In this document: piece after piece, positions 1 through 64,000 of the stretch | Numbering within the stretch: position 1 is the stretch's first letter | Layout of the letters: each line of letters starts with the position of its first letter | Assembly (NCBI GenBank): GCA_945957605.1 | Contig: CAMFLR010000008.1 | Span: 186,001-250,000, forward strand | Direction of reading: 5' to 3' | DNA from: an uncultured Isosphaeraceae bacterium | GTDB taxonomy: Bacteria > Planctomycetota > Planctomycetia > Isosphaerales > Isosphaeraceae | DNA length: 64,000 nt | Notes under the pieces: model-generated | Databases searched by the model: none | What the model was told of the DNA's origin: nothing | Seen by the model: the letters and a program-made list of their open reading frames with translations, nothing else | Program-made: the position numbers and the translations under genes

Positions 1-1
1 T

Positions 2-1954
2 GCCCTCTACGTCGCCGACTTCTACAACCGGATCATCGGCCACTACGAAGTCCCGCTGACGCACCCCGGCCGCGACCGCGAACGTGGCCGCATCTGGCGG
101 ATCGTCTACAAAGGCGACGCCGGAAAGCCACTCCGCTCAGGCTACGACGGCAGCAAGCTGAGCGTCGCCGAACTGGTCAACGATCTTGGCGACGCCAATC
201 TTGCCCGCCGCGTGAAGGCAGCGAACATTCTCGCCACCAAGGGCAAGGCCGAAGCTGGGGATGCAGTGAAAGCCGCCACGACCGACGCGAGCCCAATTCG
301 TCGCATCCACGCGCTGTGGGTCGCGCAGCGGTTGGGAACGCTCGATACCGATGCGATCACCAAGGCGTTCAAAGACGCCGAACCGATCGTCCGGATTCAT
401 GTTCAAAAGATTCTCGCCGATCGCGCTGGCAAGTTTCCGGCGGAAGTTGAGCTTTCGCGAGAAGCTCTCAGCGACGCAGATCCTTTCGTTCGCCGCGCAG
501 CGGCCGATGCGCTCGCCAAGAGCCACGATTCGCGTAATGTCGATGATCTCGTGACTGCGCTCCATGCAACGCCTGCTGGCGATAGCCACTTGCGGCATGC
601 GATCCGCATTGCCTTGCGAGACGAACTCGATTCCGAGAACGAGTGGGCCCCGACGGCGCAAAGCGAGGCCGACATGGCCGACGTTTCGCCCGGCGTGCAC
701 AAGGCCGTCGCTGCGAAGTTCCTCACGCACTATCTCGGCAAGTATGGCGAAAATGTGCCGGTTAGCGATCGCGCCAGGTTCATCAAGCACATTGCCCGCT
801 TCGGCGATTCCGAGGCGCAGGGCAAGATCGGCACGCTCGTCCAGATCTCGAAGGATCACGGTGCGCGAGTCGGGATGCTCAAGGCCGTCAACGAAGGCGA
901 GCAGGAACGCGGCGCCCCGTTGCCCGACGACGTTCGCAAACTCGCCGAAGAACTCGGCAAGTCGTTGCTCGCATCGAAGAATGACGGCGAGTTCAACCTT
1001 GGAATTGAGCTCGGCGGTGCGCTTCGGATGGCAGAGTCACGCAAGCCGCTGCTTGAACTTCTCGCCGATAGCTCGAAGCCTGTGGGCCGCCGTGGCCGGG
1101 CGATGGAGTCGCTGGTCGCGATCAACGCCCTCGACGCCGTTCCCGAACTGAGCACAATCGTGACGTCCGCGAAGGAGCCGGCGCAGTTGCGCGAACGTGC
1201 TGCTGTCGTGCTTGCCGGCACAAATCAACAGCCGGCACGTGACGCCTTGATCAACGCCATGCCGACCGCTCCTGGTCGCCTGCAAACCGTCATCGCGACG
1301 TCACTGGCGCAAACTGGTCCTGGCGCAGTTCGCCTGCTCGAAGCAATCACAGCTGGTAAGGCGTCGGCCCGATTGCTGCAGGAACGCGGCGTGGAAACGC
1401 GGATCGCGGCCTTGAATCAACCCGGTCTGCGCGAACGAGTGGCCGAGCTTCTCAAGGGACTGCCACCCGCTGAAGCACGAATCCAGACCCTGATGCGTCA
1501 GCGTCGCGATGGTTTCGTGAAAGCGGCGGGTGACGCCAGTCGCGGTGTCACCGTCTTCGAGAAGAACTGTGCGGCCTGCCACCAACTCGGCGGCAAAGGC
1601 GCACGGATTGGTCCTCAGCTCGACGGTGTGGGCGTCCGCGGTATCGACCGTCTCCTTGAAGACACGCTCGACCCCAATCGTAACGTCGACCAGGCATTCC
1701 GATTGACGAATCTCAGCTTGAAGGATGGTCGCGTCGTCTCGGGGCTGCTGCTTCGCGAGGAGGGCCAGGTGCTCGTCCTCGCCGATGCGCAGGGTAAGGA
1801 TGTCCGCGTGCCGAAAACAGACGTCGAAGAGCGAACGGTTTCGCAAATCTCGCCGATGCCGGCGAACTGGGCCGATCAGATCACAGAGCCGGACTTCAAG
1901 GATCTGCTCGCGTACCTGCTTTCGCAGACTCCCAAGGACGAGCCCAAGAAGTAA
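2..1954 (+). CDS. Membrane-bound dehydrogenase type protein, C-terminal part: HEAT-like repeats plus cytochrome c domain (5' partial)
   Basis: The frame is open from the left edge, so the start lies outside the window; about 650 residues are visible. The first visible residues (ALYVADFYNRIIGHYE) match the end of the planctomycete membrane-bound dehydrogenase/beta-propeller domain. A long alanine-rich helical stretch with HEAT-like repeats follows. Near the C-terminus is a heme c domain with a CAACH motif (nt 1570-1584) and a candidate distal Met in ISPMPANW. Such proteins are exported and are thought to carry electrons in sugar or carbohydrate oxidation; the substrate is unknown. The gene ends 6 bases before a convergent VOC gene. 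Family assignment is confident, exact role is not. Confidence 0.9.
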   Translation, partial: ALYVADFYNRIIGHYEVPLTHPGRDRERGRIWRIVYKGDAGKPLRSGYDGSKLSVAELVNDLGDANLARRVKAANILATKGKAEAGDAVKAATTDASPIRRIHALWVAQRLGTLDTDAITKAFKDAEPIVRIHVQKILADRAGKFPAEVELSREALSDADPFVRRAAADALAKSHDSRNVDDLVTALHATPAGDSHLRHAIRIALRDELDSENEWAPTAQSEADMADVSPGVHKAVAAKFLTHYLGKYGENVPVSDRARFIKHIARFGDSEAQGKIGTLVQISKDHGARVGMLKAVNEGEQERGAPLPDDVRKLAEELGKSLLASKNDGEFNLGIELGGALRMAESRKPLLELLADSSKPVGRRGRAMESLVAINALDAVPELSTIVTSAKEPAQLRERAAVVLAGTNQQPARDALINAMPTAPGRLQTVIATSLAQTGPGAVRLLEAITAGKASARLLQERGVETRIAALNQPGLRERVAELLKGLPPAEARIQTLMRQRRDGFVKAAGDASRGVTVFEKNCAACHQLGGKGARIGPQLDGVGVRGIDRLLEDTLDPNRNVDQAFRLTNLSLKDGRVVSGLLLREEGQVLVLADAQGKDVRVPKTDVEERTVSQISPMPANWADQITEPDFKDLLAYLLSQTPKDEPKK

Positions 1955-1960
1955 CCCGAT

Positions 1961-2332
1961 TCAAGCAACCGGCTGGACAAACTCCAGCCGGTTGCCCCAG
2001 GGATCGTCCGCGAAAAACCGGCGCACCGTGGGAAGTTCGTAATCCCACTTGCATGTCACGCCCGACGCTTCGAGTTTCGCGGCGAGTCGATCGATTTCGA
2101 TCACGCGAAACGCAGGATGCGCTTTACGCGCGGGCTGGAACGGCTCCTCGACTCCGATATGAAGCTGCCGTGCGCCGACCTGAAACCAGCAACCGCCACG
2201 GTTCGAAAGACCGCTTGGCTTCTCCAATTCGGTCAGACCAAGCAACTCGCCGAAGAACCGACGAGCTTCGGCTTCGCAGCCCGGCGGCGCGGCGAGTTGA
2301 ACGTGGTCGAATTCGATAACGAAGCCGTTCAT
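1961..2332 (-). CDS. VOC-family (glyoxalase/bleomycin resistance-like) protein
   Basis: A protein of about 123 residues with one VOC fold: an N-terminal FDHVQLAAPPG strand, a central WFQVGARQLHIG strand and the C-terminal signature DPWGNRLEFVQ. His in the first strand and Glu in the last fit the usual metal-binding positions. The chosen ATG overlaps the upstream VOC gene's stop as ATGA and has AAGGA at a suitable distance; a start 10 codons upstream is possible but lies inside the upstream gene. Substrate unknown. The two neighbouring VOC genes are translationally coupled and may act together or form a heterodimer (inference). Confidence 0.85.
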   Translation of the reverse strand: MNGFVIEFDHVQLAAPPGCEAEARRFFGELLGLTELEKPSGLSNRGGCWFQVGARQLHIGVEEPFQPARKAHPAFRVIEIDRLAAKLEASGVTCKWDYELPTVRRFFADDPWGNRLEFVQPVA

Positions 2333-2703
2333 TGCTGGTCCTTGTCGCGAATCGCCAACCATTGAAACAATTGGATTCGGTTCCCGGCTGGATCGGTGAG
2401 TCGAGTCGCAATGTATCCTTCTTCGCTGGTTTCGACCGGTCCGGTTTCGATTCCAAGCTCTCCAAGGCGTTTCACCGTCTGCCCAAGGTCATCGACTCGG
2501 AACACAAGCGAAATCGAACCTGCTGGTTCCGCCGCGCATCTTCCTTTGATGGCGATTCGCACGGATTCGGCGTCAAGAAGCGTAAAATCGCCCTTGTCGT
2601 CGTTGAGAATCGGCGAGAATCCAAATGCTTTCGAGTACCACGCGACAATTTCCTCGCGGTTCGGAACGTGGAGTTGGACCATGAAAAGCGTGGCGAGTGG
2701 CAT
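2329..2703 (-). CDS. VOC-family (glyoxalase-like) protein
   Basis: Single-domain VOC protein of about 124 residues: MVQLHVPNREEIVAWYSKAFGF at the front and LTDPAGNRIQLFQW at the end. The middle carries SISLVFRVDDLGQTVKRLGELG, the typical second beta-alpha-beta unit. Two in-frame ATGs compete for the start; the one used here has GAGG nine bases upstream, while the earlier one (2712) directly abuts that GAGG. Its stop overlaps the start of the next VOC gene by ATGA. It diverges from lysS, so the roughly 130 bases between them should hold both promoters. No substrate can be assigned. Confidence 0.85.
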   Translation of the reverse strand: MPLATLFMVQLHVPNREEIVAWYSKAFGFSPILNDDKGDFTLLDAESVRIAIKGRCAAEPAGSISLVFRVDDLGQTVKRLGELGIETGPVETSEEGYIATRLTDPAGNRIQLFQWLAIRDKDQQ

Positions 2704-2836
2704 CGGGCGCATCCTCGGCGGTTGACCGTCCCGGCGGAGAGACTAAAATCTTACTCTTTCGGCCCCGAAACGCGGAATCACTGCGCGAGCGACCACGGTT
2801 GTCTCAAGTTTTTGCAACGGAAGGTTAGGATCGGCG

Positions 2837-4303
2837 ATGTCGGACGACGTGAGAGACCCCCTGGAAGCCGCGCGACTGGACAAGCTCCGCAAGATCGAAG
2901 CCCTCGGGCTCGACCCCTGGGGCCAGCGGTTCGACGACCACCAAGCCATCGCCGACGTTCGTGCCCTGCCCGTCCCCGAGGATCCTGAACAAAAGGGCCC
3001 CAAGGTCCGCGTCGCCGGCCGGATCATGCTCAGGCGCGGCCAGGGGAAGGTCAACTTCCTCCAGCTTTCCGACTGGACCGGCCAGATTCAGATCTTCATC
3101 GGCAAGAACCAGGTGGGCGACGCCGCCTGGGCACTCGCCGGCGAGTTCGACCTCGGCGACCTGATCGGCGTCGACGGCCAGCTCGGCCGCACCAAGACGG
3201 GTGAGATCACTGTCTTCGCCGAAAGCCTGACGTTCCTGGGCAAGTGCCTGCTGCCGCCGCCCGAGAAGTGGCATGGTCTGACGGATGTCGAAAAGCGCTC
3301 ACGCCAGCGTTATGTCGACCTGTTCTCCAATCCCGAGAGCTTGCAGGCGTTCGTGGCGCGCACGAAGATTCTCGCCGCGTTCCGCAAGGTGCTGGGTGAG
3401 CGTGGATTCGTCGAAGTCGAAACGCCAGTGATGCAGCCGATCGCCGGCGGCGCCGCCGCCCGGCCGTTCATCACGCATCACAATACGCTTGATATGCAAT
3501 TGTATCTACGCATCGCGCTCGAATTGCATCTCAAGCGACTGCTCGTGGGCGGTATAGAACGGGTGTTCGAAATCGGCCGCGTCTTCCGTAACGAAGGGAT
3601 CAGCCCCAAGCACAACCCCGAATTCACGATGCTCGAAGCCTATCAGGCTTACAGCGACTATCGCGGCATGATGGACCTCACCGAAGCCCTGATTTGCGGC
3701 TCGATTGACGCGATCGACGGTGTCTATCAACGTCCTTGGGGCGAGCATACCGTCGATTTCACTCCTCCCTGGCCGCGCAAGACGTATGCCGAACTGTTCA
3801 AGGAGTACGCCGGCATCGACATGAACGATCGCGATGCTGTGAAGGCGAAGGCCGAGGAAATCGGCTTCGAAACCAAGGGTAAGGATCACGAAGTCATCGC
3901 CAGCGAAATCTTCGAGGAACTCGTCGAAGACGCGCTGGTTGGGCCGATCTTTGTCACCGACTACCCCGCGGCGATCTGCCCTCTGACAAAGCGCAAGGCG
4001 TCGGATCCATCAGTCGCCGAGCGGTTCGAACTGTTCGTTCACGGCATGGAATTGGCCAATGCGTACACCGAGCTGAACGACCCGATCTTGCAGGAAGAAC
4101 TATTTAGCCGCCAGCTTGCGGGCCAAAAGGCCGAAGACTCAATGGCGACGATGGACGACGACTTCGTCCGCGCCCTCAAGTTCGCGATGCCTCCGGCGGG
4201 CGGCCTGGGAGTTGGTCTCGATCGTTTGAGCATGCTCTTGCTCAATAAGTCAAGCATTCGTGATGTGATTTTGTTCCCATTGATGCGATCGCACGCCGAT
4301 TGA
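2837..4303 (+). CDS. lysS: Lysyl-tRNA synthetase, class II
   Basis: 488 residues, the usual length. It charges tRNA-Lys with lysine in the cytoplasm. An OB-fold anticodon-binding domain (about residues 55-155, [20 protein letters not shown]) precedes the class II catalytic core. Motif 2 is visible as [18 protein letters not shown] and motif 3 as [34 protein letters not shown] is the conserved lysine-site approach. An AGGA lies upstream of the ATG. The gene stands alone, diverging from the VOC pair, and is followed by the AT-richer island. Confidence 0.97.
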
Positions 4304-4334
4304 TCATTGTCGGACATTTTTACTTGGCGTTGAA

Positions 4335-4361
4335 TTGACGGCTCGGTCCACTCGCTATAAG
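4335..4361 (+). promoter_or_regulatory. Candidate sigma-70 type promoter
   Basis: TTGACG at 4335-4340 and TATAAG at 4356-4361 resemble -35 and -10 boxes. Their 15-base spacing is short for an optimal promoter. It lies about 40 bases upstream of a 51-codon ORF. Sequence resemblance only. Confidence 0.3.
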
Positions 4362-4402
4362 GGAATTCGCAGCGATAAATCCCTGAACGAGGGGCCGGGT
4401 CG

Positions 4403-4558
4403 ATGAACCAACTCGGTCAGCCCGAAAGTCTCATTCTCGGTGAACCAGGACAATCACCGATTACTAACGGTGGAATCTTTATGAAGATCGACTCTAAAGG
4501 CAACCCTTCGATAAAACTGATCAACGAGACTGGTGTTACGATCTGGCAAACACCTTGA
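4403..4558 (+). CDS. Small hypothetical protein, 51 residues
   Basis: A short ORF beginning MNQLGQPESLILGEPG and ending TGVTIWQTP. Composition is protein-like (FMKIDSKGNPSIKLI), with no cysteines and no membrane segment. A GAGGGG lies 9 bases before the ATG and a promoter-like pair sits further upstream, so the expression signals are consistent. I do not recognise a family. It sits at the entry to the low-GC island and may be a small secreted or structural peptide, but nothing in the sequence shows that. Confidence 0.45.
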   Translation: MNQLGQPESLILGEPGQSPITNGGIFMKIDSKGNPSIKLINETGVTIWQTP

Positions 4559-4651
4559 AGCTCCAACAAAACACGAGTTCAGATTGCGGCTCTCGAATTT
4601 TTCACACCCCGGTATTTGCCCGTTATCTCTGTCACACCCGCTCGCGATCAA

Positions 4652-4714
4652 AAGCTCAGATTGATCCTTTGATCCTGGCTGCCATGTCCCACCCAGGCTC
4701 AGATTGAGCCTTGG
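4652..4714. repeat. Two copies of a GGCTCA-GAT-TGAGCC type palindrome
   Basis: At 4695-4711 AGGCTCA and TGAGCCT form a 7-bp inverted repeat around GAT, extendable by one mismatch. At 4652-4669 a degenerate copy (AGCTCAGATTGATCCTT) precedes it. A closely related perfect palindrome occurs at 5650-5672 on the other side of the membrane-protein gene. They could be operator-like sites or hairpins. Confidence 0.5.
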
Positions 4715-4779
4715 TCGAGGTCGCGATAATTGCTACGTCGCAACCCTCCGAATGGTGAATCTACCGGGATTCTTATTTG

Positions 4780-5406
4780 TTAATCCAACTGGTGAAGCTC
4801 TTCGTACTTCTTGGTTGGAATCATCTCAATCCAAGGCGTCCACATAGCCTTATTGAAGGCTACTTTCAACTCCCCGTAAATCTGTCTTTGTTTGACATCG
4901 CGGCGCAGCCGTTCGTCGACGTCATCATTGGTGTAACCCCAATCAAGCAGCTTTTCGCGAGTCGTGATCTTAGATTCTTGATATTTGAATTCTTCCGCCA
5001 GACGCCGGAATCGCAGCCATCTATCCCATGTTTCCTGTGCCGGATTCCATCCGCCCATCGCCACGGCGATTATCGCCACAGCCACCATTAACGATCGCAC
5101 GTTCAACCTTAGGCGCAGCAATCCTTGTCGTTTTAATGACCAAACGAGTCCGACCGCCGCTAACGTAAGGCCCGTCAAATACGCGGCAAGCGTGGTAAGG
5201 GCTTCGGGACCGACTCTGGCCAGAATAGAGCTGGTTCTCCAGTGTTCCAACCAATATCCAAAGTGTTCACTTGTTGACCCAATCGGCACGCAACCTTTGC
5301 GTGGTGGGCGGACCGACCAAAAATGCCATGTCGCAACGGAGCAGAAATAGAGCAACCCGCTCAACGTTGCCGAACGAGCCGGCGCTAAGAATCTTACGAT
5401 TTTCAC
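4780..5406 (-). CDS. Hypothetical membrane protein
   Basis: 208 residues starting at GTG, with GGAGG seven bases upstream. Three hydrophobic segments are visible: residues about 12-30, about 68-88 (ALTTLAAYLTGLTLAAVGLV), and about 103-118, preceded by the basic RLRLNVRSL. This basic lead-in to a short hydrophobic segment recurs in many small planctomycete membrane proteins of unknown function. The C-terminal 90 residues are charged and helical (RLAEEFKYQESKITTREKLL) and would be soluble. Palindromic sites flank it on both sides. No function assigned. Confidence 0.65.
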   Translation of the reverse strand: MKIVRFLAPARSATLSGLLYFCSVATWHFWSVRPPRKGCVPIGSTSEHFGYWLEHWRTSSILARVGPEALTTLAAYLTGLTLAAVGLVWSLKRQGLLRLRLNVRSLMVAVAIIAVAMGGWNPAQETWDRWLRFRRLAEEFKYQESKITTREKLLDWGYTNDDVDERLRRDVKQRQIYGELKVAFNKAMWTPWIEMIPTKKYEELHQLD

Positions 5407-5795
5407 GACGCATCCTCCGTCGGTTAACCGTGGACTTGCTGCCGATTTACGAAGTCAGTCCTTCGGACAGTAGCGAATTGATTCTGACTTGTAAATCTAA
5501 ACTGAATGCAAGCGCCTTGTGGCAAGCCGTTGATTGTAACTGTGTGTACCGAATGTCTTAAGCTCGACTGATGCCAATTTCGAGAGTCCGCGTCGGCAGT
5601 AAACTCGACGATAAAGACCGGTAGGATCCAAAGGGGCGGCTCACCCCGTACAAGGCTCAATTTGAGCCTTGTTGTGGGTCGGATCTTGAAATCTGCCCGG
5701 ACTCGATTTGCAATATCTCTGACTGCTTCACCGGACACGCTCGCCGGGGGCTCGTAGCGGAGCGCTAAGAGACGCGATCCAAGAGGTAGTGTTCC
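5407..5795. other. Intergenic stretch with one palindrome
   Basis: No convincing gene. A minus-strand open frame (5424-5738) has uneven composition and no ribosome-binding site. The palindrome at 5650-5672 and a short phrase near 5757-5772 (GCGGAGCGCTAAGAG), resembling part of the repeats at 7612 and 8511, are the only structures seen. Confidence 0.5.
5650..5672. repeat. Perfect 23-base palindrome (11-bp arms, 1-base centre)
   Basis: ACAAGGCTCAA, a central T, then TTGAGCCTTGT. It is a perfect inverted repeat related to the sites at 4652-4714. The one-base centre makes it more like a protein-binding dyad than an RNA hairpin. Confidence 0.7.
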
Positions 5796-6032
5796 ATGCT
5801 GAATAAAGTCGCGAGTAGGACGAGGCTAAGTAACGTCATGCTCCTGGTTGTGATCGCGGCGTTGGCTGTGGCGCTCGTGATCCAACATTTGCGAGCTACT
5901 CGAATAGAAGCCGAGCTTCGCACGGAATTGGCTGCGTTGAGTTCGAGACTCTATTATACGCATACGCTTAAGTATTATCGAGGCGCCGTGAATTGGCTTC
6001 GGGATACGGCGAGAACCAAGAACGCTCAATGA
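5796..6032 (+). CDS. Small single-pass membrane protein
   Basis: 78 residues with one transmembrane helix at about residues 13-29 (VMLLVVIAALAVALVIQ). Basic residues before it favour a cytoplasmic N-terminus. A charged helical tail (EAELRTELAALSSRL), possibly a short coiled coil, follows. AGAGGT lies 9 bases upstream of the ATG. No family recognised. Its end overlaps a degraded minus-strand coding fragment by a few bases. Small single-helix proteins of this kind are common in planctomycetes; role unknown. Confidence 0.55.
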   Translation: MLNKVASRTRLSNVMLLVVIAALAVALVIQHLRATRIEAELRTELAALSSRLYYTHTLKYYRGAVNWLRDTARTKNAQ

Positions 6033-6121
6033 CTCTGGAGGTCTCGCAGTTTATTTACGACATCATTGTCGCCCTTGGCGTAGACATCGGTGATGAGACA
6101 GCCGTATTCGTTGTGCCGCGT
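6026..6121 (-). pseudogene. Possible remnant of a protein-coding gene
   Basis: On the minus strand a short frame between two stops reads TRHNEYGCLITDVYAKGD and then continues to a stop. It looks like genuine protein, faintly resembling the LITDV strand of a response-regulator receiver domain. It cannot be extended: a stop precedes it and the upstream sequence is open in another frame. I read it as an eroded gene end, with low confidence. Confidence 0.22.
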
Positions 6122-6529
6122 TCAGTCTTTCGACGACAGCCCAGTTGTCCAGGCCGACGAAAGCAGGTGCAGAACGCTCGAGTCGACTTGGAGATATCGA
6201 GCCGGCGTGTTGAAGCTCAAGGTTGAATAGTTCGTCGGACGGATGACACGAGATTCGTTCTTGCGGCAGGCTCGTTGAAGAATTCACGTCAGAATCTTAC
6301 GAACAGCGCACTTAACTTTTCCGTGTTCATATCGGTATCGCTAATATTACGGCTATCGACGGCGTCAGCAACTAGTCCTTGACGATCATGATTAAACAGG
6401 AAAGCCCACCGCCGCCATTGAATAATATCAACCGTCGGCTCACGTCGATGGAACTTTAGCAGTCTCCGATCGATTTTACCACCTTGAGCCTTTGAACCCG
6501 TTCATGCACCGAAAAGAATGGAGCTTGGC
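6122..6529. other. Intergenic, low-GC, no gene recognised
   Basis: Open frames on both strands are short and show no consistent protein character. This may be decayed coding sequence continuing from the remnant beside it. The promoter of the M23 peptidase gene must lie in its right-hand part, but no convincing boxes were picked out. Confidence 0.5.
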
Positions 6530-7534
6530 ATGTTGCGAATAGTTACTCTCGTAGCAATTTGTTCAGTTTTGCTTCACACGGAGATCGCCGCGTGCCAAGA
6601 TCAAATTCCATTGAGAGCAACTAACATTGATAATTGCGTTAACAAGTTTATTGCTGCAATCAACCACTCAGATTCGGAAGAATTGCGTCAATTGTTCACG
6701 CCTCGACTATCAAGCGTGGAAACAGCAGAGACGACAACTCGCTGGTTGCGTGACATCTTGAGCAAAAAGGGCCCTGTCCTCTCAGTAGAAACGCCGCGAA
6801 GCGATGGCAGCCACGTTCGAGTGCGCCTTAAATCAAATGATGGGCAGTGGGATCTAAAGCTGTTTGTAACTAATGATTTTCAAGTCGACGCATACATAAT
6901 GGTGCCACAGATAGAAACGATCAGAGTCCCCAAGAGAAATACGACAAAACTGAGACTGCCATTTCGAGACGAGTGGTATGTGCACGCTGGAGGTTCCAAA
7001 GAGAGCGAAAACTATCACTTCCGATTGGGGGCTCCTTCATTTTATGCGATTGATTTTTTTTATTTGGACGAGGACAGTAAGCTCTTTCGAAACAAAGGAG
7101 AGTCTGCTGAAGATTTCTTTGGCTTTGGCCGAGACATACTTTCAGCCGGCGATGGTGAGGTTGTTGTCGTAATCGATGGGGTGCCTGATAATATTCCGTC
7201 AGAAACAAATAGCACAAGTGCATCGGGAAATACAATCATCATTAAGCATGCCCCAGATGAATACACTGTGTATTCGCATCTAAAAAGAGGTAGTACTCGC
7301 GTTAAAGTCGGAAATCGTGTAGCGCAAGGAGATGTAATTGCTCAGTGTGGTAATAGTGGATTTACAACAGCCCCTCACTTGCATTTTCAGCTCACCAACT
7401 CACTTAGATTTAGTGAGTCCACTGGATTTCCGGCCTTCTTTAGCAACGCCAATGTCAGAATCGAAGCTAAACCGGTTTCGCGAGACGAGTATTCTCCGCG
7501 GCGAGGCGATTGGGTTGCGAATAAACAAGAATAG
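6530..7534 (+). CDS. Secreted M23-family metallopeptidase
   Basis: About 334 residues. A signal peptide (MLRIVTLVAICSVLLH) ends near residue 22. Residues about 30-130 form a small alpha+beta domain (FIAAINHSDSEELRQLF) like the DUF3887/NTF2-type folds that often precede peptidases. The C-terminal half is the LytM/M23 domain: NYHFRLGAPSFYAIDF with the His and Asp zinc ligands, the VVVVIDGV and IIIKH strands, and HLHFQ with the third ligand. Such enzymes cleave peptide crosslinks or small peptides outside the membrane. An ATG four codons upstream is possible, but GGAG precedes the chosen one. Clearly lower GC than the flanks, suggesting horizontal acquisition. Confidence 0.85.
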   Translation: MLRIVTLVAICSVLLHTEIAACQDQIPLRATNIDNCVNKFIAAINHSDSEELRQLFTPRLSSVETAETTTRWLRDILSKKGPVLSVETPRSDGSHVRVRLKSNDGQWDLKLFVTNDFQVDAYIMVPQIETIRVPKRNTTKLRLPFRDEWYVHAGGSKESENYHFRLGAPSFYAIDFFYLDEDSKLFRNKGESAEDFFGFGRDILSAGDGEVVVVIDGVPDNIPSETNSTSASGNTIIIKHAPDEYTVYSHLKRGSTRVKVGNRVAQGDVIAQCGNSGFTTAPHLHFQLTNSLRFSESTGFPAFFSNANVRIEAKPVSRDEYSPRRGDWVANKQE

Positions 7535-7611
7535 ATTCATAGACGTTGTATTGAGACATTTAGCAAATCCAATGCGACGAATAATTCGGTACTCGATTGT
7601 GGATGTCTGCC

Positions 7612-7657
7612 CCGCTCCAAGTGAAATGAGACAAACGGCCCGCTCTGCTAAGACGGT
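7612..7657. repeat. Left copy of an imperfect direct repeat bracketing the 7754-8498 gene pair
   Basis: CCGCTCCAAGTGAAATGAGA and the following bases match the copy at 8511 with 22 of the first 26 positions identical. Both then continue, after a gap, with a GCTAAG hexamer. It could be a duplication scar or the edge of a mobile cassette. Confidence 0.5.
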
Positions 7658-7753
7658 GCACCAAGCGGAGGCCACTGTGTCCGACCGTGCATGTCGACGA
7701 CCAGACGGCAAGCTTTCGTTGCAGGTCGCACGGGCCGGCGCTAAGCTGTACAC

Positions 7754-8202
7754 ATGCCCGAGAACCCGCCTGAAGATCCCGCCGACCACGCAGAAGACTT
7801 CGCTCGCCGCTATGCCCAGGAACTGGACTACCTGACCGGCGACCGGATGCGAGAACATGGCATCCCGACCGATAAGATCGGCTCGCGAGTTCCGGGCCTG
7901 CCACACGCCACATTTATTCCCTCGGAGCGAACGGGCGGAGGCAACGACTATATGGGCGGACTTACGATCGATTCAGTTGTGTTCAATCCCGAGCTTTTGG
8001 GTACGCTTTCGGGTAGTAAGGGATGGGAAAAGGCCCGGGCCGCGACCGCCTCGACGCCGCTATCGCCCACGAGTATGAGGAAGCCCGACGTGGTGGGAAT
8101 CACGACGAAGCCCTCAAGTACGCGCCCGAGACGGAATTGCCGATCGCGGAGGGCGGCCGCCACATCCTGCGGGCCATGCGACCGAAGGAGCGTCAGCGAT
8201 GA
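7754..8202 (+). pseudogene. Frameshifted small protein, toxin-like candidate, coupled to the next gene
   Basis: The frame opened at 7754 reads as good protein (EDFARRYAQELDYLTGDRM ... VPGLPHATFIPSERTGGG ... IDSVVFNPELLG) up to about 8040, where it becomes low-complexity nonsense. One frame back, good protein resumes (GRDRLDAAIAHEYEEARRGG ... APETELPIAEGGRHILRAM) and runs to a TGA that overlaps the next gene's ATG. Adding one base in the run around 8030-8045 (GGCCCGGGCC) restores one reading frame of about 149 residues. The HEYEE motif could be catalytic or metal-binding. Either a real one-base loss or a sequencing error. No family named with confidence. Confidence 0.55.
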
Positions 8203-8498
8203 TCCATGAATTGACGATTGGTCACTTCGATCTCGATGCACTAGTTTGCCGCCAGGCGGTCTCGATCAAGCCGTTGGACGAGACGACGGTCGCGCGGGTG
8301 CTCGCCGAGTTCCCGATGTTGACCGTCGAGCAGCGTGATGGCTACCTGGTCGCGCCGTGGCATGGGCGTGAAAACGCCGAGTTCGGTGAAGCATTCGCCG
8401 CGCGGATCCAGAGCGAGACCGGTTGCATGGTGGTCGACCGGCGTAACGGCCGGGTGGCTAAACTCGCCCAGAAGCTAAGCGCGCGGGCGACGGGATGA
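8199..8498 (+). CDS. Small acidic hypothetical protein, possible partner or immunity protein
   Basis: 99 residues, MIHELTIGHFDLDALVCRQA at the start and TGCMVVDRRNGRVAKL near the end. It appears cytosolic: no signal peptide or membrane helix. Its ATG overlaps the stop of the frameshift-corrected upstream gene by ATGA, and AAGGAG precedes it, so the two are translationally coupled. Coupled small pairs bracketed by repeats often encode a toxin and its immunity or antitoxin partner; here that is inference from arrangement only. No family recognised. Confidence 0.6.
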   Translation: MIHELTIGHFDLDALVCRQAVSIKPLDETTVARVLAEFPMLTVEQRDGYLVAPWHGRENAEFGEAFAARIQSETGCMVVDRRNGRVAKLAQKLSARATG

Positions 8499-8510
8499 CG
8501 CCCGAATTCC

Positions 8511-8550
8511 CCGCTCCGAGTGAAATAGGACGAACGCTCCGCTAAGAGCC
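8511..8550. repeat. Right copy of the imperfect direct repeat
   Basis: CCGCTCCGAGTGAAATAGGA, the partner of the copy at 7612, same orientation, about 900 bases away. It starts 12 bases after the stop of the small partner gene. Confidence 0.5.
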
Positions 8551-8702
8551 ACGCGCAGGCTGCCATATTCAGACCATGTGTGCGAACTTATCGTACTCAA
8601 TTCCTTGCCCTAGCCGAAAATCTTAAAGTTTGCTACATCGGTGCGCGACGATCCCAAATCCGGGTCGTTTTCATACCTCGAGGACGCAAGGAGGCGTTCC
8701 CG

Positions 8703-10130
8703 GTGTACAAATGGATGCTTTGCTGGCGGTACCTTCGCCACCGATACATTGCGCTCGCCTCGGTCATCAGCGTTATGCTGGGCGTCGCGACGATGATTGT
8801 CGTAAACTCTGTAATGGCAGGGTTTTCGGAAAAAATGCGTGACCGCCTCCATGGCGTGCTCGCCGATGTGATCGTCGAGTCTTACGACCTCGACGGGTTC
8901 TGGAATCACCAGGAAGTGATGGCCAGGATCAACGAGATCGCCGGCGAAGACGTCGAGGCAATGGCCCCGACGATGGAAACCTTTGGCCTCGCCAAGTGGA
9001 CCGTCAACGGCCACCCCTTCACTCGCCAGGTGCAGATCATCGGCGTCCAGCCCACCGAACGCGCCAAAACCGGCGACTTCGCCGAGTTTCTCTATGCCGA
9101 CGCCGACGCCGCGAACGCCAAAACACCCGGCGAACGCGTGAATATGCCTGCTTCGTTTGAAATCACCGAGAAGGTGAAGCGAAATCGTCCGGCGGGGAGG
9201 TTCCTGAACGAAGAGAAAGGCCCTGACGACCCATTCGATACACTCATTCGCGCGCAGATCGACGAGGAAGTTGCCGACCACGGCGCGATCATCGGCTTCG
9301 CAGTCGGTCACCTTCATCATGAAGGGAAAGACGTTGCCGTTGCTCCTCCGGGCACGAAAATCGGCCTGGTTTTCCCGGCGAGCGGCGCAAAGCCTGCTCC
9401 TGGTTACGACGATTTCACTGTCGTCGGTTATTTCAAGAGCGGCATGAGTGAGTACGACTCCACGCATGTCTACGTTCCGCTCGAACGCCTGCAAGCAATG
9501 CGTTTGCTCGGCGATGGCAAGAGCAAAGGTGCGGTCAATCAGATTCAGGTGAAGGCGAAGGCCGGCGTCGATCTCGACGAACTTGCCCGTAAGGTTCAGC
9601 TCGGGCTCGAAGGACTGCGGCCGATGTTCTTCAAGGTCTCAACCTGGGAACAGAAGCAAGGTCCGCTCTTGGCGGCCGTCGCGGTCGAGCAGAGCATTCT
9701 TAACATCTTGCTGTTCTTCATCATCGCGGTCGCGGGCTTCGGCATTCTGGCGATCTTCTCGATGATCGTCGTCGAGAAAACGCGCGACATCGGCATTCTC
9801 AAAGCGCTTGGCGCTTCGACGTCCGGTGTCCGGCAGATTTTCCTCGGCTATGGGCTGGCGCTCGGGATCGTCGGCAGTGGCGTGGGGATGATCGGCGGCT
9901 TGCTGTTTGTCTGGAAGATCAACGAGATCGAAGACTGGCTCAGCAAGGTCACGCACCGCAAGGTGTTTGACGACGCGATTTACTACTTCGACAAGATTCC
10001 CACGCTCGTCGAGCCATTCACGGTGATGTGGATTGTCGGCGGCGCTTTGATCATTGCGGTCGTGGCGAGCATCTGGCCGGCGCACCGGGCTTCGAAGCTC
10101 AGGCCCGTGCAGGCGCTTCGGTTTGAATGA
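8703..10130 (+). CDS. ABC transporter permease of the LolC/LolE (FtsX) family
   Basis: 475 residues from a GTG with a strong AAGGAGG eight bases upstream; an upstream ATG at 8580 would add 41 residues of poor character. First helix at about 15-40 (ALASVISVMLGVATMIVV), then a large periplasmic MacB/PCD-type domain (about 45-330). Three C-terminal helices follow (ILLFFIIAVAGFGILAIFSM; ALGIVGSGVGMIGGLLF; IVGGALIIAVVASIWPA) with the FtsX-type phrase EKTRDIGILKALGAS between them. With the ATPase 43 bases downstream it forms a lipoprotein-release or efflux-type transporter. A single permease gene suggests a homodimer. Confidence 0.92.
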   Translation: MYKWMLCWRYLRHRYIALASVISVMLGVATMIVVNSVMAGFSEKMRDRLHGVLADVIVESYDLDGFWNHQEVMARINEIAGEDVEAMAPTMETFGLAKWTVNGHPFTRQVQIIGVQPTERAKTGDFAEFLYADADAANAKTPGERVNMPASFEITEKVKRNRPAGRFLNEEKGPDDPFDTLIRAQIDEEVADHGAIIGFAVGHLHHEGKDVAVAPPGTKIGLVFPASGAKPAPGYDDFTVVGYFKSGMSEYDSTHVYVPLERLQAMRLLGDGKSKGAVNQIQVKAKAGVDLDELARKVQLGLEGLRPMFFKVSTWEQKQGPLLAAVAVEQSILNILLFFIIAVAGFGILAIFSMIVVEKTRDIGILKALGASTSGVRQIFLGYGLALGIVGSGVGMIGGLLFVWKINEIEDWLSKVTHRKVFDDAIYYFDKIPTLVEPFTVMWIVGGALIIAVVASIWPAHRASKLRPVQALRFE

Positions 10131-10173
10131 GCGGACGGTCGTCTTTCATTCACAGATCAAGGAGGATTGAGCG

Positions 10174-10884
10174 ATGACCGTTCATCTTTCGGCCGTGGGA
10201 CTGGAAAAGTCGTATCGCAAGGGTCGCACCGGAGTTCCGGTGCTCCACGGTGTCGACCTGCAGGTCGAGCGTGGCGAGTTGGTGGCCGTGATCGGCCAGA
10301 GCGGTTCGGGCAAGAGCACGCTGTTGCACTTGCTCGGCCTGCTCGACACGCCCGACACCGGCGAAGTTTGGCTCGACGGCGATCGCATCGACAATCTGCG
10401 AGAACGCAAGCGCGATGATTTGCGTAATCGCACGTTCGGTTTCATCTTCCAGTTCTATCACCTGCTGCCCGAGCTGAGTGCGCTCGAAAACGTCATGCTG
10501 CCGCACATGATCCGGCTCAAGGCGTGGTCGTATCTCAAACAGCGCAAGGCGATCAGATCGCGGGCGACTGAATTGCTCGAACGCGTCGGGCTGGGACATC
10601 GCCTAACTCACAAGCCGAACGAGCTTTCGGGCGGCGAAATGCAGCGCACGGCGATTGCTCGCGCACTTGCTGGCGGGCCGGAAATTCTGCTCGCCGACGA
10701 GCCGACTGGTAACCTCGATTCGGGGTCAGGCCAGGGGGTGCTGGAACTGCTCCGCGACTTGAACCGAGAGCGCGGGCTGACTATGATGATGGTTACCCAT
10801 GATCAAACCATCGCCCAGCAGGCGGACCGGATTGTCCGGCTCGCTGAGGGGCGGATCGACGAATGGGCTGCGGCCATCGCCTGA
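10174..10884 (+). CDS. lolD: ABC transporter ATP-binding protein, LolD-like
   Basis: 236 residues. Walker A GQSGSGKST (about residues 41-49), Q-loop FQFYHLLPE, signature LSGGEMQRTAIARAL, Walker B EILLADEPTGNLDS and the switch His in VTHD are all intact. The QFYHLLPELSALENVMLP wording is that of the LolD/MacB class. AAGGAGG precedes the ATG. It powers the permease encoded just upstream, on the cytoplasmic face of the inner membrane. The cargo is inferred to be lipoprotein; an efflux substrate is possible. Confidence 0.92.
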   Translation: MTVHLSAVGLEKSYRKGRTGVPVLHGVDLQVERGELVAVIGQSGSGKSTLLHLLGLLDTPDTGEVWLDGDRIDNLRERKRDDLRNRTFGFIFQFYHLLPELSALENVMLPHMIRLKAWSYLKQRKAIRSRATELLERVGLGHRLTHKPNELSGGEMQRTAIARALAGGPEILLADEPTGNLDSGSGQGVLELLRDLNRERGLTMMMVTHDQTIAQQADRIVRLAEGRIDEWAAAIA

Positions 10885-10950
10885 AGGACTCACGACGGGA
10901 GACCGGCGGGGCCGAAGGATGAGAGTCCCGCCCCCGGGAGTGAGCGACGG

Positions 10951-11814
10951 ATGAGCCCCAAGGTTTATATCGGCGGTAAGCTGTACGAAAAGGCCGATGC
11001 GAAGATCAGCGTCTTCGACCACGGTCTGCTCTATGGCGACGGCGTTTTCGAGGGGATTCGGTCGTATTCCGGCAAGGTTTTCCGCCTCGAAGCGCATATC
11101 AAGCGTCTCTACGAATCGGCCCGCGCCATCAGCCTCGTCATCCCTATGACGCAGGCTGATATGTGCCAGGCCGTCGTCGACACGCTCAACGCCAACAAAC
11201 TCGTCGATGCTTATATTCGTCTTGTGATCACGCGAGGCGCGGGCAGCCTCGGGCTCGACCCGCGCAAGACGAGCGATCCGCAGGTGATCATCATCACCGA
11301 CTCGATCAGCCTTTATCCGGCTGAGCTTTATGAGTCGGGCCTGAAGATCATCACCGCCGGCACGATGCGCAATCATCCCAGCGCACTCAACCCGCGCATC
11401 AAGTCGCTGAACTACCTGAATAGCATTCTCGCGAAGATGGAAGGTACGAACGCCGGCTGCCTCGAAGCCCTGATGCTCAACCACAAGGGCGAAGTAGCCG
11501 AGTGCACCGGTGATAATATCTTCATCGTGCGTGATCGCGAGGTTCATACGCCGTCCATCGATTCGGGGATTCTCGAAGGGATCACCCGCGATGCGGTGCT
11601 CGAGATTGCTAAGAGTGCCGGCTACAAGGTGTTCGAGCGGACGATGGACCGCCACGACATCCACATCTCCGATGAATGCTTCCTGACCGGCACTGCCGCG
11701 GAAGTGATTCCCGTCGTCGAGCTTGATGGCCGTCCAATTGGCAACGGCAAGCCGGGACCTGTGACGCTCGACCTGCACGCGCGGTTCCACCGCCTGGTGC
11801 GCGGCGAGGCGTAA
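10951..11814 (+). CDS. ilvE: Branched-chain amino acid aminotransferase, class IV PLP enzyme
   Basis: 287 residues. Final step of valine, leucine and isoleucine synthesis: amination of the 2-oxo acids with glutamate. Fold-type IV signatures: LLYGDGVFEGIRSYSGKVFR at the front, the PLP lysine in IKSLNYLNSILAK, EALMLNHKGEVAECTGDNIF, and the PLP-phosphate site FLTGTAAEVIPV. GGGAG lies upstream of the ATG. Related class IV enzymes (D-amino acid aminotransferase, aminodeoxychorismate lyase) are less likely given the VFEGIRSY and TGTAAEV wording. Confidence 0.9.
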   Translation: MSPKVYIGGKLYEKADAKISVFDHGLLYGDGVFEGIRSYSGKVFRLEAHIKRLYESARAISLVIPMTQADMCQAVVDTLNANKLVDAYIRLVITRGAGSLGLDPRKTSDPQVIIITDSISLYPAELYESGLKIITAGTMRNHPSALNPRIKSLNYLNSILAKMEGTNAGCLEALMLNHKGEVAECTGDNIFIVRDREVHTPSIDSGILEGITRDAVLEIAKSAGYKVFERTMDRHDIHISDECFLTGTAAEVIPVVELDGRPIGNGKPGPVTLDLHARFHRLVRGEA

Positions 11815-11865
11815 CTTTTTCGCGCGGGCAAGCTCGAATTACAGCACGATCCTGGAGCATCGCGA

Positions 11866-12318
11866 ATGCTGGCGATCCGCTCGATTCTCGCGCCGACCGA
11901 CTTCAGCGAACATTCGCACGTGTCGCTTCGTTACGCCGTAGGACTGGCGGAAAAATTCGGCGCGACGTTGCACCTGCTGCACGTGCTGCCCGACATGATT
12001 CCGCCCAGTCCCGACGTGATGCTCTCGCCTGCGATGCCGCCTGAGTATTACACCGAGAGCGAAGAGGCGTCGAAGGAAGCGCTCGCACGTACGCTCGATC
12101 CGGCGTGGGGAACTCCGCCTCAGGTCGTGACCAACACACGTTGGGGCGAACCGGTCGACGGTATCGTCACTTATGCGAATGAGCAGGCGATTGAGTTGAT
12201 CGTAGTGGCGACGCACGGCCGGCATGGTTTGAGTCACGCGCTGCTGGGTTCGGCGGCCGAGCGAATCATTCGCGAGGCCCCCTGCCCCGTGTTGTCAATT
12301 CGCGAGCCGCATGCTTAA
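11866..12318 (+). CDS. Universal stress protein (UspA family)
   Basis: 150 residues, one Usp domain. The N-terminus ILAPTDFSEHSHVSLRYAVG and the ATP-binding motif near the C-terminus, THGRHGLSHALLGSAAERII followed by CPVLSIR, are typical of the ATP-binding subgroup. TGGAG lies seven bases upstream of the ATG. Cytosolic; a stress or energy-status role is known for the family but the trigger here is unknown. It follows ilvE by 51 bases and may be co-transcribed. Confidence 0.9.
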   Translation: MLAIRSILAPTDFSEHSHVSLRYAVGLAEKFGATLHLLHVLPDMIPPSPDVMLSPAMPPEYYTESEEASKEALARTLDPAWGTPPQVVTNTRWGEPVDGIVTYANEQAIELIVVATHGRHGLSHALLGSAAERIIREAPCPVLSIREPHA

Positions 12319-12349
12319 CGGTATTAGCTAATCAGAGGCTGGTTGTTGG

Positions 12350-12420
12350 GTGCCACTGGCTATGCCAGTGCTCTTCGATTTTCACTTGCAGTGATGAGCA
12401 CTGGCATAGCCAGTGGCTCC
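12350..12420. repeat. Inverted-repeat element, copy 1
   Basis: Two perfect 22-base arms (12352-12373 and 12396-12417) around a 22-base centre. Each arm is itself palindromic (CACTGGC-TAT-GCCAGTG). A second, slightly diverged copy occurs at 29484-29551. It has no coding capacity. It resembles a REP/BIME-like or MITE-like intergenic element. Confidence 0.75.
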
Positions 12421-12458
12421 TGATCTTTGCAGAAGAGAACAACTCGGGAGGCGCTATC

Positions 12459-13631
12459 TTGCGAACATCGGCCGCCGCGCAGGTCGCTCCCTCGAAGATT
12501 CGCGCCATCGCCGCAATCGCGGAAGAGTATCCCGGTACGCTTCGACTCTTCTACGGCGAAGACACGCTCCCCACGCCCGACTTCATCAAATCCGCCGGCC
12601 AGCGGGCAATCGACGCCAATCGCACCTATTACACGCCCAACGCCGGCTACCCAGAGTTGCGCGCCGCGATCGCCGAGCAGGTCGCACGGCTGCACGGCGT
12701 AACAATTGATCCGGCGAGCGAAGTCGTCGTCACCGCGAGCGGGATGGTCGCGATCTTGCTCGCTTGCCAGGCGACGCTTGGTCCAGGCACGTCGGCTCTC
12801 GTCGCCACGCCGCTTTGGCCCAACATCTCGGCGGCGATTCGCGTCACCGGCGCCGAGGCGATTGAAGTGCCGCTCGCTCTGATGGGCGAAGGCGACTCAC
12901 TTCGGTTCACGCTCGATTTCGATCGTTTCGAGGCAGCAGTCCGGCCAGAAACACGTGTGCTCGCGCTTGCAAGTCCAGGCAACCCGACCGCTTGGACTGC
13001 GACGCACGAAGATTGGCTCAAGCTCGTCGCATTCTGCGAACGCCACGATCTCTGGCTGCTGGCCGACGGTGTGTATGAGCGAATTGTCTTCGAAGGAAAT
13101 GTCGCACCGAGCCCGCTCTCTGTGCCCGGTGCCCGCGAGCGGACGATCATCGCGCAGAGCTTTTCCAAGACCTATCGCATGACCGGTTGGCGGCTGGGCT
13201 ACCTCATCGCGCCGCCGGCTCTTACTCGCTCGATGACGCAATTGCACGAGTTCGTCGTCAGCAACGCGTTTGGCGTGGCGCAGGAGGCGGCTCGCGTGGC
13301 CTTGCGAGAAGGCGAGTCGTTCGTACGCGAGAGCCAGGAGCGTTACGCACGACACGCCCGAATCGCAATTGATCGGCTGAGGCGACTAGATGGCGTCGAC
13401 GTTCCCGAACCGACCGGGGCTTTCTACGTCTTTCCTCGCCTGCGAGGGCTGACTGACTCGTATGCGTTCTGCGAGCGACTCGTCATCGAGCGCCGGCTTG
13501 GCCTCGCACCGGGCGCTGCGTTTGGTGCTGGCGGTGAAGGACACATTCGCCTTTGCTTCGCCGTCGACGAGACCACGCTCATCGAGGCTCTCGACCGATT
13601 CGAGTCCGCCTGGAATGAAATGAAGGGATAA
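12459..13631 (+). CDS. Class I/II PLP-dependent aminotransferase
   Basis: 390 residues from a TTG with GGAGG seven bases upstream. Fold-type I aminotransferase: YYTPNAGYPELRAAIAEQV, the LASPGNPTAWTATHEDWLKL substrate/PLP region with the Asn, the DGVYERI Asp, and the PLP lysine in QSFSKTYRMTGWRLGYL. It transfers amino groups between an amino acid and a 2-oxo acid; aspartate/aromatic-type subgroup likely, exact substrate unclear. It is followed within 6 bases by a NUDIX gene and probably shares its transcript. Confidence 0.88.
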   Translation: MRTSAAAQVAPSKIRAIAAIAEEYPGTLRLFYGEDTLPTPDFIKSAGQRAIDANRTYYTPNAGYPELRAAIAEQVARLHGVTIDPASEVVVTASGMVAILLACQATLGPGTSALVATPLWPNISAAIRVTGAEAIEVPLALMGEGDSLRFTLDFDRFEAAVRPETRVLALASPGNPTAWTATHEDWLKLVAFCERHDLWLLADGVYERIVFEGNVAPSPLSVPGARERTIIAQSFSKTYRMTGWRLGYLIAPPALTRSMTQLHEFVVSNAFGVAQEAARVALREGESFVRESQERYARHARIAIDRLRRLDGVDVPEPTGAFYVFPRLRGLTDSYAFCERLVIERRLGLAPGAAFGAGGEGHIRLCFAVDETTLIEALDRFESAWNEMKG

Positions 13632-13637
13632 AGACTC

Positions 13638-14174
13638 GTGAGCGATGCGAATTCGACGCCCGAACGGCGTGTGATCTACCAGGGGCGGAAAATCGACCTT
13701 GCGCTTCAGCCAGTCAAGCTCTCCGATGGCTCGATCGCCGATCGCGAAGTTGTTGTGCATCGTGGCGCGGTTGCATTGCTACCGCTCGTCGATGCCGATC
13801 ATGTTTGCTTGCTCAAGAATTACCGCTATACGGTGGGCAAGACGCTCTGGGAAGTGCCGGCGGGAACGATCGACGCCGGCGAGACGCCCGACGAAACCGC
13901 GCCTCGTGAGTTAACGGAGGAAACTGGCTACATCGCCGGCAAGGTGACGAAACTCACCGACTGGCTCGTCTCACCTGGCGTCATGACCGAGCGCATGTAT
14001 CTTTATGTTTGCGAAGATTTGCGGCCTGGCCAGGTTGCTCACCAGCCCGATGAGAATCTTGAACCGGTCGTCGTGACGTGGTCGGAAGCGGTGAAGATGG
14101 TCGACGACGGTCGCATCGAAGACGCGAAGTCGATGCTCGCAATTTTACTCTGGGATAGAAAACGTTCAAAATAG
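13638..14174 (+). CDS. NUDIX hydrolase, ADP-ribose pyrophosphatase-like
   Basis: 178 residues, GTG start. The NUDIX box is intact: G-x5-E-x7-RELTEETG around GTIDAGETPDETAPREL. The surrounding VHRGAVALLPLVD, NYRYTVGKTLWEVPAGTID and LVSPGVMTERMYLYVCEDL are those of ADP-ribose/GDP-mannose pyrophosphatases, which split nucleoside diphosphate linkages with Mg2+. It begins 6 bases after the aminotransferase stop. Exact substrate inferred from family wording only. Confidence 0.9.
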   Translation: MSDANSTPERRVIYQGRKIDLALQPVKLSDGSIADREVVVHRGAVALLPLVDADHVCLLKNYRYTVGKTLWEVPAGTIDAGETPDETAPRELTEETGYIAGKVTKLTDWLVSPGVMTERMYLYVCEDLRPGQVAHQPDENLEPVVVTWSEAVKMVDDGRIEDAKSMLAILLWDRKRSK

Positions 14175-14193
14175 CAAGTGCTTAATTGATCGT

Positions 14194-14691
14194 TTAAAGC
14201 GATGTGTGCGATTCGTGAACGTAATGCCCAACGACTCGCTCGTGTTCGTCGAAAAAGATATACGCGCTAATCGATGAAAATCCCAGGACCGATCGGCGCG
14301 TCTCGGGGTAGTTCACACGCACGATCGAATGCACCGCCTCGTTCTTCAAGCCCGCAAGTTCGGCGACGGTATGATGACCGTAACCAGCCATCCATACGCC
14401 TTTGACTGCGTCTTCGCCAGCTCGCTCCGCGAGATAATACATCACCGCTTTTTCGTTTTGCGGCGTATACGATTCGATTCCGTTCGCGGCGAGCCAGCTC
14501 TCGACTTCAGACCGTGATTGGCCTGATTTGACGCCTGTCCGAAGCCATTGTCTGGCTTCGTCAACGGTCATCGGCGTCGCGGGCGGTTGGTAGCTCAGAG
14601 CTGCCAATGCGAGGCATGCGGCTGTAACGACCGCTAAGCCAAACCTAACGACGAAGCGGACGAAAAACTGCTTGTCCTGGGTTGGGGACAT
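14194..14691 (-). CDS. Hypothetical membrane-anchored protein
   Basis: 165 residues. One hydrophobic segment at about 14-33 (VRFGLAVVTAACLALAALSY) could be a signal anchor; the rest would be periplasmic. The soluble part includes DEARQWLRTGVKSGQSRSEV, of the kind seen in small assembly or outer-membrane factors, and ISAYIFFDEHERVVGHYV. AAAGG upstream of the ATG. I recognise no family. It converges with the NUDIX gene, with 19 bases between them. Confidence 0.65.
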   Translation of the reverse strand: MSPTQDKQFFVRFVVRFGLAVVTAACLALAALSYQPPATPMTVDEARQWLRTGVKSGQSRSEVESWLAANGIESYTPQNEKAVMYYLAERAGEDAVKGVWMAGYGHHTVAELAGLKNEAVHSIVRVNYPETRRSVLGFSSISAYIFFDEHERVVGHYVHESHTSL

Positions 14692-14736
14692 CGGCAGCCT
14701 TTCGCCCGCTACGTTTTCAGTTCTGAGTCAATCGGC

Positions 14737-15726
14737 TCAGCGTGACTGTACCTTGAAGCTCGCGGGCATCAGCACCGCGTCGACAGGAGTCAGGCCATAC
14801 GCTGGACGATTTTGCTCGTTCAGGTAGAGGTCGCGGTCGGCCGGGGTAACCGTCCGTGAGCGGTGCCAGCCCGAGTGGCCGTCGGCGAACAGGACGTTTT
14901 GCCCCTGCTTTCCGTGGTTGGGGCTATTACCTTCGAGCACGGTGCCCAGGTCGAACGCCGGACGGTCGGCGACGATCGGAATCGCGTGCGACGCCATTGC
15001 AGACAGCGGGCCAGCCTTGCCCTTCGGGTCGAGGTAGGTCGCTTCGCTTGCGTAGTTGCCAACGTGGAAGGCGTAGTCGTTCGTGCCGAGGATCTTGCAA
15101 GCCTCGTCGGGCGAAACCTTCATGATGTCGGCAACTTCGCGGAGCTTGGGCAGCCGGTCGGGGCATTCGGTCGCGTTGCTACCGCCCGGGCAGCGAAGGT
15201 CGGTCGGGTCGATCGAGAAGCCCGCGTCGTTCAGGCGGCAAACGATCGTCCCGGCGTGAGGCACTTCCTCCTCCGAATCGACGAAGGGGTAGAAGTGGTT
15301 GATCGCGGCGTACTGATGTAGCCGCATACCCACTTTTTGCAGATTGTTCTGGCAGGATGCCCTGCCCCATTGCTCGCGGCCGCGCAGGATCACCGGAGCC
15401 AGCGCGAGAACACTCGCGAGAAAGATGGCCGCGGCGACCGCCAGGTCTTCGCGGCGCAGTCGTGTTCGGCCGGGGGCCATTTCGAGGATGACCGGCTCCT
15501 CGCGGCGTTTGACTTCGCGCTTCACGAATAAAACCGTGCGATCCGCGAGTCCTGCCGGAGGCTCGAATGCCTCGTCATCATCGTCCAGGAAGAGACCTAG
15601 CTCGTGCCGTAGCGTCTCGAGCCGGGTTGTAAGTGACGGGTCGATTTCGACCTCGCGCATTGCCTGTTCAAGTTCGGTTCCTTCAAGCTTTCCGAGTGCG
15701 TAGTCGAGTTGATCGGCGGAGTTCAT
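14737..15726 (-). CDS. Anti-sigma-factor-like membrane protein with a pseudopilin-like/H-x9-DG type periplasmic domain
   Basis: About 329 residues. The N-terminus (MNSADQLDYALGKLEGTELE) resembles the short cytosolic domain of planctomycete anti-sigma proteins; no zinc-binding HxxxCxxC is visible. A membrane segment follows at about 117-136 (LAVAAAIFLASVLALAPVIL). The outer part begins CQNNLQKVGMRLHQYAAIN and contains NVLFADGHSGWHRS, the wording of DUF1559-type proteins. It starts 4 bases after the ECF sigma factor's stop, supporting a sigma/anti-sigma pair. The combination is unusual; the regulatory role is inferred from position. Confidence 0.75.
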   Translation of the reverse strand: MNSADQLDYALGKLEGTELEQAMREVEIDPSLTTRLETLRHELGLFLDDDDEAFEPPAGLADRTVLFVKREVKRREEPVILEMAPGRTRLRREDLAVAAAIFLASVLALAPVILRGREQWGRASCQNNLQKVGMRLHQYAAINHFYPFVDSEEEVPHAGTIVCRLNDAGFSIDPTDLRCPGGSNATECPDRLPKLREVADIMKVSPDEACKILGTNDYAFHVGNYASEATYLDPKGKAGPLSAMASHAIPIVADRPAFDLGTVLEGNSPNHGKQGQNVLFADGHSGWHRSRTVTPADRDLYLNEQNRPAYGLTPVDAVLMPASFKVQSR

Positions 15727-15730
15727 GGGA

Positions 15731-16369
15731 TTAACCATCCTCGTCGCGGTGCGACGCTTTGGCCATCTCTCCGAGCTTGGCCAGTGCGGCATGCAGCCGC
15801 GATTTCACGGTTCCCACCGGGATCTGCAGTATTTCCGCGATCTCGCGGTACTTCAAATCCTGATAATAGGCAAGATTGAGAGTCTCTTTGAGCGTGTCCG
15901 GCAAGCGGTTGATGCTCTCGCGAACCCATTCCTGCCGCTCCTTCTGCTGCAATTGCGCCAGAGGCCCAACCCCTTCGTTCACCAACAAATCAATCAAGGC
16001 CCCAGGATCGGCGTCGTCCGAACCCGACCGTTGCTGGTCGAGGCTCAGGGTCGGATGCCGCCCTGCCTTGCGAAGCGTGTCGACTGCTTGATGCGTGGCG
16101 ATTGCATAAAGCCAGGGCCGAAACGGCCGCCCGTCGTCGTAAAGAGAACGCTTCACGTGGACTTGCAGAAACGTGTTCTGAAACACGTCCTCCGCCAGCG
16201 ATGCGTCTCCGAGATAGCGGGCGAGGTAACGAAAGAGTTCGCGCTCATAGCGCTTGACGAGCAGATTGAAGTCCTCAGGCTTCCCCGAGTCGCGGTAACG
16301 ACTCATGATCGCCTCGTCCGTCGGCGTGGCGAGGTCGTTCGCAGGCTCGGAACCCAGGGCCTTCATCAT
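15731..16369 (-). CDS. RNA polymerase ECF-type sigma factor
   Basis: 212 residues. Sigma region 2 is visible as FNLLVKRYERELFRYLARYL ... AEDVFQNTFLQVH, with the -10 recognition helix in the following PFRPWLYAIATHQAVD. Region 4 is QEWVRESINRLPDTLKETLN with the helix-turn-helix YREIAEILQIPVGTVKSRLH. A long serine/aspartate-rich linker joins them. It directs RNA polymerase to a regulon that cannot be read from the window. The next gene, 4 bases on, is its likely anti-sigma factor. Confidence 0.93.
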   Translation of the reverse strand: MMKALGSEPANDLATPTDEAIMSRYRDSGKPEDFNLLVKRYERELFRYLARYLGDASLAEDVFQNTFLQVHVKRSLYDDGRPFRPWLYAIATHQAVDTLRKAGRHPTLSLDQQRSGSDDADPGALIDLLVNEGVGPLAQLQQKERQEWVRESINRLPDTLKETLNLAYYQDLKYREIAEILQIPVGTVKSRLHAALAKLGEMAKASHRDEDG

Positions 16370-16683
16370 GAGCTACGTTCCGCCACGGCCAAGAGTTCGG
16401 GACCAGGAGAATAATCTTGGACGAATTCCGAAAAAAGGTCGTCACACTCCAACCTGACTAACCCGACAGTGTAAACCCATACCGTGCTAAGCTCAAGACT
16501 TGGATTCACCCACCCTGTCATCCCCTCGACCTCTCATCCCAACCCACCAGCGCCGCAAACTTCGCCCCATTCACCCCAAATGCCAGGCTTGAATGTGATG
16601 ACCGGCTTGAGGTTGCGTTAAATCGCTCCGCCCGTGTATCCTCCCGCCTGAACGACCCTCGACTCTGTTGCGGGAGAGGTGGG
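16370..16683. other. Intergenic, nothing recognised
   Basis: About 314 bases between the divergent sigma factor and VOC genes. It must carry both promoters. No hairpin, repeat or small gene stood out, apart from the GGGAGAGG ribosome-binding site just before the VOC gene. Confidence 0.5.
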
Positions 16684-17094
16684 ATGCCGGCTCAGGTTAC
16701 CAGCGTTTTTCTTTATGTGAATGATGTCGTCCGGTCGTACGAGTTCTATAACGAAATCGTCGGCGCCGAGATCGTTCAACTGCATAAAGCCGAGGACAAC
16801 GGGCCGATTACCCTGGCGATTCTTCGCATCGGCGCCTTCACGCTCATGATCCACCCGCAGGACGAGCACGCCGCCGATTTCGTCTCGAACAAGCCAGGAA
16901 TTGGCATCCACCTCCAGCTTCGCGTCGACAACATCGACGAATTCTACCAGCGCTGTATCGACGAAGGTGCGATGCTCGCCCTCTCGGGCGACCCCGTCGA
17001 TCAGCCCTGGGGCTGGCGCGAATTCGCACTCAAAGATCCTGACGGCTACGTCTGGTCGATTTACCAGGACAAGTCGGGCGGTCAGTGGACGTAA
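16684..17094 (+). CDS. VOC-family (glyoxalase-like) protein
   Basis: 136 residues. SVFLYVNDVVRSYEFYNEIV opens the fold and FALKDPDGYVWSIYQD closes it. The middle reads GIHLQLRVDNIDEFYQRCID, the second module. GGGAGAGG precedes the ATG. It has the lactoylglutathione lyase/PhnB-like appearance, but the metal ligands cannot be placed confidently, so the substrate is open. It stands alone. Confidence 0.88.
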   Translation: MPAQVTSVFLYVNDVVRSYEFYNEIVGAEIVQLHKAEDNGPITLAILRIGAFTLMIHPQDEHAADFVSNKPGIGIHLQLRVDNIDEFYQRCIDEGAMLALSGDPVDQPWGWREFALKDPDGYVWSIYQDKSGGQWT

Positions 17095-17226
17095 TGTTTC
17101 GCGCATGAAATCGTCGATCGATTTCACTTGCATGCCGTTCGCAACTCATTGAATATGAGATAGATGAGCGTCGCCGGTCGCGCGACGTATTTCCGCGTTT
17201 GATCCAAACCCAAGGGCGGGTCGATC

Positions 17227-17688
17227 ATGGCGCTTTCGAGCAATGCAGAGCGACGGCAGCTTTTGCAGTATTTCCGTCGATTGCCTCACGTTCGCATGCC
17301 GGCGAGCGTGGGAATTGATCGCGAGGAAATCAAGCGATTGACCGCCGATCTCGCCTTTTTTTACGACCCCGAACGAAGTGCACCGGGAGTCGTAGATCGA
17401 GCTCGTTTCCTGCGCGACCAAATCGAGGCCGCTCGCCGTCAGGACAGGCGCGACGAGATGCATCGCCGCGAGGCCCGGCTCCGCGAACGCGAGAATATTA
17501 TCGAAGAGTCGTCGGAAGAGTTCGAGCTTGGCACGCCCCGAGAAGTCGGCAAGCCAGACGTCGAGGCACCTTCTCCCCGGAGACCCGGTCTTGGTTCCCG
17601 GCTGGCAGGGGTATGGGCGTCCTGGCGCGACTCGCGGCGCCCGAGGATTGACGTCGGCCATCCGGTGTGGGACCGTTGGCTCGACTAG
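17227..17688 (+). CDS. Hypothetical protein, charged and helical
   Basis: 153 residues, arginine- and glutamate-rich, with a likely coiled-coil stretch at about 60-95 (DQIEAARRQDRRDEMHRREA). No signal peptide or membrane helix. The ATG follows GGGCGGG. The codon pattern is that of a real gene, but no family is recognised. A membrane protein gene follows 25 bases later on the same strand. Confidence 0.5.
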   Translation: MALSSNAERRQLLQYFRRLPHVRMPASVGIDREEIKRLTADLAFFYDPERSAPGVVDRARFLRDQIEAARRQDRRDEMHRREARLRERENIIEESSEEFELGTPREVGKPDVEAPSPRRPGLGSRLAGVWASWRDSRRPRIDVGHPVWDRWLD

Positions 17689-17713
17689 AAACACCGCGCC
17701 GCGGATTGAACCA

Positions 17714-18160
17714 ATGCCACTTTACCTGACAATCCGCGAGCTCATGATTCTGATCGCCAACATTGCGGTCGTCTGGACGATCGCACGCGCGCTTCCGAGT
17801 GAGGGCTGGACGAACCACCTGGCATTCGCTCTGGTCGTCGCCAGCACGCCCGTCTGCTACGCGGTGCTCATCAGGATGTTCGACCGCCCTCACGAGCGAG
17901 CCCGAGGCCTCTCGCAGGCCTCGGCGTCGTTGCTCGTTTTTTCGTTTTTTGGCGGCTGGTTCTGGCTTTACGAAAAGCAGTCGGACGAGATCGCCAAGCA
18001 AGAACTCGCGAGCGTTCATCGCCTCATACTGACGATCGCCATCCCGTGCTTTTTGCTCTGGTTGGCCTGGCTTCCGCCTGTTAGCAGACGCATCAAGATG
18101 CTCGTGCGCTATACCATCGTCTCAGTGACGCGCCGAGCCAGCTCGAACGCGTCACCCTGA
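17714..18160 (+). CDS. Hypothetical membrane protein
   Basis: 148 residues, four hydrophobic segments: about 9-28 (LMILIANIAVVWTIARALP), 36-54, 72-89 (ASLLVFSFFGGWFWLY) and 105-123. The chosen ATG begins MPLYLTIRELMILI; an upstream start in the same frame would run through the neighbouring gene. No charged catalytic motif is visible. The C-terminus converges on the uronate isomerase-like gene with 16 bases between. Function unknown. Confidence 0.55.
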   Translation: MPLYLTIRELMILIANIAVVWTIARALPSEGWTNHLAFALVVASTPVCYAVLIRMFDRPHERARGLSQASASLLVFSFFGGWFWLYEKQSDEIAKQELASVHRLILTIAIPCFLLWLAWLPPVSRRIKMLVRYTIVSVTRRASSNASP

Positions 18161-18176
18161 TCCGCCGAGTCCGAAA

Positions 18177-19481
18177 TCAGACGAGTCCGAAGACTTCGCG
18201 CGGCGTGTGATAAAGAATCTGCTCGAGCATCGCGGGCACTTCGTACTCTTCGTAGTACCCCGTGTCGATGAGATGCGCGAACGCCGCGGCGGTCACCTTG
18301 CCCACGACCTGCAGATGGCCGTAAGTCCATTCGGCGAAAGGCGCTTCCGACGTAAACCCGGCGAATTTCGTCATGGGCGTCGACTGCAGGCGGATCGCGA
18401 CGTTTCGTTCGATTACCGGCGGCGAATTCGTGTGCGACCAACCGCCTGTCAGCGTGACGTTCGGCAACTGTGCAGCAAGTGCAGCGACCTCGTTGCCGAG
18501 TGAGTCGGACGCCAGCATGATGTCGAACTTGGCCCCGGCAAAATTGCGGAAGATGCGAGCCATGTCGGTCGCCCAGCTTCCTTGGTACCGTGGGACGTTC
18601 AATTCACCGTGAGCCATCGTTTCGGCACCAACCGCGAGTTGCAGCGTTCGCTTGTGCTGGTGATGCCACTCCACAATCTTGTACGCGACGAATTCGATCA
18701 GGATATCGGCATCGAAGGGATCGATGTCGCCGCCGCTTGAGGCGCGGGTGAGAACCTTCGCAGTCGAGATGTCGTCGGGGCTGGCGAATCGCTGGTCGAT
18801 CGGCAAGAAGGTGCGAGCGAACTTGACGTCGCTCGTGAGCGTTGCGTCGAGCCAGTCGAACAGCCTGCGTTCGAGAATATCGGGGTTTTCCAGCCCCGAA
18901 CCAAGCAATGCCGTCAAGCCATCAAAATACCCCGTCTTGCCGCGATGCCCCGCGAACTCGGGCAGCAGATCGCTCGATGCGCCAGCGTGAAAAAGGGAAT
19001 CGAGGCTGAGGCAGCGAGCGAACAGTTTGCCGTGCTTCCCTTCGTTTCCGCCGACCTTTGTCGCGCTGGTGACCAGCGTCTCAAGGTTGCAGCGCTCTTT
19101 CAGCACGTAATTCACCCAGTTGGCATCGCGTGCCGCCGTCTGGATCCGCTGGTCAACCGCTTCGAAATTCTGTTCGGTCAGGTTGGGATCGTGGAAGTCG
19201 AACAGGTCGCGGAGGATTCGATAGAAAGTCCACGCTGCGGCTGTGTTGCGCGTTTTCTTCAGATAGGGAATCGCTCGACGAACCTGGTCGAGTGACGGTG
19301 ATCCATCGTCGGCAAAGCCCACTCCGCGGAGTTCAGCCAGAAGCGCCGGGTGGCTCATGAGCGTCGCGAGGTCGGGCGCGCTTGGTTGATCGCAGCGAAT
19401 CCGTGCGTGCGCGTCGACAATCTTGGTGTCGCGGATCATCCGTTCGATCCGCTGAATCAGGGTGGGTTCGCTCGTGAACAT
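18177..19481 (-). CDS. Amidohydrolase-superfamily protein resembling uronate isomerase
   Basis: About 434 residues. The overall wording (LERRLFDWLDATLTSDVKFA; TMAHGELNVPRYQGSWATDM; IMLASDSLGNEVAALAAQLP; EQILYHTPREVFGLV) fits the uronate isomerase-like branch of the amidohydrolase fold. The first metal-binding motif, normally D-x-H-x-H, reads VDAHARI, so the second His is Arg. That suggests changed metal binding or loss of the classical activity. The start shown gives MFTSEPTLIQRI; a longer in-frame start exists without clear support. Similar planctomycete paralogues have no known substrate. Confidence 0.75.
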   Translation of the reverse strand: MFTSEPTLIQRIERMIRDTKIVDAHARIRCDQPSAPDLATLMSHPALLAELRGVGFADDGSPSLDQVRRAIPYLKKTRNTAAAWTFYRILRDLFDFHDPNLTEQNFEAVDQRIQTAARDANWVNYVLKERCNLETLVTSATKVGGNEGKHGKLFARCLSLDSLFHAGASSDLLPEFAGHRGKTGYFDGLTALLGSGLENPDILERRLFDWLDATLTSDVKFARTFLPIDQRFASPDDISTAKVLTRASSGGDIDPFDADILIEFVAYKIVEWHHQHKRTLQLAVGAETMAHGELNVPRYQGSWATDMARIFRNFAGAKFDIMLASDSLGNEVAALAAQLPNVTLTGGWSHTNSPPVIERNVAIRLQSTPMTKFAGFTSEAPFAEWTYGHLQVVGKVTAAAFAHLIDTGYYEEYEVPAMLEQILYHTPREVFGLV

Positions 19482-19758
19482 CGGTTCGCTCAAGGCCAGC
19501 AGGGAACAGGAAGCTTCAAATTGGACGGGCAATCATCGGCAATGCGCGGTCGGGGTGTCAATCCACACCGCCTCACGTTGTGCAATTGATGGCAAAGGGA
19601 AACGATCGAAGACTGACCGCTCGGGTCTCTGGCAATTTGATGAAAATCGTTTATGACAAAGAGTCGCTGGAACAGACAACGGCTCCGGATTGAGATTTGC
19701 GTGCAATTCCTTGCGAAAACAAAGCATTCCGCCAGATCGCACCCAGAGGAGAACCGCG

Positions 19759-20778
19759 ATGCACCCGAGCCAGCCATCCCGACGAGATTTCCTGCAAACG
19801 ACCGCCGCCGGACTGGCCGCAACCAGCCTCGCCGCGGCCAGCGAGACAACTCTGCGACCTGCCGAAGGTGGTATTCAGACGAGGCCACTGGGTAAGACCG
19901 GACAGATGGTGAGTCTCCTCGGTCTCGGCGGACATGCGTGTACGAATCCGTCCAAGCTTTCCGAGGAGAAGAGTCTTCGGCTCATCCAACGCGCGGTTGA
20001 TGATGGGATCACCTTCATGGACAACGCGTGGGATTACCATAACGGTGTCGCCGAGGAGCGGATGGGCAAGGCGCTGGCGGAGGGAGGCCGTCGAGATAAG
20101 GTCTTCCTCATGACCAAATGCTGCGGCCGGACGGCTCAAGATGCCCAATCTAATCTTGAGGACAGTCTTCGTCGTCTCAAGACAGATCGCATTGATTTGT
20201 GGCAATTTCACGAGATCGTTTATGATAACGATCCCGAGATGGTCTTCGAGCCGGGCGGCGCGATCGAAACGGCGATCAAGGCCGTGAAGGACGGCAAGGT
20301 TCGCTACATCGGCTTCACGGGACACAAAGACCCAAGTATCCACCTCAAGATGCTCGGCAAGCCCTACGACTGGGCCAGCGTTCAGATGCCGCTCAACGTG
20401 CTCGACGTCCATTACCGCAGCTTCCAAAAGCAAGTTCTCCCGGTGCTGCTTCAGCGGCAGATCGGGGTGATTGCGATGAAGAGCCTGGGCGGCAACGGTT
20501 CGATCGTCACGAAGGCTGGCGTGCCGGTCGAAGACGCTCTGCGATATGTCCTGTCTCTGCCGATCTCGACCCTCGTGTCGGGGATCGACTCAGAGGAAGT
20601 GCTCGATCAGAACCTCAAGATTGTCCGCGAATTCAAACCGATCACGCAGGACGAGCGGGCGCGAATCGAGGCGGGGACGATCAAAGTTGCCGGCGATGGG
20701 CGGTTTGAACTTTTCAAGTCATCAAAAGTTTTCGATGGCCCGGTCCATCGCAAGCAGCACGGTTTTGCAACCGACTGA
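19759..20778 (+). CDS. Tat-exported aldo/keto reductase
   Basis: 339 residues. An N-terminal twin-arginine signal (SRRDFLQTTAAGLAATSLAA) marks export in folded form. The AKR barrel follows: TRPLGKTGQMVSLLGLGGHA, the catalytic Asp/Tyr region FMDNAWDYHNGVAEERMG, the lysine strand FLMTKCCGR, and DRIDLWQFHEI in place of the His motif. AGAGGAG lies 7 bases upstream of the ATG. NAD(P)H-dependent carbonyl reduction is known for the fold; an exported form is common in planctomycetes and its substrate is unknown. A short sequence similar to its middle lies upstream of the gene. Confidence 0.9.
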   Translation: MHPSQPSRRDFLQTTAAGLAATSLAAASETTLRPAEGGIQTRPLGKTGQMVSLLGLGGHACTNPSKLSEEKSLRLIQRAVDDGITFMDNAWDYHNGVAEERMGKALAEGGRRDKVFLMTKCCGRTAQDAQSNLEDSLRRLKTDRIDLWQFHEIVYDNDPEMVFEPGGAIETAIKAVKDGKVRYIGFTGHKDPSIHLKMLGKPYDWASVQMPLNVLDVHYRSFQKQVLPVLLQRQIGVIAMKSLGGNGSIVTKAGVPVEDALRYVLSLPISTLVSGIDSEEVLDQNLKIVREFKPITQDERARIEAGTIKVAGDGRFELFKSSKVFDGPVHRKQHGFATD

Positions 20779-20790
20779 TATCAAAGAAGG

Positions 20791-20818
20791 CCGGGATCGC
20801 GAAAATGTGCGATCCCGG
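20791..20818. terminator. Hairpin between convergent genes, likely bidirectional terminator
   Basis: A perfect 10-bp stem, CCGGGATCGC with GCGATCCCGG, around an 8-base loop, 12 bases after the reductase stop. No T-tract follows. A second 9-bp hairpin (20830-20858) overlaps the end of the convergent gene. Confidence 0.6.
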
Positions 20819-20830
20819 TCGGTTCCATGC

Positions 20831-21337
20831 TCAACCCGTTGCATAAGAGCGGGTTGAGCCCTCCTCATCAAGAATCTTGCGAACCTCATCGATCTGCGTG
20901 CTATCGGCGCGGGCCGAAACGAGGATCTTGCCGCGTTCCATTCCCGATGAAAAATGCTCGGCTTCACTCTCGGGAACGCCGACGCCAGTCAGTCCGCCAA
21001 TAATGCCGCCGGAGGCCGCACCAATTCCCGCGCCTGTGAGCGCCGCGGCGAGCGGGCCAGCGATGAGGAACGTTCCCAGGCCCGGCAAGAGCACGCTGCT
21101 GCCGACGAGCGCCAGGCCGGCCGCCGCGCCAATCGCCGCGCCCGATACGAGGCCGGTCGTCACGCCTGCGTCGCTCAAAAGGTGTTCGTGGCCCGCTTCC
21201 TCGGAAACGTGATGAATATCAGTTCCTTCTCGCGCCACCACGCTGACTTCGTTGCCGTCGATTCCCGCCATATGCAACCGCTCGATGGCGGCATTCGCCT
21301 CGGCGGTTGTGTCGAAAAGTCCCACCACGGTGCGCAT
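20831..21337 (-). CDS. General stress protein with a glycine-zipper membrane-like core
   Basis: 168 residues. The start MRTVVGLFDTTAEANAAIER fits the YflT/GSP17M-type N-terminal fold. The centre is a glycine/alanine-rich hydrophobic stretch (VSGAAIGAAAGLALVGSS and LTGAGIGAASGGIIGGLTGV), as in glycine-zipper proteins, that may enter the membrane. The C-terminus (KILVSARADSTQIDEVRKIL) repeats the ferredoxin-like fold. GAGAGG lies upstream of the ATG. A stress-related role is known for relatives; mechanism unknown. Confidence 0.8.
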   Translation of the reverse strand: MRTVVGLFDTTAEANAAIERLHMAGIDGNEVSVVAREGTDIHHVSEEAGHEHLLSDAGVTTGLVSGAAIGAAAGLALVGSSVLLPGLGTFLIAGPLAAALTGAGIGAASGGIIGGLTGVGVPESEAEHFSSGMERGKILVSARADSTQIDEVRKILDEEGSTRSYATG

Positions 21338-21665
21338 CGCTTATTCCTCTCAGGGTGATCATTTTTTGAGTTCGATGCTTCGCTGACCAACATCGCAAAC
21401 GCTGCGCCGGAGCGTGCGCGATTGGGCCTTATGTGAATTAACCGTGAGGATTTTTGTTGTGGGCTATGGAGCCCTAAATTAATACCAACGCAGGCTTTAA
21501 GAACAATTCAAACAAAATTTGCATGATGACTTGTCGGTCAATTCATCTCTCTTCCGACTTTAAGAGCGCAGATACACGTGCGTGCTCGCGTTGATGCGTT
21601 CACGCTGAGAGTCTGTCTTTGTGTCGACAACTTTGGATTGAGTCACGCACCAGGAATAACTCCCG
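21338..21665. other. Intergenic between divergent genes
   Basis: About 328 AT-richer bases. It must include promoters for the stress protein (minus) and the secreted Ig-like protein (plus). No repeat or hairpin was recognised. Confidence 0.5.
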
Positions 21666-22565
21666 ATGACCATCATCCGCGGAACCAAACGCAGACAGCT
21701 CAAGCCGATGGCCGATCAGCTTGAAGTTCGTGAGCTTATGACTGTCGGATCGTTACCGACTACTGTATCGGTCAAACCCGTCGACGCGCCGGTTCAATAT
21801 GGCGTTGGTGTTCCAATCGAGGCGAATTTTAGTGTGGCGTGGCCTCAACTGCTCCCCGGTTCACCGCCGTCTGAAGTAGCAAAATGGGAGAACCCCACTG
21901 CGTCAGGCTCGATTACGTTTTTGATCAATTCGTCACTTTCGGAAAGCTTCCCCGTCGTTGCCGATCCGCGAGTATTTGTACGCGACTTCACGCTTACAAA
22001 TCTTCCCGCCGGCGATAACGTAATCACCGGTACGTTCTTCGCCGACGGACAAAGTGTAACTTCCACTGGTTCCATTTATCCGTTCCACATCAACGTCACA
22101 CCCGCGCCAACCACGACAACGCTTGCGGTCACACCGTCATCACCGTCGGTCGGTGCATTCCCCTATGCGACGCTCACAGCCACAGTGAACCCAAACAATT
22201 CCGCGCTCGGCCCAGCGTCGGGTCAGGTTGTATTCACGAGTGGTTCGACTGTTCTCGGTACTGCGAATCTCGTCAACGGAACAGCGACCGTCTTTACGAA
22301 GCTGCAAATTGGCGGTAACGAGATTCACGCAACCTACAAACCGTCGGGCAATCTTGCGTCGAGCAGTACCGCTACAACCTACAACGCTGGCTCAGCAAGC
22401 GAAAACTTCATCAATTCTGTATATACTAGCGTGCTTCATCGTTCGGTCGACACGGCGGCTCTCAAATACTGGGATCATGCGCTCGCGAGCCACCGAATCA
22501 CCAAGGCCCATTTCATCAAGGCAATCATGAACAGCGCTGAAGCACGGCATATTGCCGTGGGTTGA
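21666..22565 (+). CDS. Secreted Ig-like repeat protein with C-terminal DUF4214-like domain, paralogue 1
   Basis: 299 residues. The N-terminal tag RRQLKPMADQLEVRELMTV matches the 'LE-x-RE' element found on many planctomycete cell-surface proteins in place of a classical signal peptide. Two Ig-like (Big_3/Big_5-type) modules follow: about 35-145 and about 147-240 (TTTLAVTPSSPSVGAFPYAT). The last 55 residues (NFINSVYTSVLHRSVDTAAL ... HFIKAIMNSAEARHIAV) look like a DUF4214-type module. AGGAA precedes the ATG. An adhesion or surface role is likely for such repeats; no ligand known. Confidence 0.8.
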   Translation: MTIIRGTKRRQLKPMADQLEVRELMTVGSLPTTVSVKPVDAPVQYGVGVPIEANFSVAWPQLLPGSPPSEVAKWENPTASGSITFLINSSLSESFPVVADPRVFVRDFTLTNLPAGDNVITGTFFADGQSVTSTGSIYPFHINVTPAPTTTTLAVTPSSPSVGAFPYATLTATVNPNNSALGPASGQVVFTSGSTVLGTANLVNGTATVFTKLQIGGNEIHATYKPSGNLASSSTATTYNAGSASENFINSVYTSVLHRSVDTAALKYWDHALASHRITKAHFIKAIMNSAEARHIAVG

Positions 22566-22786
22566 CCAGCAGCGCGATTGCGAAGCCGCGCGGGGTTGAC
22601 GTTCCGCGCTGAACGAATACGTTAAAGTAGTTAGCGGCAGCAAAATCGGCAGACGTTTCAGAGAAACGAGCCGATGCGCGTGCCGCTTTTTCAATCAACG
22701 TCCGAATGATTGAATGAATCTACGTGAGTTGGTTCGAGACTTCCGCCCACCACCTTGTGGACCTTCGACTCTCCGGAAAACATGCG

Positions 22787-23692
22787 ATGAGTTCTTCTTG
22801 CCGCCAGAAGCGCAACCGGAATCAATTTCGGCTCGAGCAACTTGAAACGCGTGAGGTGATGTCGGTGCAAGTACCGAACATCGCACTCGTGAACCTGACA
22901 CCCCAACCGATTGAATATGGCGACTCGGTTAACATCCGGGCCGTCTTTCTCATAGCGACTCCTGCCGTCGCTCGTCCCCAAAATCAAACGGTGCCTAACC
23001 CGAATGCATCCGGGACGATGACGTTCGTTATCAACTCAACTTTGTCCGAATCGTTCTCGTTCAGCACTGTGGACGGGTCGGCAACTCCGATGTTTGCTCT
23101 GACAAATCTGCCGGTTGGCGCCGATACGATCAGCGCGACCTTCACGGCCGATAGCACGAGCGCTGCCGCAAGCGATTTCTCAAGCAGCCTGACCGTCAAT
23201 GTCGCGCCAGCCTCGACGATTACTTCGCTCGTGGTGACGCCCGCTCCGACTGCTCGCGGAAGTTATCCGTACGCCACGTTGACAGCAACCGTCTCGGCAG
23301 CGAATACATCACTGGGGCAACCCACGGGGACAGTCCAGTTCTTTAGCGGATCAACCTCGCTTGGCACCGGCACCCTTTCTAACGGAGTTGCAACGCTGTC
23401 GACGCAACTGCCGATTGGATATGACGACCTGCGAGCGGTTTACCAATCAACGGGGAACTTTGCGACCAGTGAGAAGAGTGTTTCCAATGTTGCTGGATCA
23501 ACGACGGAGATTTTGATCAACACAGTGTATCAGAATGTACTCGAGCGGAACGTCGATCCTGCTGGACTTCGATTCTGGGATCGCGCATTTGCAAGACATC
23601 GAATCAACACACCGAAATTCATCAAGGCGATCACACACAGCCGCGAAGCTCGTCAAATTGCTGCGAGCCATATGACTCCCAGCCATCGTTGA
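22787..23692 (+). CDS. Secreted Ig-like repeat protein with C-terminal DUF4214-like domain, paralogue 2
   Basis: About 301 residues, built like the gene 220 bases upstream: tag NQFRLEQLETREVMSV, two Ig-like modules with the recurring TFVINSTLSESFSF and GSYPYATLTATVSAANTSLG, and a C-terminal module ILINTVYQNVLERNVDPAGL ... FIKAITHSREARQIAA. Equivalent positions are clearly alike in the two proteins, so this is a tandem duplication that has diverged. The start chosen (MSSSCRQKRN) keeps the tag near the N-terminus; an earlier start would add 21 residues. A strong hairpin terminator follows. Confidence 0.8.
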   Translation: MSSSCRQKRNRNQFRLEQLETREVMSVQVPNIALVNLTPQPIEYGDSVNIRAVFLIATPAVARPQNQTVPNPNASGTMTFVINSTLSESFSFSTVDGSATPMFALTNLPVGADTISATFTADSTSAAASDFSSSLTVNVAPASTITSLVVTPAPTARGSYPYATLTATVSAANTSLGQPTGTVQFFSGSTSLGTGTLSNGVATLSTQLPIGYDDLRAVYQSTGNFATSEKSVSNVAGSTTEILINTVYQNVLERNVDPAGLRFWDRAFARHRINTPKFIKAITHSREARQIAASHMTPSHR

Positions 23693-23699
23693 AATGACG

Positions 23700-23741
23700 C
23701 GTCTCGGAACCTACGCCGTTCAGGGCGTAGGTTCCGAGACG
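23700..23741. terminator. 18-bp perfect hairpin between convergent genes
   Basis: CGTCTCGGAACCTACGCC and its exact reverse complement enclose a 6-base loop, 8 bases after the second Ig-like gene and 19 bases from the end of the convergent TPM-GlcG gene. There is no U-tract; the stem is symmetric and could act on both strands. Confidence 0.75.
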
Positions 23742-23759
23742 TGGTTAAAGATCTGGTTA

Positions 23760-24833
23760 TTACTTCGTCGCCGCGGCGGCCTGTGCCTTCAGTTCGTCTT
23801 GCCACTGAGCCACAGCCGCTTTGGCAACTTCGGCGTCCTGTTCACCGCTACCGCCGCCGATGCCGATGGCACCAATCACTTGCCCATCGACAAGCACCGG
23901 CACACCGCCGAGCAGCGTGGTCACCTTTCCACCACTCGCCGCGGCTGCGTTTTGCAGGCTGAGATTCAGCAGGGCGTCGGGTGAGTCGCCCGCATTCTTG
24001 GGCGGAAGCGGCCCCGTCGCCTGACGGAACGTCGCAGCCGTCGTCGCTTTGGTGATCGCCGTGTAGGCGCTGGCGGGGCGTGCTTCGTCCATACGTGAAA
24101 ACGCGAGCAAATGTCCGCCGTCATCAACCACGGCGAAGTTCATCTTGTAGCCGAGCGAACCGGCCTTCGCCTCGGCCGCCGCGATCAAGCGCTTCGCACC
24201 ATTGAGTGTCAGCTTCGCCTGATTGCGTTTGATCAGCGAAGTGCTGTTCGTGTCGATCACGGCCACGCGCGTCGGATCGATTGGATTCAGTCGCGCAGGA
24301 ACCGCCGCTGGCTGTTTACCTTCTTCTTGCGCGATCGAGGCAAGCGTCTTTTCGATCGTCTCAACACCGCGCTTCAGGCCGGCATCGTACTTCTCGTTCT
24401 TGAATTCGTCGAGAAACGCGTCGCGAATAGGAGCCTTGCGCGACCGGGTATTGAGCGCAGTGTTCTCGCGTGAAACGAGCACTTCGAGTTTGTGATCGTT
24501 CTTGGCAATGAGAATGTAAATTCCCTTTGCCTGCGACCCGAGGCGCTTCGCCATGCGCAAGGCAACTTCATCAAGCGGGTCGCCGCGAAGCGACTCGACG
24601 GTTTCGATCGTCGTTGCCACGCGATAGGTACGTTCGATCGTGACGAGGCGTGCAAGGGCTTCGCGCACGGCATCGCGGCCGAACATCGCGGCAGGGTCGC
24701 GAATTTCCGAGTTCGGCACGATCGCGCTCGCCGAACTATCAGCCGCGGGCTTCTTGGGATCGTCGAACTGTGCCCTGCTCGTTCCAACCATCAAGACAAG
24801 CAGCAGGCACGCGCATCGAACCGTCAACCGCAT
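23760..24833 (-). CDS. Exported TPM-domain protein fused to a GlcG/HbpS-like (DUF336) domain
   Basis: About 357 residues. Signal peptide MRLTVRCACLLLVLMVGTSR. Residues about 45-170 look like a TPM (TLP18.3/Psb32/MOLO-1) domain, including QAKGIYILIAKNDHKLEVLV. The C-terminal half is GlcG/DUF336: LTLNGAKRLIAAAEAKAGSL, NFAVVDDGGHLLAFSRMDEA, and the glycine-rich end VIGAIGIGGGSGEQDAEVAK. DUF336 proteins bind small ligands such as heme or corrinoids in some cases. GGGAG precedes the ATG, 4 bases after the stop of the upstream three-domain gene, so the two are co-translated. The fusion is uncommon; function inferred only broadly. Confidence 0.8.
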   Translation of the reverse strand: MRLTVRCACLLLVLMVGTSRAQFDDPKKPAADSSASAIVPNSEIRDPAAMFGRDAVREALARLVTIERTYRVATTIETVESLRGDPLDEVALRMAKRLGSQAKGIYILIAKNDHKLEVLVSRENTALNTRSRKAPIRDAFLDEFKNEKYDAGLKRGVETIEKTLASIAQEEGKQPAAVPARLNPIDPTRVAVIDTNSTSLIKRNQAKLTLNGAKRLIAAAEAKAGSLGYKMNFAVVDDGGHLLAFSRMDEARPASAYTAITKATTAATFRQATGPLPPKNAGDSPDALLNLSLQNAAAASGGKVTTLLGGVPVLVDGQVIGAIGIGGGSGEQDAEVAKAAVAQWQDELKAQAAAATK

Positions 24834-24837
24834 CAGA

Positions 24838-26979
24838 TCAATCTCCCTTGGTCGTCCGGCCGCGACGGCTCTGCGTGAGCAGCCAGTCGAGCAGGACCAG
24901 GTCATTGTACGCGCGGTCCCAGCTATTGTGCCCCACCGCACGATATTCGGTGTACTTCACATTGCCGCCCGCGTCCTTCAAAGCCTTCGCCATCGTCCGC
25001 GAATTATTGACCGTGGCGATCCCATCTTCATCACCGCAAACAACCCAAACCGGCATCCCCTTGAGGCTGCTCGCCATCTCGGGCTTGCCACGACCGCAAA
25101 CCGCCGCCATGGCCGAAAACCTGTCGGCATTCGCAGTGCCGATTTCCCAGGTGCCAAATCCGCCCATCGAGATTCCGGTCAGTGCGATGCGGTCCTTGTC
25201 GACCTTGTAGTTCTTGATCACATCATCGAGCGCCGCCAGCGCCGCCTTGGCATCGTTGCTGTTCGCCGCCCAGCCTTGCTTGGCCTGAGGAAAGATGGCA
25301 ATTCCGGGGAAATCGTCGGGATTGGCAAGCAGGCTCGTCCCCATGCCAACCTGGCTCGAAGTGATCCCATCACTCCCGCGCTCACCCGAGCCGTGCAGGA
25401 ACATCACGACGGGATAGGTCTTCTTGGCGTCATAATCGCGCGGCAGGTAGAGGCCGTATTTCCGGGTACCATCCGGCCCTTCAACCGTTTTCAGGTGAAA
25501 ACCATGCCCAGTTTTGTCGGCCGTGGGAATGGGCATCGGCTGGATATAAATATCTTTGAACTCGACCGTGAGCGCATTTCCGGCGTGAATCTGCAGAGCA
25601 ATCTTGCCATCGCGAGCGATCGCCGCATCTGGCTCGGTGTACATGACTGAAGTGACACCGTTGAGCGTGAGCGTGATCTTATCGCCCATCGCGCGAATCA
25701 TGTACGTGTTCCAGTCGTTCTTACGAATCGACTCAACTGCTTTGGGCGAGCCCTGAACGAGGATCTTGTTGCGACGCGACTCGTCGTATAAACAGCCCCA
25801 GTAACCCTGACCAATATCCGCCTGGTAACCCGACATTTCGTGCCCAGGCACGCGCACGCTACGGAACTGAACGCCGCTGTTGGCCGAGTCGTCGCCGCGA
25901 ACGCGGAACGTGCACTTGAAGATGAAGTCGCCGTAGCTCGCCTTGGTCGCAAGGAAGTTGTTGTTCTTCATGCCGGTCGACGTGCCGACAATCTTGCCAT
26001 CCTTCGCCGCCCAGAGCTTGGTGTCGCCTTCCCAGCCTTCGAGCGACTTGCCATCGAACAGCGGCACAAAACCAATCGTCTCGACCGTCGCCGGCTCACC
26101 CTCAAGCAAGCGCGCCCAGTAAAGCATGATCGTGCAGGAATACGTCGTGCTCATGTCCGGCACACCGCCGGGCGTCGAAGCATAGCCGCCATCCGATTGT
26201 CGAAGCGAACCCAGCCAGTTGCGCAGACGCTCGAGATCGGGCCGCTCCTTCATCATGTAGAACGAACGCATCACGCGGTACGACGTGCCGAGATCCGACT
26301 TCTTACCGTCGGCCGACCATCCGCCATCGGCCTGCTGTGTTGCACGCAAGGCTGCGACGATCGCCTCGCGATGGTCAAGCTTCACACCCATGCGCAGGAG
26401 CGCCGCGGTATGGCCTCCGGTGTCTTTGCCCTTGGTGACATCATTGCCCCAGGTGCCATCGGCATTCCGGCCTTCGTTGACGATCGCGGTCCACTTCTCG
26501 AACACGGGTGATTTGGCGTTGATCGCCTCGAATCCCGCGACGGCAATGCGCACTTCCTCGAACGATTTTGCATTTTCCGCGAGGTATTCAAGGGCTTTCG
26601 CAAACGGCTTCGAGTCGATCTTCAACTCGCCCACACACATCAGGCCGATCGACGTTGTGGCGACGTCCGTCTTGCCGCCGGGTGTCTGCGAAAATCCGCC
26701 GGTTTCCTTGTTGAAGCAGCTCTCGACAAAAGCAATGCATTTGAGCACGTCGGGAACTGTTCCGGCCGTGTATTTGAGATTCTTGAGGCCGGAAGACGTC
26801 CCGCCCAGGCTCGACTTGCCACCCACTGCCCCAGCGAAGCCGCCATCGGGATTCTGGAACGCCGCGACGTAACGCGCCGTTTGCGCGAGTTCCTTGGGCG
26901 TTTGGGCCTGAACCTGGCGAGCGTTGGCGACGGCGAAAACCGCCAGTGCCGCGATTGCGATCGACCTGAAATACGTCAT
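24838..26979 (-). CDS. Exported multidomain protein: prenyltransferase/squalene-cyclase-like repeats, DUF1080 and an alpha/beta-hydrolase
   Basis: About 713 residues. Signal peptide MTYFRSIAIAALAVFAVANA. Residues about 30-300 are QxDGGW/F-type repeats (FQNPDGGFAGAV, QQADGGWSADG, RQSDGGYAS), as in squalene-cyclase/prenyltransferase barrels. Residues about 305-480 are DUF1080: FVPLFDGKSLEGWEGD ... SGVQFRSVRVPGHEMSGYQA. The C-terminal about 220 residues are an esterase/PHB-depolymerase-like hydrolase: VVMFLHGSGERGSDG, nucleophile Ser in LTGISMGGFGTWE, His in GHNSWD. AAGGG upstream of the ATG. DUF1080 (3-keto-disaccharide hydrolase) suggests glycan turnover; the joint action is inferred. Confidence 0.85.
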   Translation of the reverse strand: MTYFRSIAIAALAVFAVANARQVQAQTPKELAQTARYVAAFQNPDGGFAGAVGGKSSLGGTSSGLKNLKYTAGTVPDVLKCIAFVESCFNKETGGFSQTPGGKTDVATTSIGLMCVGELKIDSKPFAKALEYLAENAKSFEEVRIAVAGFEAINAKSPVFEKWTAIVNEGRNADGTWGNDVTKGKDTGGHTAALLRMGVKLDHREAIVAALRATQQADGGWSADGKKSDLGTSYRVMRSFYMMKERPDLERLRNWLGSLRQSDGGYASTPGGVPDMSTTYSCTIMLYWARLLEGEPATVETIGFVPLFDGKSLEGWEGDTKLWAAKDGKIVGTSTGMKNNNFLATKASYGDFIFKCTFRVRGDDSANSGVQFRSVRVPGHEMSGYQADIGQGYWGCLYDESRRNKILVQGSPKAVESIRKNDWNTYMIRAMGDKITLTLNGVTSVMYTEPDAAIARDGKIALQIHAGNALTVEFKDIYIQPMPIPTADKTGHGFHLKTVEGPDGTRKYGLYLPRDYDAKKTYPVVMFLHGSGERGSDGITSSQVGMGTSLLANPDDFPGIAIFPQAKQGWAANSNDAKAALAALDDVIKNYKVDKDRIALTGISMGGFGTWEIGTANADRFSAMAAVCGRGKPEMASSLKGMPVWVVCGDEDGIATVNNSRTMAKALKDAGGNVKYTEYRAVGHNSWDRAYNDLVLLDWLLTQSRRGRTTKGD

Positions 26980-27086
26980 GGTGAGCGACCCTTGGCAGGG
27001 AACGAAACACGGCGACCGACCCCGGTCGGCGGCGAATCGCCTTAGTCTGCCAGGCGCGCTTGGGTTTGACAACCACCGGACCGAAT

Positions 27087-27133
27087 CCAACGCCGAAACC
27101 CTCTCCCAATTTTGGAGAGGGCTTTGGCGTTGG
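27087..27133 (-). terminator. Imperfect 20-bp hairpin, likely terminator of the anti-sigma-like gene
   Basis: Arms CCAACGCCGAAACCCTCTCC and GGAGAGGGCTTTGGCGTTGG pair at 18 of 20 positions around a short AT-rich loop. It lies 14 bases past the stop of the minus-strand gene at 27148. No clear T-tract. Confidence 0.6.
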
Positions 27134-27147
27134 ATTTGTGCCCGAGA

Positions 27148-28035
27148 TTACTTTACGACCTTGCCTGGAAGGCCAGTCTTGGGATCAATGGCGGGCCGTT
27201 CCTTGAATTCCTTGGGGACCTCGGTCTTGAAGAAATCCGCAGGCAGATCGATGTTCCACTTGAATTCCTTGAACTCGATCGTCGACCACTCCTTCGCCTT
27301 CTCCTGGTAGATCTTCATATCTACCCGGGCGGGGAGCTTGGTTTTGGAGTCGACCCAAACGGTGAGCAGACCGTCATCTTCCTTCGACTGGGTATTGTCG
27401 GCGCCGAAGAAGTTGAACTTCTTGAGTTGGAAGACATCAAAGGCCTTGCCGTCGACGATTTCGATCTTCGCCTTGGAGGCTGCGGTCGCAGGCAGACCTC
27501 GTAGGCTCTCCACGAAGTTTGGCATCGCCTTGACGACCTGTTCGTTCACGGGTAGCGGGCGAAACTCCTTCGCCTGATGGAGAATTTCCACGCCCTTGCG
27601 GGCTTCGAGATCGGCGATCATCGACATGGCGTCGCCGAAGTCGGTGCGGAGCCGATGACCTTCTGCTGTCGAGGTCGTCGTGATTTCAGGTGAGGATTTG
27701 AGCAGTTTTTGAACCATCTTGAACTGCACGTTCTTGGCCTTGGCTGCCTCTGCCTGAACGTCCTGGAACGACGCATGCGTACTGCGTACAGGCACGAACC
27801 AGAGCGACACAGAGACGACTGCAGCGGCGGCAACACCATTGAGGATGCGGAACATCAGCTTTCTCCGAGATTGGGAAGGGGAACGCAACGGGGAAGACAA
27901 CGAGAGGACATCGGGGGAGCCCTGCTCCGAGATCGCTGCGAGGGTCGCGGCGATGACTTCGGGCGGCGGGCCAGACGGGCCGACGGACTCACGAAGCGCG
28001 GCCGTTGCTCGGTCCAGAGAGTCGCGGTCGCTCAT
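27148..28035 (-). CDS. Anti-sigma-like membrane protein with LolA/MucB-like periplasmic domain
   Basis: 295 residues. A cytosolic N-terminus of about 60 residues is followed by a single membrane helix (about 66-83, LNGVAAAAVVSVSLWFVPV). The outer domain has LolA/DUF2092-like wording (QAEAAKAKNVQFKMVQKLLK; TVWVDSKTKLPARVDMKIYQ; FKEFKWNIDLPADFF). Its ATG overlaps the ECF sigma gene's stop (ATGA), which supports a regulator that senses the envelope and holds the sigma factor. The role rests on position and topology; a plain lipid-carrier domain is the alternative. Confidence 0.75.
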   Translation of the reverse strand: MSDRDSLDRATAALRESVGPSGPPPEVIAATLAAISEQGSPDVLSLSSPLRSPSQSRRKLMFRILNGVAAAAVVSVSLWFVPVRSTHASFQDVQAEAAKAKNVQFKMVQKLLKSSPEITTTSTAEGHRLRTDFGDAMSMIADLEARKGVEILHQAKEFRPLPVNEQVVKAMPNFVESLRGLPATAASKAKIEIVDGKAFDVFQLKKFNFFGADNTQSKEDDGLLTVWVDSKTKLPARVDMKIYQEKAKEWSTIEFKEFKWNIDLPADFFKTEVPKEFKERPAIDPKTGLPGKVVK

Positions 28036-28553
28036 GGTCGTGCCTCCGTCGTAGTGGGAGATTCGGGGGCGAAGACCTGCAGCTCGCGCCGCAACGCCGC
28101 CTTCGCCCTGTGCAGTAAAACGCCGACGTGACTTTCCTTAAGTCCTAACTGCCGAGCGATTTCGCGATACGACAGCTCGTCGAGACAGGCCAGGCAAAAC
28201 ACCTGGGCCTGGATGTCGTCGATCCGTCCCAGCGCCAGCCGGAGTGCTTCCGATAGCTCGGCAGAGTTCGCCGAGTCGACGGGACTAATTCGTGGGTCGG
28301 CCGCTTCTTGGAGCGGTTCGGCCTGTCGAGAAGGTCCCAGATTCGACCGAAGCCGTTCAATCGAGCGGGCGGTCGCCAGCCGCGTGAGCACCGCCGGCCA
28401 GTGTCGTACCGACTCGCGAGCCGCCAGTTGAAACGCCGCGAGAAACGTGGCTTGAAAGCAATCCGCCGCGTCGGGTTCGTTTCGCACGAGGCGAAGGGCA
28501 ATTCGCCAGACGAGCGGGCCGTGCTCTCTTACCACCTCGGACCAATCGATCAT
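28032..28553 (-). CDS. RNA polymerase ECF-type sigma factor
   Basis: About 173 residues from the ATG before IDWSEVVREHGPLVWRI, which has AAGGGA upstream; an in-frame start 16 codons earlier is weaker. Region 2 reads LRLVRNEPDAADCFQATFLA and RHWPAVLTRLATARSIERLR. Region 4 reads ALGRIDDIQAQVFCLACLDE with the helix-turn-helix YREIARQLGLKESHVGVLLH. The wording is that of planctomycete ECF families. It is translationally coupled to the downstream membrane protein, its likely anti-sigma partner. Target promoters unknown. Confidence 0.92.
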   Translation of the reverse strand: MIDWSEVVREHGPLVWRIALRLVRNEPDAADCFQATFLAAFQLAARESVRHWPAVLTRLATARSIERLRSNLGPSRQAEPLQEAADPRISPVDSANSAELSEALRLALGRIDDIQAQVFCLACLDELSYREIARQLGLKESHVGVLLHRAKAALRRELQVFAPESPTTTEARP

Positions 28554-28734
28554 TGCTCGTGTCCCTTCTCGGCCGTCCATCGGTCGAATCGGCTCGGTCA
28601 CCAGGAACGTCGAGACTCATGCGTTTTTTATTACAGACGAGGTGACAATACCGTTCGGAATCTTACTTCCCAACCCGCCACCGTTGCGCCAAAATGTCCG
28701 AATTCGACCCTCGTTCGCGCGCCCGGAGCAAACC

Positions 28735-29442
28735 ATGCCCGCACAGGATGTTCTCGACGAACTCAAGTCGCTCGGCAAGCCGACCATCAAGAAGGTGCTG
28801 ATCAATCACGGGGCACGCGAGCCGTTTTACGGCGTACCGATCGAGAGTTTGAAGAAGATCCAGAAACGCATCAAGAAGGATCACGACCTCGCGCTCGAAC
28901 TCTACGAAACCGGTATCTCCGACGCGATGTACCTCGCCGGGCTGATCGTCGATGACGCAAAGATGACCAAAAAAGATCTCAATCGCTGGGTGAAACAAGC
29001 CTACTGGTACATGCTCAGCGAGAGCACGGTTCCGTGGGTGGCGAGCGAAGGACCACACGGCTGGAGCATTGGACTGGAGTGGATCGACTCAAAGAACGAG
29101 TCAACCGCTGCGGCTGGCTGGGCGACGCTCGGGGGCGTTCTTAAAATCAAGCCCGACAGTGAGCTCGATTTGCCCAAGATTGAAGAACTGCTCGAACGGA
29201 TTGCGAAGACGATTCATGAACAGCCGAATCGCGTGCGATACCAGATGAACGCGTTTGTGATCGAAGTTGGGGCGTTTGTAACGCCGCTTACCGCGAAGGC
29301 GCTGACTATCGCCGATCGGATCGGACTCGTGACGTGTGATATGGGTGAGACAGCGTGCAGAGTGCCCGAGGCTCGGCCGTATATTGAGAAAATTGAAGCG
29401 ATGGGAAAGCTTGGGAAGAAGAAGAAGACGGTGAAATGCTGA
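28735..29442 (+). CDS. DNA alkylation repair (AlkD-like) HEAT-repeat protein
   Basis: About 235 residues starting at MPAQDVLDELKSLG, with GGAG upstream of the ATG. Features match the AlkD/DNA_alkylation family: INHGAREPFYGVPIESLKKI, NRWVKQAYWYMLSESTVPWV, WIDSKNESTAAAGWATLGGV and ALTIADRIGLVTCDMGETAC, all helical repeats. AlkD-type enzymes remove alkylated bases by wrapping DNA; many relatives lack activity and catalytic residues cannot be confirmed here. A lysine-rich C-terminus (GKKKKTVKC) may aid nucleic-acid binding. It diverges from the sigma gene. Confidence 0.8.
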   Translation: MPAQDVLDELKSLGKPTIKKVLINHGAREPFYGVPIESLKKIQKRIKKDHDLALELYETGISDAMYLAGLIVDDAKMTKKDLNRWVKQAYWYMLSESTVPWVASEGPHGWSIGLEWIDSKNESTAAAGWATLGGVLKIKPDSELDLPKIEELLERIAKTIHEQPNRVRYQMNAFVIEVGAFVTPLTAKALTIADRIGLVTCDMGETACRVPEARPYIEKIEAMGKLGKKKKTVKC

Positions 29443-29483
29443 TGCTGTTTGTTAGTGTGCTTAGACAGTGAGCTTTTGAGTCG

Positions 29484-29551
29484 GGTGCCACTGGCTATGC
29501 CAGTGCTCTTCAATTCAAACGAGAGAAGCACTGGGTATCGCCAGTGGCACC
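29484..29551. repeat. Inverted-repeat element, copy 2
   Basis: Arms beginning GGTGCCACTGGC and ending GCCAGTGGCACC around a short centre; the inner parts of the right arm carry mismatches. It is the same element family as at 12350-12420 and lies in the gap between convergent genes. Confidence 0.75.
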
Positions 29552-29575
29552 TGAGTTTTTTGCCGTGACGAACTA

Positions 29576-30922
29576 TCAGCCCGCCCGTTCAATATGAAGT
29601 AGTCGGCCATTCATTCGCACGTCAGCTCCATGCTCGTTGAGATAATCAACGCAGCGCCTGGGCAAGCGGCAGTGCAGCACGACGCGATCATTTTCTTGAT
29701 AGTCGCGGCCGTCGATCCGAGCATGCTGAGCGAGATAGGCCAGAACCCGGCCGTTACCGACGGCAATCTCCACTTCGGCATCGAGTGCACGTTGGTCGAG
29801 CGCTTCGCGCACCGCAATTTCAAGCCGTTCGAGGCCATCACCATTCGCCGCGCTGATCGCCACGGCATCGGGATGCTGAGCCATCAAGACGTCGAGAATC
29901 GAACGATCGGCCACGCGGTCGATCTTGTTGAGCACGAGAATTGTCGGATGTTCGGCGAGCCCCAGTTCCTCGAGCACGTCGTGAACCGCCTTGATCTGCG
30001 ACTCAACTTCGGGGCTCGAAGCATCGGCGACGTGCAGCAAGAGATCGGCCTGGCTTGCTTCCTCGAGCGTCGCCTTGAATGACGCGACGAGCGAGTGCGG
30101 CAAGTTGCGGATGAAACCGACGGTGTCGGACAGAAGCGCGGCACCACCGCCCCGGAACGGCCACTTGCGCGTGCGCGTGTCGAGCGTGGCGAAGAGCTTG
30201 TCTTCTGCCAGAACACCCGCATGCGTGAGAATGTTCATGAGCGTCGATTTGCCGGCGTTTGTGTAGCCGACAAGCGAAACGGTAGGCGCGTCGCCGCGGC
30301 CGGCCACTTCGCGTTCCTTCCGCGCCTGGACTTTCTCCAGCTTGAGCTTGAGGTCGCGAATTCGCTTACCGACGAGCCGCTTGTCTTCTTCGAGCTGCTT
30401 TTCTCCAGGACCGCGGACGCCGATACCGCCCTTGTAACGCGAAAGGTGCGTCCACATTCGCTTGAGCCGCGGCAGCGCGTATTCGAGCTGCGCCAACTCG
30501 ACTTGCAGATGGGCTTCGTGCGTTCGGGCACGAGTGGCGAAGATGTCGAGGATGACCTCGGTGCGGTCGATCACCTTGGCGTTGAGCAACCGTTCGAGGT
30601 TGCGCGTCTGCGCAGGGCCGAGGTCGTTGTCAAAGATGACGACGTCGGCTTCGTGCGCGGAGACGAGCTCTTGCAGTTCCTGAACCTTGCCCGAACCGAT
30701 GTACGTCGCGATATCCACCTGCCCGCGACGCTGGAGCAAACCGCCCACCACCACCAGGCCCGCCGTCTTGGCCAGCCCTCGAATTTCTTCGAGAGGGTCT
30801 TCGTGGTTGTAATCGCCGTCGGGCAACAAAACCTTGACGAGAATGGTTTTTTCCTGACGGTCGAACCGTTCGGTGCTCTTGGTTTCGATCAAGCTCGGAG
30901 AGACCTCGCAAAGGAGAGACAT
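29576..30922 (-). CDS. hflX: GTPase HflX
   Basis: About 448 residues. An N-terminal HflX domain (LVVVGGLLQRRGQVDIATYI, VIFDNDLGPAQTRNLERLL, VIDRTEVILDIFATRARTHE) precedes the linker ERGPGEKQLEEDKR-type stretch, here GIGVRGPGEKQLEEDKRLVG. The G domain shows G1 GYTNAGKSTLMN, G3 DTVGF and G4 NKID. HflX binds 50S or 70S ribosomes and helps split or rescue stalled ones; other roles are reported. The start giving MSLLCEVSPSL lacks a clear ribosome-binding site; an earlier in-frame start would add 28 poor residues. Stands alone. Confidence 0.95.
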   Translation of the reverse strand: MSLLCEVSPSLIETKSTERFDRQEKTILVKVLLPDGDYNHEDPLEEIRGLAKTAGLVVVGGLLQRRGQVDIATYIGSGKVQELQELVSAHEADVVIFDNDLGPAQTRNLERLLNAKVIDRTEVILDIFATRARTHEAHLQVELAQLEYALPRLKRMWTHLSRYKGGIGVRGPGEKQLEEDKRLVGKRIRDLKLKLEKVQARKEREVAGRGDAPTVSLVGYTNAGKSTLMNILTHAGVLAEDKLFATLDTRTRKWPFRGGGAALLSDTVGFIRNLPHSLVASFKATLEEASQADLLLHVADASSPEVESQIKAVHDVLEELGLAEHPTILVLNKIDRVADRSILDVLMAQHPDAVAISAANGDGLERLEIAVREALDQRALDAEVEIAVGNGRVLAYLAQHARIDGRDYQENDRVVLHCRLPRRCVDYLNEHGADVRMNGRLLHIERAG

Positions 30923-31042
30923 GCGGTTTTCATCAGGCACGCGGCTGTCCGCCCGCCATCCCGCATTGTAGGACCATGCGCATCCTATTATCAAGACGTC
31001 CTGCAACCGCCGTTGGTTCGCGCAGACGTCCGTTGCAACGCA

Positions 31043-31417
31043 TCAACGTGATTCGCCTCGCTGCTGACTGACCGAGAACGCAAGTCCATCCGGATCAAAG
31101 TATTGCGCAATTCGGGCGCCGAATATGCTTTTTGGCTCTTGAACGCAGATGACGCCGTTTTCGGTCATTCGCCGATGGAATTCATCGAGATCGGCGACGC
31201 CAAACCCTGGTCGGCATCGTCCGGCGGGCGTTTCGCTTGACGGGACTTCGTTGTTGGACGCGGAGTCGCTCTTGTGCAGAGCGAGAGTTGCGCCTTCAGT
31301 CACAAACTCAGTCCACTCGGGCGACTCAAATTTCAGCGGCAGCCCGATCACGTCGCGATAGAACACAACCGACCGCTTCATGTCGCTCACGAATACGATG
31401 GCATAGTTCAGCCGCAT
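31043..31417 (-). CDS. VOC-family (glyoxalase-like) protein
   Basis: 124 residues: MRLNYAIVFVSDMKRSVVFY opens the fold and ARIAQYFDPDGLAFSVSQQ closes it, with GFGVADLDEFHRRMTENGVI in the middle. GGGAT lies upstream of the ATG. It is the fourth VOC protein in the window and not obviously close to the others. Substrate unknown. It stands alone between hflX and truB. Confidence 0.85.
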   Translation of the reverse strand: MRLNYAIVFVSDMKRSVVFYRDVIGLPLKFESPEWTEFVTEGATLALHKSDSASNNEVPSSETPAGRCRPGFGVADLDEFHRRMTENGVICVQEPKSIFGARIAQYFDPDGLAFSVSQQRGESR

Positions 31418-31543
31418 GGCGTTATCCCGTTCAAATCAACGAGATCATCGAAATATCAGGCTTGCGCTTCGACCGCCATTTGAGCGATCTCGACCATACG
31501 TGTAAAGGGATCAATCGGAAATGTCTTTTGATTGATCGAAAGA

Positions 31544-32443
31544 TCAATTGAACACGCGTCTTGGCGCAATACGCGAGCCGTCGGCATTAACCTCGGCAAT
31601 CGCCACCAGGCCGCCATCCGCATCCACGAGGGCGATTTCGCCTGGCGTGGCGTCGGCACCTGCGGCGATTTCACGTCCCTGGACGATCGCCAGGTTTTGA
31701 TCGGAGTTGATCGCCATTTGCGGCATGTCGCCAAGCGCTGCAGCGGCGGGTCGCAGATTCGCGGCGATCAATTCGCGAGTCAACGAGTCTGTATCAATCG
31801 CGTCTTCGATCTTAAACTCGCCGATCCGCGTGCGAGTGAGCACCTGAATCAGTCCACCGCATCCATAAAGTTCGCCAAGGTCGCGGGCAATCGAGCGAAT
31901 ATACGTTCCGCTGCCGCAATCGACCTCGATTTCAAGCAACGGCCATTCATAGCGAATCAGTTCAACGCGCGTGATGCTGACCGGCCGCGGCTTGAGTGTC
32001 ACACTTTCGCCGGCGCGGGCGAGGTCGTAAGCACGCTGGCCGTCAATTTTCAGCGCGGAGAATTCCGGCGGCATTTGATCGATCAGGCCGACCTGTGTCG
32101 TCAGCCCGCGTTCGACTTCGTCGCGTGAAGGAATTCGCGGATCGAGCGTCTCGGTGATCTCGCCATCGGCGTCGAGCGTGTTGCTGGTCGCGCCGAGGCA
32201 AATGACGGCACGATAGGTCTTAGGCATGCGCTGGACATACTCGATCAAACGAGTCGCCGCACCGATGCAGACGACTAGCACGCCTGAGGCAAGCGGGTCG
32301 AGCGTGCCCGCGTGCCCGGCTTTGGGTTTTGACTTCCCTCTGCCAAAGACGCGCGTGACGCGATCGACAACGTCGCGCGAAGTGATGCCGATCGGTTTAT
32401 TAAGATTGAGGATCCCGCGAAGCGCGGGGTGGGGCTGGCTCAT
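31544..32443 (-). CDS. truB: tRNA pseudouridine-55 synthase TruB
   Basis: About 299 residues. It isomerises U55 in the T loop of tRNA. N-terminal GILNLNKPIGITSRDVVDRV and the catalytic Asp in AGHAGTLDPLASGVLVV are intact; VDCGSGTYIRSIARDLGEL and ALKIDGQRAYDLARAG are the other family blocks. The C-terminal region is of the long type with a small barrel. The chosen ATG (MSQPHPALRG) is the family start; no clear ribosome-binding site upstream. It follows the thioredoxin-domain gene on the same strand. Confidence 0.95.
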   Translation of the reverse strand: MSQPHPALRGILNLNKPIGITSRDVVDRVTRVFGRGKSKPKAGHAGTLDPLASGVLVVCIGAATRLIEYVQRMPKTYRAVICLGATSNTLDADGEITETLDPRIPSRDEVERGLTTQVGLIDQMPPEFSALKIDGQRAYDLARAGESVTLKPRPVSITRVELIRYEWPLLEIEVDCGSGTYIRSIARDLGELYGCGGLIQVLTRTRIGEFKIEDAIDTDSLTRELIAANLRPAAAALGDMPQMAINSDQNLAIVQGREIAAGADATPGEIALVDADGGLVAIAEVNADGSRIAPRRVFN

Positions 32444-32555
32444 GGATCGAGGGCGGGCGCAGAAGATTGGCGGGGAATGCGTTACGACTTCCCCGCCAGA
32501 GTACGTTCGTCCCCGGCAATTGCTCAACCCCGATTTCCGCCAAATCGCGCCGATC

Positions 32556-34916
32556 TCACGGCGTCACGGGGATTTCGATCGTGGCCGGCGCGACGCAAGC
32601 CCGGTCGTTGCACGCTTGATACCGCACCTTGAGCACGAGTTTTTCCGTATTGCCGGCCGGCACGTTGATCCGTGCGACGATTGTCACCTTGTTCTCGTAG
32701 ACCGCCAGTTTTTCCCCAGCATTTGCCGCGAGCGCCTTCGTTTCGCCCTTGGGGTAATCGACGCCAGCGAGCTTGACGTCAGCCGCCTTAACCAAAGTCA
32801 CGGTTGTCGGGATCATATCTTCCGAACCGGCGGGATTTGCATAGATATGATAGCCGTCTTTAATGGTCAGAGTGATCGGCACTTTGAGCGTGTCGCCCTG
32901 TCGCGTAACAGCGCCCAGACGAGACGTCACTACCGTGGATTTGGGCGGTGTAACGGCCGTTGTGCCCAGCGTGAAAGCCGGGGGCTTGGGCGCGGCCTTG
33001 GCATCGAAATACTCAGCAAGTGCCACTAGCATGAGCGGTGATGCCGAGGGAGCGCGGTTGAGCGAGCCGCTGAACGCTTCGAGCGCCTTGCCCGCGAGTT
33101 CGGTATATTTCGCGTCCTTGGTCGCCGCACCCAGAGCGACGAGCACGCGAATCGCCACGCTGTTCGCGCCGGGAATCGCGTTGTCGTAGGGATCCTTCGA
33201 GCGAGCGATCAGGCTTTCGTGATCGCCGGCGGTGTAGAAGAATCCGCCATGCTTGGGATCGCCAAAATCGGCGATCATTCGATCGGCAATCTCGCGTGCC
33301 TGGTCGAGTCGCTTGCTATCGCCGGTCGCCGCGTGCAGGCGAAGCAAGCCGTGTGCGAGAAACGCGTAGTCTTCGAGATAGCCTGCAAGTTTGGCCTGGC
33401 CACCGCGATAGGTCCGCAAGAGACGGCCATCGCTCGACCGCAGTGATTTGAGCAGAAAATCGGCGGCGAGTTCGGCAGCACGACGGTATTCATCGGTTTT
33501 GAGCACGCGATAACCGTCGGCGTACGCAGCGATCATCAGGCCGTTCCAACTCGTCAGAATCTTATCATCGCGTAGCGGTGCTTGGCGTTTATCACGCGCA
33601 GCGAGCAAGGTTTTGCGGAGTGGAACGAGCCGGGCTTCGAGTTCATCGGGAGTGATGCGCAGCTCGGTCGCCATTTCTTTGCGAGTCCGAGGTTCGAGAA
33701 GCACGAAGCGATTCTTCTCGAAGTTGGGTTCGCGATCGAGTCCGTAAACCATGCGGAAGAATGGTGCGTCGGTCGGTCCGAGGAGCTTTGCCACTTCATC
33801 GCGCGACCAGACGTAATATTGCCCTTCTTCTGCATTGGATTCAGCGTCGAGTGCCGAATAGAACCCGCCTTCGGGTGAAGTGAACGACCGAGCGACGAAC
33901 GCAAACGTGGCCTTGGCTTCCGTCTTCCAGCGGACGTCGCGCGTTTGCTCAAACGCCTGGAGATGTACGCTCGCAAGCTGTGCGTTGTCGTAGAGCATTT
34001 TCTCGAAGTGCGGCACCGACCAGTCGCGCTTCGTGCTGTAGCGGTGGTATCCACCCACGAGATGATCGCGAATTCCGCCCCGAGCCATGTGGTCGAGCGT
34101 CTTCAGGACCTGTGCGAGACCGTCCCCTGCTCCGTTGCGTCGGGCGTCGTCGAGCAGCAGCACGAGATTCGGCGGTTCGGGAAACTTTGGCTTGTTGGGC
34201 CGATCGGCCGAGAAGCCAAAACCGCCGAATTCACTGTCGTACTGTTCGGCCAGTTCCTTCACTCCGCCTTTGACCATGTCGAGCGTGAGATCGACGCGGC
34301 CAATCGCCGCAGTTCGATCGACGCTGCGTTTGACGACGTCGGTGAGATTGGTCGCGTCACGGTCAAGCAGTTCGCGCTTCTCGGTCCAGGCCTTCTGGAC
34401 GATTTTCAGAAGCGATTCAAACCCGGAAGCGTCGTCACGATCGTGCGGCGGGAAATAGGTGCCACCGAAGAACGGGCGACCATCAGGGAAGAGGAACATC
34501 GTCATCGGCCAGCCGCCCGAGCCGCTGAAGGCTTGCAGCGCGGTCATGTACACACCGTCAACGTCGGGGCGCTCCTCGCGATCGACCTTGATGCAAATGA
34601 AATTCTTATTGAGCGCGGCGGCGATCGCTTCGTCCTGGAAGCTCTCGCGTTCCATGACGTGGCACCAGTAGCACGAGCTATAGCCCACCGAGAGGAAAAT
34701 CGGCTTGTTTTCGGCCTTGGCCTTGGCAAATGCTTCCGGTCCCCAGGGATACCAGTCGACCGGGTTGAGCGCGTGCAGCAGCAGGTACGGGCTGGTTTCC
34801 TTGGCGAGCCGGTTGGCCTTATGCTGCGGCTTGGCGGCTGCGGGCTTGGCGGGTTCGTCGGCCCGGGTGGAATTCACGCAAAGGGCCAGGATCAATCCGG
34901 CGTGAAGCGGGCGCAT
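32556..34916 (-). CDS. Exported YyaL/DUF255 thioredoxin-domain protein with C-terminal DsbD-like domain
   Basis: About 786 residues. Signal peptide [20 protein letters not shown] thioredoxin-like region carries [20 protein letters not shown] and the redox motif SCYWCHVM. The middle is an alpha/alpha-barrel ([50 protein letters not shown]), as in YyaL and SPATA20. The C-terminal 120 residues resemble the DsbD N-terminal sensor domain, ending [19 protein letters not shown] with a Cys pair. Gene order suggests no operon partner. Likely periplasmic redox or sugar-associated role; exact function unknown. Confidence 0.85.
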
Positions 34917-35043
34917 CGCGAGCATCCTCTGCGGTTCGTGGCGACGAGCGGGGAAACACTTCCCTGTCCGCTCGTACGCACGATCTTAGCCGAGGCGGCT
35001 CGGACTGTCGAATGCGTGGTTAGCGCCGGTTCGCGTGCGAACT

Positions 35044-37014
35044 TTACTTTCGCGTCGTGTCTGGCGGCGCAGAGTTGGTGATTCGGGTGTTGGCGACGTC
35101 CTCGATGCACGCGGAGGCGTCGGGCAGGTCATCGTGCATAAGCAAGATACGCGCCTGCGCGAGGCCGGGTTTCAACGCTTTCACGTGAATGCCCAGGTCG
35201 AGAGTTTTGCCTTGGGGCAGCGAATCGATGAGTGGGAACTTGAGATCGCCCGGGATCTCGTTGCCTTTGGCGTCCTTGATGGGGTTGCCATTGGCATCCT
35301 TGAGGGATTCGACCCTCGCCTCGTTGTCGGTGCCGCCGGTGGCTTCGACGTGGAGATTGGAGGAAAGCTTGCCTGTCACTTGCAACGATTTCGCGGGTTT
35401 CGTACCCACGTTTTTGATTCGAATATAGAAGACCGTCGTCTCGCCGACATCGAGCACTCTGCGTTTTTCGGTGACGGTCATTTCCAGGTCGGCCATGCCT
35501 GAGACGTCAGTGGCAGCCACGGCTTTGTCGTGCAGGTTTCCCGATCGCGCATCGGCTGAAACCCGGTACATCCCTGGACCTCCCAGCAACACCGTAAACG
35601 TTGCCGTTTGCTCGCCTGGCTTGTCGCCGACTTGCGGATCGATCTTGGGGAACGTAATGGTCAGCGTTTGCTTTGCGGCGTTCCACTCCGATCCGGGCGG
35701 GAGCGGTTTCTGGAGCTTCCCGCTATTGGCCGGAAGTGCCACTGTCACGCGAACATCCTTGGCGGTCGCTGTACCGGGGTTAGAGACGGTCACCTTATAG
35801 TCGGCATAGGTGTCGGTGTAGCGCGTCTCGGGGCCGGTTAGGCTGAGTTTCAACTCAGGTCGCAAAACGATCAGCGATCGTGTGACCTTCATTTCGCCCT
35901 TACCGACAACGTCGGGGCTGCTCACCGTGACGGTGCAAGTCTGCTCGCCACCTGCGATCGTGTCAACGACGAGCGGATCAAGCACGACGGGACGGTCGGG
36001 ATAGACGATGGGAATCGACTGCTCGACGATTTCTTCACCATCCGCCTTCAGTCCGGAACTGAGCGTGCAACGTACGACAACGTCGCGCGCCGGGCCGCTT
36101 CCGGGATTTGAAACAGTGATGTTGAACCGCGCCTGCTGGCCGATCAGCAACTTGCTCGGCGTGACCGTGGTCTCGACCTTGAGCATCGGTTCCTGGATCA
36201 GGGTGCGCGAGCGGCTGCCGGTGACGAGCGTAACGAGTGCCGCATGATCGACGGTATTCGCCTTGTTCGCCTTCACCTTCAGGATGAGAAGCTGTTCGCT
36301 GCCGGCCGAAACGGTGTCGAGCGTCCAGAACTTCCGGCGATCTCCAGGCGAAATCTCTTTCGCCTCCGGTTGAGCGGAAATCAACTCGAACTCGGGCGGA
36401 AGATCGTAATGCACGCGAACCGCGCGGGCGTCGGCGACGCCGGTGTTCTTGACCAGAATCTTGATCGTTCCGGTGTGATTAACGTTCATCACCTCGGGCG
36501 CAACGACCGACACGGAAAGGTTTACCGTCTGCGGGCCGGACGGGAATTGCTCGGGCTTGATCTCGAGGGGATCGACCGCTCGCGTCTCGCCTGCGGGAGC
36601 GACGGGGCCGCCCCCAGGATTGGCGGTTGCCGGAGGGAGCGGATTCGTCTCGGCAGGCTCGAGGGCGGCCGCCGCAGCCGGAATCGCATCTTTATCAACC
36701 ATTGGGCGCTCGACCGGCCGAGCCGTCTTGCCCTGCGGTCGGTCTGCGACTGGTTCGTGAACCGGAGTAGCCGGCCGCGCGGGTGTGACCGGTTTGACGT
36801 CCGCTTTGGGTTTTGTTTCGGCGGGCGTTGAGGGCTTGGTCACCGACTCGGGGATAGCCGGCGGCACGTCAATTGGCGGCGGCGCTTCTACCGCTGGCTG
36901 CGCGGGAATTGGCACCGGTTCAGGAGCCTGGGCCGCCAGGGTGTGCGAGCCGACGACGAGTGCGAGTGCCGTCGCAAGCGTCAGGCACAGGATGGAATGA
37001 AGTCGTCGGACCAT
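35044..37014 (-). CDS. Large exported protein with DUF11/CARDB-like repeats
   Basis: About 656 residues. Signal peptide MVRRLHSILCLTLATALALV. A proline/alanine-rich low-complexity tract (about 30-150) precedes at least four Ig-like modules of the DUF11/CARDB type, each with the phrase IxVxNxGxxxAxxVxV (for example FNITVSNPGSGPARDVVV and YKVTVSNPGTATAKDVRV). GGGAGGGG lies upstream of the ATG. Such proteins are typically structural parts of the planctomycete envelope. No ligand known. It stands alone. Confidence 0.85.
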   Translation of the reverse strand: MVRRLHSILCLTLATALALVVGSHTLAAQAPEPVPIPAQPAVEAPPPIDVPPAIPESVTKPSTPAETKPKADVKPVTPARPATPVHEPVADRPQGKTARPVERPMVDKDAIPAAAAALEPAETNPLPPATANPGGGPVAPAGETRAVDPLEIKPEQFPSGPQTVNLSVSVVAPEVMNVNHTGTIKILVKNTGVADARAVRVHYDLPPEFELISAQPEAKEISPGDRRKFWTLDTVSAGSEQLLILKVKANKANTVDHAALVTLVTGSRSRTLIQEPMLKVETTVTPSKLLIGQQARFNITVSNPGSGPARDVVVRCTLSSGLKADGEEIVEQSIPIVYPDRPVVLDPLVVDTIAGGEQTCTVTVSSPDVVGKGEMKVTRSLIVLRPELKLSLTGPETRYTDTYADYKVTVSNPGTATAKDVRVTVALPANSGKLQKPLPPGSEWNAAKQTLTITFPKIDPQVGDKPGEQTATFTVLLGGPGMYRVSADARSGNLHDKAVAATDVSGMADLEMTVTEKRRVLDVGETTVFYIRIKNVGTKPAKSLQVTGKLSSNLHVEATGGTDNEARVESLKDANGNPIKDAKGNEIPGDLKFPLIDSLPQGKTLDLGIHVKALKPGLAQARILLMHDDLPDASACIEDVANTRITNSAPPDTTRK

Positions 37015-37213
37015 GGGTCGATCCCCTCCCTGGGAACGCCGCCAGATCTGATCGTCGTCAACCGCGACCAATCGAACGCCGCCGTGCGTTGGAAAAGCTC
37101 GCCCGCACGAACCGCGCGGGGAGACGCCGAAACGCTTGATAACCGATTGATACAGATCCGAGAAGGTCAATTTCGATGACGGAATCGACGCTGACCTTGG
37201 GTCTTTTCAGGAT

Positions 37214-38086
37214 CTATGAAAGGAAAAGATCGGCGAGTCCGACCAGAAATAATCCGATGCTAATGAGAATGTTCACCTGAAAGAATGCGACATTCACCCG
37301 CGATAGGTCGCTTGGCTTGACGATGGCGTGTTCATAAATCAGCAAGCAAGTCACCGCACCCAGGCCGATGAAGTAAATTCGTCCGAGCGGATAGGTCTCG
37401 CCAAGCATCACCAGAAAGACAACCGTTAGTGCGTGACAAAACGCGGCGAGCCGGAGAGCTCCGCGAGTGCCCAGCCGCGCGGGAATGCTGTGGAGTCCGC
37501 GAGTGCGATCAAAGGCTTCATCCTGGCACGCATAAATAATGTCGAACCCTGTGACCCAGGTAACCACCGCCAGGCCGAGCCAAACCGGCGGCCACGCAAC
37601 TGATGCACGAAACGCAACCCAGGCGCAGAGCGGAGCCAGCCCAAGCGCCACACCTAGCCACAAATGCGCCAGGCTGGTAAAGCGTTTCGCGAACGAGTAG
37701 CCCAGCAGCCAAAGCAAGACGGGAACTGAGAAAACAAGCGGTAGATAGTTCGGCAAGAAAAGCGCGGTCGACGCGATGAATCCCACCGACGAAATGACGG
37801 TGAATATCATCACTTCTCGAACGGAAAGCGTTCCGGCGGGAAGATGACGCATGACCGTGCGGGGATTCTCGGCGTCGATTTTGCGATCGACGAGCCGGTT
37901 AAACGCCATGGCCGCCGAACGGGCCGTCGTCATGCAGGCGAGGATGGCGATCCAGTCGATGACGCGTCCTCGCCATCCTTCATCGGAGTGCGCTGCGAGC
38001 GCCGCACCCAGTAGTGCGAACGGCAGTGCGAAAAGCGTGTGCGAGAATTTGATCATGCCGAGCAGATCGGCCACGCGTGCGATCAT
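37214..38086 (-). CDS. ubiA: UbiA-family prenyltransferase (quinone biosynthesis)
   Basis: About 290 residues, eight or nine membrane helices. The first Asp-rich motif is present as FNRLVDRKIDAENPRTVMR and the second as YACQDEAFDRTRGLHSIPAR. It attaches a polyprenyl chain to an aromatic ring in the inner membrane. The gene is last in a chain of overlapping genes (ubiE, ubiX, SDR, ubiA) and its ATG overlaps the SDR stop as ATGA. With the ubiD homologue nearby this fits the late menaquinone steps known from the futalosine pathway (MqnP role), but the ring substrate cannot be read directly. Confidence 0.9.
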   Translation of the reverse strand: MIARVADLLGMIKFSHTLFALPFALLGAALAAHSDEGWRGRVIDWIAILACMTTARSAAMAFNRLVDRKIDAENPRTVMRHLPAGTLSVREVMIFTVISSVGFIASTALFLPNYLPLVFSVPVLLWLLGYSFAKRFTSLAHLWLGVALGLAPLCAWVAFRASVAWPPVWLGLAVVTWVTGFDIIYACQDEAFDRTRGLHSIPARLGTRGALRLAAFCHALTVVFLVMLGETYPLGRIYFIGLGAVTCLLIYEHAIVKPSDLSRVNVAFFQVNILISIGLFLVGLADLFLS

Positions 38087-38907
38087 CGAGCCGTTCCTTC
38101 TGCAGGTGTGCGCGTGCAGAGAACCGCATCTCCAAGCCAGGGTGCGAGTCGCGAGAGTGCGCCCGCAACGCGCAGCGGCCAAACGATGCGTCTGAGCATT
38201 GAGATTCGTCGTCGTGGGTGATCGAGCAGTCGCGCAATGCGACGTGCTGCATCATCGGCGCGGCCGTTGACGAAATTCGGCGGCCGGCTTTCCCAAAGTG
38301 TTGGTGGACGCTTCGATTGAGCCGCGATGACGTCGAGAAATTCGGTGCGAATTGGGCCCGGCTCAACCAGGCAAACGCGGATCCCCAGCGATTTCAATTC
38401 ACGACGGAGTGCATCATTCCAGTAACCCAGCGCTGCCTTAGTCGCGCCATACACACCAAACGCAGGAATCGCCGCGACGCTCATCGACGAACCAACGTTG
38501 ATAATAATCCCCTTCGTTTCTTGCAAATGCGGCAGCGCCAGCCGCGCGAGAGTGACCGGCGCGACGAAGTTCACATCGATCTGTTTCGCAAGATCGGCAG
38601 GGTTCGACTCGGCGAACATCCCGCCCAATCCGTATCCCGCATTGTTTACGAGCACATCGAGCCGGTTGTGCACCTTCAGACTCTGATCGATCAATGCGTG
38701 AAGGCCGGAAATATCCGCGAGATCAGCCGCGATAACAGTGGCCTGTGCTCCAAGCACGCGGCATTCAATCGCGAGCGTTTCGAGACGATCCGCTCGCCGC
38801 GCGGTGAGAATCAACCTTCGCCCCTGCTTCGCAAGCACACGCGCAAGCTCGGCCCCGATGCCGCTCGATGCACCAGTGATGAGAACGACCGCATCTTTGG
38901 GCATCAT
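38083..38907 (-). CDS. Short-chain dehydrogenase/reductase, embedded in the quinone gene cluster
   Basis: 274 residues. Rossmann motif TGASSGIG at about 11-18, NNAGYG, and the catalytic Ser/Tyr/Lys with YGATKAALGY. The family is NAD(P)H-dependent reductase. Its ATG overlaps the ubiX stop (ATGA) and its stop overlaps the ubiA start, so it is translated with them. No SDR is needed in the textbook late quinone steps, so it may modify a precursor or the prenyl tail, or be a passenger; this is inference. Confidence 0.88.
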   Translation of the reverse strand: MMPKDAVVLITGASSGIGAELARVLAKQGRRLILTARRADRLETLAIECRVLGAQATVIAADLADISGLHALIDQSLKVHNRLDVLVNNAGYGLGGMFAESNPADLAKQIDVNFVAPVTLARLALPHLQETKGIIINVGSSMSVAAIPAFGVYGATKAALGYWNDALRRELKSLGIRVCLVEPGPIRTEFLDVIAAQSKRPPTLWESRPPNFVNGRADDAARRIARLLDHPRRRISMLRRIVWPLRVAGALSRLAPWLGDAVLCTRTPAEGTAR

Positions 38908-39512
38908 GACTTGCTTTCTTCACCCCATCGGGGAGCTAGTGCGTTTTCGATCCCCAAACCGTCGCAAATTCGCGCGACGATGAAGTCGATCAAATCACCG
39001 AGTGCCTGCGGCTTATGATACCAACCGGGCATCGCGGGCATGACAACAGCTCCGGCTCGCGTGACTGCAGTCATATTTTCGAGGTGAATCAGGCTCAGCG
39101 GTGTTTCGCGTGGGACGACGATGAGCTTACGGCGCTCTTTGAGATGCACATCGGCCGCGCGGGCGATCAGGTTTGTCGTGATTCCATGTGCAATGGCCCC
39201 AAGCGTGCTCATACTACAGGGGCAAATCACCATGCCGCGCGTGCGGAAGGAACCGCTCGCAATGCCGCACATGAAATCCTGGTGGTGATGGTACTGGACC
39301 TTTGCGGGATTAACTCCAGGAAAGGCGCCGGCATCAAATCGGCTCAAATCGACGGAAACGCCAGTCTCTTCGCGAAGCACCTGCGCTCCGCTGGGGCTGA
39401 TCGTGAGATGCACGGTTTCGCCGCGTGTGGTCAACACTTCAAGCAGTCTGGCTGCGAAGACCGCACCGCTCGCGCCGGTGATTGCGACGACGAATCCGGG
39501 CGGGACGCTCAT
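38904..39512 (-). CDS. ubiX: Flavin prenyltransferase UbiX
   Basis: About 202 residues. AITGASGAVFAARLLEVL, MVICPCSMSTLGAIAHGITT, KLIVVPRETPLSLIHLENMT and PAMPGWYHKPQALGDLIDFI are the family blocks. It makes prenylated FMN from FMN and dimethylallyl phosphate; UbiD enzymes use this cofactor for decarboxylation. A ubiD homologue lies 2 kb away on the other strand, which fits. Its start overlaps the ubiE stop and its stop overlaps the SDR start. Confidence 0.95.
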   Translation of the reverse strand: MSVPPGFVVAITGASGAVFAARLLEVLTTRGETVHLTISPSGAQVLREETGVSVDLSRFDAGAFPGVNPAKVQYHHHQDFMCGIASGSFRTRGMVICPCSMSTLGAIAHGITTNLIARAADVHLKERRKLIVVPRETPLSLIHLENMTAVTRAGAVVMPAMPGWYHKPQALGDLIDFIVARICDGLGIENALAPRWGEESKS

Positions 39513-40264
39513 CGACTCGGATCCGACTTCGTGCCGACGTACAACGTGGCGATTCCAAACGTGAGCACGTGAGCTTTCACGTCGCAAAGGCCGCGCGATT
39601 GGAGCAGGTCGACCATCGCCTGGCCGTCGGGGAATTGCAGAACGCTGGCAGGCAAATAGCTGTAAGCATCGTACTGATTGGGCGCGATCGCCTGACCAAG
39701 TCCCGGAAGAATTCGCTTGAAGAAATAAAGATACAGCCCGCCGAGGACCTTGCCACGCGGTCGAGAGAATTCGAGAATTGCCACCTTGCCGCCGGGCCGA
39801 GCGGCTCGCACCATCTCATCAATGCCGCCGACGGTATTCGAAACGTTTCGCAGACCGAATGCGACGGTGACGACTCCGAACGTATTGCTTGGCACCGGCA
39901 GCGCGAGTGTGTCGCCTTCGACGAGAATGATCCGGTCGTTCGCGGCGATTTTGTGGGTCTTTTTCAGCCCGTGCGCGAGCATCGGCCGGCAGAAGTCGGT
40001 CGCGACGATCGGCGATCGGCCACCGGCGGCGCGGTCGTATTGAATCGCCAGGTCACCGGTCCCGGTGCAGCAATCGAGGACGGGAACGCCGGGCTCGGGG
40101 GGCACGGTTTTCGTCGTAAACTTGCGCCACGACTTGTCGATATTGAGGCTGAGAAAGTGGTTCAAAAAGTCGTACTTGCCCGCGATCGACGCGAACATCG
40201 CCCGCACCCGCCGTCCGGACTTATCGACCTCGGCGGGTTTTTCCTGCTCGACAACAGAATTCAC
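39509..40264 (-). CDS. ubiE: Quinone C-methyltransferase UbiE/MenG
   Basis: 251 residues. SAM-dependent methyltransferase: motif I VLDCCTGTGDLAIQYDR, and the family phrases KYDFLNHFLSLNIDKSWRKF, TVAFGLRNVSNTVGGIDEMV and VAILEFSRPRGKVLGGLYLY. It methylates demethylmenaquinone (or a ubiquinone precursor). First gene in the overlapping chain ubiE-ubiX-SDR-ubiA. Menaquinone use is more likely in planctomycetes. Confidence 0.93.
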   Translation of the reverse strand: MNSVVEQEKPAEVDKSGRRVRAMFASIAGKYDFLNHFLSLNIDKSWRKFTTKTVPPEPGVPVLDCCTGTGDLAIQYDRAAGGRSPIVATDFCRPMLAHGLKKTHKIAANDRIILVEGDTLALPVPSNTFGVVTVAFGLRNVSNTVGGIDEMVRAARPGGKVAILEFSRPRGKVLGGLYLYFFKRILPGLGQAIAPNQYDAYSYLPASVLQFPDGQAMVDLLQSRGLCDVKAHVLTFGIATLYVGTKSDPSR

Positions 40265-40379
40265 AGCGCGTGCCTTTCGGACGAATCGAAAATCAGCCTC
40301 ACGATACTGTTCTAGTCAGCCGAGGCGAAATTGTCCACGCGCGGTACCAACAGTGTGGGCGGCCGATCGCGAAAATGCC

Positions 40380-41342
40380 TTATTTCTTGAGGTATTCGTC
40401 AAACCAGGCAATCGCCTCACGCTGAGCCTGCGGACGCGCCTCGTTGTAAATGCCGTAATGCTTGATTCCTTCGATCGTGATCAATTTTTTCACGCCCTTT
40501 GCCCGCTGATGCGCGAGAATCGCGTTGTCTTTATTGTCAAACAGTTCCTCATCTCCGGCGATGATAAAGAGCTTGGCGCATTTTTCGACGCGGCCGATAT
40601 CTTCAATCGGCGCGTAAGTCGCGAGCTTTTCCTGAATCGGCATACCGGTTAGCGAGCCAAATTTGGCGCTTGGCTTGGGATATTCGAGTTTGCCATGAGT
40701 TCGGGCGATCGCCTGGCTGTAAGTCGACGCACGCATCGGTGCCGTGGCGAGGGTCCAGCGCGAATCCATCGCCCCAACCTGACTCACAAACGCTTTCACC
40801 CGCGGCTCGCGTGCCGCCACATAAACGACGTGTCCACCCGAGTAAGACGAGCCCCACAGACCAATCCGATTCGCATCGCATTGCGCTTCGCCGGTGACCC
40901 AGTGGATCGCGTTCATAACGTCGGTCGTTTGCTCGATCGGATCGACGACCTCTCGCACTTCCTTGACCTCGGCAAAGAGCTTGCCGTCCTTCTTTTCGAG
41001 GCTCTTACCCGCAAGGACGAGCCGGGAATCGCTCTTCCCCCAGCCGCGATAGTCGAACGTGAGCACGAGATAACCCGCGCGGGCGAAAATAATCGCATCG
41101 GCCCGAAGCGCCGCGGCCGTTCCGCCCCAACCGTGGCTCATGACGATCGTCGGCAGCTTCTCGGATTTGGTATTCTTCGGAGCGAAAACTTCCGCGGCCA
41201 TGCGCGTTCCTTCGCTCATGATATCGGCGTTTTGGAATGCGATATCATCGGGAATGGTCGTGACAGGCGGCGGTACCTGGCCGAACGCCATAGCAGTCGC
41301 TGAAAGAAAAATGACAACGGCGAGACTGCGCGATGGGATCAC
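40380..41342 (-). CDS. Exported alpha/beta-hydrolase
   Basis: 320 residues from GTG, with AGGAG upstream. Signal peptide SLAVVIFLSATAMAFGQ. The fold shows the oxyanion SHGWGG, the nucleophile elbow GSSYSGG, a late Asp in AGDEELFDNKD and a C-terminal His in IEGIKHYGIYN. It resembles dienelactone hydrolase/X-Pro peptidase relatives. Substrate unknown. It is on the same strand as the quinone gene chain but starts beyond its first gene, and diverges from ubiD. Confidence 0.85.
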   Translation of the reverse strand: MIPSRSLAVVIFLSATAMAFGQVPPPVTTIPDDIAFQNADIMSEGTRMAAEVFAPKNTKSEKLPTIVMSHGWGGTAAALRADAIIFARAGYLVLTFDYRGWGKSDSRLVLAGKSLEKKDGKLFAEVKEVREVVDPIEQTTDVMNAIHWVTGEAQCDANRIGLWGSSYSGGHVVYVAAREPRVKAFVSQVGAMDSRWTLATAPMRASTYSQAIARTHGKLEYPKPSAKFGSLTGMPIQEKLATYAPIEDIGRVEKCAKLFIIAGDEELFDNKDNAILAHQRAKGVKKLITIEGIKHYGIYNEARPQAQREAIAWFDEYLKK

Positions 41343-41428
41343 GGTGTCGCTCCTGAAGAGTGGATTTCACTTGCGATCAAGTCAGTTAGCCGAGAGCTGA
41401 CCTCGCCGATCGCTTCGTGCGCGATTAC

Positions 41429-41434
41429 TATACT
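41429..41434 (+). promoter_or_regulatory. -10-like TATACT placed so that transcription could start at the ubiD ATG
   Basis: TATACT lies four bases before the ATG of the UbiD-family gene. A start about seven bases downstream of the hexamer would fall on the ATG, giving a leaderless message. No ribosome-binding site is present. No convincing -35 box was found. Confidence 0.3.
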
Positions 41435-41438
41435 GCAC

Positions 41439-43268
41439 ATGGGATACAAAACGCTCGCGGCGGCGGTGGCCGACCTGGAAAAAACGAGGCAACTTCGCGT
41501 CGTCGATGTCGAGATCGACGCACGACTCGAAGCAGCCGCCATTCAGCGAAGAGTCTACCAGAGCGGCGGCCCGGCAATCCTATTTCGGCGGGTGAAGGGA
41601 ACAGCTTTTCCCATGCTCGCCAACCTGTTTGGCACGGACGCGCGAACGCGTTTCCTGTTTCGCGACACCCTCGACGCCGTGAGAAAACTCGTTGAGCTGA
41701 AGGTGAAACCGCCTGCGGCCCTGCGAAATCCTTTTCGTTACGCGGGTGTCCCCTTCACGGCCCTACATCTGCTGCCGAAACGGGTGCGAAGCGGCCCGAT
41801 TCTGGCACATCGCACTTCTCTCAGCGCATTGCCGCAGCTCGTGAGCTGGCCGCGTGATGGCGGTCCGTTTATCACGCTTCCTCAGGTTTATACCGAAGAT
41901 CCCGACAAGCCTGGCCTCGCCAAATCAAACCTCGGAATGTACCGCGTTCAACTCGCGGGAAACCAGTACGAGACCGATCGGGAAGTTGGCCTGCACTATC
42001 AAATTCATCGTGGAATTGGTGTTCACCACGCACGCGCGATTGCTCGGAATGAACGACTGCGCGTGAATATTTTTGTGGGTGGACCGCCCGCGATGACGGT
42101 CGCCGCCGTCATGCCGCTTCCTGAAGGTTTGCCGGAACTAAGCTTCGCCGGCGCGCTCGCGGGCCATCGAATTGCAATGGTCACGCCCGCAGATCCCGCG
42201 AATGCACTCCCCATTCCTGCCGAGGCCGATTTCGCGATTTGCGGAACGATCGATCCAAATCAGACAAAGCCGGAAGGGCCATTCGGCGATCATCTGGGCT
42301 ATTACAGCCTGATCCACGAGTTTCCGTACCTCAAGGTCGATGCGGTGTATCACCGACCCGGCGCGATTTGGCCGTTCACTTCGGTCGGGCGTCCGCCGCA
42401 GGAAGATACGTCGTTCGGCAATTTGATCCACGAGCTGACCGGCCCGCTTGTTCCTACGGTCTTGCCCGGAGTGAAGGCGGTGCACGCGGTCGACGCCGCG
42501 GGAGTTCATCCCCTTTTGCTTGCGATTGGCAGCGAACGTTATGTGCCTTACGCAACGAAACGAACACCTCAAGAATTGCTCACCCAAGGCAATGCGATTC
42601 TGGGCCAGGGGCAAATGTCGCTGGCGAAGTATCTGTTCATCATTGCTGAGCAGGATGCGCCCGAGCTTGATATTCACGACATCGCGGGATTCGTAAAGCA
42701 TGTGCTCGAACGCGTCGATTGGTCGAACGACCTCCACTTCCAGACGCGTACCACGATCGACACGCTAGACTATTCGGGAACGGGGCTGAACTCGGGTTCA
42801 AAGGTCGTGATTGCCACGGCCGGACCGAAGCGGCGGGAACTCGCAACCGAGATGCCTGCGAACGTCCATTTACCCGAGGGTTTCTCACGCCCACGGATCG
42901 CACTGCCGGGCGTTCTCGCGATTGAAGCTCCAACCTTTGGTCGCGCGAGTCGCGAACGATTTGTGCGATTCGATGAGGCAAATATTCCCGATAGCATTCC
43001 GCTGGTCGTGCTCGTCGACGATGCTGAATTCGCATCGGCGAATCTTCGCAACTGGCTCTGGGTGACGTTCACTCGTTCGAATCCCGCCGCTGATATTGAC
43101 GGATTCAAAGCGAGCATCGACGACAAACACTGGGGCTGTGCGGGACCGCTCGTCATCGACGCGCGAATCAAGCCACATCACGCCTGGCCTTTGGAAGACG
43201 ATCCCGAAATCGAACGCCGGGTCGATGCGCTCGCCGCACCGGGTGGGCCGCTGCACGGAGTTTATTGA
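41439..43268 (+). CDS. ubiD: UbiD-family decarboxylase (prenylated-FMN dependent)
   Basis: 609 residues. Family blocks: PAILFRRVKGTAFPMLANLF, GMYRVQLAGNQYETDREVGL, HYQIHRGIGVHHARAIARNE, DPNQTKPEGPFGDHLGYYSL with the E-x-P-F-G-D-H active-site phrase, and SVGRPPQEDTSFGNLI. These enzymes decarboxylate aromatic or alpha,beta-unsaturated acids using the cofactor made by UbiX. Near the ubiE-ubiX-ubiA genes it probably serves menaquinone synthesis. Its end overlaps the convergent amidohydrolase stop by 7 bases. No ribosome-binding site precedes the ATG. Confidence 0.93.
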   Translation: MGYKTLAAAVADLEKTRQLRVVDVEIDARLEAAAIQRRVYQSGGPAILFRRVKGTAFPMLANLFGTDARTRFLFRDTLDAVRKLVELKVKPPAALRNPFRYAGVPFTALHLLPKRVRSGPILAHRTSLSALPQLVSWPRDGGPFITLPQVYTEDPDKPGLAKSNLGMYRVQLAGNQYETDREVGLHYQIHRGIGVHHARAIARNERLRVNIFVGGPPAMTVAAVMPLPEGLPELSFAGALAGHRIAMVTPADPANALPIPAEADFAICGTIDPNQTKPEGPFGDHLGYYSLIHEFPYLKVDAVYHRPGAIWPFTSVGRPPQEDTSFGNLIHELTGPLVPTVLPGVKAVHAVDAAGVHPLLLAIGSERYVPYATKRTPQELLTQGNAILGQGQMSLAKYLFIIAEQDAPELDIHDIAGFVKHVLERVDWSNDLHFQTRTTIDTLDYSGTGLNSGSKVVIATAGPKRRELATEMPANVHLPEGFSRPRIALPGVLAIEAPTFGRASRERFVRFDEANIPDSIPLVVLVDDAEFASANLRNWLWVTFTRSNPAADIDGFKASIDDKHWGCAGPLVIDARIKPHHAWPLEDDPEIERRVDALAAPGGPLHGVY

Positions 43269-45010
43269 GCCGCGCGATAAACTGTTTTGCCGGCGACGAT
43301 CGTACGTAGCACTTTCATGTTGCGCAAGGCGTCGTCGGTGCAATAGAGTGGGTCGTCGCTGACGACGATCAAATCGGCAAGCTTGCCTGGTTCAATTGTT
43401 CCTTTGAACAAATCTTCTGAATGCAGCTTTGCATTGTTGATCGTATAAAATCGAAGTGCTTCGAGTCGGGTCAAGCTCTGGTCGATGTTTAGCACCCCTG
43501 CCCCTTCGGTTTTCCGCGTGACGGCGACGTAAATCCCGAGCCACGGATCCCAGGGATTGGTGGCTTCAATCGCGTCGAGACGGATCATGTGATCGCTGCC
43601 GCCGCCGATCGTTAGCCCCGCGTCGAGCCACTTGCGGTAAGGATGAAACCACTGCATCCGCTCGGGGCCGAGCAGTTTCATCAAGGTCCGCGTATCTTTC
43701 CAGATCCAGGCGGGTTGCAGGTCGGCACCGACGCCAAGCTCGCGGCAGATTCGCAGGTTTTGGGCCGATGTGAAGTTCGCGTGGGTGATCATCCACCGGC
43801 GACCTTTTATTCCCACTGCGCGATCGGCGTGCTGATAGGCCTTGAGCAACTCGTCCATCGCCCCTTCACCGGCGACATGTGCCGTCATCGCCCAGCCGCG
43901 CCGGGCGACTTCTTCGGCGAGGATCGCCAGCGGTTCGGGCTGAACGAATAACAGGCCGCGATATTCGGGCTCGGTGATTTGATAGGCCGGGCCGACTCCC
44001 CACGGCGTCCGCATGTAGGCCGTGCCGTTGAGCATGCCGCCGTCGAGAAAGATTTTTAGAGGGCCGATTCGCACCCAGTGGTCGCCCACGCCGGTCGGTC
44101 CATTAGGCTCTTTCTTGACACCATCGCCTTCCAGTTTGCGCAGGCCCTCAGCCATTGCGGCGCGGTCGCCGGACGGGCTATCGAGAACGCGCGTCGCGTT
44201 CACTCGCAGCGTCAGGCGGCTCTCATCGCGCATTTTGCGATAAATTTCGATCGCCTTGTCGCTGGCGGCGCGGTCGGCGATGCTCGTGATCCCTCGCGCG
44301 TTGTAGCGGCCGAACAGGTCGCGCACGCGCTGCTCGTCGGCCGGGCCGTCGTCGGCCGAAGTGAAGTTCGGCAGACCTTTCAGCACTGAATACGCGTTGC
44401 GAATCATGCCGGTCGCCTCGCCGGTTTTCGGGTCGCGCACGACGCGTCCGGCGGGCGGATCGACAGTTGCTTTCGTCACGCCTGAGATTTCGAGCGCCTT
44501 CGTGTTGACCATTCCGGCCGGCCCAGCCTGATGCAGCACGGGATGGTCGGGCGCGATGGCATCGAGTTCGGCACGAGTGGGAAATCGGCTCTCGTCGAGC
44601 CGAGTTGGGAAGGCGTAGCGGACGACAATCCACGTCCCTTTGGGCTGAACTTTCACACGTTCGACGATGTAGGCCTTGATGTCGTTGAGCGAACGATAAG
44701 CGGGAATCGCGTGATCCTTTTCGCTCGTCGCTGCGCCCAGGGGATGAACGTGGCTGTCGTAAAGCCCCGGTAGGACCGCCTTGCCTGCCGCGTCGATGCG
44801 CTCGGTTTTCTCGCCGGCAAGTGCGAGCGCTTCGGCATTCGTGCCGACTAGCAAGATTCGCCCGTCGCGCAGCGCCACGGCTTCGGCCACGCGATCCTGT
44901 GCGTCGAGCGTAATTACGCGCGCGTTCACAATGATCACATCGGCCGCGGGTCGTGCGGATTGAGGCGCGGCGAGTGCGAGCAGCAGCGGGATGATCGCCT
45001 GGATCGTCAT
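43262..45010 (-). CDS. Exported amidohydrolase (YtcJ-like, amidohydrolase family 3)
   Basis: About 582 residues. Signal peptide MTIQAIIPLLLALAAPQSAR. VIIVNARVITLDAQDRVAEA, the metal motif GLYDSHVHPLG, later MTAHVAGEGAM, ITHANF and GGGSDHMIRLD provide the ligands; LRFYTINNAKLHSEDLFKGT and KLADLIVVSDDP close the family pattern. GGAAGG precedes the ATG; a GTG three codons earlier is an alternative. Zn-dependent hydrolysis of an amide or cyclic bond is known for relatives; substrate unknown. Confidence 0.9.
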   Translation of the reverse strand: MTIQAIIPLLLALAAPQSARPAADVIIVNARVITLDAQDRVAEAVALRDGRILLVGTNAEALALAGEKTERIDAAGKAVLPGLYDSHVHPLGAATSEKDHAIPAYRSLNDIKAYIVERVKVQPKGTWIVVRYAFPTRLDESRFPTRAELDAIAPDHPVLHQAGPAGMVNTKALEISGVTKATVDPPAGRVVRDPKTGEATGMIRNAYSVLKGLPNFTSADDGPADEQRVRDLFGRYNARGITSIADRAASDKAIEIYRKMRDESRLTLRVNATRVLDSPSGDRAAMAEGLRKLEGDGVKKEPNGPTGVGDHWVRIGPLKIFLDGGMLNGTAYMRTPWGVGPAYQITEPEYRGLLFVQPEPLAILAEEVARRGWAMTAHVAGEGAMDELLKAYQHADRAVGIKGRRWMITHANFTSAQNLRICRELGVGADLQPAWIWKDTRTLMKLLGPERMQWFHPYRKWLDAGLTIGGGSDHMIRLDAIEATNPWDPWLGIYVAVTRKTEGAGVLNIDQSLTRLEALRFYTINNAKLHSEDLFKGTIEPGKLADLIVVSDDPLYCTDDALRNMKVLRTIVAGKTVYRAAQ

Positions 45011-45093
45011 GGCGGGCACCTTCCGGAGGAGGAGTCGCAGGAGAGGTGCGAGAGTAATTCAACCCGCGCCTGCGAGCAACGACCGAGGGGAAA

Positions 45094-45741
45094 TCAGTCG
45101 AACGCCCCTTCGGCGAGCAGGCGATCGAGTCCGACTCGCAGTTGAGCGAATGCTCGGGCACGATGGCTGAGTTGTGCCTTCACGAGCGGAGGAAGCTCGC
45201 CGAATGTCTTGTGATATTCCGGGATCAGGAACATCGGGTCGTAGCCGAATCCGCCTGGCCCGCGAAGCTCGCGCGTCAGCATTCCACGGCAAGCGCCCGC
45301 CGCTTCGAGGCGGATTTTTCCCGTGGGATCGGCGAGCGCGAGCGTGCAAATGAACGCCGCGCCTCGTTTTTCATCGGGCACGTTGCGCGTGTTTTCGAGC
45401 ACGAGCTGGTTGTTTGCATCGTCGTCGCCGTGCGAACCCGCATATCGCGCAGAAAATACGCCGGGCGCTCCGCCAAGAGCGTCGACGGCCAGCCCGGAAT
45501 CGTCGGCGACGGTCCAGTGGCCTGTCGCCTGCGCGACTTCCGATGCCTTCTTGCGCGCATTGCCGGCGAAGTCCGGGGCGTCTTCGACAACGTCAGGCAG
45601 GTCGGGCCAGGCGTCGAGCGTGCGGACGACGAGCGACGTGAGCCGTGGGTGATTTTCCCACGGAGGTGCGATCAGTTGCTCGATCTCCTTGCCTTTTTTG
45701 ACGTTGCGCGTGCCGACAAGGAGCGTGTAAGGTCCGGACAT
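45094..45741 (-). CDS. rdgB: Non-canonical purine NTP pyrophosphatase (RdgB/HAM1 family)
   Basis: 215 residues. LLVGTRNVKKGKEIEQLI starts the fold; TVADDSGLAVDALGGAPGVF and GPGGFGYDPMFLIPEYHKTF carry the substrate and metal residues; LSHRARAF is the C-terminal motif. It removes ITP/XTP/dITP from the nucleotide pool. Its ATG lies one base after the T-tract of a hairpin, and the apparent ribosome-binding site GGAGAGG is in that hairpin's 3' arm, so expression may depend on hairpin opening or read-through. Confidence 0.95.
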   Translation of the reverse strand: MSGPYTLLVGTRNVKKGKEIEQLIAPPWENHPRLTSLVVRTLDAWPDLPDVVEDAPDFAGNARKKASEVAQATGHWTVADDSGLAVDALGGAPGVFSARYAGSHGDDDANNQLVLENTRNVPDEKRGAAFICTLALADPTGKIRLEAAGACRGMLTRELRGPGGFGYDPMFLIPEYHKTFGELPPLVKAQLSHRARAFAQLRVGLDRLLAEGAFD

Positions 45742-45742
45742 G

Positions 45743-45777
45743 AAAAAAGGGCCTCTCCAATCGGGTTGGAAAGGCCC
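45743..45777 (-). terminator. Intrinsic terminator-like hairpin directly upstream of rdgB
   Basis: On the minus strand GGGCCTTTCCAA, a 5-base loop and TTGGAGAGGCCC pair at 11 of 12 positions and are followed by six Ts, then C and the rdgB ATG. It lies 43 bases after the stop of the upstream minus-strand gene and would end its message. The 3' arm includes GGAGAGG. Confidence 0.85.
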
Positions 45778-45820
45778 TAGTGTGCGTGCGCGAGACGCTT
45801 CGTTTCAAGGTTGAAGCGAA

Positions 45821-47005
45821 TTATCGCACTTTGATTTGCGTGAGGTCGGTCAGAGCCGTCGCAGGAACGACCATCACGTCCGCCACCTTGGCGTTGTTCA
45901 GGTATCCTGCCATGTACTTCATGAAGTTGTGCAACTTCACGGCGTTCGGGTCGTTGGATGCGTTGAACGAGCCAATGAAGACGCGGCTCGACGTGCGGTC
46001 GTGATAGACATACGGCACGTAACCAGCCTGCATCACGCTCTTGTCTTTGCTCAACGAATCGGCAAGTTTCTCAGCGTCTTCGTGCGCGGTTTTGAGCGGG
46101 CTGTGCGTCAGCGACAGCATGCTCTGGTTCTTGCCGCTGATCGCCTTGGCGTCGCCGAGGTCGGCTCGTCCCGCGAATTCGGCGATTTGCAGCGAATAAC
46201 GGCCGGGGCACTGGTAGATGCTGTGGTGGCCCTGGTTCATGTGGGTCACGAATGCATCCGGCTTGCGCGGGAAGAGGGTTTCAGCGGGAGCGTACGGATT
46301 CGTCGTACGGATCGCCCGGCGCAGGCCCTTGATCTTGAGCGCGTTCGTAGGATGCCAGTCCGGCAGGTATTCCATGCAGTCGGGACGCAGCCCTTTGACC
46401 TTGTGCAGCAGCTTTTCCGAGTCGTCTTCAGACTTCTCGTCGCCGACGAGCACAGCAGCTTCGTCCTTAACTCGCTCGATGTCCGGGAACATGAGCTCAG
46501 GGCGATTGATGCCCTTATTTGCCGTCGGAGGAAGCCCGCGGATCAAGCTCCGCATCGGGAAATCCTTGGGCCGGAGGACGTAGGCCGGCAGGCGATAGTG
46601 GCTTCGCAACTCCATCGCCAGAGCCTGGGCCGACTTCTCGGCATAAGGCCCCTTGAAAGTGTGCGCCAGCACCATGAACGGGCCGGCTTCCTGCGTCAGC
46701 AGGTACGGCTCGATTGGTTCGGCCGGCAGCGGGAACTTGGGCGGCGGCAGGTCTTTGGGATTGACCGGCTCGGGGATGACAACGTTCGTCCGCGCGAGGT
46801 TGGGGTCCTTCGCGGCGGCAGCCTGGTTCGTCATCGACGCCGCGGTTGCGCTGCTGCTCTCCGCGCCCTGAGCAGGCGGAACCGCGCTAGCGGGCGCCGA
46901 ACGTGGCTTTGCGCCGCCTAGGCGTCCTAAGAACTGGGCTTCACTGGTAGCGGTCGCGCCAAGCGCGATGGCCACGGCCGTCATGGCGGTGAAGGTCTTC
47001 TTCAT
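45821..47005 (-). CDS. Exported hypothetical protein
   Basis: About 394 residues. Signal peptide MKKTFTAMTAVAIALGATAT, then a low-complexity Ala/Ser/Pro linker to about residue 75. A folded region follows (EPYLLTQEAGPFMVLAHTFK; YAEKSAQALAMELRSHYRLP; MQAGYVPYVYHDRTSSRVFI). The phrases resemble a SPOR-like arrangement repeated twice, but I do not assign it. GGGGG lies upstream of the ATG. Planctomycete-type secreted protein of unknown role; followed by a terminator hairpin. Confidence 0.75.
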   Translation of the reverse strand: MKKTFTAMTAVAIALGATATSEAQFLGRLGGAKPRSAPASAVPPAQGAESSSATAASMTNQAAAAKDPNLARTNVVIPEPVNPKDLPPPKFPLPAEPIEPYLLTQEAGPFMVLAHTFKGPYAEKSAQALAMELRSHYRLPAYVLRPKDFPMRSLIRGLPPTANKGINRPELMFPDIERVKDEAAVLVGDEKSEDDSEKLLHKVKGLRPDCMEYLPDWHPTNALKIKGLRRAIRTTNPYAPAETLFPRKPDAFVTHMNQGHHSIYQCPGRYSLQIAEFAGRADLGDAKAISGKNQSMLSLTHSPLKTAHEDAEKLADSLSKDKSVMQAGYVPYVYHDRTSSRVFIGSFNASNDPNAVKLHNFMKYMAGYLNNAKVADVMVVPATALTDLTQIKVR

Positions 47006-47191
47006 TAGGCGATCCCCCGTCCTTGTTGGGTCGCGTTTTTGATCGAGCAATCAACCCGTCGAGAGACGCCCGATATCCTTTCGAGCATTTTCCCTCGACA
47101 ATCGGCCGGAAACCTATCAGAAACCGCAAAATCGGCCTAGACCGAAATTCTTGAGATTTCGACAAGCTTGAAGTTGTTTGCCAATCAACAA

Positions 47192-48007
47192 TTACGGCAA
47201 GCGTTCGATCGCCTGCCGAATAAATGCCGCGTGAACAACAGTCGATAGTCCCAGCCGGTGACGGATTTTCTGGTGCCCGTAAAGCGTATTGAGATCCTCA
47301 TCGATAAACCGTTGCGCAGTGATGAGTCCCAGAATCAGGTCGGTGTTGCGCGCAGGTTTGCTTGGATCTGTGGCGGCAATTGTCTTGCTCAAGAACACTG
47401 GGCCGCCCGAATCGCCTTCAAAGATGTTCGCCGAAATCAAAAGTGCGCCGGTTCGTTCGGTCGGAAGGATTGGAAATCCGGCGATCGGCCCGTTGCGCAG
47501 GATGGGAAATCCGGCGTCGTTCGACTCGTTCCGGTGCGGATATCCCAGCGCATTAACGACGTCGCCGGGATGAATCTTCGCCGCCTTGAGGAATTCGTCG
47601 GTCGCGAGCAGGTCGATGGAAACTTTGGGCAGATCCGCGGCATTCGGCGGGCCGACGGACATTACCGCGATATCTTGCGTAGGATGGCGCGTCCAGAGCG
47701 GTTGGCCGTTCTTGCGAATCATCAGGCGGGTTGCAAGCTTGCGGTAGCCGTCGGCGTTGATTTCGCGGAAGTAGACGGTTGTTTCGGCAGCCGGGGTCGA
47801 TTCAAAAACGTGCGCTGCTGTCACCAGAATGAACCGGTTCGGCTCGTTCTGGTGCAGCAAGAAACCGGTCGCCGTCGACTTTTCCTGGGCGATTTTCACT
47901 GTCGCACGCATCATTTGCGTGGCAAGGTCGGGTGTATCCTGGCCGAACGTCGCGCGACAGAAAAGGCAGAGAAGAAGGCCAACGGCGGCGGTACATCTGC
48001 GCGTCAT
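47192..48007 (-). CDS. Exported trypsin-like serine protease
   Basis: About 271 residues. Signal peptide MTRRCTAAVGLLLCLFCRAT. The chymotrypsin-fold triad is visible: His in LVTAAHVFES, Asp in HPTQDIAVMS and Ser in EGDSGGPVF. No PDZ domain follows. An in-frame start 11 codons earlier is possible. It likely acts on envelope proteins, though targets are unknown. It follows RNase PH on the same strand but with 58 bases between. Confidence 0.85.
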   Translation of the reverse strand: MTRRCTAAVGLLLCLFCRATFGQDTPDLATQMMRATVKIAQEKSTATGFLLHQNEPNRFILVTAAHVFESTPAAETTVYFREINADGYRKLATRLMIRKNGQPLWTRHPTQDIAVMSVGPPNAADLPKVSIDLLATDEFLKAAKIHPGDVVNALGYPHRNESNDAGFPILRNGPIAGFPILPTERTGALLISANIFEGDSGGPVFLSKTIAATDPSKPARNTDLILGLITAQRFIDEDLNTLYGHQKIRHRLGLSTVVHAAFIRQAIERLP

Positions 48008-48065
48008 GAGCAATCTCGAGGTGGCATGGAGCAATTGCATGAGTACGAGATTCTATTGAAATGCG

Positions 48066-48773
48066 TCAAAACGGCCAGTCCTCGCCCAAAGTCTCTTTTT
48101 GCAGGCTTGTCAGCGTATCCAGGCCGTATTCGGCAAGATCCATCAACTCGGTAAGCTGACCGCGAGAAAACGTCCCCCCCTCGCCGGTCCCTTGCACTTC
48201 GACCAACCCCCCGCCGCCCAGTCGTACGACGTTAAAGTCAACGTCCGCGCGCGAATCTTCAACGTAATCGAGGTCGAGCACCGGGGTGCCGTTGACGATC
48301 CCCACGCTGATCGCCGCGATGCTATCACGCAGAACGAGTCTCGGATCGGGAAACCGCGACTTGACCGCATCGACAACGGCAATGAGCGCACCCGAGATTG
48401 CCGCCGTGCGAGTTCCGCCGTCGGCTTCGATGACGTCGGCGTCGACGTGGATGGTGATCGGCCCCATCGCTTTGGTGTCGACGATCGCGCGGAGCGACCG
48501 GCCGATCAATCGCTGGATTTCGGTGGAGCGGCCGTCGACCTTGCGATCCTTGCGCTGGGGGGTGCTGCCGGGGAGCATTGAGTACTCAGCAGTGAGCCAG
48601 CCGACGTTTTTTCCTTCGAGAAACGGCGGGACCTTTTCCGAGACCTGCGCCGTGACGAGCACGGTCGTGCCGCCGGCGCGATAGAGCACGCTACCCGCGC
48701 TGTTGCGGACGAAACCGCGTTGCATGCTTATGGGGCGAAGTTGGTTCTGGGCGCGGCCGTCGTGTCGGGACAT
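48066..48773 (-). CDS. rph: Ribonuclease PH
   Basis: 235 residues, standard length. RHDGRAQNQLRPISMQRGFV, the DGRSTEIQRLIGRSLRAIVD catalytic-face phrase, VDADVIEADGGTRTAAISGA with the metal-binding Asp, and DLDYVEDSRADVDFN are all intact. It trims the 3' end of tRNA precursors by phosphorolysis. The start giving MSRHDGRAQNQL is the family start; in-frame sequence upstream does not look like protein. It diverges from the aroDE gene. Confidence 0.95.
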   Translation of the reverse strand: MSRHDGRAQNQLRPISMQRGFVRNSAGSVLYRAGGTTVLVTAQVSEKVPPFLEGKNVGWLTAEYSMLPGSTPQRKDRKVDGRSTEIQRLIGRSLRAIVDTKAMGPITIHVDADVIEADGGTRTAAISGALIAVVDAVKSRFPDPRLVLRDSIAAISVGIVNGTPVLDLDYVEDSRADVDFNVVRLGGGGLVEVQGTGEGGTFSRGQLTELMDLAEYGLDTLTSLQKETLGEDWPF

Positions 48774-49083
48774 GGGGAAGAGGTCTCGCGTCGAAGAGAA
48801 ATCGGATATCGGCGTCACGCGATCGGCGACGGGAAACTTTTCGCCGATTGCGGCCCATTGTGGCCAGGGATGTCGTAAAATGGGAGGCAGCGGCGATTCG
48901 TGGCCGCCCCCTTCCGCAAGTCCGACCGGGCATTTAGAATAGGGCACTACGCCCGCCGGGGTCTATCGCGCGGTTCGGCCGATGTGGGGTGATCCTCATC
49001 GCGACGAGGTCCGTCCTCCGTTCAGGTTGAGCCGAAGGCGAGTCAATGCTGGACAAATCTTTCGCATCCCACGGGGTGTGCCG

Positions 49084-50577
49084 ATGATCTGCGTGATTAT
49101 TGGTCGGGGTCGGCATTCTTCGCTGGCCGAAGAGTGGGCGCAAGCGGCTGAAGCCGGTGTCGAGCTTGCGGAGCTGCGCGTCGACTGCTTACGACGCGAT
49201 CCAGACCTCAAACGCATCCTCGAAAAACGGCCGACGAAGTGCGTCTTCACCATTCGCCGAGGCGCCGACGGCGGCCTCTGGCGTGGCAACGAAGAAAAGC
49301 GCGTCCGCCTCCTGCGTGAAGCAATCGCGGCCGGCGTCGACATGATCGACCTCGAGCTCGACGTCGCTCCCAGCATCCCCCGCTTCGGCACTACCAAGCG
49401 CATCGTCAGCTATCACAACCTCAAGCATACCCCCTCCAACCTGGGCGAAATCGCCGAGCAGGCGGTTGCAGCGAAGGCCGATATCGTCAAGATCGCCACG
49501 ATGGCCCACTCGCTCGAGGACGCTTCACGTGTCCTGGCTGTGGCTGCACAATCGAAGGTGCCGACGATCGCCATCGCGATGGGTGAAATCGGCTTCTTCA
49601 CGCGCATTCTCGGCGCGAAATATGGTGCGCCTCACACCTATGCCGGTTTCAATCGCGACCGCAACTTCGCGCCTGGCATGCCGTGGTACTATCAGCTCAA
49701 ACGCGACTATTTCTACGAGCAGATCAACAAAGACACCGAGGTCTACGCCGTCATCGGCGATCCAATCGGCCACAGCCTGAGCCCCGCACTTCACAACTGC
49801 GCGTTCCGCGAGCTCGGCCTGAACAAGGTGCTTGTGCCGATTTTGATTCCCAGCGGCAGCCTGGCGGCTGGTCTTGATGAGCTGAAATGGCTCAATATCA
49901 AGGGTTTCAGCATCACGATTCCGCACAAGGAAGCGATCATCCCTGCGCTGAACAAGTCGGACGGCGCGGTCGAAATGTCGGCCTCGTGCAATACGATGAT
50001 CCCGCATGGCGACGAACGCATCGGCTATAACACCGACTATCGCGCTGCGATGGACTCACTCGAAACAGCGCTTGGTGGCGTGACCGAAGAAGGCGGCGCA
50101 AGCCCGCTATTGAACAAGCAAGTCTTGATTCTTGGCGCCGGTGGCGTGGCACGATCGATCGCCTTCGGCCTCAATCGCCGTGGTGCAGGCGTCACTGTTA
50201 CCAATCGGCACGACGAACGCGCGGGCAAGCTGGCGGAAGAAGTCGGCTGCCGAAGTGTGAACTGGGGGATGCGCGCGGGGACACTCTGCGACGTGCTGAT
50301 CAATTGCACGCCGGTCGGCATGCATCCCAACGTCGACGACACGCCGATGCCTCCCGCCGGCTTCCGTCCCGACCTGCTCGTGATGGACACGGTTTATCAC
50401 CCCGAAAACACGATGTTCCTCAAGCTCGCCCGTGAGCGCGGGGCCAAAACAGTGACGGGCGTCGATATGTTTGTGCGTCAGGCGGCGCATCAGTTCAAAC
50501 TCTATTCGGGTAAGGACGCGCCGATCTCGACAATGGTCGACGTGGTCAAACGCAAACTCGGGCCGACTCGGGAATGA
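49084..50577 (+). CDS. aroDE: Bifunctional 3-dehydroquinate dehydratase (type I)/shikimate dehydrogenase
   Basis: 497 residues, a fusion of two consecutive shikimate-pathway enzymes. Residues about 1-215 are type I AroD: ELRVDCLRRD, VSYHNLKHTPSNLGEIAEQA and the Schiff-base lysine region ADIVKIATMAHS. Residues about 222-497 are AroE: YAVIGDPIGHSLSPALHNCA, NIKGFSITIPHKEAIIPALN, GYNTDYRAAM, the NADPH loop LILGAGGVARSIAFG and TPVGMHPN. The start used (MICVIIGRGR) is the first plausible one. Its stop overlaps aroK as ATGA. Analogous fusions occur in plants and some bacteria. Confidence 0.95.
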   Translation: MICVIIGRGRHSSLAEEWAQAAEAGVELAELRVDCLRRDPDLKRILEKRPTKCVFTIRRGADGGLWRGNEEKRVRLLREAIAAGVDMIDLELDVAPSIPRFGTTKRIVSYHNLKHTPSNLGEIAEQAVAAKADIVKIATMAHSLEDASRVLAVAAQSKVPTIAIAMGEIGFFTRILGAKYGAPHTYAGFNRDRNFAPGMPWYYQLKRDYFYEQINKDTEVYAVIGDPIGHSLSPALHNCAFRELGLNKVLVPILIPSGSLAAGLDELKWLNIKGFSITIPHKEAIIPALNKSDGAVEMSASCNTMIPHGDERIGYNTDYRAAMDSLETALGGVTEEGGASPLLNKQVLILGAGGVARSIAFGLNRRGAGVTVTNRHDERAGKLAEEVGCRSVNWGMRAGTLCDVLINCTPVGMHPNVDDTPMPPAGFRPDLLVMDTVYHPENTMFLKLARERGAKTVTGVDMFVRQAAHQFKLYSGKDAPISTMVDVVKRKLGPTRE

Positions 50578-51134
50578 CAGGCGCTGTTGAAGGTCGCCGA
50601 GGTTTGGCACTGGTCGGTTATCGCGGAACGGGCAAGACGACGGTCGGGCGCATCCTGGCTGAGCGGATGCACTGGTCGTTCGTCGACGCCGATCACGAGC
50701 TCGAAAACCGCGCAGGAAAAACAATCGCGACGATTTTTGCCGAGGACGGCGAGCCGGCATTTCGCGAGCTCGAAGCGCTGGTGATCGCCGACCTGGCAAC
50801 TCGCGACCAGACCGTGATCGCCACCGGCGGCGGCGCGATTCTCCGGGCTGATAACCGTGCGGCCTTGCGTACCGTGGGATTCGTCGCCTGGCTCAGTGCG
50901 GATCCTGAGACGCTGGCCCGGCGGTTGGCTCGTGACCAGAACCGGCCGAATGCCCGCCCTGCCCTCACGTCTGCGGGAACCTTGAACGAGATCGCTGACG
51001 TGCTGGCCGGGCGCGTGCGATACTATCGCGAGGTCTCCGACCTGGAGATCGACACCGTGGGACGGACGAGTCACGAAGTGGCGCAGGCCGTGCACCGTGC
51101 CTGGTCGAGCGGGGGACGCAAAGATGCACTATGA
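50574..51134 (+). CDS. aroK: Shikimate kinase
   Basis: 186 residues. P-loop GYRGTGKTTVGRIL, then FVDADHELENRAGKTIATIF, FRELEALVIADLATRDQTVI and ATGGGAILRADNRAAL with the shikimate-binding site; RPALTSAGTLNEIADVLAGR closes the lid region. It phosphorylates shikimate, the step after AroE. The ATG overlaps the aroDE stop (ATGA), so the two are coupled. The C-terminus overlaps the prepilin peptidase start by 11 bases. Confidence 0.94.
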   Translation: MTGAVEGRRGLALVGYRGTGKTTVGRILAERMHWSFVDADHELENRAGKTIATIFAEDGEPAFRELEALVIADLATRDQTVIATGGGAILRADNRAALRTVGFVAWLSADPETLARRLARDQNRPNARPALTSAGTLNEIADVLAGRVRYYREVSDLEIDTVGRTSHEVAQAVHRAWSSGGRKDAL

Positions 51135-52047
51135 GTGGCAGGTCCATATCGTGCTGGCGAGCTGCCTCTTCGTGCTTGGGGCGGTCGTCGGCAGCTTTTT
51201 GAATGTCTGCATCTACCGGATGCCACTTCAAAAAAGCATTTTATGGCCCGACTCCCGCTGCCCGAACTGCTTTGGCCGGATCCGCGCGATCGAAAACGTG
51301 CCGATTTTTAGCTGGCTTGTCCTGCGAGCTGCGTGTCACGAATGCCGCTTGAAGATATCCGCGCGCTATCCCACGATCGAAGCAATCACCGGCTTACTTT
51401 TCGTGGTCGTCTACTTCGCTGATGCCTATTTCGGCATGGCTCACCCGCACCCCGATGTCGCTGTTTATGCAGGCGTCTTGTATCACTGCGTCTTCGTCGC
51501 GGTACTACTGGCCGTGTCGATGATCGACTACGACTGGACGATTGTCCCGCTCGGCCTGACCAACTTCGGTCTCCTGTTCGGCATCATGTGCGGCACGCTC
51601 AACCCCGCGATGCGTCCTGCCCCTGCATTCAGCACGACGGCTCTCGGCGGTCTGGGTGTCGGGCTGCTTGGCGCAGCGGTCGGCGCCGGGATGGTCTGGG
51701 TGGTGCGAATCATCGGAGCACTCGTCTTCCGGCGCGAGGCGATGGGCCGCGGCGACGTCGATATCCTCGCGGTCATTGGCGCTTTCATGGGCTGGCAGGC
51801 GGCGGTTCTATCGTTTTTTCTGTCGGCGTTCTTTGGGTTGATCCCTTCACTTGTGAAATTGGTGCCTTATTTGCTGAAAAGGTTGCAAGGGCGCGAATGG
51901 AATCCGTCGGACCGCGAAATACCGTTAGGGCCGTTCCTGAGCATGGGAGCTGTGTTTCTGCTGCTCACGTGGCACTGGTCCTGGCGCGTGCTGTTTTCTC
52001 AGTATTTCGGATTGTTCACGATGTTATTCAGTCCTCTCCCGGACTAA
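51124..52047 (+). CDS. Type IV prepilin peptidase (A24)
   Basis: About 307 residues, eight membrane helices. An N-terminal methylase-type region (VVGSFLNVCIYRMPLQKSIL) with two zinc-binding pairs, RCPNC and CHEC. Catalytic Asp 1 is in SMIDYDWTIVPLG and Asp 2 in GRGDVDILAVIGAF; the usual GxGDxK wording ends with Asp rather than Lys. It processes type IV pilin or pseudopilin leaders at the inner membrane; the many pseudopilin-like proteins of planctomycetes are possible substrates. It begins inside the aroK end, and the RBS is GGGGGA. Confidence 0.92.
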   Translation: MHYEWQVHIVLASCLFVLGAVVGSFLNVCIYRMPLQKSILWPDSRCPNCFGRIRAIENVPIFSWLVLRAACHECRLKISARYPTIEAITGLLFVVVYFADAYFGMAHPHPDVAVYAGVLYHCVFVAVLLAVSMIDYDWTIVPLGLTNFGLLFGIMCGTLNPAMRPAPAFSTTALGGLGVGLLGAAVGAGMVWVVRIIGALVFRREAMGRGDVDILAVIGAFMGWQAAVLSFFLSAFFGLIPSLVKLVPYLLKRLQGREWNPSDREIPLGPFLSMGAVFLLLTWHWSWRVLFSQYFGLFTMLFSPLPD

Positions 52048-52078
52048 CCGCCCGCGTCAGGCATGGAGGTAGTTTAGC

Positions 52079-52456
52079 ATGGGCACGCCGTACGCTTACA
52101 AACGTCGCAGACCGTCGTTTCTATACAATCTGTATATCTACCGCCATTTGGTGCTTGTCGCGCTTGTGCTGGGGCTTTTGCTCTGGTTCATCTGGGCAAA
52201 TGGCGACAAGGTCACCATTGCTTTCCCATTCGGCTTGGGGCATGTATCCAGCACAACCGGCATCATCATTCTGACCAGTTTTATGGTAGGTGCAGTGACC
52301 GGTACGCTGGTAACAACGCTGGTCTGGGCGATCCGACTTCGCCGATCTCAGAAGACGAGCGAGTCCGTGGCGAAGCCCGCGGTTGACGACGACTTGCCTC
52401 CACCCGACTACGCCGCCAAGGCCGGCGAGGGGTTACCGAACACCAACTGGCCCTGA
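52079..52456 (+). CDS. LapA-like (DUF1049) membrane protein
   Basis: 125 residues with two membrane helices at about 22-42 (YRHLVLVALVLGLLLWFIW) and about 62-86 (GIIILTSFMVGAVTGTLVTT), basic loops, and a short soluble tail. The wording fits LapA/DUF1049 (lipopolysaccharide assembly protein A domain). GGAGG lies nine bases upstream of the ATG. It follows the prepilin peptidase by 31 bases and precedes a lipoprotein gene on the same strand. Function in planctomycetes unknown. Confidence 0.7.
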   Translation: MGTPYAYKRRRPSFLYNLYIYRHLVLVALVLGLLLWFIWANGDKVTIAFPFGLGHVSSTTGIIILTSFMVGAVTGTLVTTLVWAIRLRRSQKTSESVAKPAVDDDLPPPDYAAKAGEGLPNTNWP

Positions 52457-52504
52457 GACCGACCGAGCGCGACCGTGGACGGGACAGGAAAGGACGCGAG
52501 GCCG

Positions 52505-53065
52505 ATGCTCCGAAAGACAGGTCTGTTCGTCCTCCCCGTACTGACCCTGACGCTTGTGGGTTGTCAGGGAATGGGAGCCGGTCCGCTCACCTCGCGCCAG
52601 ACCACGCTGGGCACTTTGAAAACGAGCGTAAGCCAGCTCGAATTCCAGAATGAGCAACTGCAAAAGCAGGTCGCCGATCTTAAGTCGGAAAATCGCCGCT
52701 ATGAAGACCGCCTGTCGCAAGAGCAGGCCGAGAACGACGACCTCGCCACACGGCTCGACAACGTAAAGGGCCTGCTCGGCCAGCGCGGTGAGCCATCCGA
52801 TATTCGCACCGGCGGGCGCACTCGTTCGGACGTCGATCCCGACGAGCCATCGACCACGCGCGTCAAACGTTCGACCTCGCGCCGCAAACCGCCCGCGGCG
52901 TCGATACCTGGCCGACTCGAGCCAGCTAAAAACACCGACGACGATCTTGGCTCTGTTGAATCGGCCCCAAGCCGCAGCAGACTCGCGTCGGGCTCACGCA
53001 TCCGTGAGGACCGCTGGCTGCCAGTCGCCAAGGGACTCGGCACCCGGCAGACCGAGATCAAGTGA
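52505..53065 (+). CDS. Lipoprotein with coiled coil
   Basis: About 186 residues. Signal and lipobox LPVLTLTLVGC with the modified Cys at about residue 20. A heptad-rich segment (about 37-90, SVSQLEFQNEQLQKQVADLK ... LSQEQAENDDLATRLDNVKG) predicts a coiled coil. The C-terminal half is basic, serine/proline-rich and probably disordered. Likely a membrane-anchored spacer or scaffold; no family recognised. It is the last gene in the aroDE-aroK-peptidase run. Confidence 0.7.
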   Translation: MLRKTGLFVLPVLTLTLVGCQGMGAGPLTSRQTTLGTLKTSVSQLEFQNEQLQKQVADLKSENRRYEDRLSQEQAENDDLATRLDNVKGLLGQRGEPSDIRTGGRTRSDVDPDEPSTTRVKRSTSRRKPPAASIPGRLEPAKNTDDDLGSVESAPSRSRLASGSRIREDRWLPVAKGLGTRQTEIK

Positions 53066-53562
53066 CGGGTTGAACCGCTCACCGTTCATGCTGTTAACAA
53101 GAACAACAAGCGAAGTCCGACTGCATCTCAGGCGCGTCGGGCTATTTAAACTTTGGTCCGCATCTTAAACGACGTCGGCTCCGCTGATCTCGCCTCGCCC
53201 TTGTACGCCATCATCTGTTGTACGCATGCCTTCAAGAAAATGAGTTTACCCTTTGCCGGATGAGGCTTCATTGCTGTCGTTCATGTTCGCCAAAACTTGC
53301 TGATATCATCTTTTCAAGCTCTGCCACTTTTATGAGCTGTAGTTAAACTCGCAGTCAAGTTTGTATGTCTTTTGACCGGGACCGGTCTCCAATTTGGGGC
53401 GACTTGCAGTACTAGGGTTGGCTCCATCGTTTCGTCCAAAGTTCGCAAGAAGTGGCGATGTCGTCACCGACTTGCGACCGATTTCGCGGTGTGCGCGGGA
53501 TCAATGCGGACGACGGTACATCACGTCAAAGCCGATACTCGACACCAAAGGAGACGCAGCAG
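53066..53562. other. Intergenic, nothing recognised
   Basis: About 500 bases of lower GC. The frames are short and unlike protein. No tRNA, hairpin pair or repeat was recognised. The promoter of the beta-propeller gene must lie near the right end. Confidence 0.5.
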
Positions 53563-54516
53563 ATGAGAAGGTGGTTTGCCTTCGCGGCTAAGTCCACGCC
53601 GCTTGTCGCCTTGCTCGTCAGTGCAGTTGCGGCGCATGGCGCGGCCCCCGGCGTACAGGTTAGCGTGCTAACCACATTCCCCGCAGGCCAGAATCCGACC
53701 GCCGTCGCCGCCACGAACACGGGTGATGTCGTCGCCCTGGCTGGAGTGAACGTCGTAAACATCGGGCCGACCGGCAAGCAGAAGCAGTTGCAGGCGACGG
53801 TTGCCGGCGGTGCTTTCGGCACTGGGATCGGCATCGCGTACGACAACTCTCACCGGCTCGTTGTTGCGCTACCCGGGTCTTTCGGCCCGCCGGCTCAGGG
53901 AACGATCCTGAGCGTGAGCGCGAACGGTAAGCAGACTGCGCCAGTGCCGGGATCCCAGGGCATGGTCGCTCCCGACGGCTTCGGACTCGACTCGGCAACC
54001 GGCGATCTCTACGCCACCGACATCTACGGCAGCAGCCTGTGGCGTATCGGTCAGGACGGTGTTGCACGGCTCTGGACGTCGGTTGCAACCAATCCGCTGC
54101 TGGTGTTCCCAGATGGCGTCAAGGTTTACAAGGGGGCGGTATTCGTGTCGATTGAAGCCGGCGCGATCCTGCGGATTCCCATCAACGCCGACGGAACCGC
54201 AGGTGTGGCGCAAATCTGGGCTCAGGTCCCGGGCGCGTTCTTCGACGACCTGACGCTAGACGACCGCAACGGCAACGTCTATGTGTCGCGACTCGACACG
54301 AACGAACTCCTGCAAATCACGCCCGCCGGCGTGATCACGCCGATCGTCACGAACGCGGACGGCCTGCTCGGCGCGGCGAACATGGTCCTGATCCACGTCG
54401 GTCAGAACACTGTCATTTACCTTGGTAACACGGGCGAAGACTTCCTCGGCACGGGTGCGACGACCGAAGTGGGACCGGCGATCCTCAAGATCACGATCCC
54501 AAGTCCCTCGAACTAA
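53563..54516 (+). CDS. Exported beta-propeller protein, SMP-30/NHL-like
   Basis: About 317 residues. Signal peptide FAFAAKSTPLVALLVSAVAA. The rest is repeated four-stranded sheets of propeller type: GIAYDNSHRLVVALPGSFGP, FGLDSATGDLYATDIYGSSL, DLTLDDRNGNVYVSRLDTNE. AAGGAG lies nine bases upstream of the ATG. Relatives include gluconolactonases and NHL proteins, but no metal-binding residues can be fixed here. It is followed by a hairpin terminator. Confidence 0.82.
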   Translation: MRRWFAFAAKSTPLVALLVSAVAAHGAAPGVQVSVLTTFPAGQNPTAVAATNTGDVVALAGVNVVNIGPTGKQKQLQATVAGGAFGTGIGIAYDNSHRLVVALPGSFGPPAQGTILSVSANGKQTAPVPGSQGMVAPDGFGLDSATGDLYATDIYGSSLWRIGQDGVARLWTSVATNPLLVFPDGVKVYKGAVFVSIEAGAILRIPINADGTAGVAQIWAQVPGAFFDDLTLDDRNGNVYVSRLDTNELLQITPAGVITPIVTNADGLLGAANMVLIHVGQNTVIYLGNTGEDFLGTGATTEVGPAILKITIPSPSN

Positions 54517-54532
54517 ACGGACGTCGTACCGA

Positions 54533-54557
54533 AGACTGGGGCACGAAGCCCCAGTCT
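54533..54557 (+). terminator. Hairpin terminator after the propeller gene
   Basis: AGACTGGGGC, a five-base loop and GCCCCAGTCT form a perfect 10-bp stem 16 bases after the stop. The following sequence is not T-rich, so it may be rho-independent only in part. Confidence 0.7.
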
Positions 54558-54669
54558 CTACGCGCGAGATTGCCATTGTGGCACCTTAGCTGCCATGGCG
54601 ACGCTCCCCCGCTTCGTGGTATCATTTTCCCTTTGCCACGGGACGAAAGCGGCGGGACGGCGAAGCTTT

Positions 54670-55275
54670 ATGATTGTCATCATCGACTACGGCATGGGCA
54701 ACCTTCGAAGCGTACAAAAGGCATTCGAAGCGGTCGGCCATCAAGCGGAAATCAGCGGCGACCCCGACCGAATTCATAAAGCATCAAAAGTCATTCTGCC
54801 CGGCGTCGGTGCCTTCGCCGATGCGATCGCCGAGCTGCGCAAAACCGGGCTCGATCAGGCATTCAAAGAGGCTGTGAAAGCCGGCAAGCCGTGTCTGGGC
54901 GTTTGCCTCGGCTTGCAGCTTCTCTTCGATACCAGCGAAGAAGACGGCCAGCACGACGGCCTTGGGCTCATCCACGGCAAGATCGTTCGATTCAAGTCGC
55001 AACCCGGCCTGAAAATTCCGCACATGGGCTGGAATAACCTGCGCATCAAACGGCCGGTGCCCTTACTCAACGGGTTGCCCGATGATGTCAGTGTCTACTT
55101 CGTACACAGTTATCACGGCGTTTGCGACGAGTCGGATGATGTCGCGGCCGAGTCGGATTATCCCGACCCCTTTCCGGCGATTGTCTGGAAAGACAACTTG
55201 ATGGCCGCTCAGTTCCATCCTGAGAAGAGCCAAAAGGTCGGGCTGGCGATGTACGCCAATTTCGCGGCGCTTTGA
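54670..55275 (+). CDS. hisH: Imidazole glycerol phosphate synthase, glutaminase subunit
   Basis: About 201 residues. The catalytic Cys is in KPCLGVCLGLQLLF, with His and Glu in AAQFHPEKSQKVG; the start MIVIIDYGMGNLRSVQKAFE and ILPGVGAFADAI are family blocks. It supplies ammonia from glutamine to HisF in histidine synthesis. hisF is not in the window; hisA follows 97 bases later. The ribosome-binding site is weak. Confidence 0.94.
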   Translation: MIVIIDYGMGNLRSVQKAFEAVGHQAEISGDPDRIHKASKVILPGVGAFADAIAELRKTGLDQAFKEAVKAGKPCLGVCLGLQLLFDTSEEDGQHDGLGLIHGKIVRFKSQPGLKIPHMGWNNLRIKRPVPLLNGLPDDVSVYFVHSYHGVCDESDDVAAESDYPDPFPAIVWKDNLMAAQFHPEKSQKVGLAMYANFAAL

Positions 55276-55363
55276 GGCGGATCGGAACTGGCCGATAGGT
55301 TCTTGCTCGAGCGGTCGGGCGCGGCTAGAGTTCCAGGTGGGGTGAAGATCCGCCGAGGATTGG

Positions 55364-56104
55364 GTGAAGAGAATGCAAGTAATCCCGGCCATCGACCTTC
55401 GAGGCGGTCAGTGCGTGCGGCTGCGCCAGGGTGATTACGCACAGGAAACCGTTTTCGGGGACGACCCCGCGGCGATGGCACATACCTGGGCTTCGCAAGG
55501 GGCCGGCCGGATTCATCTGGTCGACCTCGACGGAGCCAAGGAAGGCCGTCCCGTCAATGTCGCGGCTGTAAAAGCGATTCTGAAGGCTGTTTCGGTCCCC
55601 TGCCAGCTTGGCGGTGGCGTCCGAGACGAGTCGACGATCGCCGCTTGGGTGGATTCGGGCATCGAACGGGTCATTGTGGGCACGCAGGCCCTCAAGGATC
55701 CTGCCTGGTTCCGCAAGATGGCCGAAAAGTTTCCCAACAAGCTCATTTTGGGGCTTGATGCCAAGGATGGACGCGTTGCCACGGCAGGCTGGCTCGACGT
55801 CTCGACGGTCGATGCTGCAACCCTGGCCGACCAGTTTGACGACCTGCCTCTTGCGGCGGTCGTTTACACCGACATTGCCAAAGACGGCATGCTCGAAGGG
55901 CCGAATCTGAGCGCAACCGAGGCCCTTGCCCGCCGTCTGAAAACCCCGGTCATTGCATCGGGGGGTGTCAGCAGTTTGGATGACCTGGAACGCCTGGCGA
56001 CGCTCCCAATCGCGGGAAGCATTGTCGGGCGGGCTCTGTACGATGGGCGTTTCCAGCTTAGCGAGGCTCTGGAACGCGCCGGCGACCGGACCGGGACACC
56101 CTAG
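55364..56104 (+). CDS. hisA: ProFAR isomerase HisA
   Basis: 246 residues. TIM barrel with VIPAIDLRGGQCVRLRQGDY, the paired half-barrel phosphate sites GGGVRDESTI and ASGGVSSLDDL, and catalytic Asp residues in PAIDL and VYTDIAKDG. It isomerises ProFAR in histidine synthesis. GAGG six bases upstream favours the GTG start; the ATG three codons on is the textbook start. Pairs with the hisH gene upstream. Confidence 0.94.
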   Translation: MKRMQVIPAIDLRGGQCVRLRQGDYAQETVFGDDPAAMAHTWASQGAGRIHLVDLDGAKEGRPVNVAAVKAILKAVSVPCQLGGGVRDESTIAAWVDSGIERVIVGTQALKDPAWFRKMAEKFPNKLILGLDAKDGRVATAGWLDVSTVDAATLADQFDDLPLAAVVYTDIAKDGMLEGPNLSATEALARRLKTPVIASGGVSSLDDLERLATLPIAGSIVGRALYDGRFQLSEALERAGDRTGTP

Positions 56105-56209
56105 GCGGGCCTTGTCGACCCGTCCCCTTCTGCAAGTGGTGCCCACGGTTCGCCGGTTCTCGGGCGAGATCGTTCGCACGGACCACTTCTCCCAAGGGGG
56201 GACTGCGCC

Positions 56210-58279
56210 ATGGCCACGACCTATCACATCGGCGACATCCGCAATATTGCCTTGGCTGGACATGGGGCGTCGGGCAAGACCACGCTTGCCGACGCCCTGC
56301 TCTTTACCGCGGGCGCAACCGAACGCCGCGGCAACGTGGACGACGGCACCAGCATTTCCGACGTTGAAGACGAAGAAAAACGTCGCCATTTCACGATCGA
56401 TTCCCACCTGCTCCACCTCGAATGGAGCGGCAAGCAAGTTCATCTCATCGACACCCCTGGATATCCCGATTTTCTTGGCAACGCGCTTAGCGCACTCGCC
56501 GCAGTTGAAAATACTGTCCTGGCAATCGCCGCCAACTCCGGCATTGAAGTCAACACCAGGCGCGTCTTTCAGGAAGCCGTGAAACTGAAGCTCGGCGGCC
56601 TGATCGCGCTGACGAAAATGGATGCCGACAACGTCGACTTCAACGCGCTCCTCGGACGCATCCGCGAAACCTTCGGCCCGCGCTGCGTGCCATTCTTCGT
56701 TCCGATCGGCCAGGGACCGAAATTCTCGGGCGTGATCGACGTCATCAACTCACACGACGACGTCCCTGCCGATTGCCCGATGCATCCTTCCGAAGCCTAT
56801 CAGATGGTTGTCGAGCAAATCGTCGAGACCGACGAAGGCCTGATGGAACGCTACCTGAACGGCGAGACCATTCCGCCCGAAGAACTCCGAGTCGCAGCCC
56901 ACGGCGCGATCATTCGCGGCACGCTCATTCCGGTTGTCTGCCTCTCCGCGAAGCGCGACATCGGCCTGCGCGAAATGCTCGACCTACTCTCCGACATCAG
57001 CCTTGCCCCCTACGAACTCCATCGTCACGGTCATCACAGCGATGAAGAGGATGACTTCGAACTCGAACCGCTCGAAGATGGCGAACTCGTCGCCCAGGTC
57101 TTCAAAACCACCAACGACCTCTTCATGGGCAAGATGAGCTTCCTGCGCATTCACTCCGGCCGTCTGAGCAACGACACAACGCTCGTCAACCTGCGCACCG
57201 GCAAGACCGGCCGTCCGGGACACCTTTACCGACTGCAAGGCAAAGCGCAAGAAGAGGTGAAGGAAGCGATCGCCGGCGACATCGTGGCTATCGCCAAGTT
57301 CGACGACCTGCATATTTCCGACACCGTCACCGCTCAGGGGAACGGCCACACGTCGAACTTGTTGCTCGACCCCATCAGCTTCCCAACGCCGATGGTTCCT
57401 CGCGCTGTCGAACCGAAGACGCGCGAAGACGAGCCCAAGATTTCCGCAGGCCTCGCGAAAATCGCCGACGAAGACCCCACCTTCACCTACCGCCGCGACA
57501 ATCAAACGCACGAGCTGGTGATTTCGGGCATGAGCGAGTTGCATCTCGACGTGATCCAGCATCGACTCAAGAATCGTTTCAAACTCGACATCAACACGCA
57601 CGTGCCCCACGTGCCCTATCTTGAAACGATCATGGCACCGGCGGAATCGCAGCATCGTCACAAGAAGCAAACCGGCGGCCGCGGGCAATTCGCTGATGTT
57701 CACCTGCGAATTCGTCCTCGCGGGCGTGGCCAGGGGTTCAATTTCGTCGACGCGATCAAGGGCGGCGTCATCCCCAACCAGTTCATTCCTGCCGTCGAAA
57801 AGGGAGTTCGCGAGCAACTCGAAAAGGGCGTGATCTCGGGCAATCCCGTCGTCGATGTCGAAGCAGAAGTTTTCTTCGGCTCATATCATGCGGTCGACAG
57901 CTCGGAACAAGCGTTCAAAACCGCGGCGGCCGCTGCGTTCCGCAAGGCGTTCGCGACCGCGCGGCCCGTGTTGCTCGAACCGATCGTCTCGATTGAGATC
58001 AGCGTGCCGATGGAGAAATTCGGCGACATCACCGCCGACCTTTCCACCAGGCGTGGGCAGATCACCGGTATGGATACGCTTCCCGGCGGCTTCCAGTCGG
58101 TGCAGGCAATCGTGCCGCTCAGCGAAATGTTGCGCTATGCGACTGACTTGAAGAGCATGACAGGCGGACGCGGGTCGTACACGATGGAGTTCAAGTCGTA
58201 CGAACCGGTGCCGCCGAACGTGCAGCAGAATATCGTCGATCGCTGGGCGAAGTCGCGTGCGGGGATTGAAGAGGATTAA
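56210..58279 (+). CDS. Elongation factor G-like GTPase
   Basis: 689 residues, EF-G architecture: G domain (about 1-280), then domains II-V, with LISGM-type ELVISGMSELHLDVIQHRLK and QTGGRGQFADVHLRIRP. The GTPase motifs deviate: G1 is GHGASGKTT, G3 DTPG is normal, and G4 is LTKMD with Thr where Asn usually sits. The switch I Thr region reads RRHFTIDS. It belongs with the EF-G-like/FusA2 group rather than the canonical factor. Its role in translation or ribosome recycling is uncertain. It is followed by a strong hairpin. Confidence 0.88.
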   Translation: MATTYHIGDIRNIALAGHGASGKTTLADALLFTAGATERRGNVDDGTSISDVEDEEKRRHFTIDSHLLHLEWSGKQVHLIDTPGYPDFLGNALSALAAVENTVLAIAANSGIEVNTRRVFQEAVKLKLGGLIALTKMDADNVDFNALLGRIRETFGPRCVPFFVPIGQGPKFSGVIDVINSHDDVPADCPMHPSEAYQMVVEQIVETDEGLMERYLNGETIPPEELRVAAHGAIIRGTLIPVVCLSAKRDIGLREMLDLLSDISLAPYELHRHGHHSDEEDDFELEPLEDGELVAQVFKTTNDLFMGKMSFLRIHSGRLSNDTTLVNLRTGKTGRPGHLYRLQGKAQEEVKEAIAGDIVAIAKFDDLHISDTVTAQGNGHTSNLLLDPISFPTPMVPRAVEPKTREDEPKISAGLAKIADEDPTFTYRRDNQTHELVISGMSELHLDVIQHRLKNRFKLDINTHVPHVPYLETIMAPAESQHRHKKQTGGRGQFADVHLRIRPRGRGQGFNFVDAIKGGVIPNQFIPAVEKGVREQLEKGVISGNPVVDVEAEVFFGSYHAVDSSEQAFKTAAAAAFRKAFATARPVLLEPIVSIEISVPMEKFGDITADLSTRRGQITGMDTLPGGFQSVQAIVPLSEMLRYATDLKSMTGGRGSYTMEFKSYEPVPPNVQQNIVDRWAKSRAGIEED

Positions 58280-58297
58280 AATCGAAGCATGGGTTCA

Positions 58298-58333
58298 CGC
58301 CTGGCGCCCGCTACCGAACGGCGGCGCCAGGCG
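58298..58333 (+). terminator. Hairpin terminator after the EF-G-like gene
   Basis: CGCCTGGCGCC and GGCGCCAGGCG form a perfect 11-bp stem 19 bases after the stop, with a 14-base loop. A partly T-rich stretch (ATCTCTTTG) follows. Confidence 0.75.
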
Positions 58334-58422
58334 ATCTCTTTGCGTAATGTCCATCTTTTGTTTATCATTCATCGCGGAGTAACTTTGGGAAGTTTTGATC
58401 GGAACGGCGCGAGGTTCACGCG

Positions 58423-59772
58423 ATGCAGCGACGAGAATTCCTTCGCGCCGGAATGAACGGATTCGCCGCTCTTTCGCTCTCGGAGCTAATTGCGCTTCGC
58501 GCGAAAGCCGACGCGTCGCGACCAAAATGGTCAAACGAAAAAACAGCCTTGATCGTCGTCTGGCTCCAGGGCGGCGCCAGCCATCTCGAAACGTATGACC
58601 CAAAGCCTGACGCTCCAAGCGAGGTCCGCGGACCATTCGGTGCGATTAATACGAACGTGCCAGGGATTCGCATCAGCGAGTTGCTGCCGCGCCATGCTCA
58701 AATCGCCGACAAGTTCGCGATCCTCCGCTCGCTGACGCATACGGGATTTTGCCATCAACAAGGCAACCAGCAGATGTTCACGGGATTTCCTGAGCAAATC
58801 CTCAAGCTGGAGCCGGAGCATCCCGACTTGATGTGCGTCGCGAACCAGATTCGCTCGAATCGGGGACGGCCGATTCCCGCGTACGTCGGCGTGAATCCCA
58901 TCCCCTACCTCGGCCCGTCTTACTTGGGCGCATCGGCAGGGCCGTTTGTTGTCGCCGGCGATCCCAATTTGCCTTCATTTCAGGTTCCTGGACTGGGCGT
59001 TCGCGAGTCTGGAGAAACCGCGCGGATGGATCGCCGCGTGAATCTGGCGACTCAGTTCGACACGATGCGACGCGCGTTCGACGATCGTGCAAAGGCCGAC
59101 GCTTTCGATGCCTTTCATCAGCAAGCGTTCGCCATGCTGACCGGTCCCGAGGCACGCAAGGCTTTTGACTTGAGCGAAGAAGATCCTAGGTTACGCGACC
59201 GCTACGGCCGCAACACCTGGGGCCAGCGCTGCTTGATGGCGCGAAGGCTGGTCGAAGCAGGCGTCGACCTCGTCACAACGAGCCTTGATGGGCCAATTTG
59301 CGGACGTGTCGGCAACTGGGATGACCACGCGGTGAACCATCATGTGTTCAATGCCATGAAGTCGCGTTGCGAGCCGTTCGACCAAGCTGTGAGTGCCCTG
59401 ATCGAAGACATACACGCCCGAAACTTGCAAAAGCGCGTGATGGTCGTCGTCACTGGCGAGTTCGGCCGCACGCCGCGCATCAGCTATGCAAATGACATGG
59501 TGTCAAACGTCAAGCAACCTGGCCGAGACCACTGGCCCCGCGCCGTCTCGCTGATTTTCAGCGGTGGTGGCATTCAGGGCGGCCAGGTGATCGGCTCGAC
59601 CGATCCTCTTGGTGCCGATGTGAATCGGCGTCGCGTGGGTGTGGGCGATTTTCTGGCGACGATTTACCATCATCTCGGAATTGATCCCGAGACGATTACG
59701 CTGACGGATCGTGTTGGGCGGCCCGTGCCGGCGGTTGGCAACGGCCGGCCGATTCCCGAGCTTATGACATAA
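58423..59772 (+). CDS. DUF1501 (sulfatase-like) protein
   Basis: 449 residues. A short Tat-like N-terminus (MQRREFLRAGMNGFAALSLS) leads into the DUF1501 fold: VVWLQGGASHLETYDPKPDA, ILRSLTHTGFCHQQGNQQMF, WDDHAVNHHVFNAMKSRCEP, MVVVTGEFGRTPRI and HHLGIDPETITLTDRVGRPV. These are distant alkaline phosphatase/sulfatase relatives abundant in planctomycetes. Usually a DUF1549/DUF1553 cytochrome gene precedes them; here the neighbour is an EF-G-like gene and no such partner is visible. Function unknown. Confidence 0.92.
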   Translation: MQRREFLRAGMNGFAALSLSELIALRAKADASRPKWSNEKTALIVVWLQGGASHLETYDPKPDAPSEVRGPFGAINTNVPGIRISELLPRHAQIADKFAILRSLTHTGFCHQQGNQQMFTGFPEQILKLEPEHPDLMCVANQIRSNRGRPIPAYVGVNPIPYLGPSYLGASAGPFVVAGDPNLPSFQVPGLGVRESGETARMDRRVNLATQFDTMRRAFDDRAKADAFDAFHQQAFAMLTGPEARKAFDLSEEDPRLRDRYGRNTWGQRCLMARRLVEAGVDLVTTSLDGPICGRVGNWDDHAVNHHVFNAMKSRCEPFDQAVSALIEDIHARNLQKRVMVVVTGEFGRTPRISYANDMVSNVKQPGRDHWPRAVSLIFSGGGIQGGQVIGSTDPLGADVNRRRVGVGDFLATIYHHLGIDPETITLTDRVGRPVPAVGNGRPIPELMT

Positions 59773-59880
59773 TTAATTCATTGGAGGTTCAAATCTCGGT
59801 TCAGTAAGCAGATCAGGCTCAGATCCATTTCAATTGGTAGTAGCTTTCCTACGGCTTGTTCCCATTTCTGGAGCGGACCG

Positions 59881-60153
59881 ATGAAAGAGTTTCAATTGAT
59901 CAACCAAGAAAAGGCAAATGCGTTCGCCGAATCTTTCGAAGAAGAAAATCCTGATTTCAAATCGTTCTTTGGCTTTTTCTTTGTGAGGCTTGCGACCAAT
60001 CTTTCGGATAAAAACGCTTCACCGGAAGGTGATCTCGATATGCATCTTTTCGTTCAAACGCTGGCCGATGTCTATCGCGATAAGAAGTCGCTCATCAAAT
60101 TCCTGGAGGGATCGGGCGACGGAATTTGGTGGCACGACGATGAGCTGAACTGA
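59881..60153 (+). CDS. Small hypothetical protein
   Basis: 90 residues. KEFQLINQEKANAFAESFEE ... FFGFFFVRLATNLSDKNASP ... DGIWWHDDELN. Acidic, soluble, probably helical. TGGAG lies nine bases before the ATG. No family recognised. It lies between the DUF1501 gene and a divergent region, on its own. Confidence 0.55.
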   Translation: MKEFQLINQEKANAFAESFEEENPDFKSFFGFFFVRLATNLSDKNASPEGDLDMHLFVQTLADVYRDKKSLIKFLEGSGDGIWWHDDELN

Positions 60154-60305
60154 CGCCCGAGCGACACGAACAGAAGGTCGGGCTTCAGCAACTGTTGGCC
60201 CGGCTGACGAAGAGCGTTCTCGCGCATGTCCGAAATAGCGCTCGCAAGTTTCAATGAACGCAAAAGCGTTCTGCTCAATGTTCGAACGCAGGGATTCGAG
60301 GTGCG

Positions 60306-60881
60306 TTACTGGACCGCTCCTGCTTCTCCACTGAGATGCCGTTCTTCGGTCGCCCTATTCAGTCCAAAGAAGATGCTCCCGAGCAAGCCGCCCAAAAAGC
60401 CGAAGACGATTACTGCGAGCAAATGGCCGATTCGTCGAAAATGGTGCGGATTGTATGGCTGCCCAGTGAGAGGCGGAATTCCGCCGGTGCCGGCGGCTTT
60501 CGCCCAGTCGAACTCGTGTAACGCTTCCCCCTGTGGGCCGTTATCGAACGCCTGGTTTGCGGGATAAGGCTTGATCATGGGCTGAACGGACTCGAGTAAG
60601 ACCGTGGTCAAGAACGGAGGCGCGGATATTCCATTGGGTACCGGCCAGAACCAGAAAACGAACAGAAAATAGCCCCATCCAAATAGGCTGAAGCCAAGAC
60701 AAGTCATTCTGACGCGCCCTCGAATTGCGACCGCGCCAAGGACCGCGGTTAAGAGCAAGACAAGTACGAGTGTGAATATCGCACTCGCCCAAAGAATTGT
60801 GGCAGAGCGAAGTCCCGCAATTCCAAGGGCGATCAGAAGTACGACGGCCATCAGGCTTGCAATTGAGAAACGCGATCGCAA
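60306..60881 (-). CDS. Hypothetical membrane protein
   Basis: About 191 residues from a TTG with GGGAG seven bases upstream; the upstream in-frame sequence does not look like protein. The basic lead LRSRFSIASLMAVVLLIALG is the planctomycete small membrane-protein pattern. Further helices at about 31-53, 62-80 (TCLGFSLFGWGYFLFVFWF) and near the C-terminus (GHLLAVIVFGFLGGLLGSIF). A proline-rich soluble loop lies between. Function unknown. Confidence 0.65.
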   Translation of the reverse strand: MRSRFSIASLMAVVLLIALGIAGLRSATILWASAIFTLVLVLLLTAVLGAVAIRGRVRMTCLGFSLFGWGYFLFVFWFWPVPNGISAPPFLTTVLLESVQPMIKPYPANQAFDNGPQGEALHEFDWAKAAGTGGIPPLTGQPYNPHHFRRIGHLLAVIVFGFLGGLLGSIFFGLNRATEERHLSGEAGAVQ

Positions 60882-61060
60882 CGGAGTTCTCCCTGGTTCG
60901 CGGCCGCGTGTCTGACAGTGCAAGAACCCGGTACTCGTGTTATTTGCCGGACTGAATCAAAGAGTTGCGGGGACCGCACCTTCGAGAATCCGGCCGAAAC
61001 CAATGCCAGGCCGCGCATCGAAATACCGGCCTGACATTATGTTTTCACATCAGAGGCGGC

Positions 61061-64000
61061 TCAGGCGTCATACCCAAGATTCGGCGCCAGCCACTTCTCA
61101 GCCTCAGCAACCGACATCCCCTTACGCCGAGCATAATCTTCGACCTGGTCCTTCGTGATCATATCGACCGCGAAGTAACGCGACTCGGGTCGTCCGAAAT
61201 AGAACCCGCTCACCGACGCCGCCGGGAACATTGCCAGGCTTTCGGTCAGCCAGATCCCCGTCGCCTTTTCGGCGTCGAGCAAGTTCCAGAGCGTCCACTT
61301 CTCGGTGTGATCCGGGCAGGCCGGATATCCGGGCGCGGGACGAATTCCCTGGTACTTCTCGTCGATCAGGTCGTCATTGCTCAACGACTCGCTCGCGCCA
61401 TAGCCCCAATCTTTGCGGGCCTGCTTATGGAGCATTTCGGCGAACGCTTCGGCGAGGCGGTCGGCCAGAGCTTTGACCATAATCGCGTTGACGTCGTCGT
61501 GCTGTTTCTTAAACGCCTCGGCGAGTTCTTCGGCACCAAAGCCGGCCGAAACCGCGAAACCACCGATGTGATCGGCTACACCCGAACCAACTGGCGCGAG
61601 GTAATCGGCGAGACTGCGGAACGTGGTCTGGCCTTCACGCTGCCACTGCTGCCGCAACGCATGGAATCGAGTCCGTTCGACCGTGCGGGATTCGTCGGTC
61701 CAGACGATGATCTCATCGCCGTCGGAATTCGCTGGGAAGAAACCGTAAACACCGCGAGCTTTCAGATCGCCATCTTTGATGAGCGTGTCGAGCAGTTTCG
61801 TGGCGTCGTTGAAGAGTTCCGTCGCGACCGCGCCGACCTGGGGATCGTTGAGAATCTTGGGATATTTTCCGTGCAATTCCCACGCGTTGAAGAACGGCGA
61901 CCAGTCGATGAACGGAACGAGGTCCGTTAGCGGTACGTCTTCAAGAATCTTCGTTCCCACAAAGGCAGGAGCCGGCATCGGGCTGGCGGCGAAGTCGATT
62001 GTGAATCGCTTCGCCAAGGCCTCGTCGTAAGGCACCAACTTGCGTTGCTGCTTCCGAGAGAAGGCGATACGCTCCGCCTCCTGGGTCTTGCGATTTTCGA
62101 CATCAAGTTCGGCACGGGCATCGGGACGGGTCAATCGATCGACCACACCCACGCAGCGCGACGCGTCTTTGATGTGCACCGTGATGCCAGGATAATTCTG
62201 GGCGATCTTCACCGCCGTGTGCTTCGAACTCGTCGTCGCTCCACCAATCAAAAGCGGTACGGTGAAGCCTTCACGCGACATTTCCTTGGCGACGTGCACC
62301 ATCTCGTCGAGCGACGGCGTGATCAGCCCCGAAAGGCCGATCATGTCGACATTCTCTTCGCGTGCCTTTTCAAGAATCTTTTCACAAGGCACCATCACGC
62401 CGATGTCGATGACGTCGTAATCGTTGCAGCCGAGCACGACGCCGACGATGTTCTTGCCGATGTCGTGCACGTCCCCCTTCACGGTCGCCATCAACACCTT
62501 GCCGCGGCTCGACTTCTCACCGCCGCCCATCTTCGCCTTCTCGGCTTCCATGAACGGCATGAGATAAGCGACGGCCTTCTTCATCACGCGGGCGCTCTTC
62601 ACCACCTGCGGCAAGAACATTTTGCCTGCACCGAAGAGATCGCCGACGACGTTCATGCCGTCCATGAGCGGGCCTTCGATGATGTGCAGCGGCCGTTCGT
62701 AGTTGTGCCGGGCCTGTTCGACGTCGGTGTCGATGAAGTCGACAATTCCCTTGATGAGCGCGTGTTCCAGGCGTTTCTCCACCGGCTGATCGCGCCATGC
62801 GAGGTCGGGACCGCTTGCTTTCTTGCCCTTCGACTTGACCTGTTCCGAGAATTCAGTGAGTCGGTCAGTCGCGTCGAGACGACGGTTGAGAATCACATCT
62901 TCAACGCGTTCGAGGAGATCCTTGTCGATCTCTTCATACACTTCGAGCTGGCCGGGGTTGACGATCCCCATCGATAGCCCGGCCTTGATCGCGTGGTACA
63001 GGAAAACCGCGTTCATCGCCTCGCGGACAACTTCATTGCCACGGAAAGCGAACGAAACATTGCTCACGCCGCCTGAAGTTTTGGCGAGTGGGAACAGCTT
63101 CTTCAACTCGCGGACAGCTTCAATGAACTCAACGGCGTAATTGTTGTGCTCATCCATCCCCGTGCCGACGGTGAGGATATTGGTATCAAAGATGATATCG
63201 GCGGGATGGAAGCCGACGACCTCCGTCAGCAACTCATAAGAATGCTTGCAGATTGCGACTTTGTCATCCTTCGTGACGGCCTGCCCCTTGGGCATACCAG
63301 GGATCACGTTGTCGTCGACGAACGCCATCACCACGGCCGCAGCGCCATAACGCTTCACTAGCCGCGCCTGCTCGAGGAATTTCTCCTCGCCTTCCTTGAG
63401 GCTGATCGAATTGACAATCCCCTTCCCCTGGATGCATTTCAAGCCGGCTTCGATCACCTCGAAGTTCGAGCTATCGACCATGATCGGCACTTCGGCCAGG
63501 TCGGGCTCGGAAGCGAGCAGGTTGAGGAAGCGAGTCATCGCCTTGGGGCCGTCAATGAGCCCTTCATCCATGTTCACGTCGAGAATGTTCGCCCCGCCCT
63601 GCACTTGCTCGCGTGCGACGGCGATCGCTTCGTCGAACTTTTCTTCGCGGATAAGACGGGCAAACTTACGCGAACCGGTGATGTTCGTCCGCTCGCCAAC
63701 CATCACGAAATTCGTCTCGGGGCGAATCGTGAGAACTTCGGTCCCGCTGAGTGTGGTGTAAGGTGAGATTTGCGGCCGAACGCGCGGCTTGGCGTTGCGC
63801 ACGGCCTCGGCAATCGCCTTGATGTGTGGCGGAGTGGTACCGCAACAACCACCGACGATATTGAGCCAACCGTTTTGCGCCCACTCGGAAAGAGCCCGTC
63901 CCATTTGTTCGGGAGTTTCGTCGAAGCCGCCCATGACGTTGGGCAAACCGGCGTTCGGGTAGACCGAAATGCGAACGGGGGCAATTTCGGAAAGCCGTTC
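61061..64000 (-). CDS. metH: Cobalamin-dependent methionine synthase (5' partial)
   Basis: 979 residues are visible; the frame is open to the right edge, so about 250 N-terminal residues are missing. The end of the homocysteine domain carries the zinc-binding [14 protein letters not shown]. The pterin domain begins [20 protein letters not shown]. The cobalamin domain has the DxHxxG signature in [20 protein letters not shown]. The C-terminal reactivation domain includes [19 protein letters not shown]. It converts homocysteine to methionine with methyl-tetrahydrofolate and B12. The gene runs toward the hypothetical membrane protein 180 bases away. Confidence 0.97.

Follow-up and report, generated by a model that had tools for sequence, protein, structure and literature searches.

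The window, a 64,000-nt stretch of DNA from an uncultured Isosphaeraceae bacterium, carries on its minus strand a gene for an rdgB/HAM1-type XTP/dITP diphosphatase (45094..45741; Pfam PF01725, 186 bits). In NCBIfam, the rdgB product gave matches below the model cut-offs, the best of them to PRK14822. In frame, the stretch that leads from the preceding stop codon up to the conserved GTRN block contains the ATG at 45741-45739 and no other ATG, GTG or TTG, and most homologues have their start a few codons ahead of this block. On this sequence evidence, the rdgB start codon is sound. Upstream, on the same strand and separated from rdgB by an intergenic gap of 79 nt, lies a gene for an uncharacterised protein of 394 aa (45821..47005), recognised as an open reading frame with a coding score. 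The N-terminus of the protein resembles a signal peptide as judged by eye, and searches of Pfam and NCBIfam gave no match. A promoter scan of positions 44000 to 48000 detected no sigma-70-like site; only the sigma-70 type was scanned for, and promoters of this phylum may differ from it.

Sequence and folding place a hairpin in the gap (45748..45778, minus strand), with a 13-bp stem and a 5-nt loop. The 5' arm (45778-45766), the loop CCCGA (45765-45761) and the 3' arm (45760-45748) are followed by a run of six Ts (45748-45743), the first of which is possibly paired with A45778. If the A45778-T45748 pair is not counted, the stem has 12 bp, including one G-U. A single C (45742) stands between the T run and the rdgB ATG, and a 42-nt spacer (45779..45820, minus strand) extends from the upstream stop codon to the stem. 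The first-pass annotation had described a 12-bp minus-strand stem with six Ts, one base before the rdgB ATG, and this structure is present in the sequence.

Folding of the minus-strand stem (45778-45748) gave about -22 kcal/mol. For a 50-nt hairpin region the value was -22.5 kcal/mol; compared with 200 dinucleotide shuffles, none of which was equally stable, this corresponds to z -5.87. The element thus has the stable GC-rich stem-loop and the T run directly 3' to it by which intrinsic terminators are recognised. A coarse hairpin scan of 4 kb returned four terminator-like sites versus a mean of 5.4 in shuffles and, because the count lies below the shuffle mean, is no proof on its own; the rdgB-side hairpin had the longest stem among the four. 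When the arms were barred from pairing in a 301-nt transcript, the ensemble became 12 kcal/mol worse. In this one transcript, modelled by energy only as nested folds of the RNA by itself, nothing of similar stability was seen to compete with the hairpin.

Other identities of the element were considered and rejected. A bidirectional terminator was rejected because the stem formed by the plus strand (-20.3 kcal/mol) is not followed by a T run. A dispersed element was dismissed because no further copy of the 88-nt region turned up in the genome that carries it; apart from the region itself there were 16 matches, short fragments 14-19 nt long plus a single one of 33 nt at 79%, with a best E of 0.194. 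Rfam gave 0 matches at gathering score in the window and thus no known RNA family; such a match would be helpful, not required, for a new element. A small hairpin after the upstream stop (-6.8 kcal/mol) was discarded as a partner, since it does not overlap the terminator arms.

Terminator-like sites across the genome

The window's assembly comprises 8.84 Mb in 33 contigs. In 1.59 Mb of it (contigs C8 and C1 of G000) a home-made gene caller found 1140 genes (86% coding), and a home-made finder was run over the same 1.59 Mb, with a T run and a folding energy of at most -12 kcal/mol required of each hairpin. The scan gave 134 terminator-like hits versus 47 in the reversed sequence. Long or bulged terminators are missed or undercounted in such scans because the finder allowed one mismatch, no bulges and a span of up to 44 nt. 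A smaller run over 392 kb gave 45 hits versus 17 in the reversed control. The 134 hits were split into 97 intergenic sites and 37 within genes; 89 of the 97 were located downstream of a co-directional gene, with a median stop-to-stem distance of 35 nt (quartiles 27-43). At a distance of 42 nt, or 43 if the stem is taken as 12 bp, versus this median of 35, the rdgB-side hairpin has a typical terminator position, and its energy ranks 53rd among the 89 sites. By these sequence features, it resembles the other terminators in this genome, and the upstream gene is most likely the gene that it would end. For the Escherichia coli terminator tR2, PMC4824070 describes maximal termination in that system once the stop codon is more than 27 nt from the terminator.

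The placement of the putative terminator at rdgB is unusual. A co-directional next gene follows 52 of the 89 sites; in ascending order, the T run ends 1 nt (rdgB), 12, 13, and 31 nt and more before the next start. In the 12-nt and 13-nt cases, a Shine-Dalgarno (SD)-like motif (AGGA; GGAGG) follows the T run and is free. Since the remaining sites are at least 31 nt away, rdgB is the sole case among the 52 with a motif at -20 to -5 inside the stem. SD-like 4-mers (counted as GGAG, GAGG, AGGA and AAGG) were found inside the 3' arm at 17 of the 89 sites, so that the presence of such a motif in an arm need not be selected.

The candidate Shine-Dalgarno motif of rdgB

The candidate SD motif of rdgB, GGAGAGG (45752..45758, minus strand), is buried in the 3' arm. 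It holds the only SD-like 4-mers at rdgB positions -20 to -5, namely GGAG (45758-45755) and GAGG (45755-45752). GAGG occupies -14 to -11, and the SD profile of the genome peaks at -13 to -11. An SD-like 4-mer was present at -20 to -5 in 505 of 966 genes versus 129 of 966 in the control interval -50 to -35, and by this count the window's genome is one that uses SD motifs. PMC5397173 lists Planctomycetes among the phyla in which there are species with few SD genes and with signs of leaderless or S1-aided initiation. The 16S rRNA gene was not found in the window's assembly (G000) or in that of the genus-mate (G001); the anti-SD tail GGATCACCTCCTTTCT was present in all 12 16S loci read from five genomes of the family. 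Pairing of the rdgB motif with the anti-SD gives an ordinary -6.4 kcal/mol, which 38% of genes equal or better.

Opening of positions -17 to -8 is predicted to cost 16.2 kcal/mol at rdgB, which ranks third among 783 ATG starts (median 5.5). The same cost is the highest among 35 rdgB genes of the family (median 5.1 kcal/mol). For the motif-burying stem, 11.6-13.7 kcal/mol would be needed in each of 15 transcript windows. The predicted probability that the rdgB motif is unpaired (~1.6e-5) is the third lowest among 398 genes with such a motif; predicted burial is common, however, as 106 of these 398 fall below 0.01 by the same measure. The first-pass annotation had regarded GGAGAGG as the only visible ribosome-binding site and had proposed that it is hidden when the hairpin forms. 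The former agrees with the 4-mers found at -20 to -5, and the latter holds as a prediction, given the high opening cost and the low unpaired probability.

The intergenic gap in family relatives

An rdgB match was obtained in 41 of 45 genomes of the family sample; G059 and G065 were excluded (contig edge or partial match), which left 39 loci. The upstream gene adjoins rdgB in 35 of the 39, and these loci, window included, form the syntenic set, in which the starts of relatives were set by rule. Among the four non-syntenic loci, L023 is at a contig edge, and L003, L009 and L139 have a relative of the upstream gene ~4-14 kb off on the same contig. In the class-mates G040, G041, G042, G046, G049 and G057, the gene for the upstream protein lies ~1 kb or less before rdgB, by coordinates.

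Across the 35 syntenic loci, the gap before rdgB ranges from 5 to 249 nt. A gap hairpin of any kind of -10 kcal/mol or better was found in 28 of the 35 and a T-tailed one in 15, the latter count including weak cases because the T-tail test used in relatives (4 T in 8) is loose. Among the best T-tailed hairpins, that of the window ends closest to rdgB, 6 nt from its start, and all others end at least 31 nt away; when the best hairpin is chosen regardless of type, the four shortest distances are 6, 11, 17 and 21 nt. Four loci, the window, L015, L030 and L135, have a hairpin of -10 kcal/mol or better that ends no more than 20 nt before rdgB. Those of L015 (ending 9-13 nt before the start), L030 (17-19 nt) and L135 (14 nt) all lack a T run, and the window is the only one of the 35 loci with a T-tailed hairpin in this range. 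The median absolute deviation of the 15 T-tailed hairpins is 9 nt to the upstream stop versus 19 nt to the rdgB start, and that of all 28 hairpins is nearly equal for both (17.5 and 20, respectively). In the genus-mate, the nearest relative in the sample (L002), whose rdgB shares 75% identity with that of the window, the gap has 41 nt and contains no hairpin of -10 kcal/mol or better.

The hairpins of the relatives differ in place and in sequence. The first-pass annotation had named conserved pairing and a conserved distance to the ATG as support for regulation, and a lack of stem conservation as an argument against it; in this sample, neither the pairing nor the distance was found to be conserved, and the stem is not conserved. 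An SD-like 4-mer is present in 9 of the 35 family rdgB genes, the window's among them, and absent in 26. As far as the sampled sequences go, the burying placement is private to the window's genome, and the SD-like motif is not private but in the minority. The gap of L026 holds a 20-bp hairpin (-35.4 kcal/mol) that ends 86 nt ahead of rdgB. L016, inspected by eye, seemingly has a long or bulged terminator that was missed by the finder.

Probable termination and the expression of rdgB

We consider it very probable that the hairpin is an intrinsic (Rho-independent) terminator of the upstream gene, located in the 79-nt gap and crowded against rdgB. RNA polymerase leaving the upstream gene would be followed by formation of the hairpin and would stop on the T run, and the 42-nt stop-to-stem distance would keep the last ribosome clear of the hairpin. 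The T run, this spacing and the genome context support the first-pass proposal that the message of the upstream gene ends here. With an intergenic gap of only 79 nt, the end of the terminator would abut the rdgB ATG, and the placement looks like crowding, not like a conserved switch. As a terminator, the hairpin is ordinary, with an unusual fit. We infer that transcripts reading through the hairpin, or an unrecognised promoter with a start inside or after it, may provide for the expression of rdgB; the level would probably be low, with little help from the buried motif. Three observations speak against a plain terminator. The site is the extreme of 52, its motif is the third most inaccessible of 398 and its opening cost is the highest in the family, and a selected arrangement would give the same. 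The sigma-70 scan found no promoter from which rdgB would be transcribed. The family-wide linkage of the two genes would fit co-transcription, not termination between them.

The hairpin had initially been seen as more than a usual terminator, with a possible role as a gate on rdgB translation. As a dual gate, it would terminate the message of the upstream gene and, whenever transcription reads through, keep the ribosome-binding site of rdgB hidden until something opens the stem. The position of GAGG at -14, a spacing in use in this genome, would suit a gate, as would the stem opening of 11.6-13.7 kcal/mol and the cost of opening -17 to -8, for which every one of the 34 other syntenic loci has a lower value. 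However, a T-tailed hairpin ending 20 nt or less before rdgB is absent from all 34, the genus-mate lacks a gap hairpin of -10 kcal/mol or better, and 26 of the 35 rdgB genes do without an SD-like 4-mer. Burial to less than 1% unpaired is predicted for 106 of 398 genes and thus common. As there is neither a competing fold of similar stability, nor an Rfam match in the window, nor conservation, the gate has no positive evidence beyond its anatomy, and we regard it as very unlikely. Scarcely any weight, and the least of all, is given to a lineage-specific version in which one hairpin serves two genes by ending the upstream message and locking rdgB in read-through RNA, which would keep ITPase low and make it depend on conditions in which the stem melts or is bypassed. 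The buried motif would be irrelevant if rdgB had its own transcription start inside or just after the hairpin and were translated leaderless or from a very short leader. The signs of leaderless initiation described for species of such phyla (PMC5397173) and the 26 of 35 family rdgB genes without an SD-like 4-mer are consistent with this, but the sigma-70 type scan gave no promoter-like site and the genome uses SD motifs (505/966 versus 129/966); we regard such a start as unlikely.

Like other intrinsic terminators between co-directional genes, the predicted rdgB-side terminator lies shortly downstream of a stop codon, here by 42 nt, and consists of a GC-rich stem, a short loop and a T run. Unlike them, it lies 1 nt before the next start with an SD-like motif inside, whereas in the next closest cases (12 and 13 nt) the motif is free. 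In the vmlR leader of Bacillus subtilis, a transcription/translation attenuator described in PMC9226507, a single gene is likewise preceded by both a terminator hairpin and an SD that is buried. In vmlR each task has a hairpin of its own, and the leader also contains an upstream open reading frame and an antiterminator, whereas no competing fold and no conserved leader were found at the rdgB site. The RNA switch of Mycobacterium tuberculosis rpfB also has an intrinsic terminator ahead of a gene; PMC6009663 describes it with a pair of alternative structures, with RNA ends that have been mapped and with promoters of its own, and nothing of this kind has been seen at the rdgB site. Our literature search turned up no direct precedent for an SD swallowed by a terminator, which is not a claim that none exists.

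As a terminator that swallows the ribosome-binding motif of the next gene, the rdgB site offers a natural case in which to ask how a gene with a locked motif is translated. The 12-nt and 13-nt cases in the same genome, with their motif free, provide natural contrasts to rdgB. Intrinsic-terminator-like hairpins are common in this planctomycete, with 97 intergenic sites per 1.59 Mb scanned.
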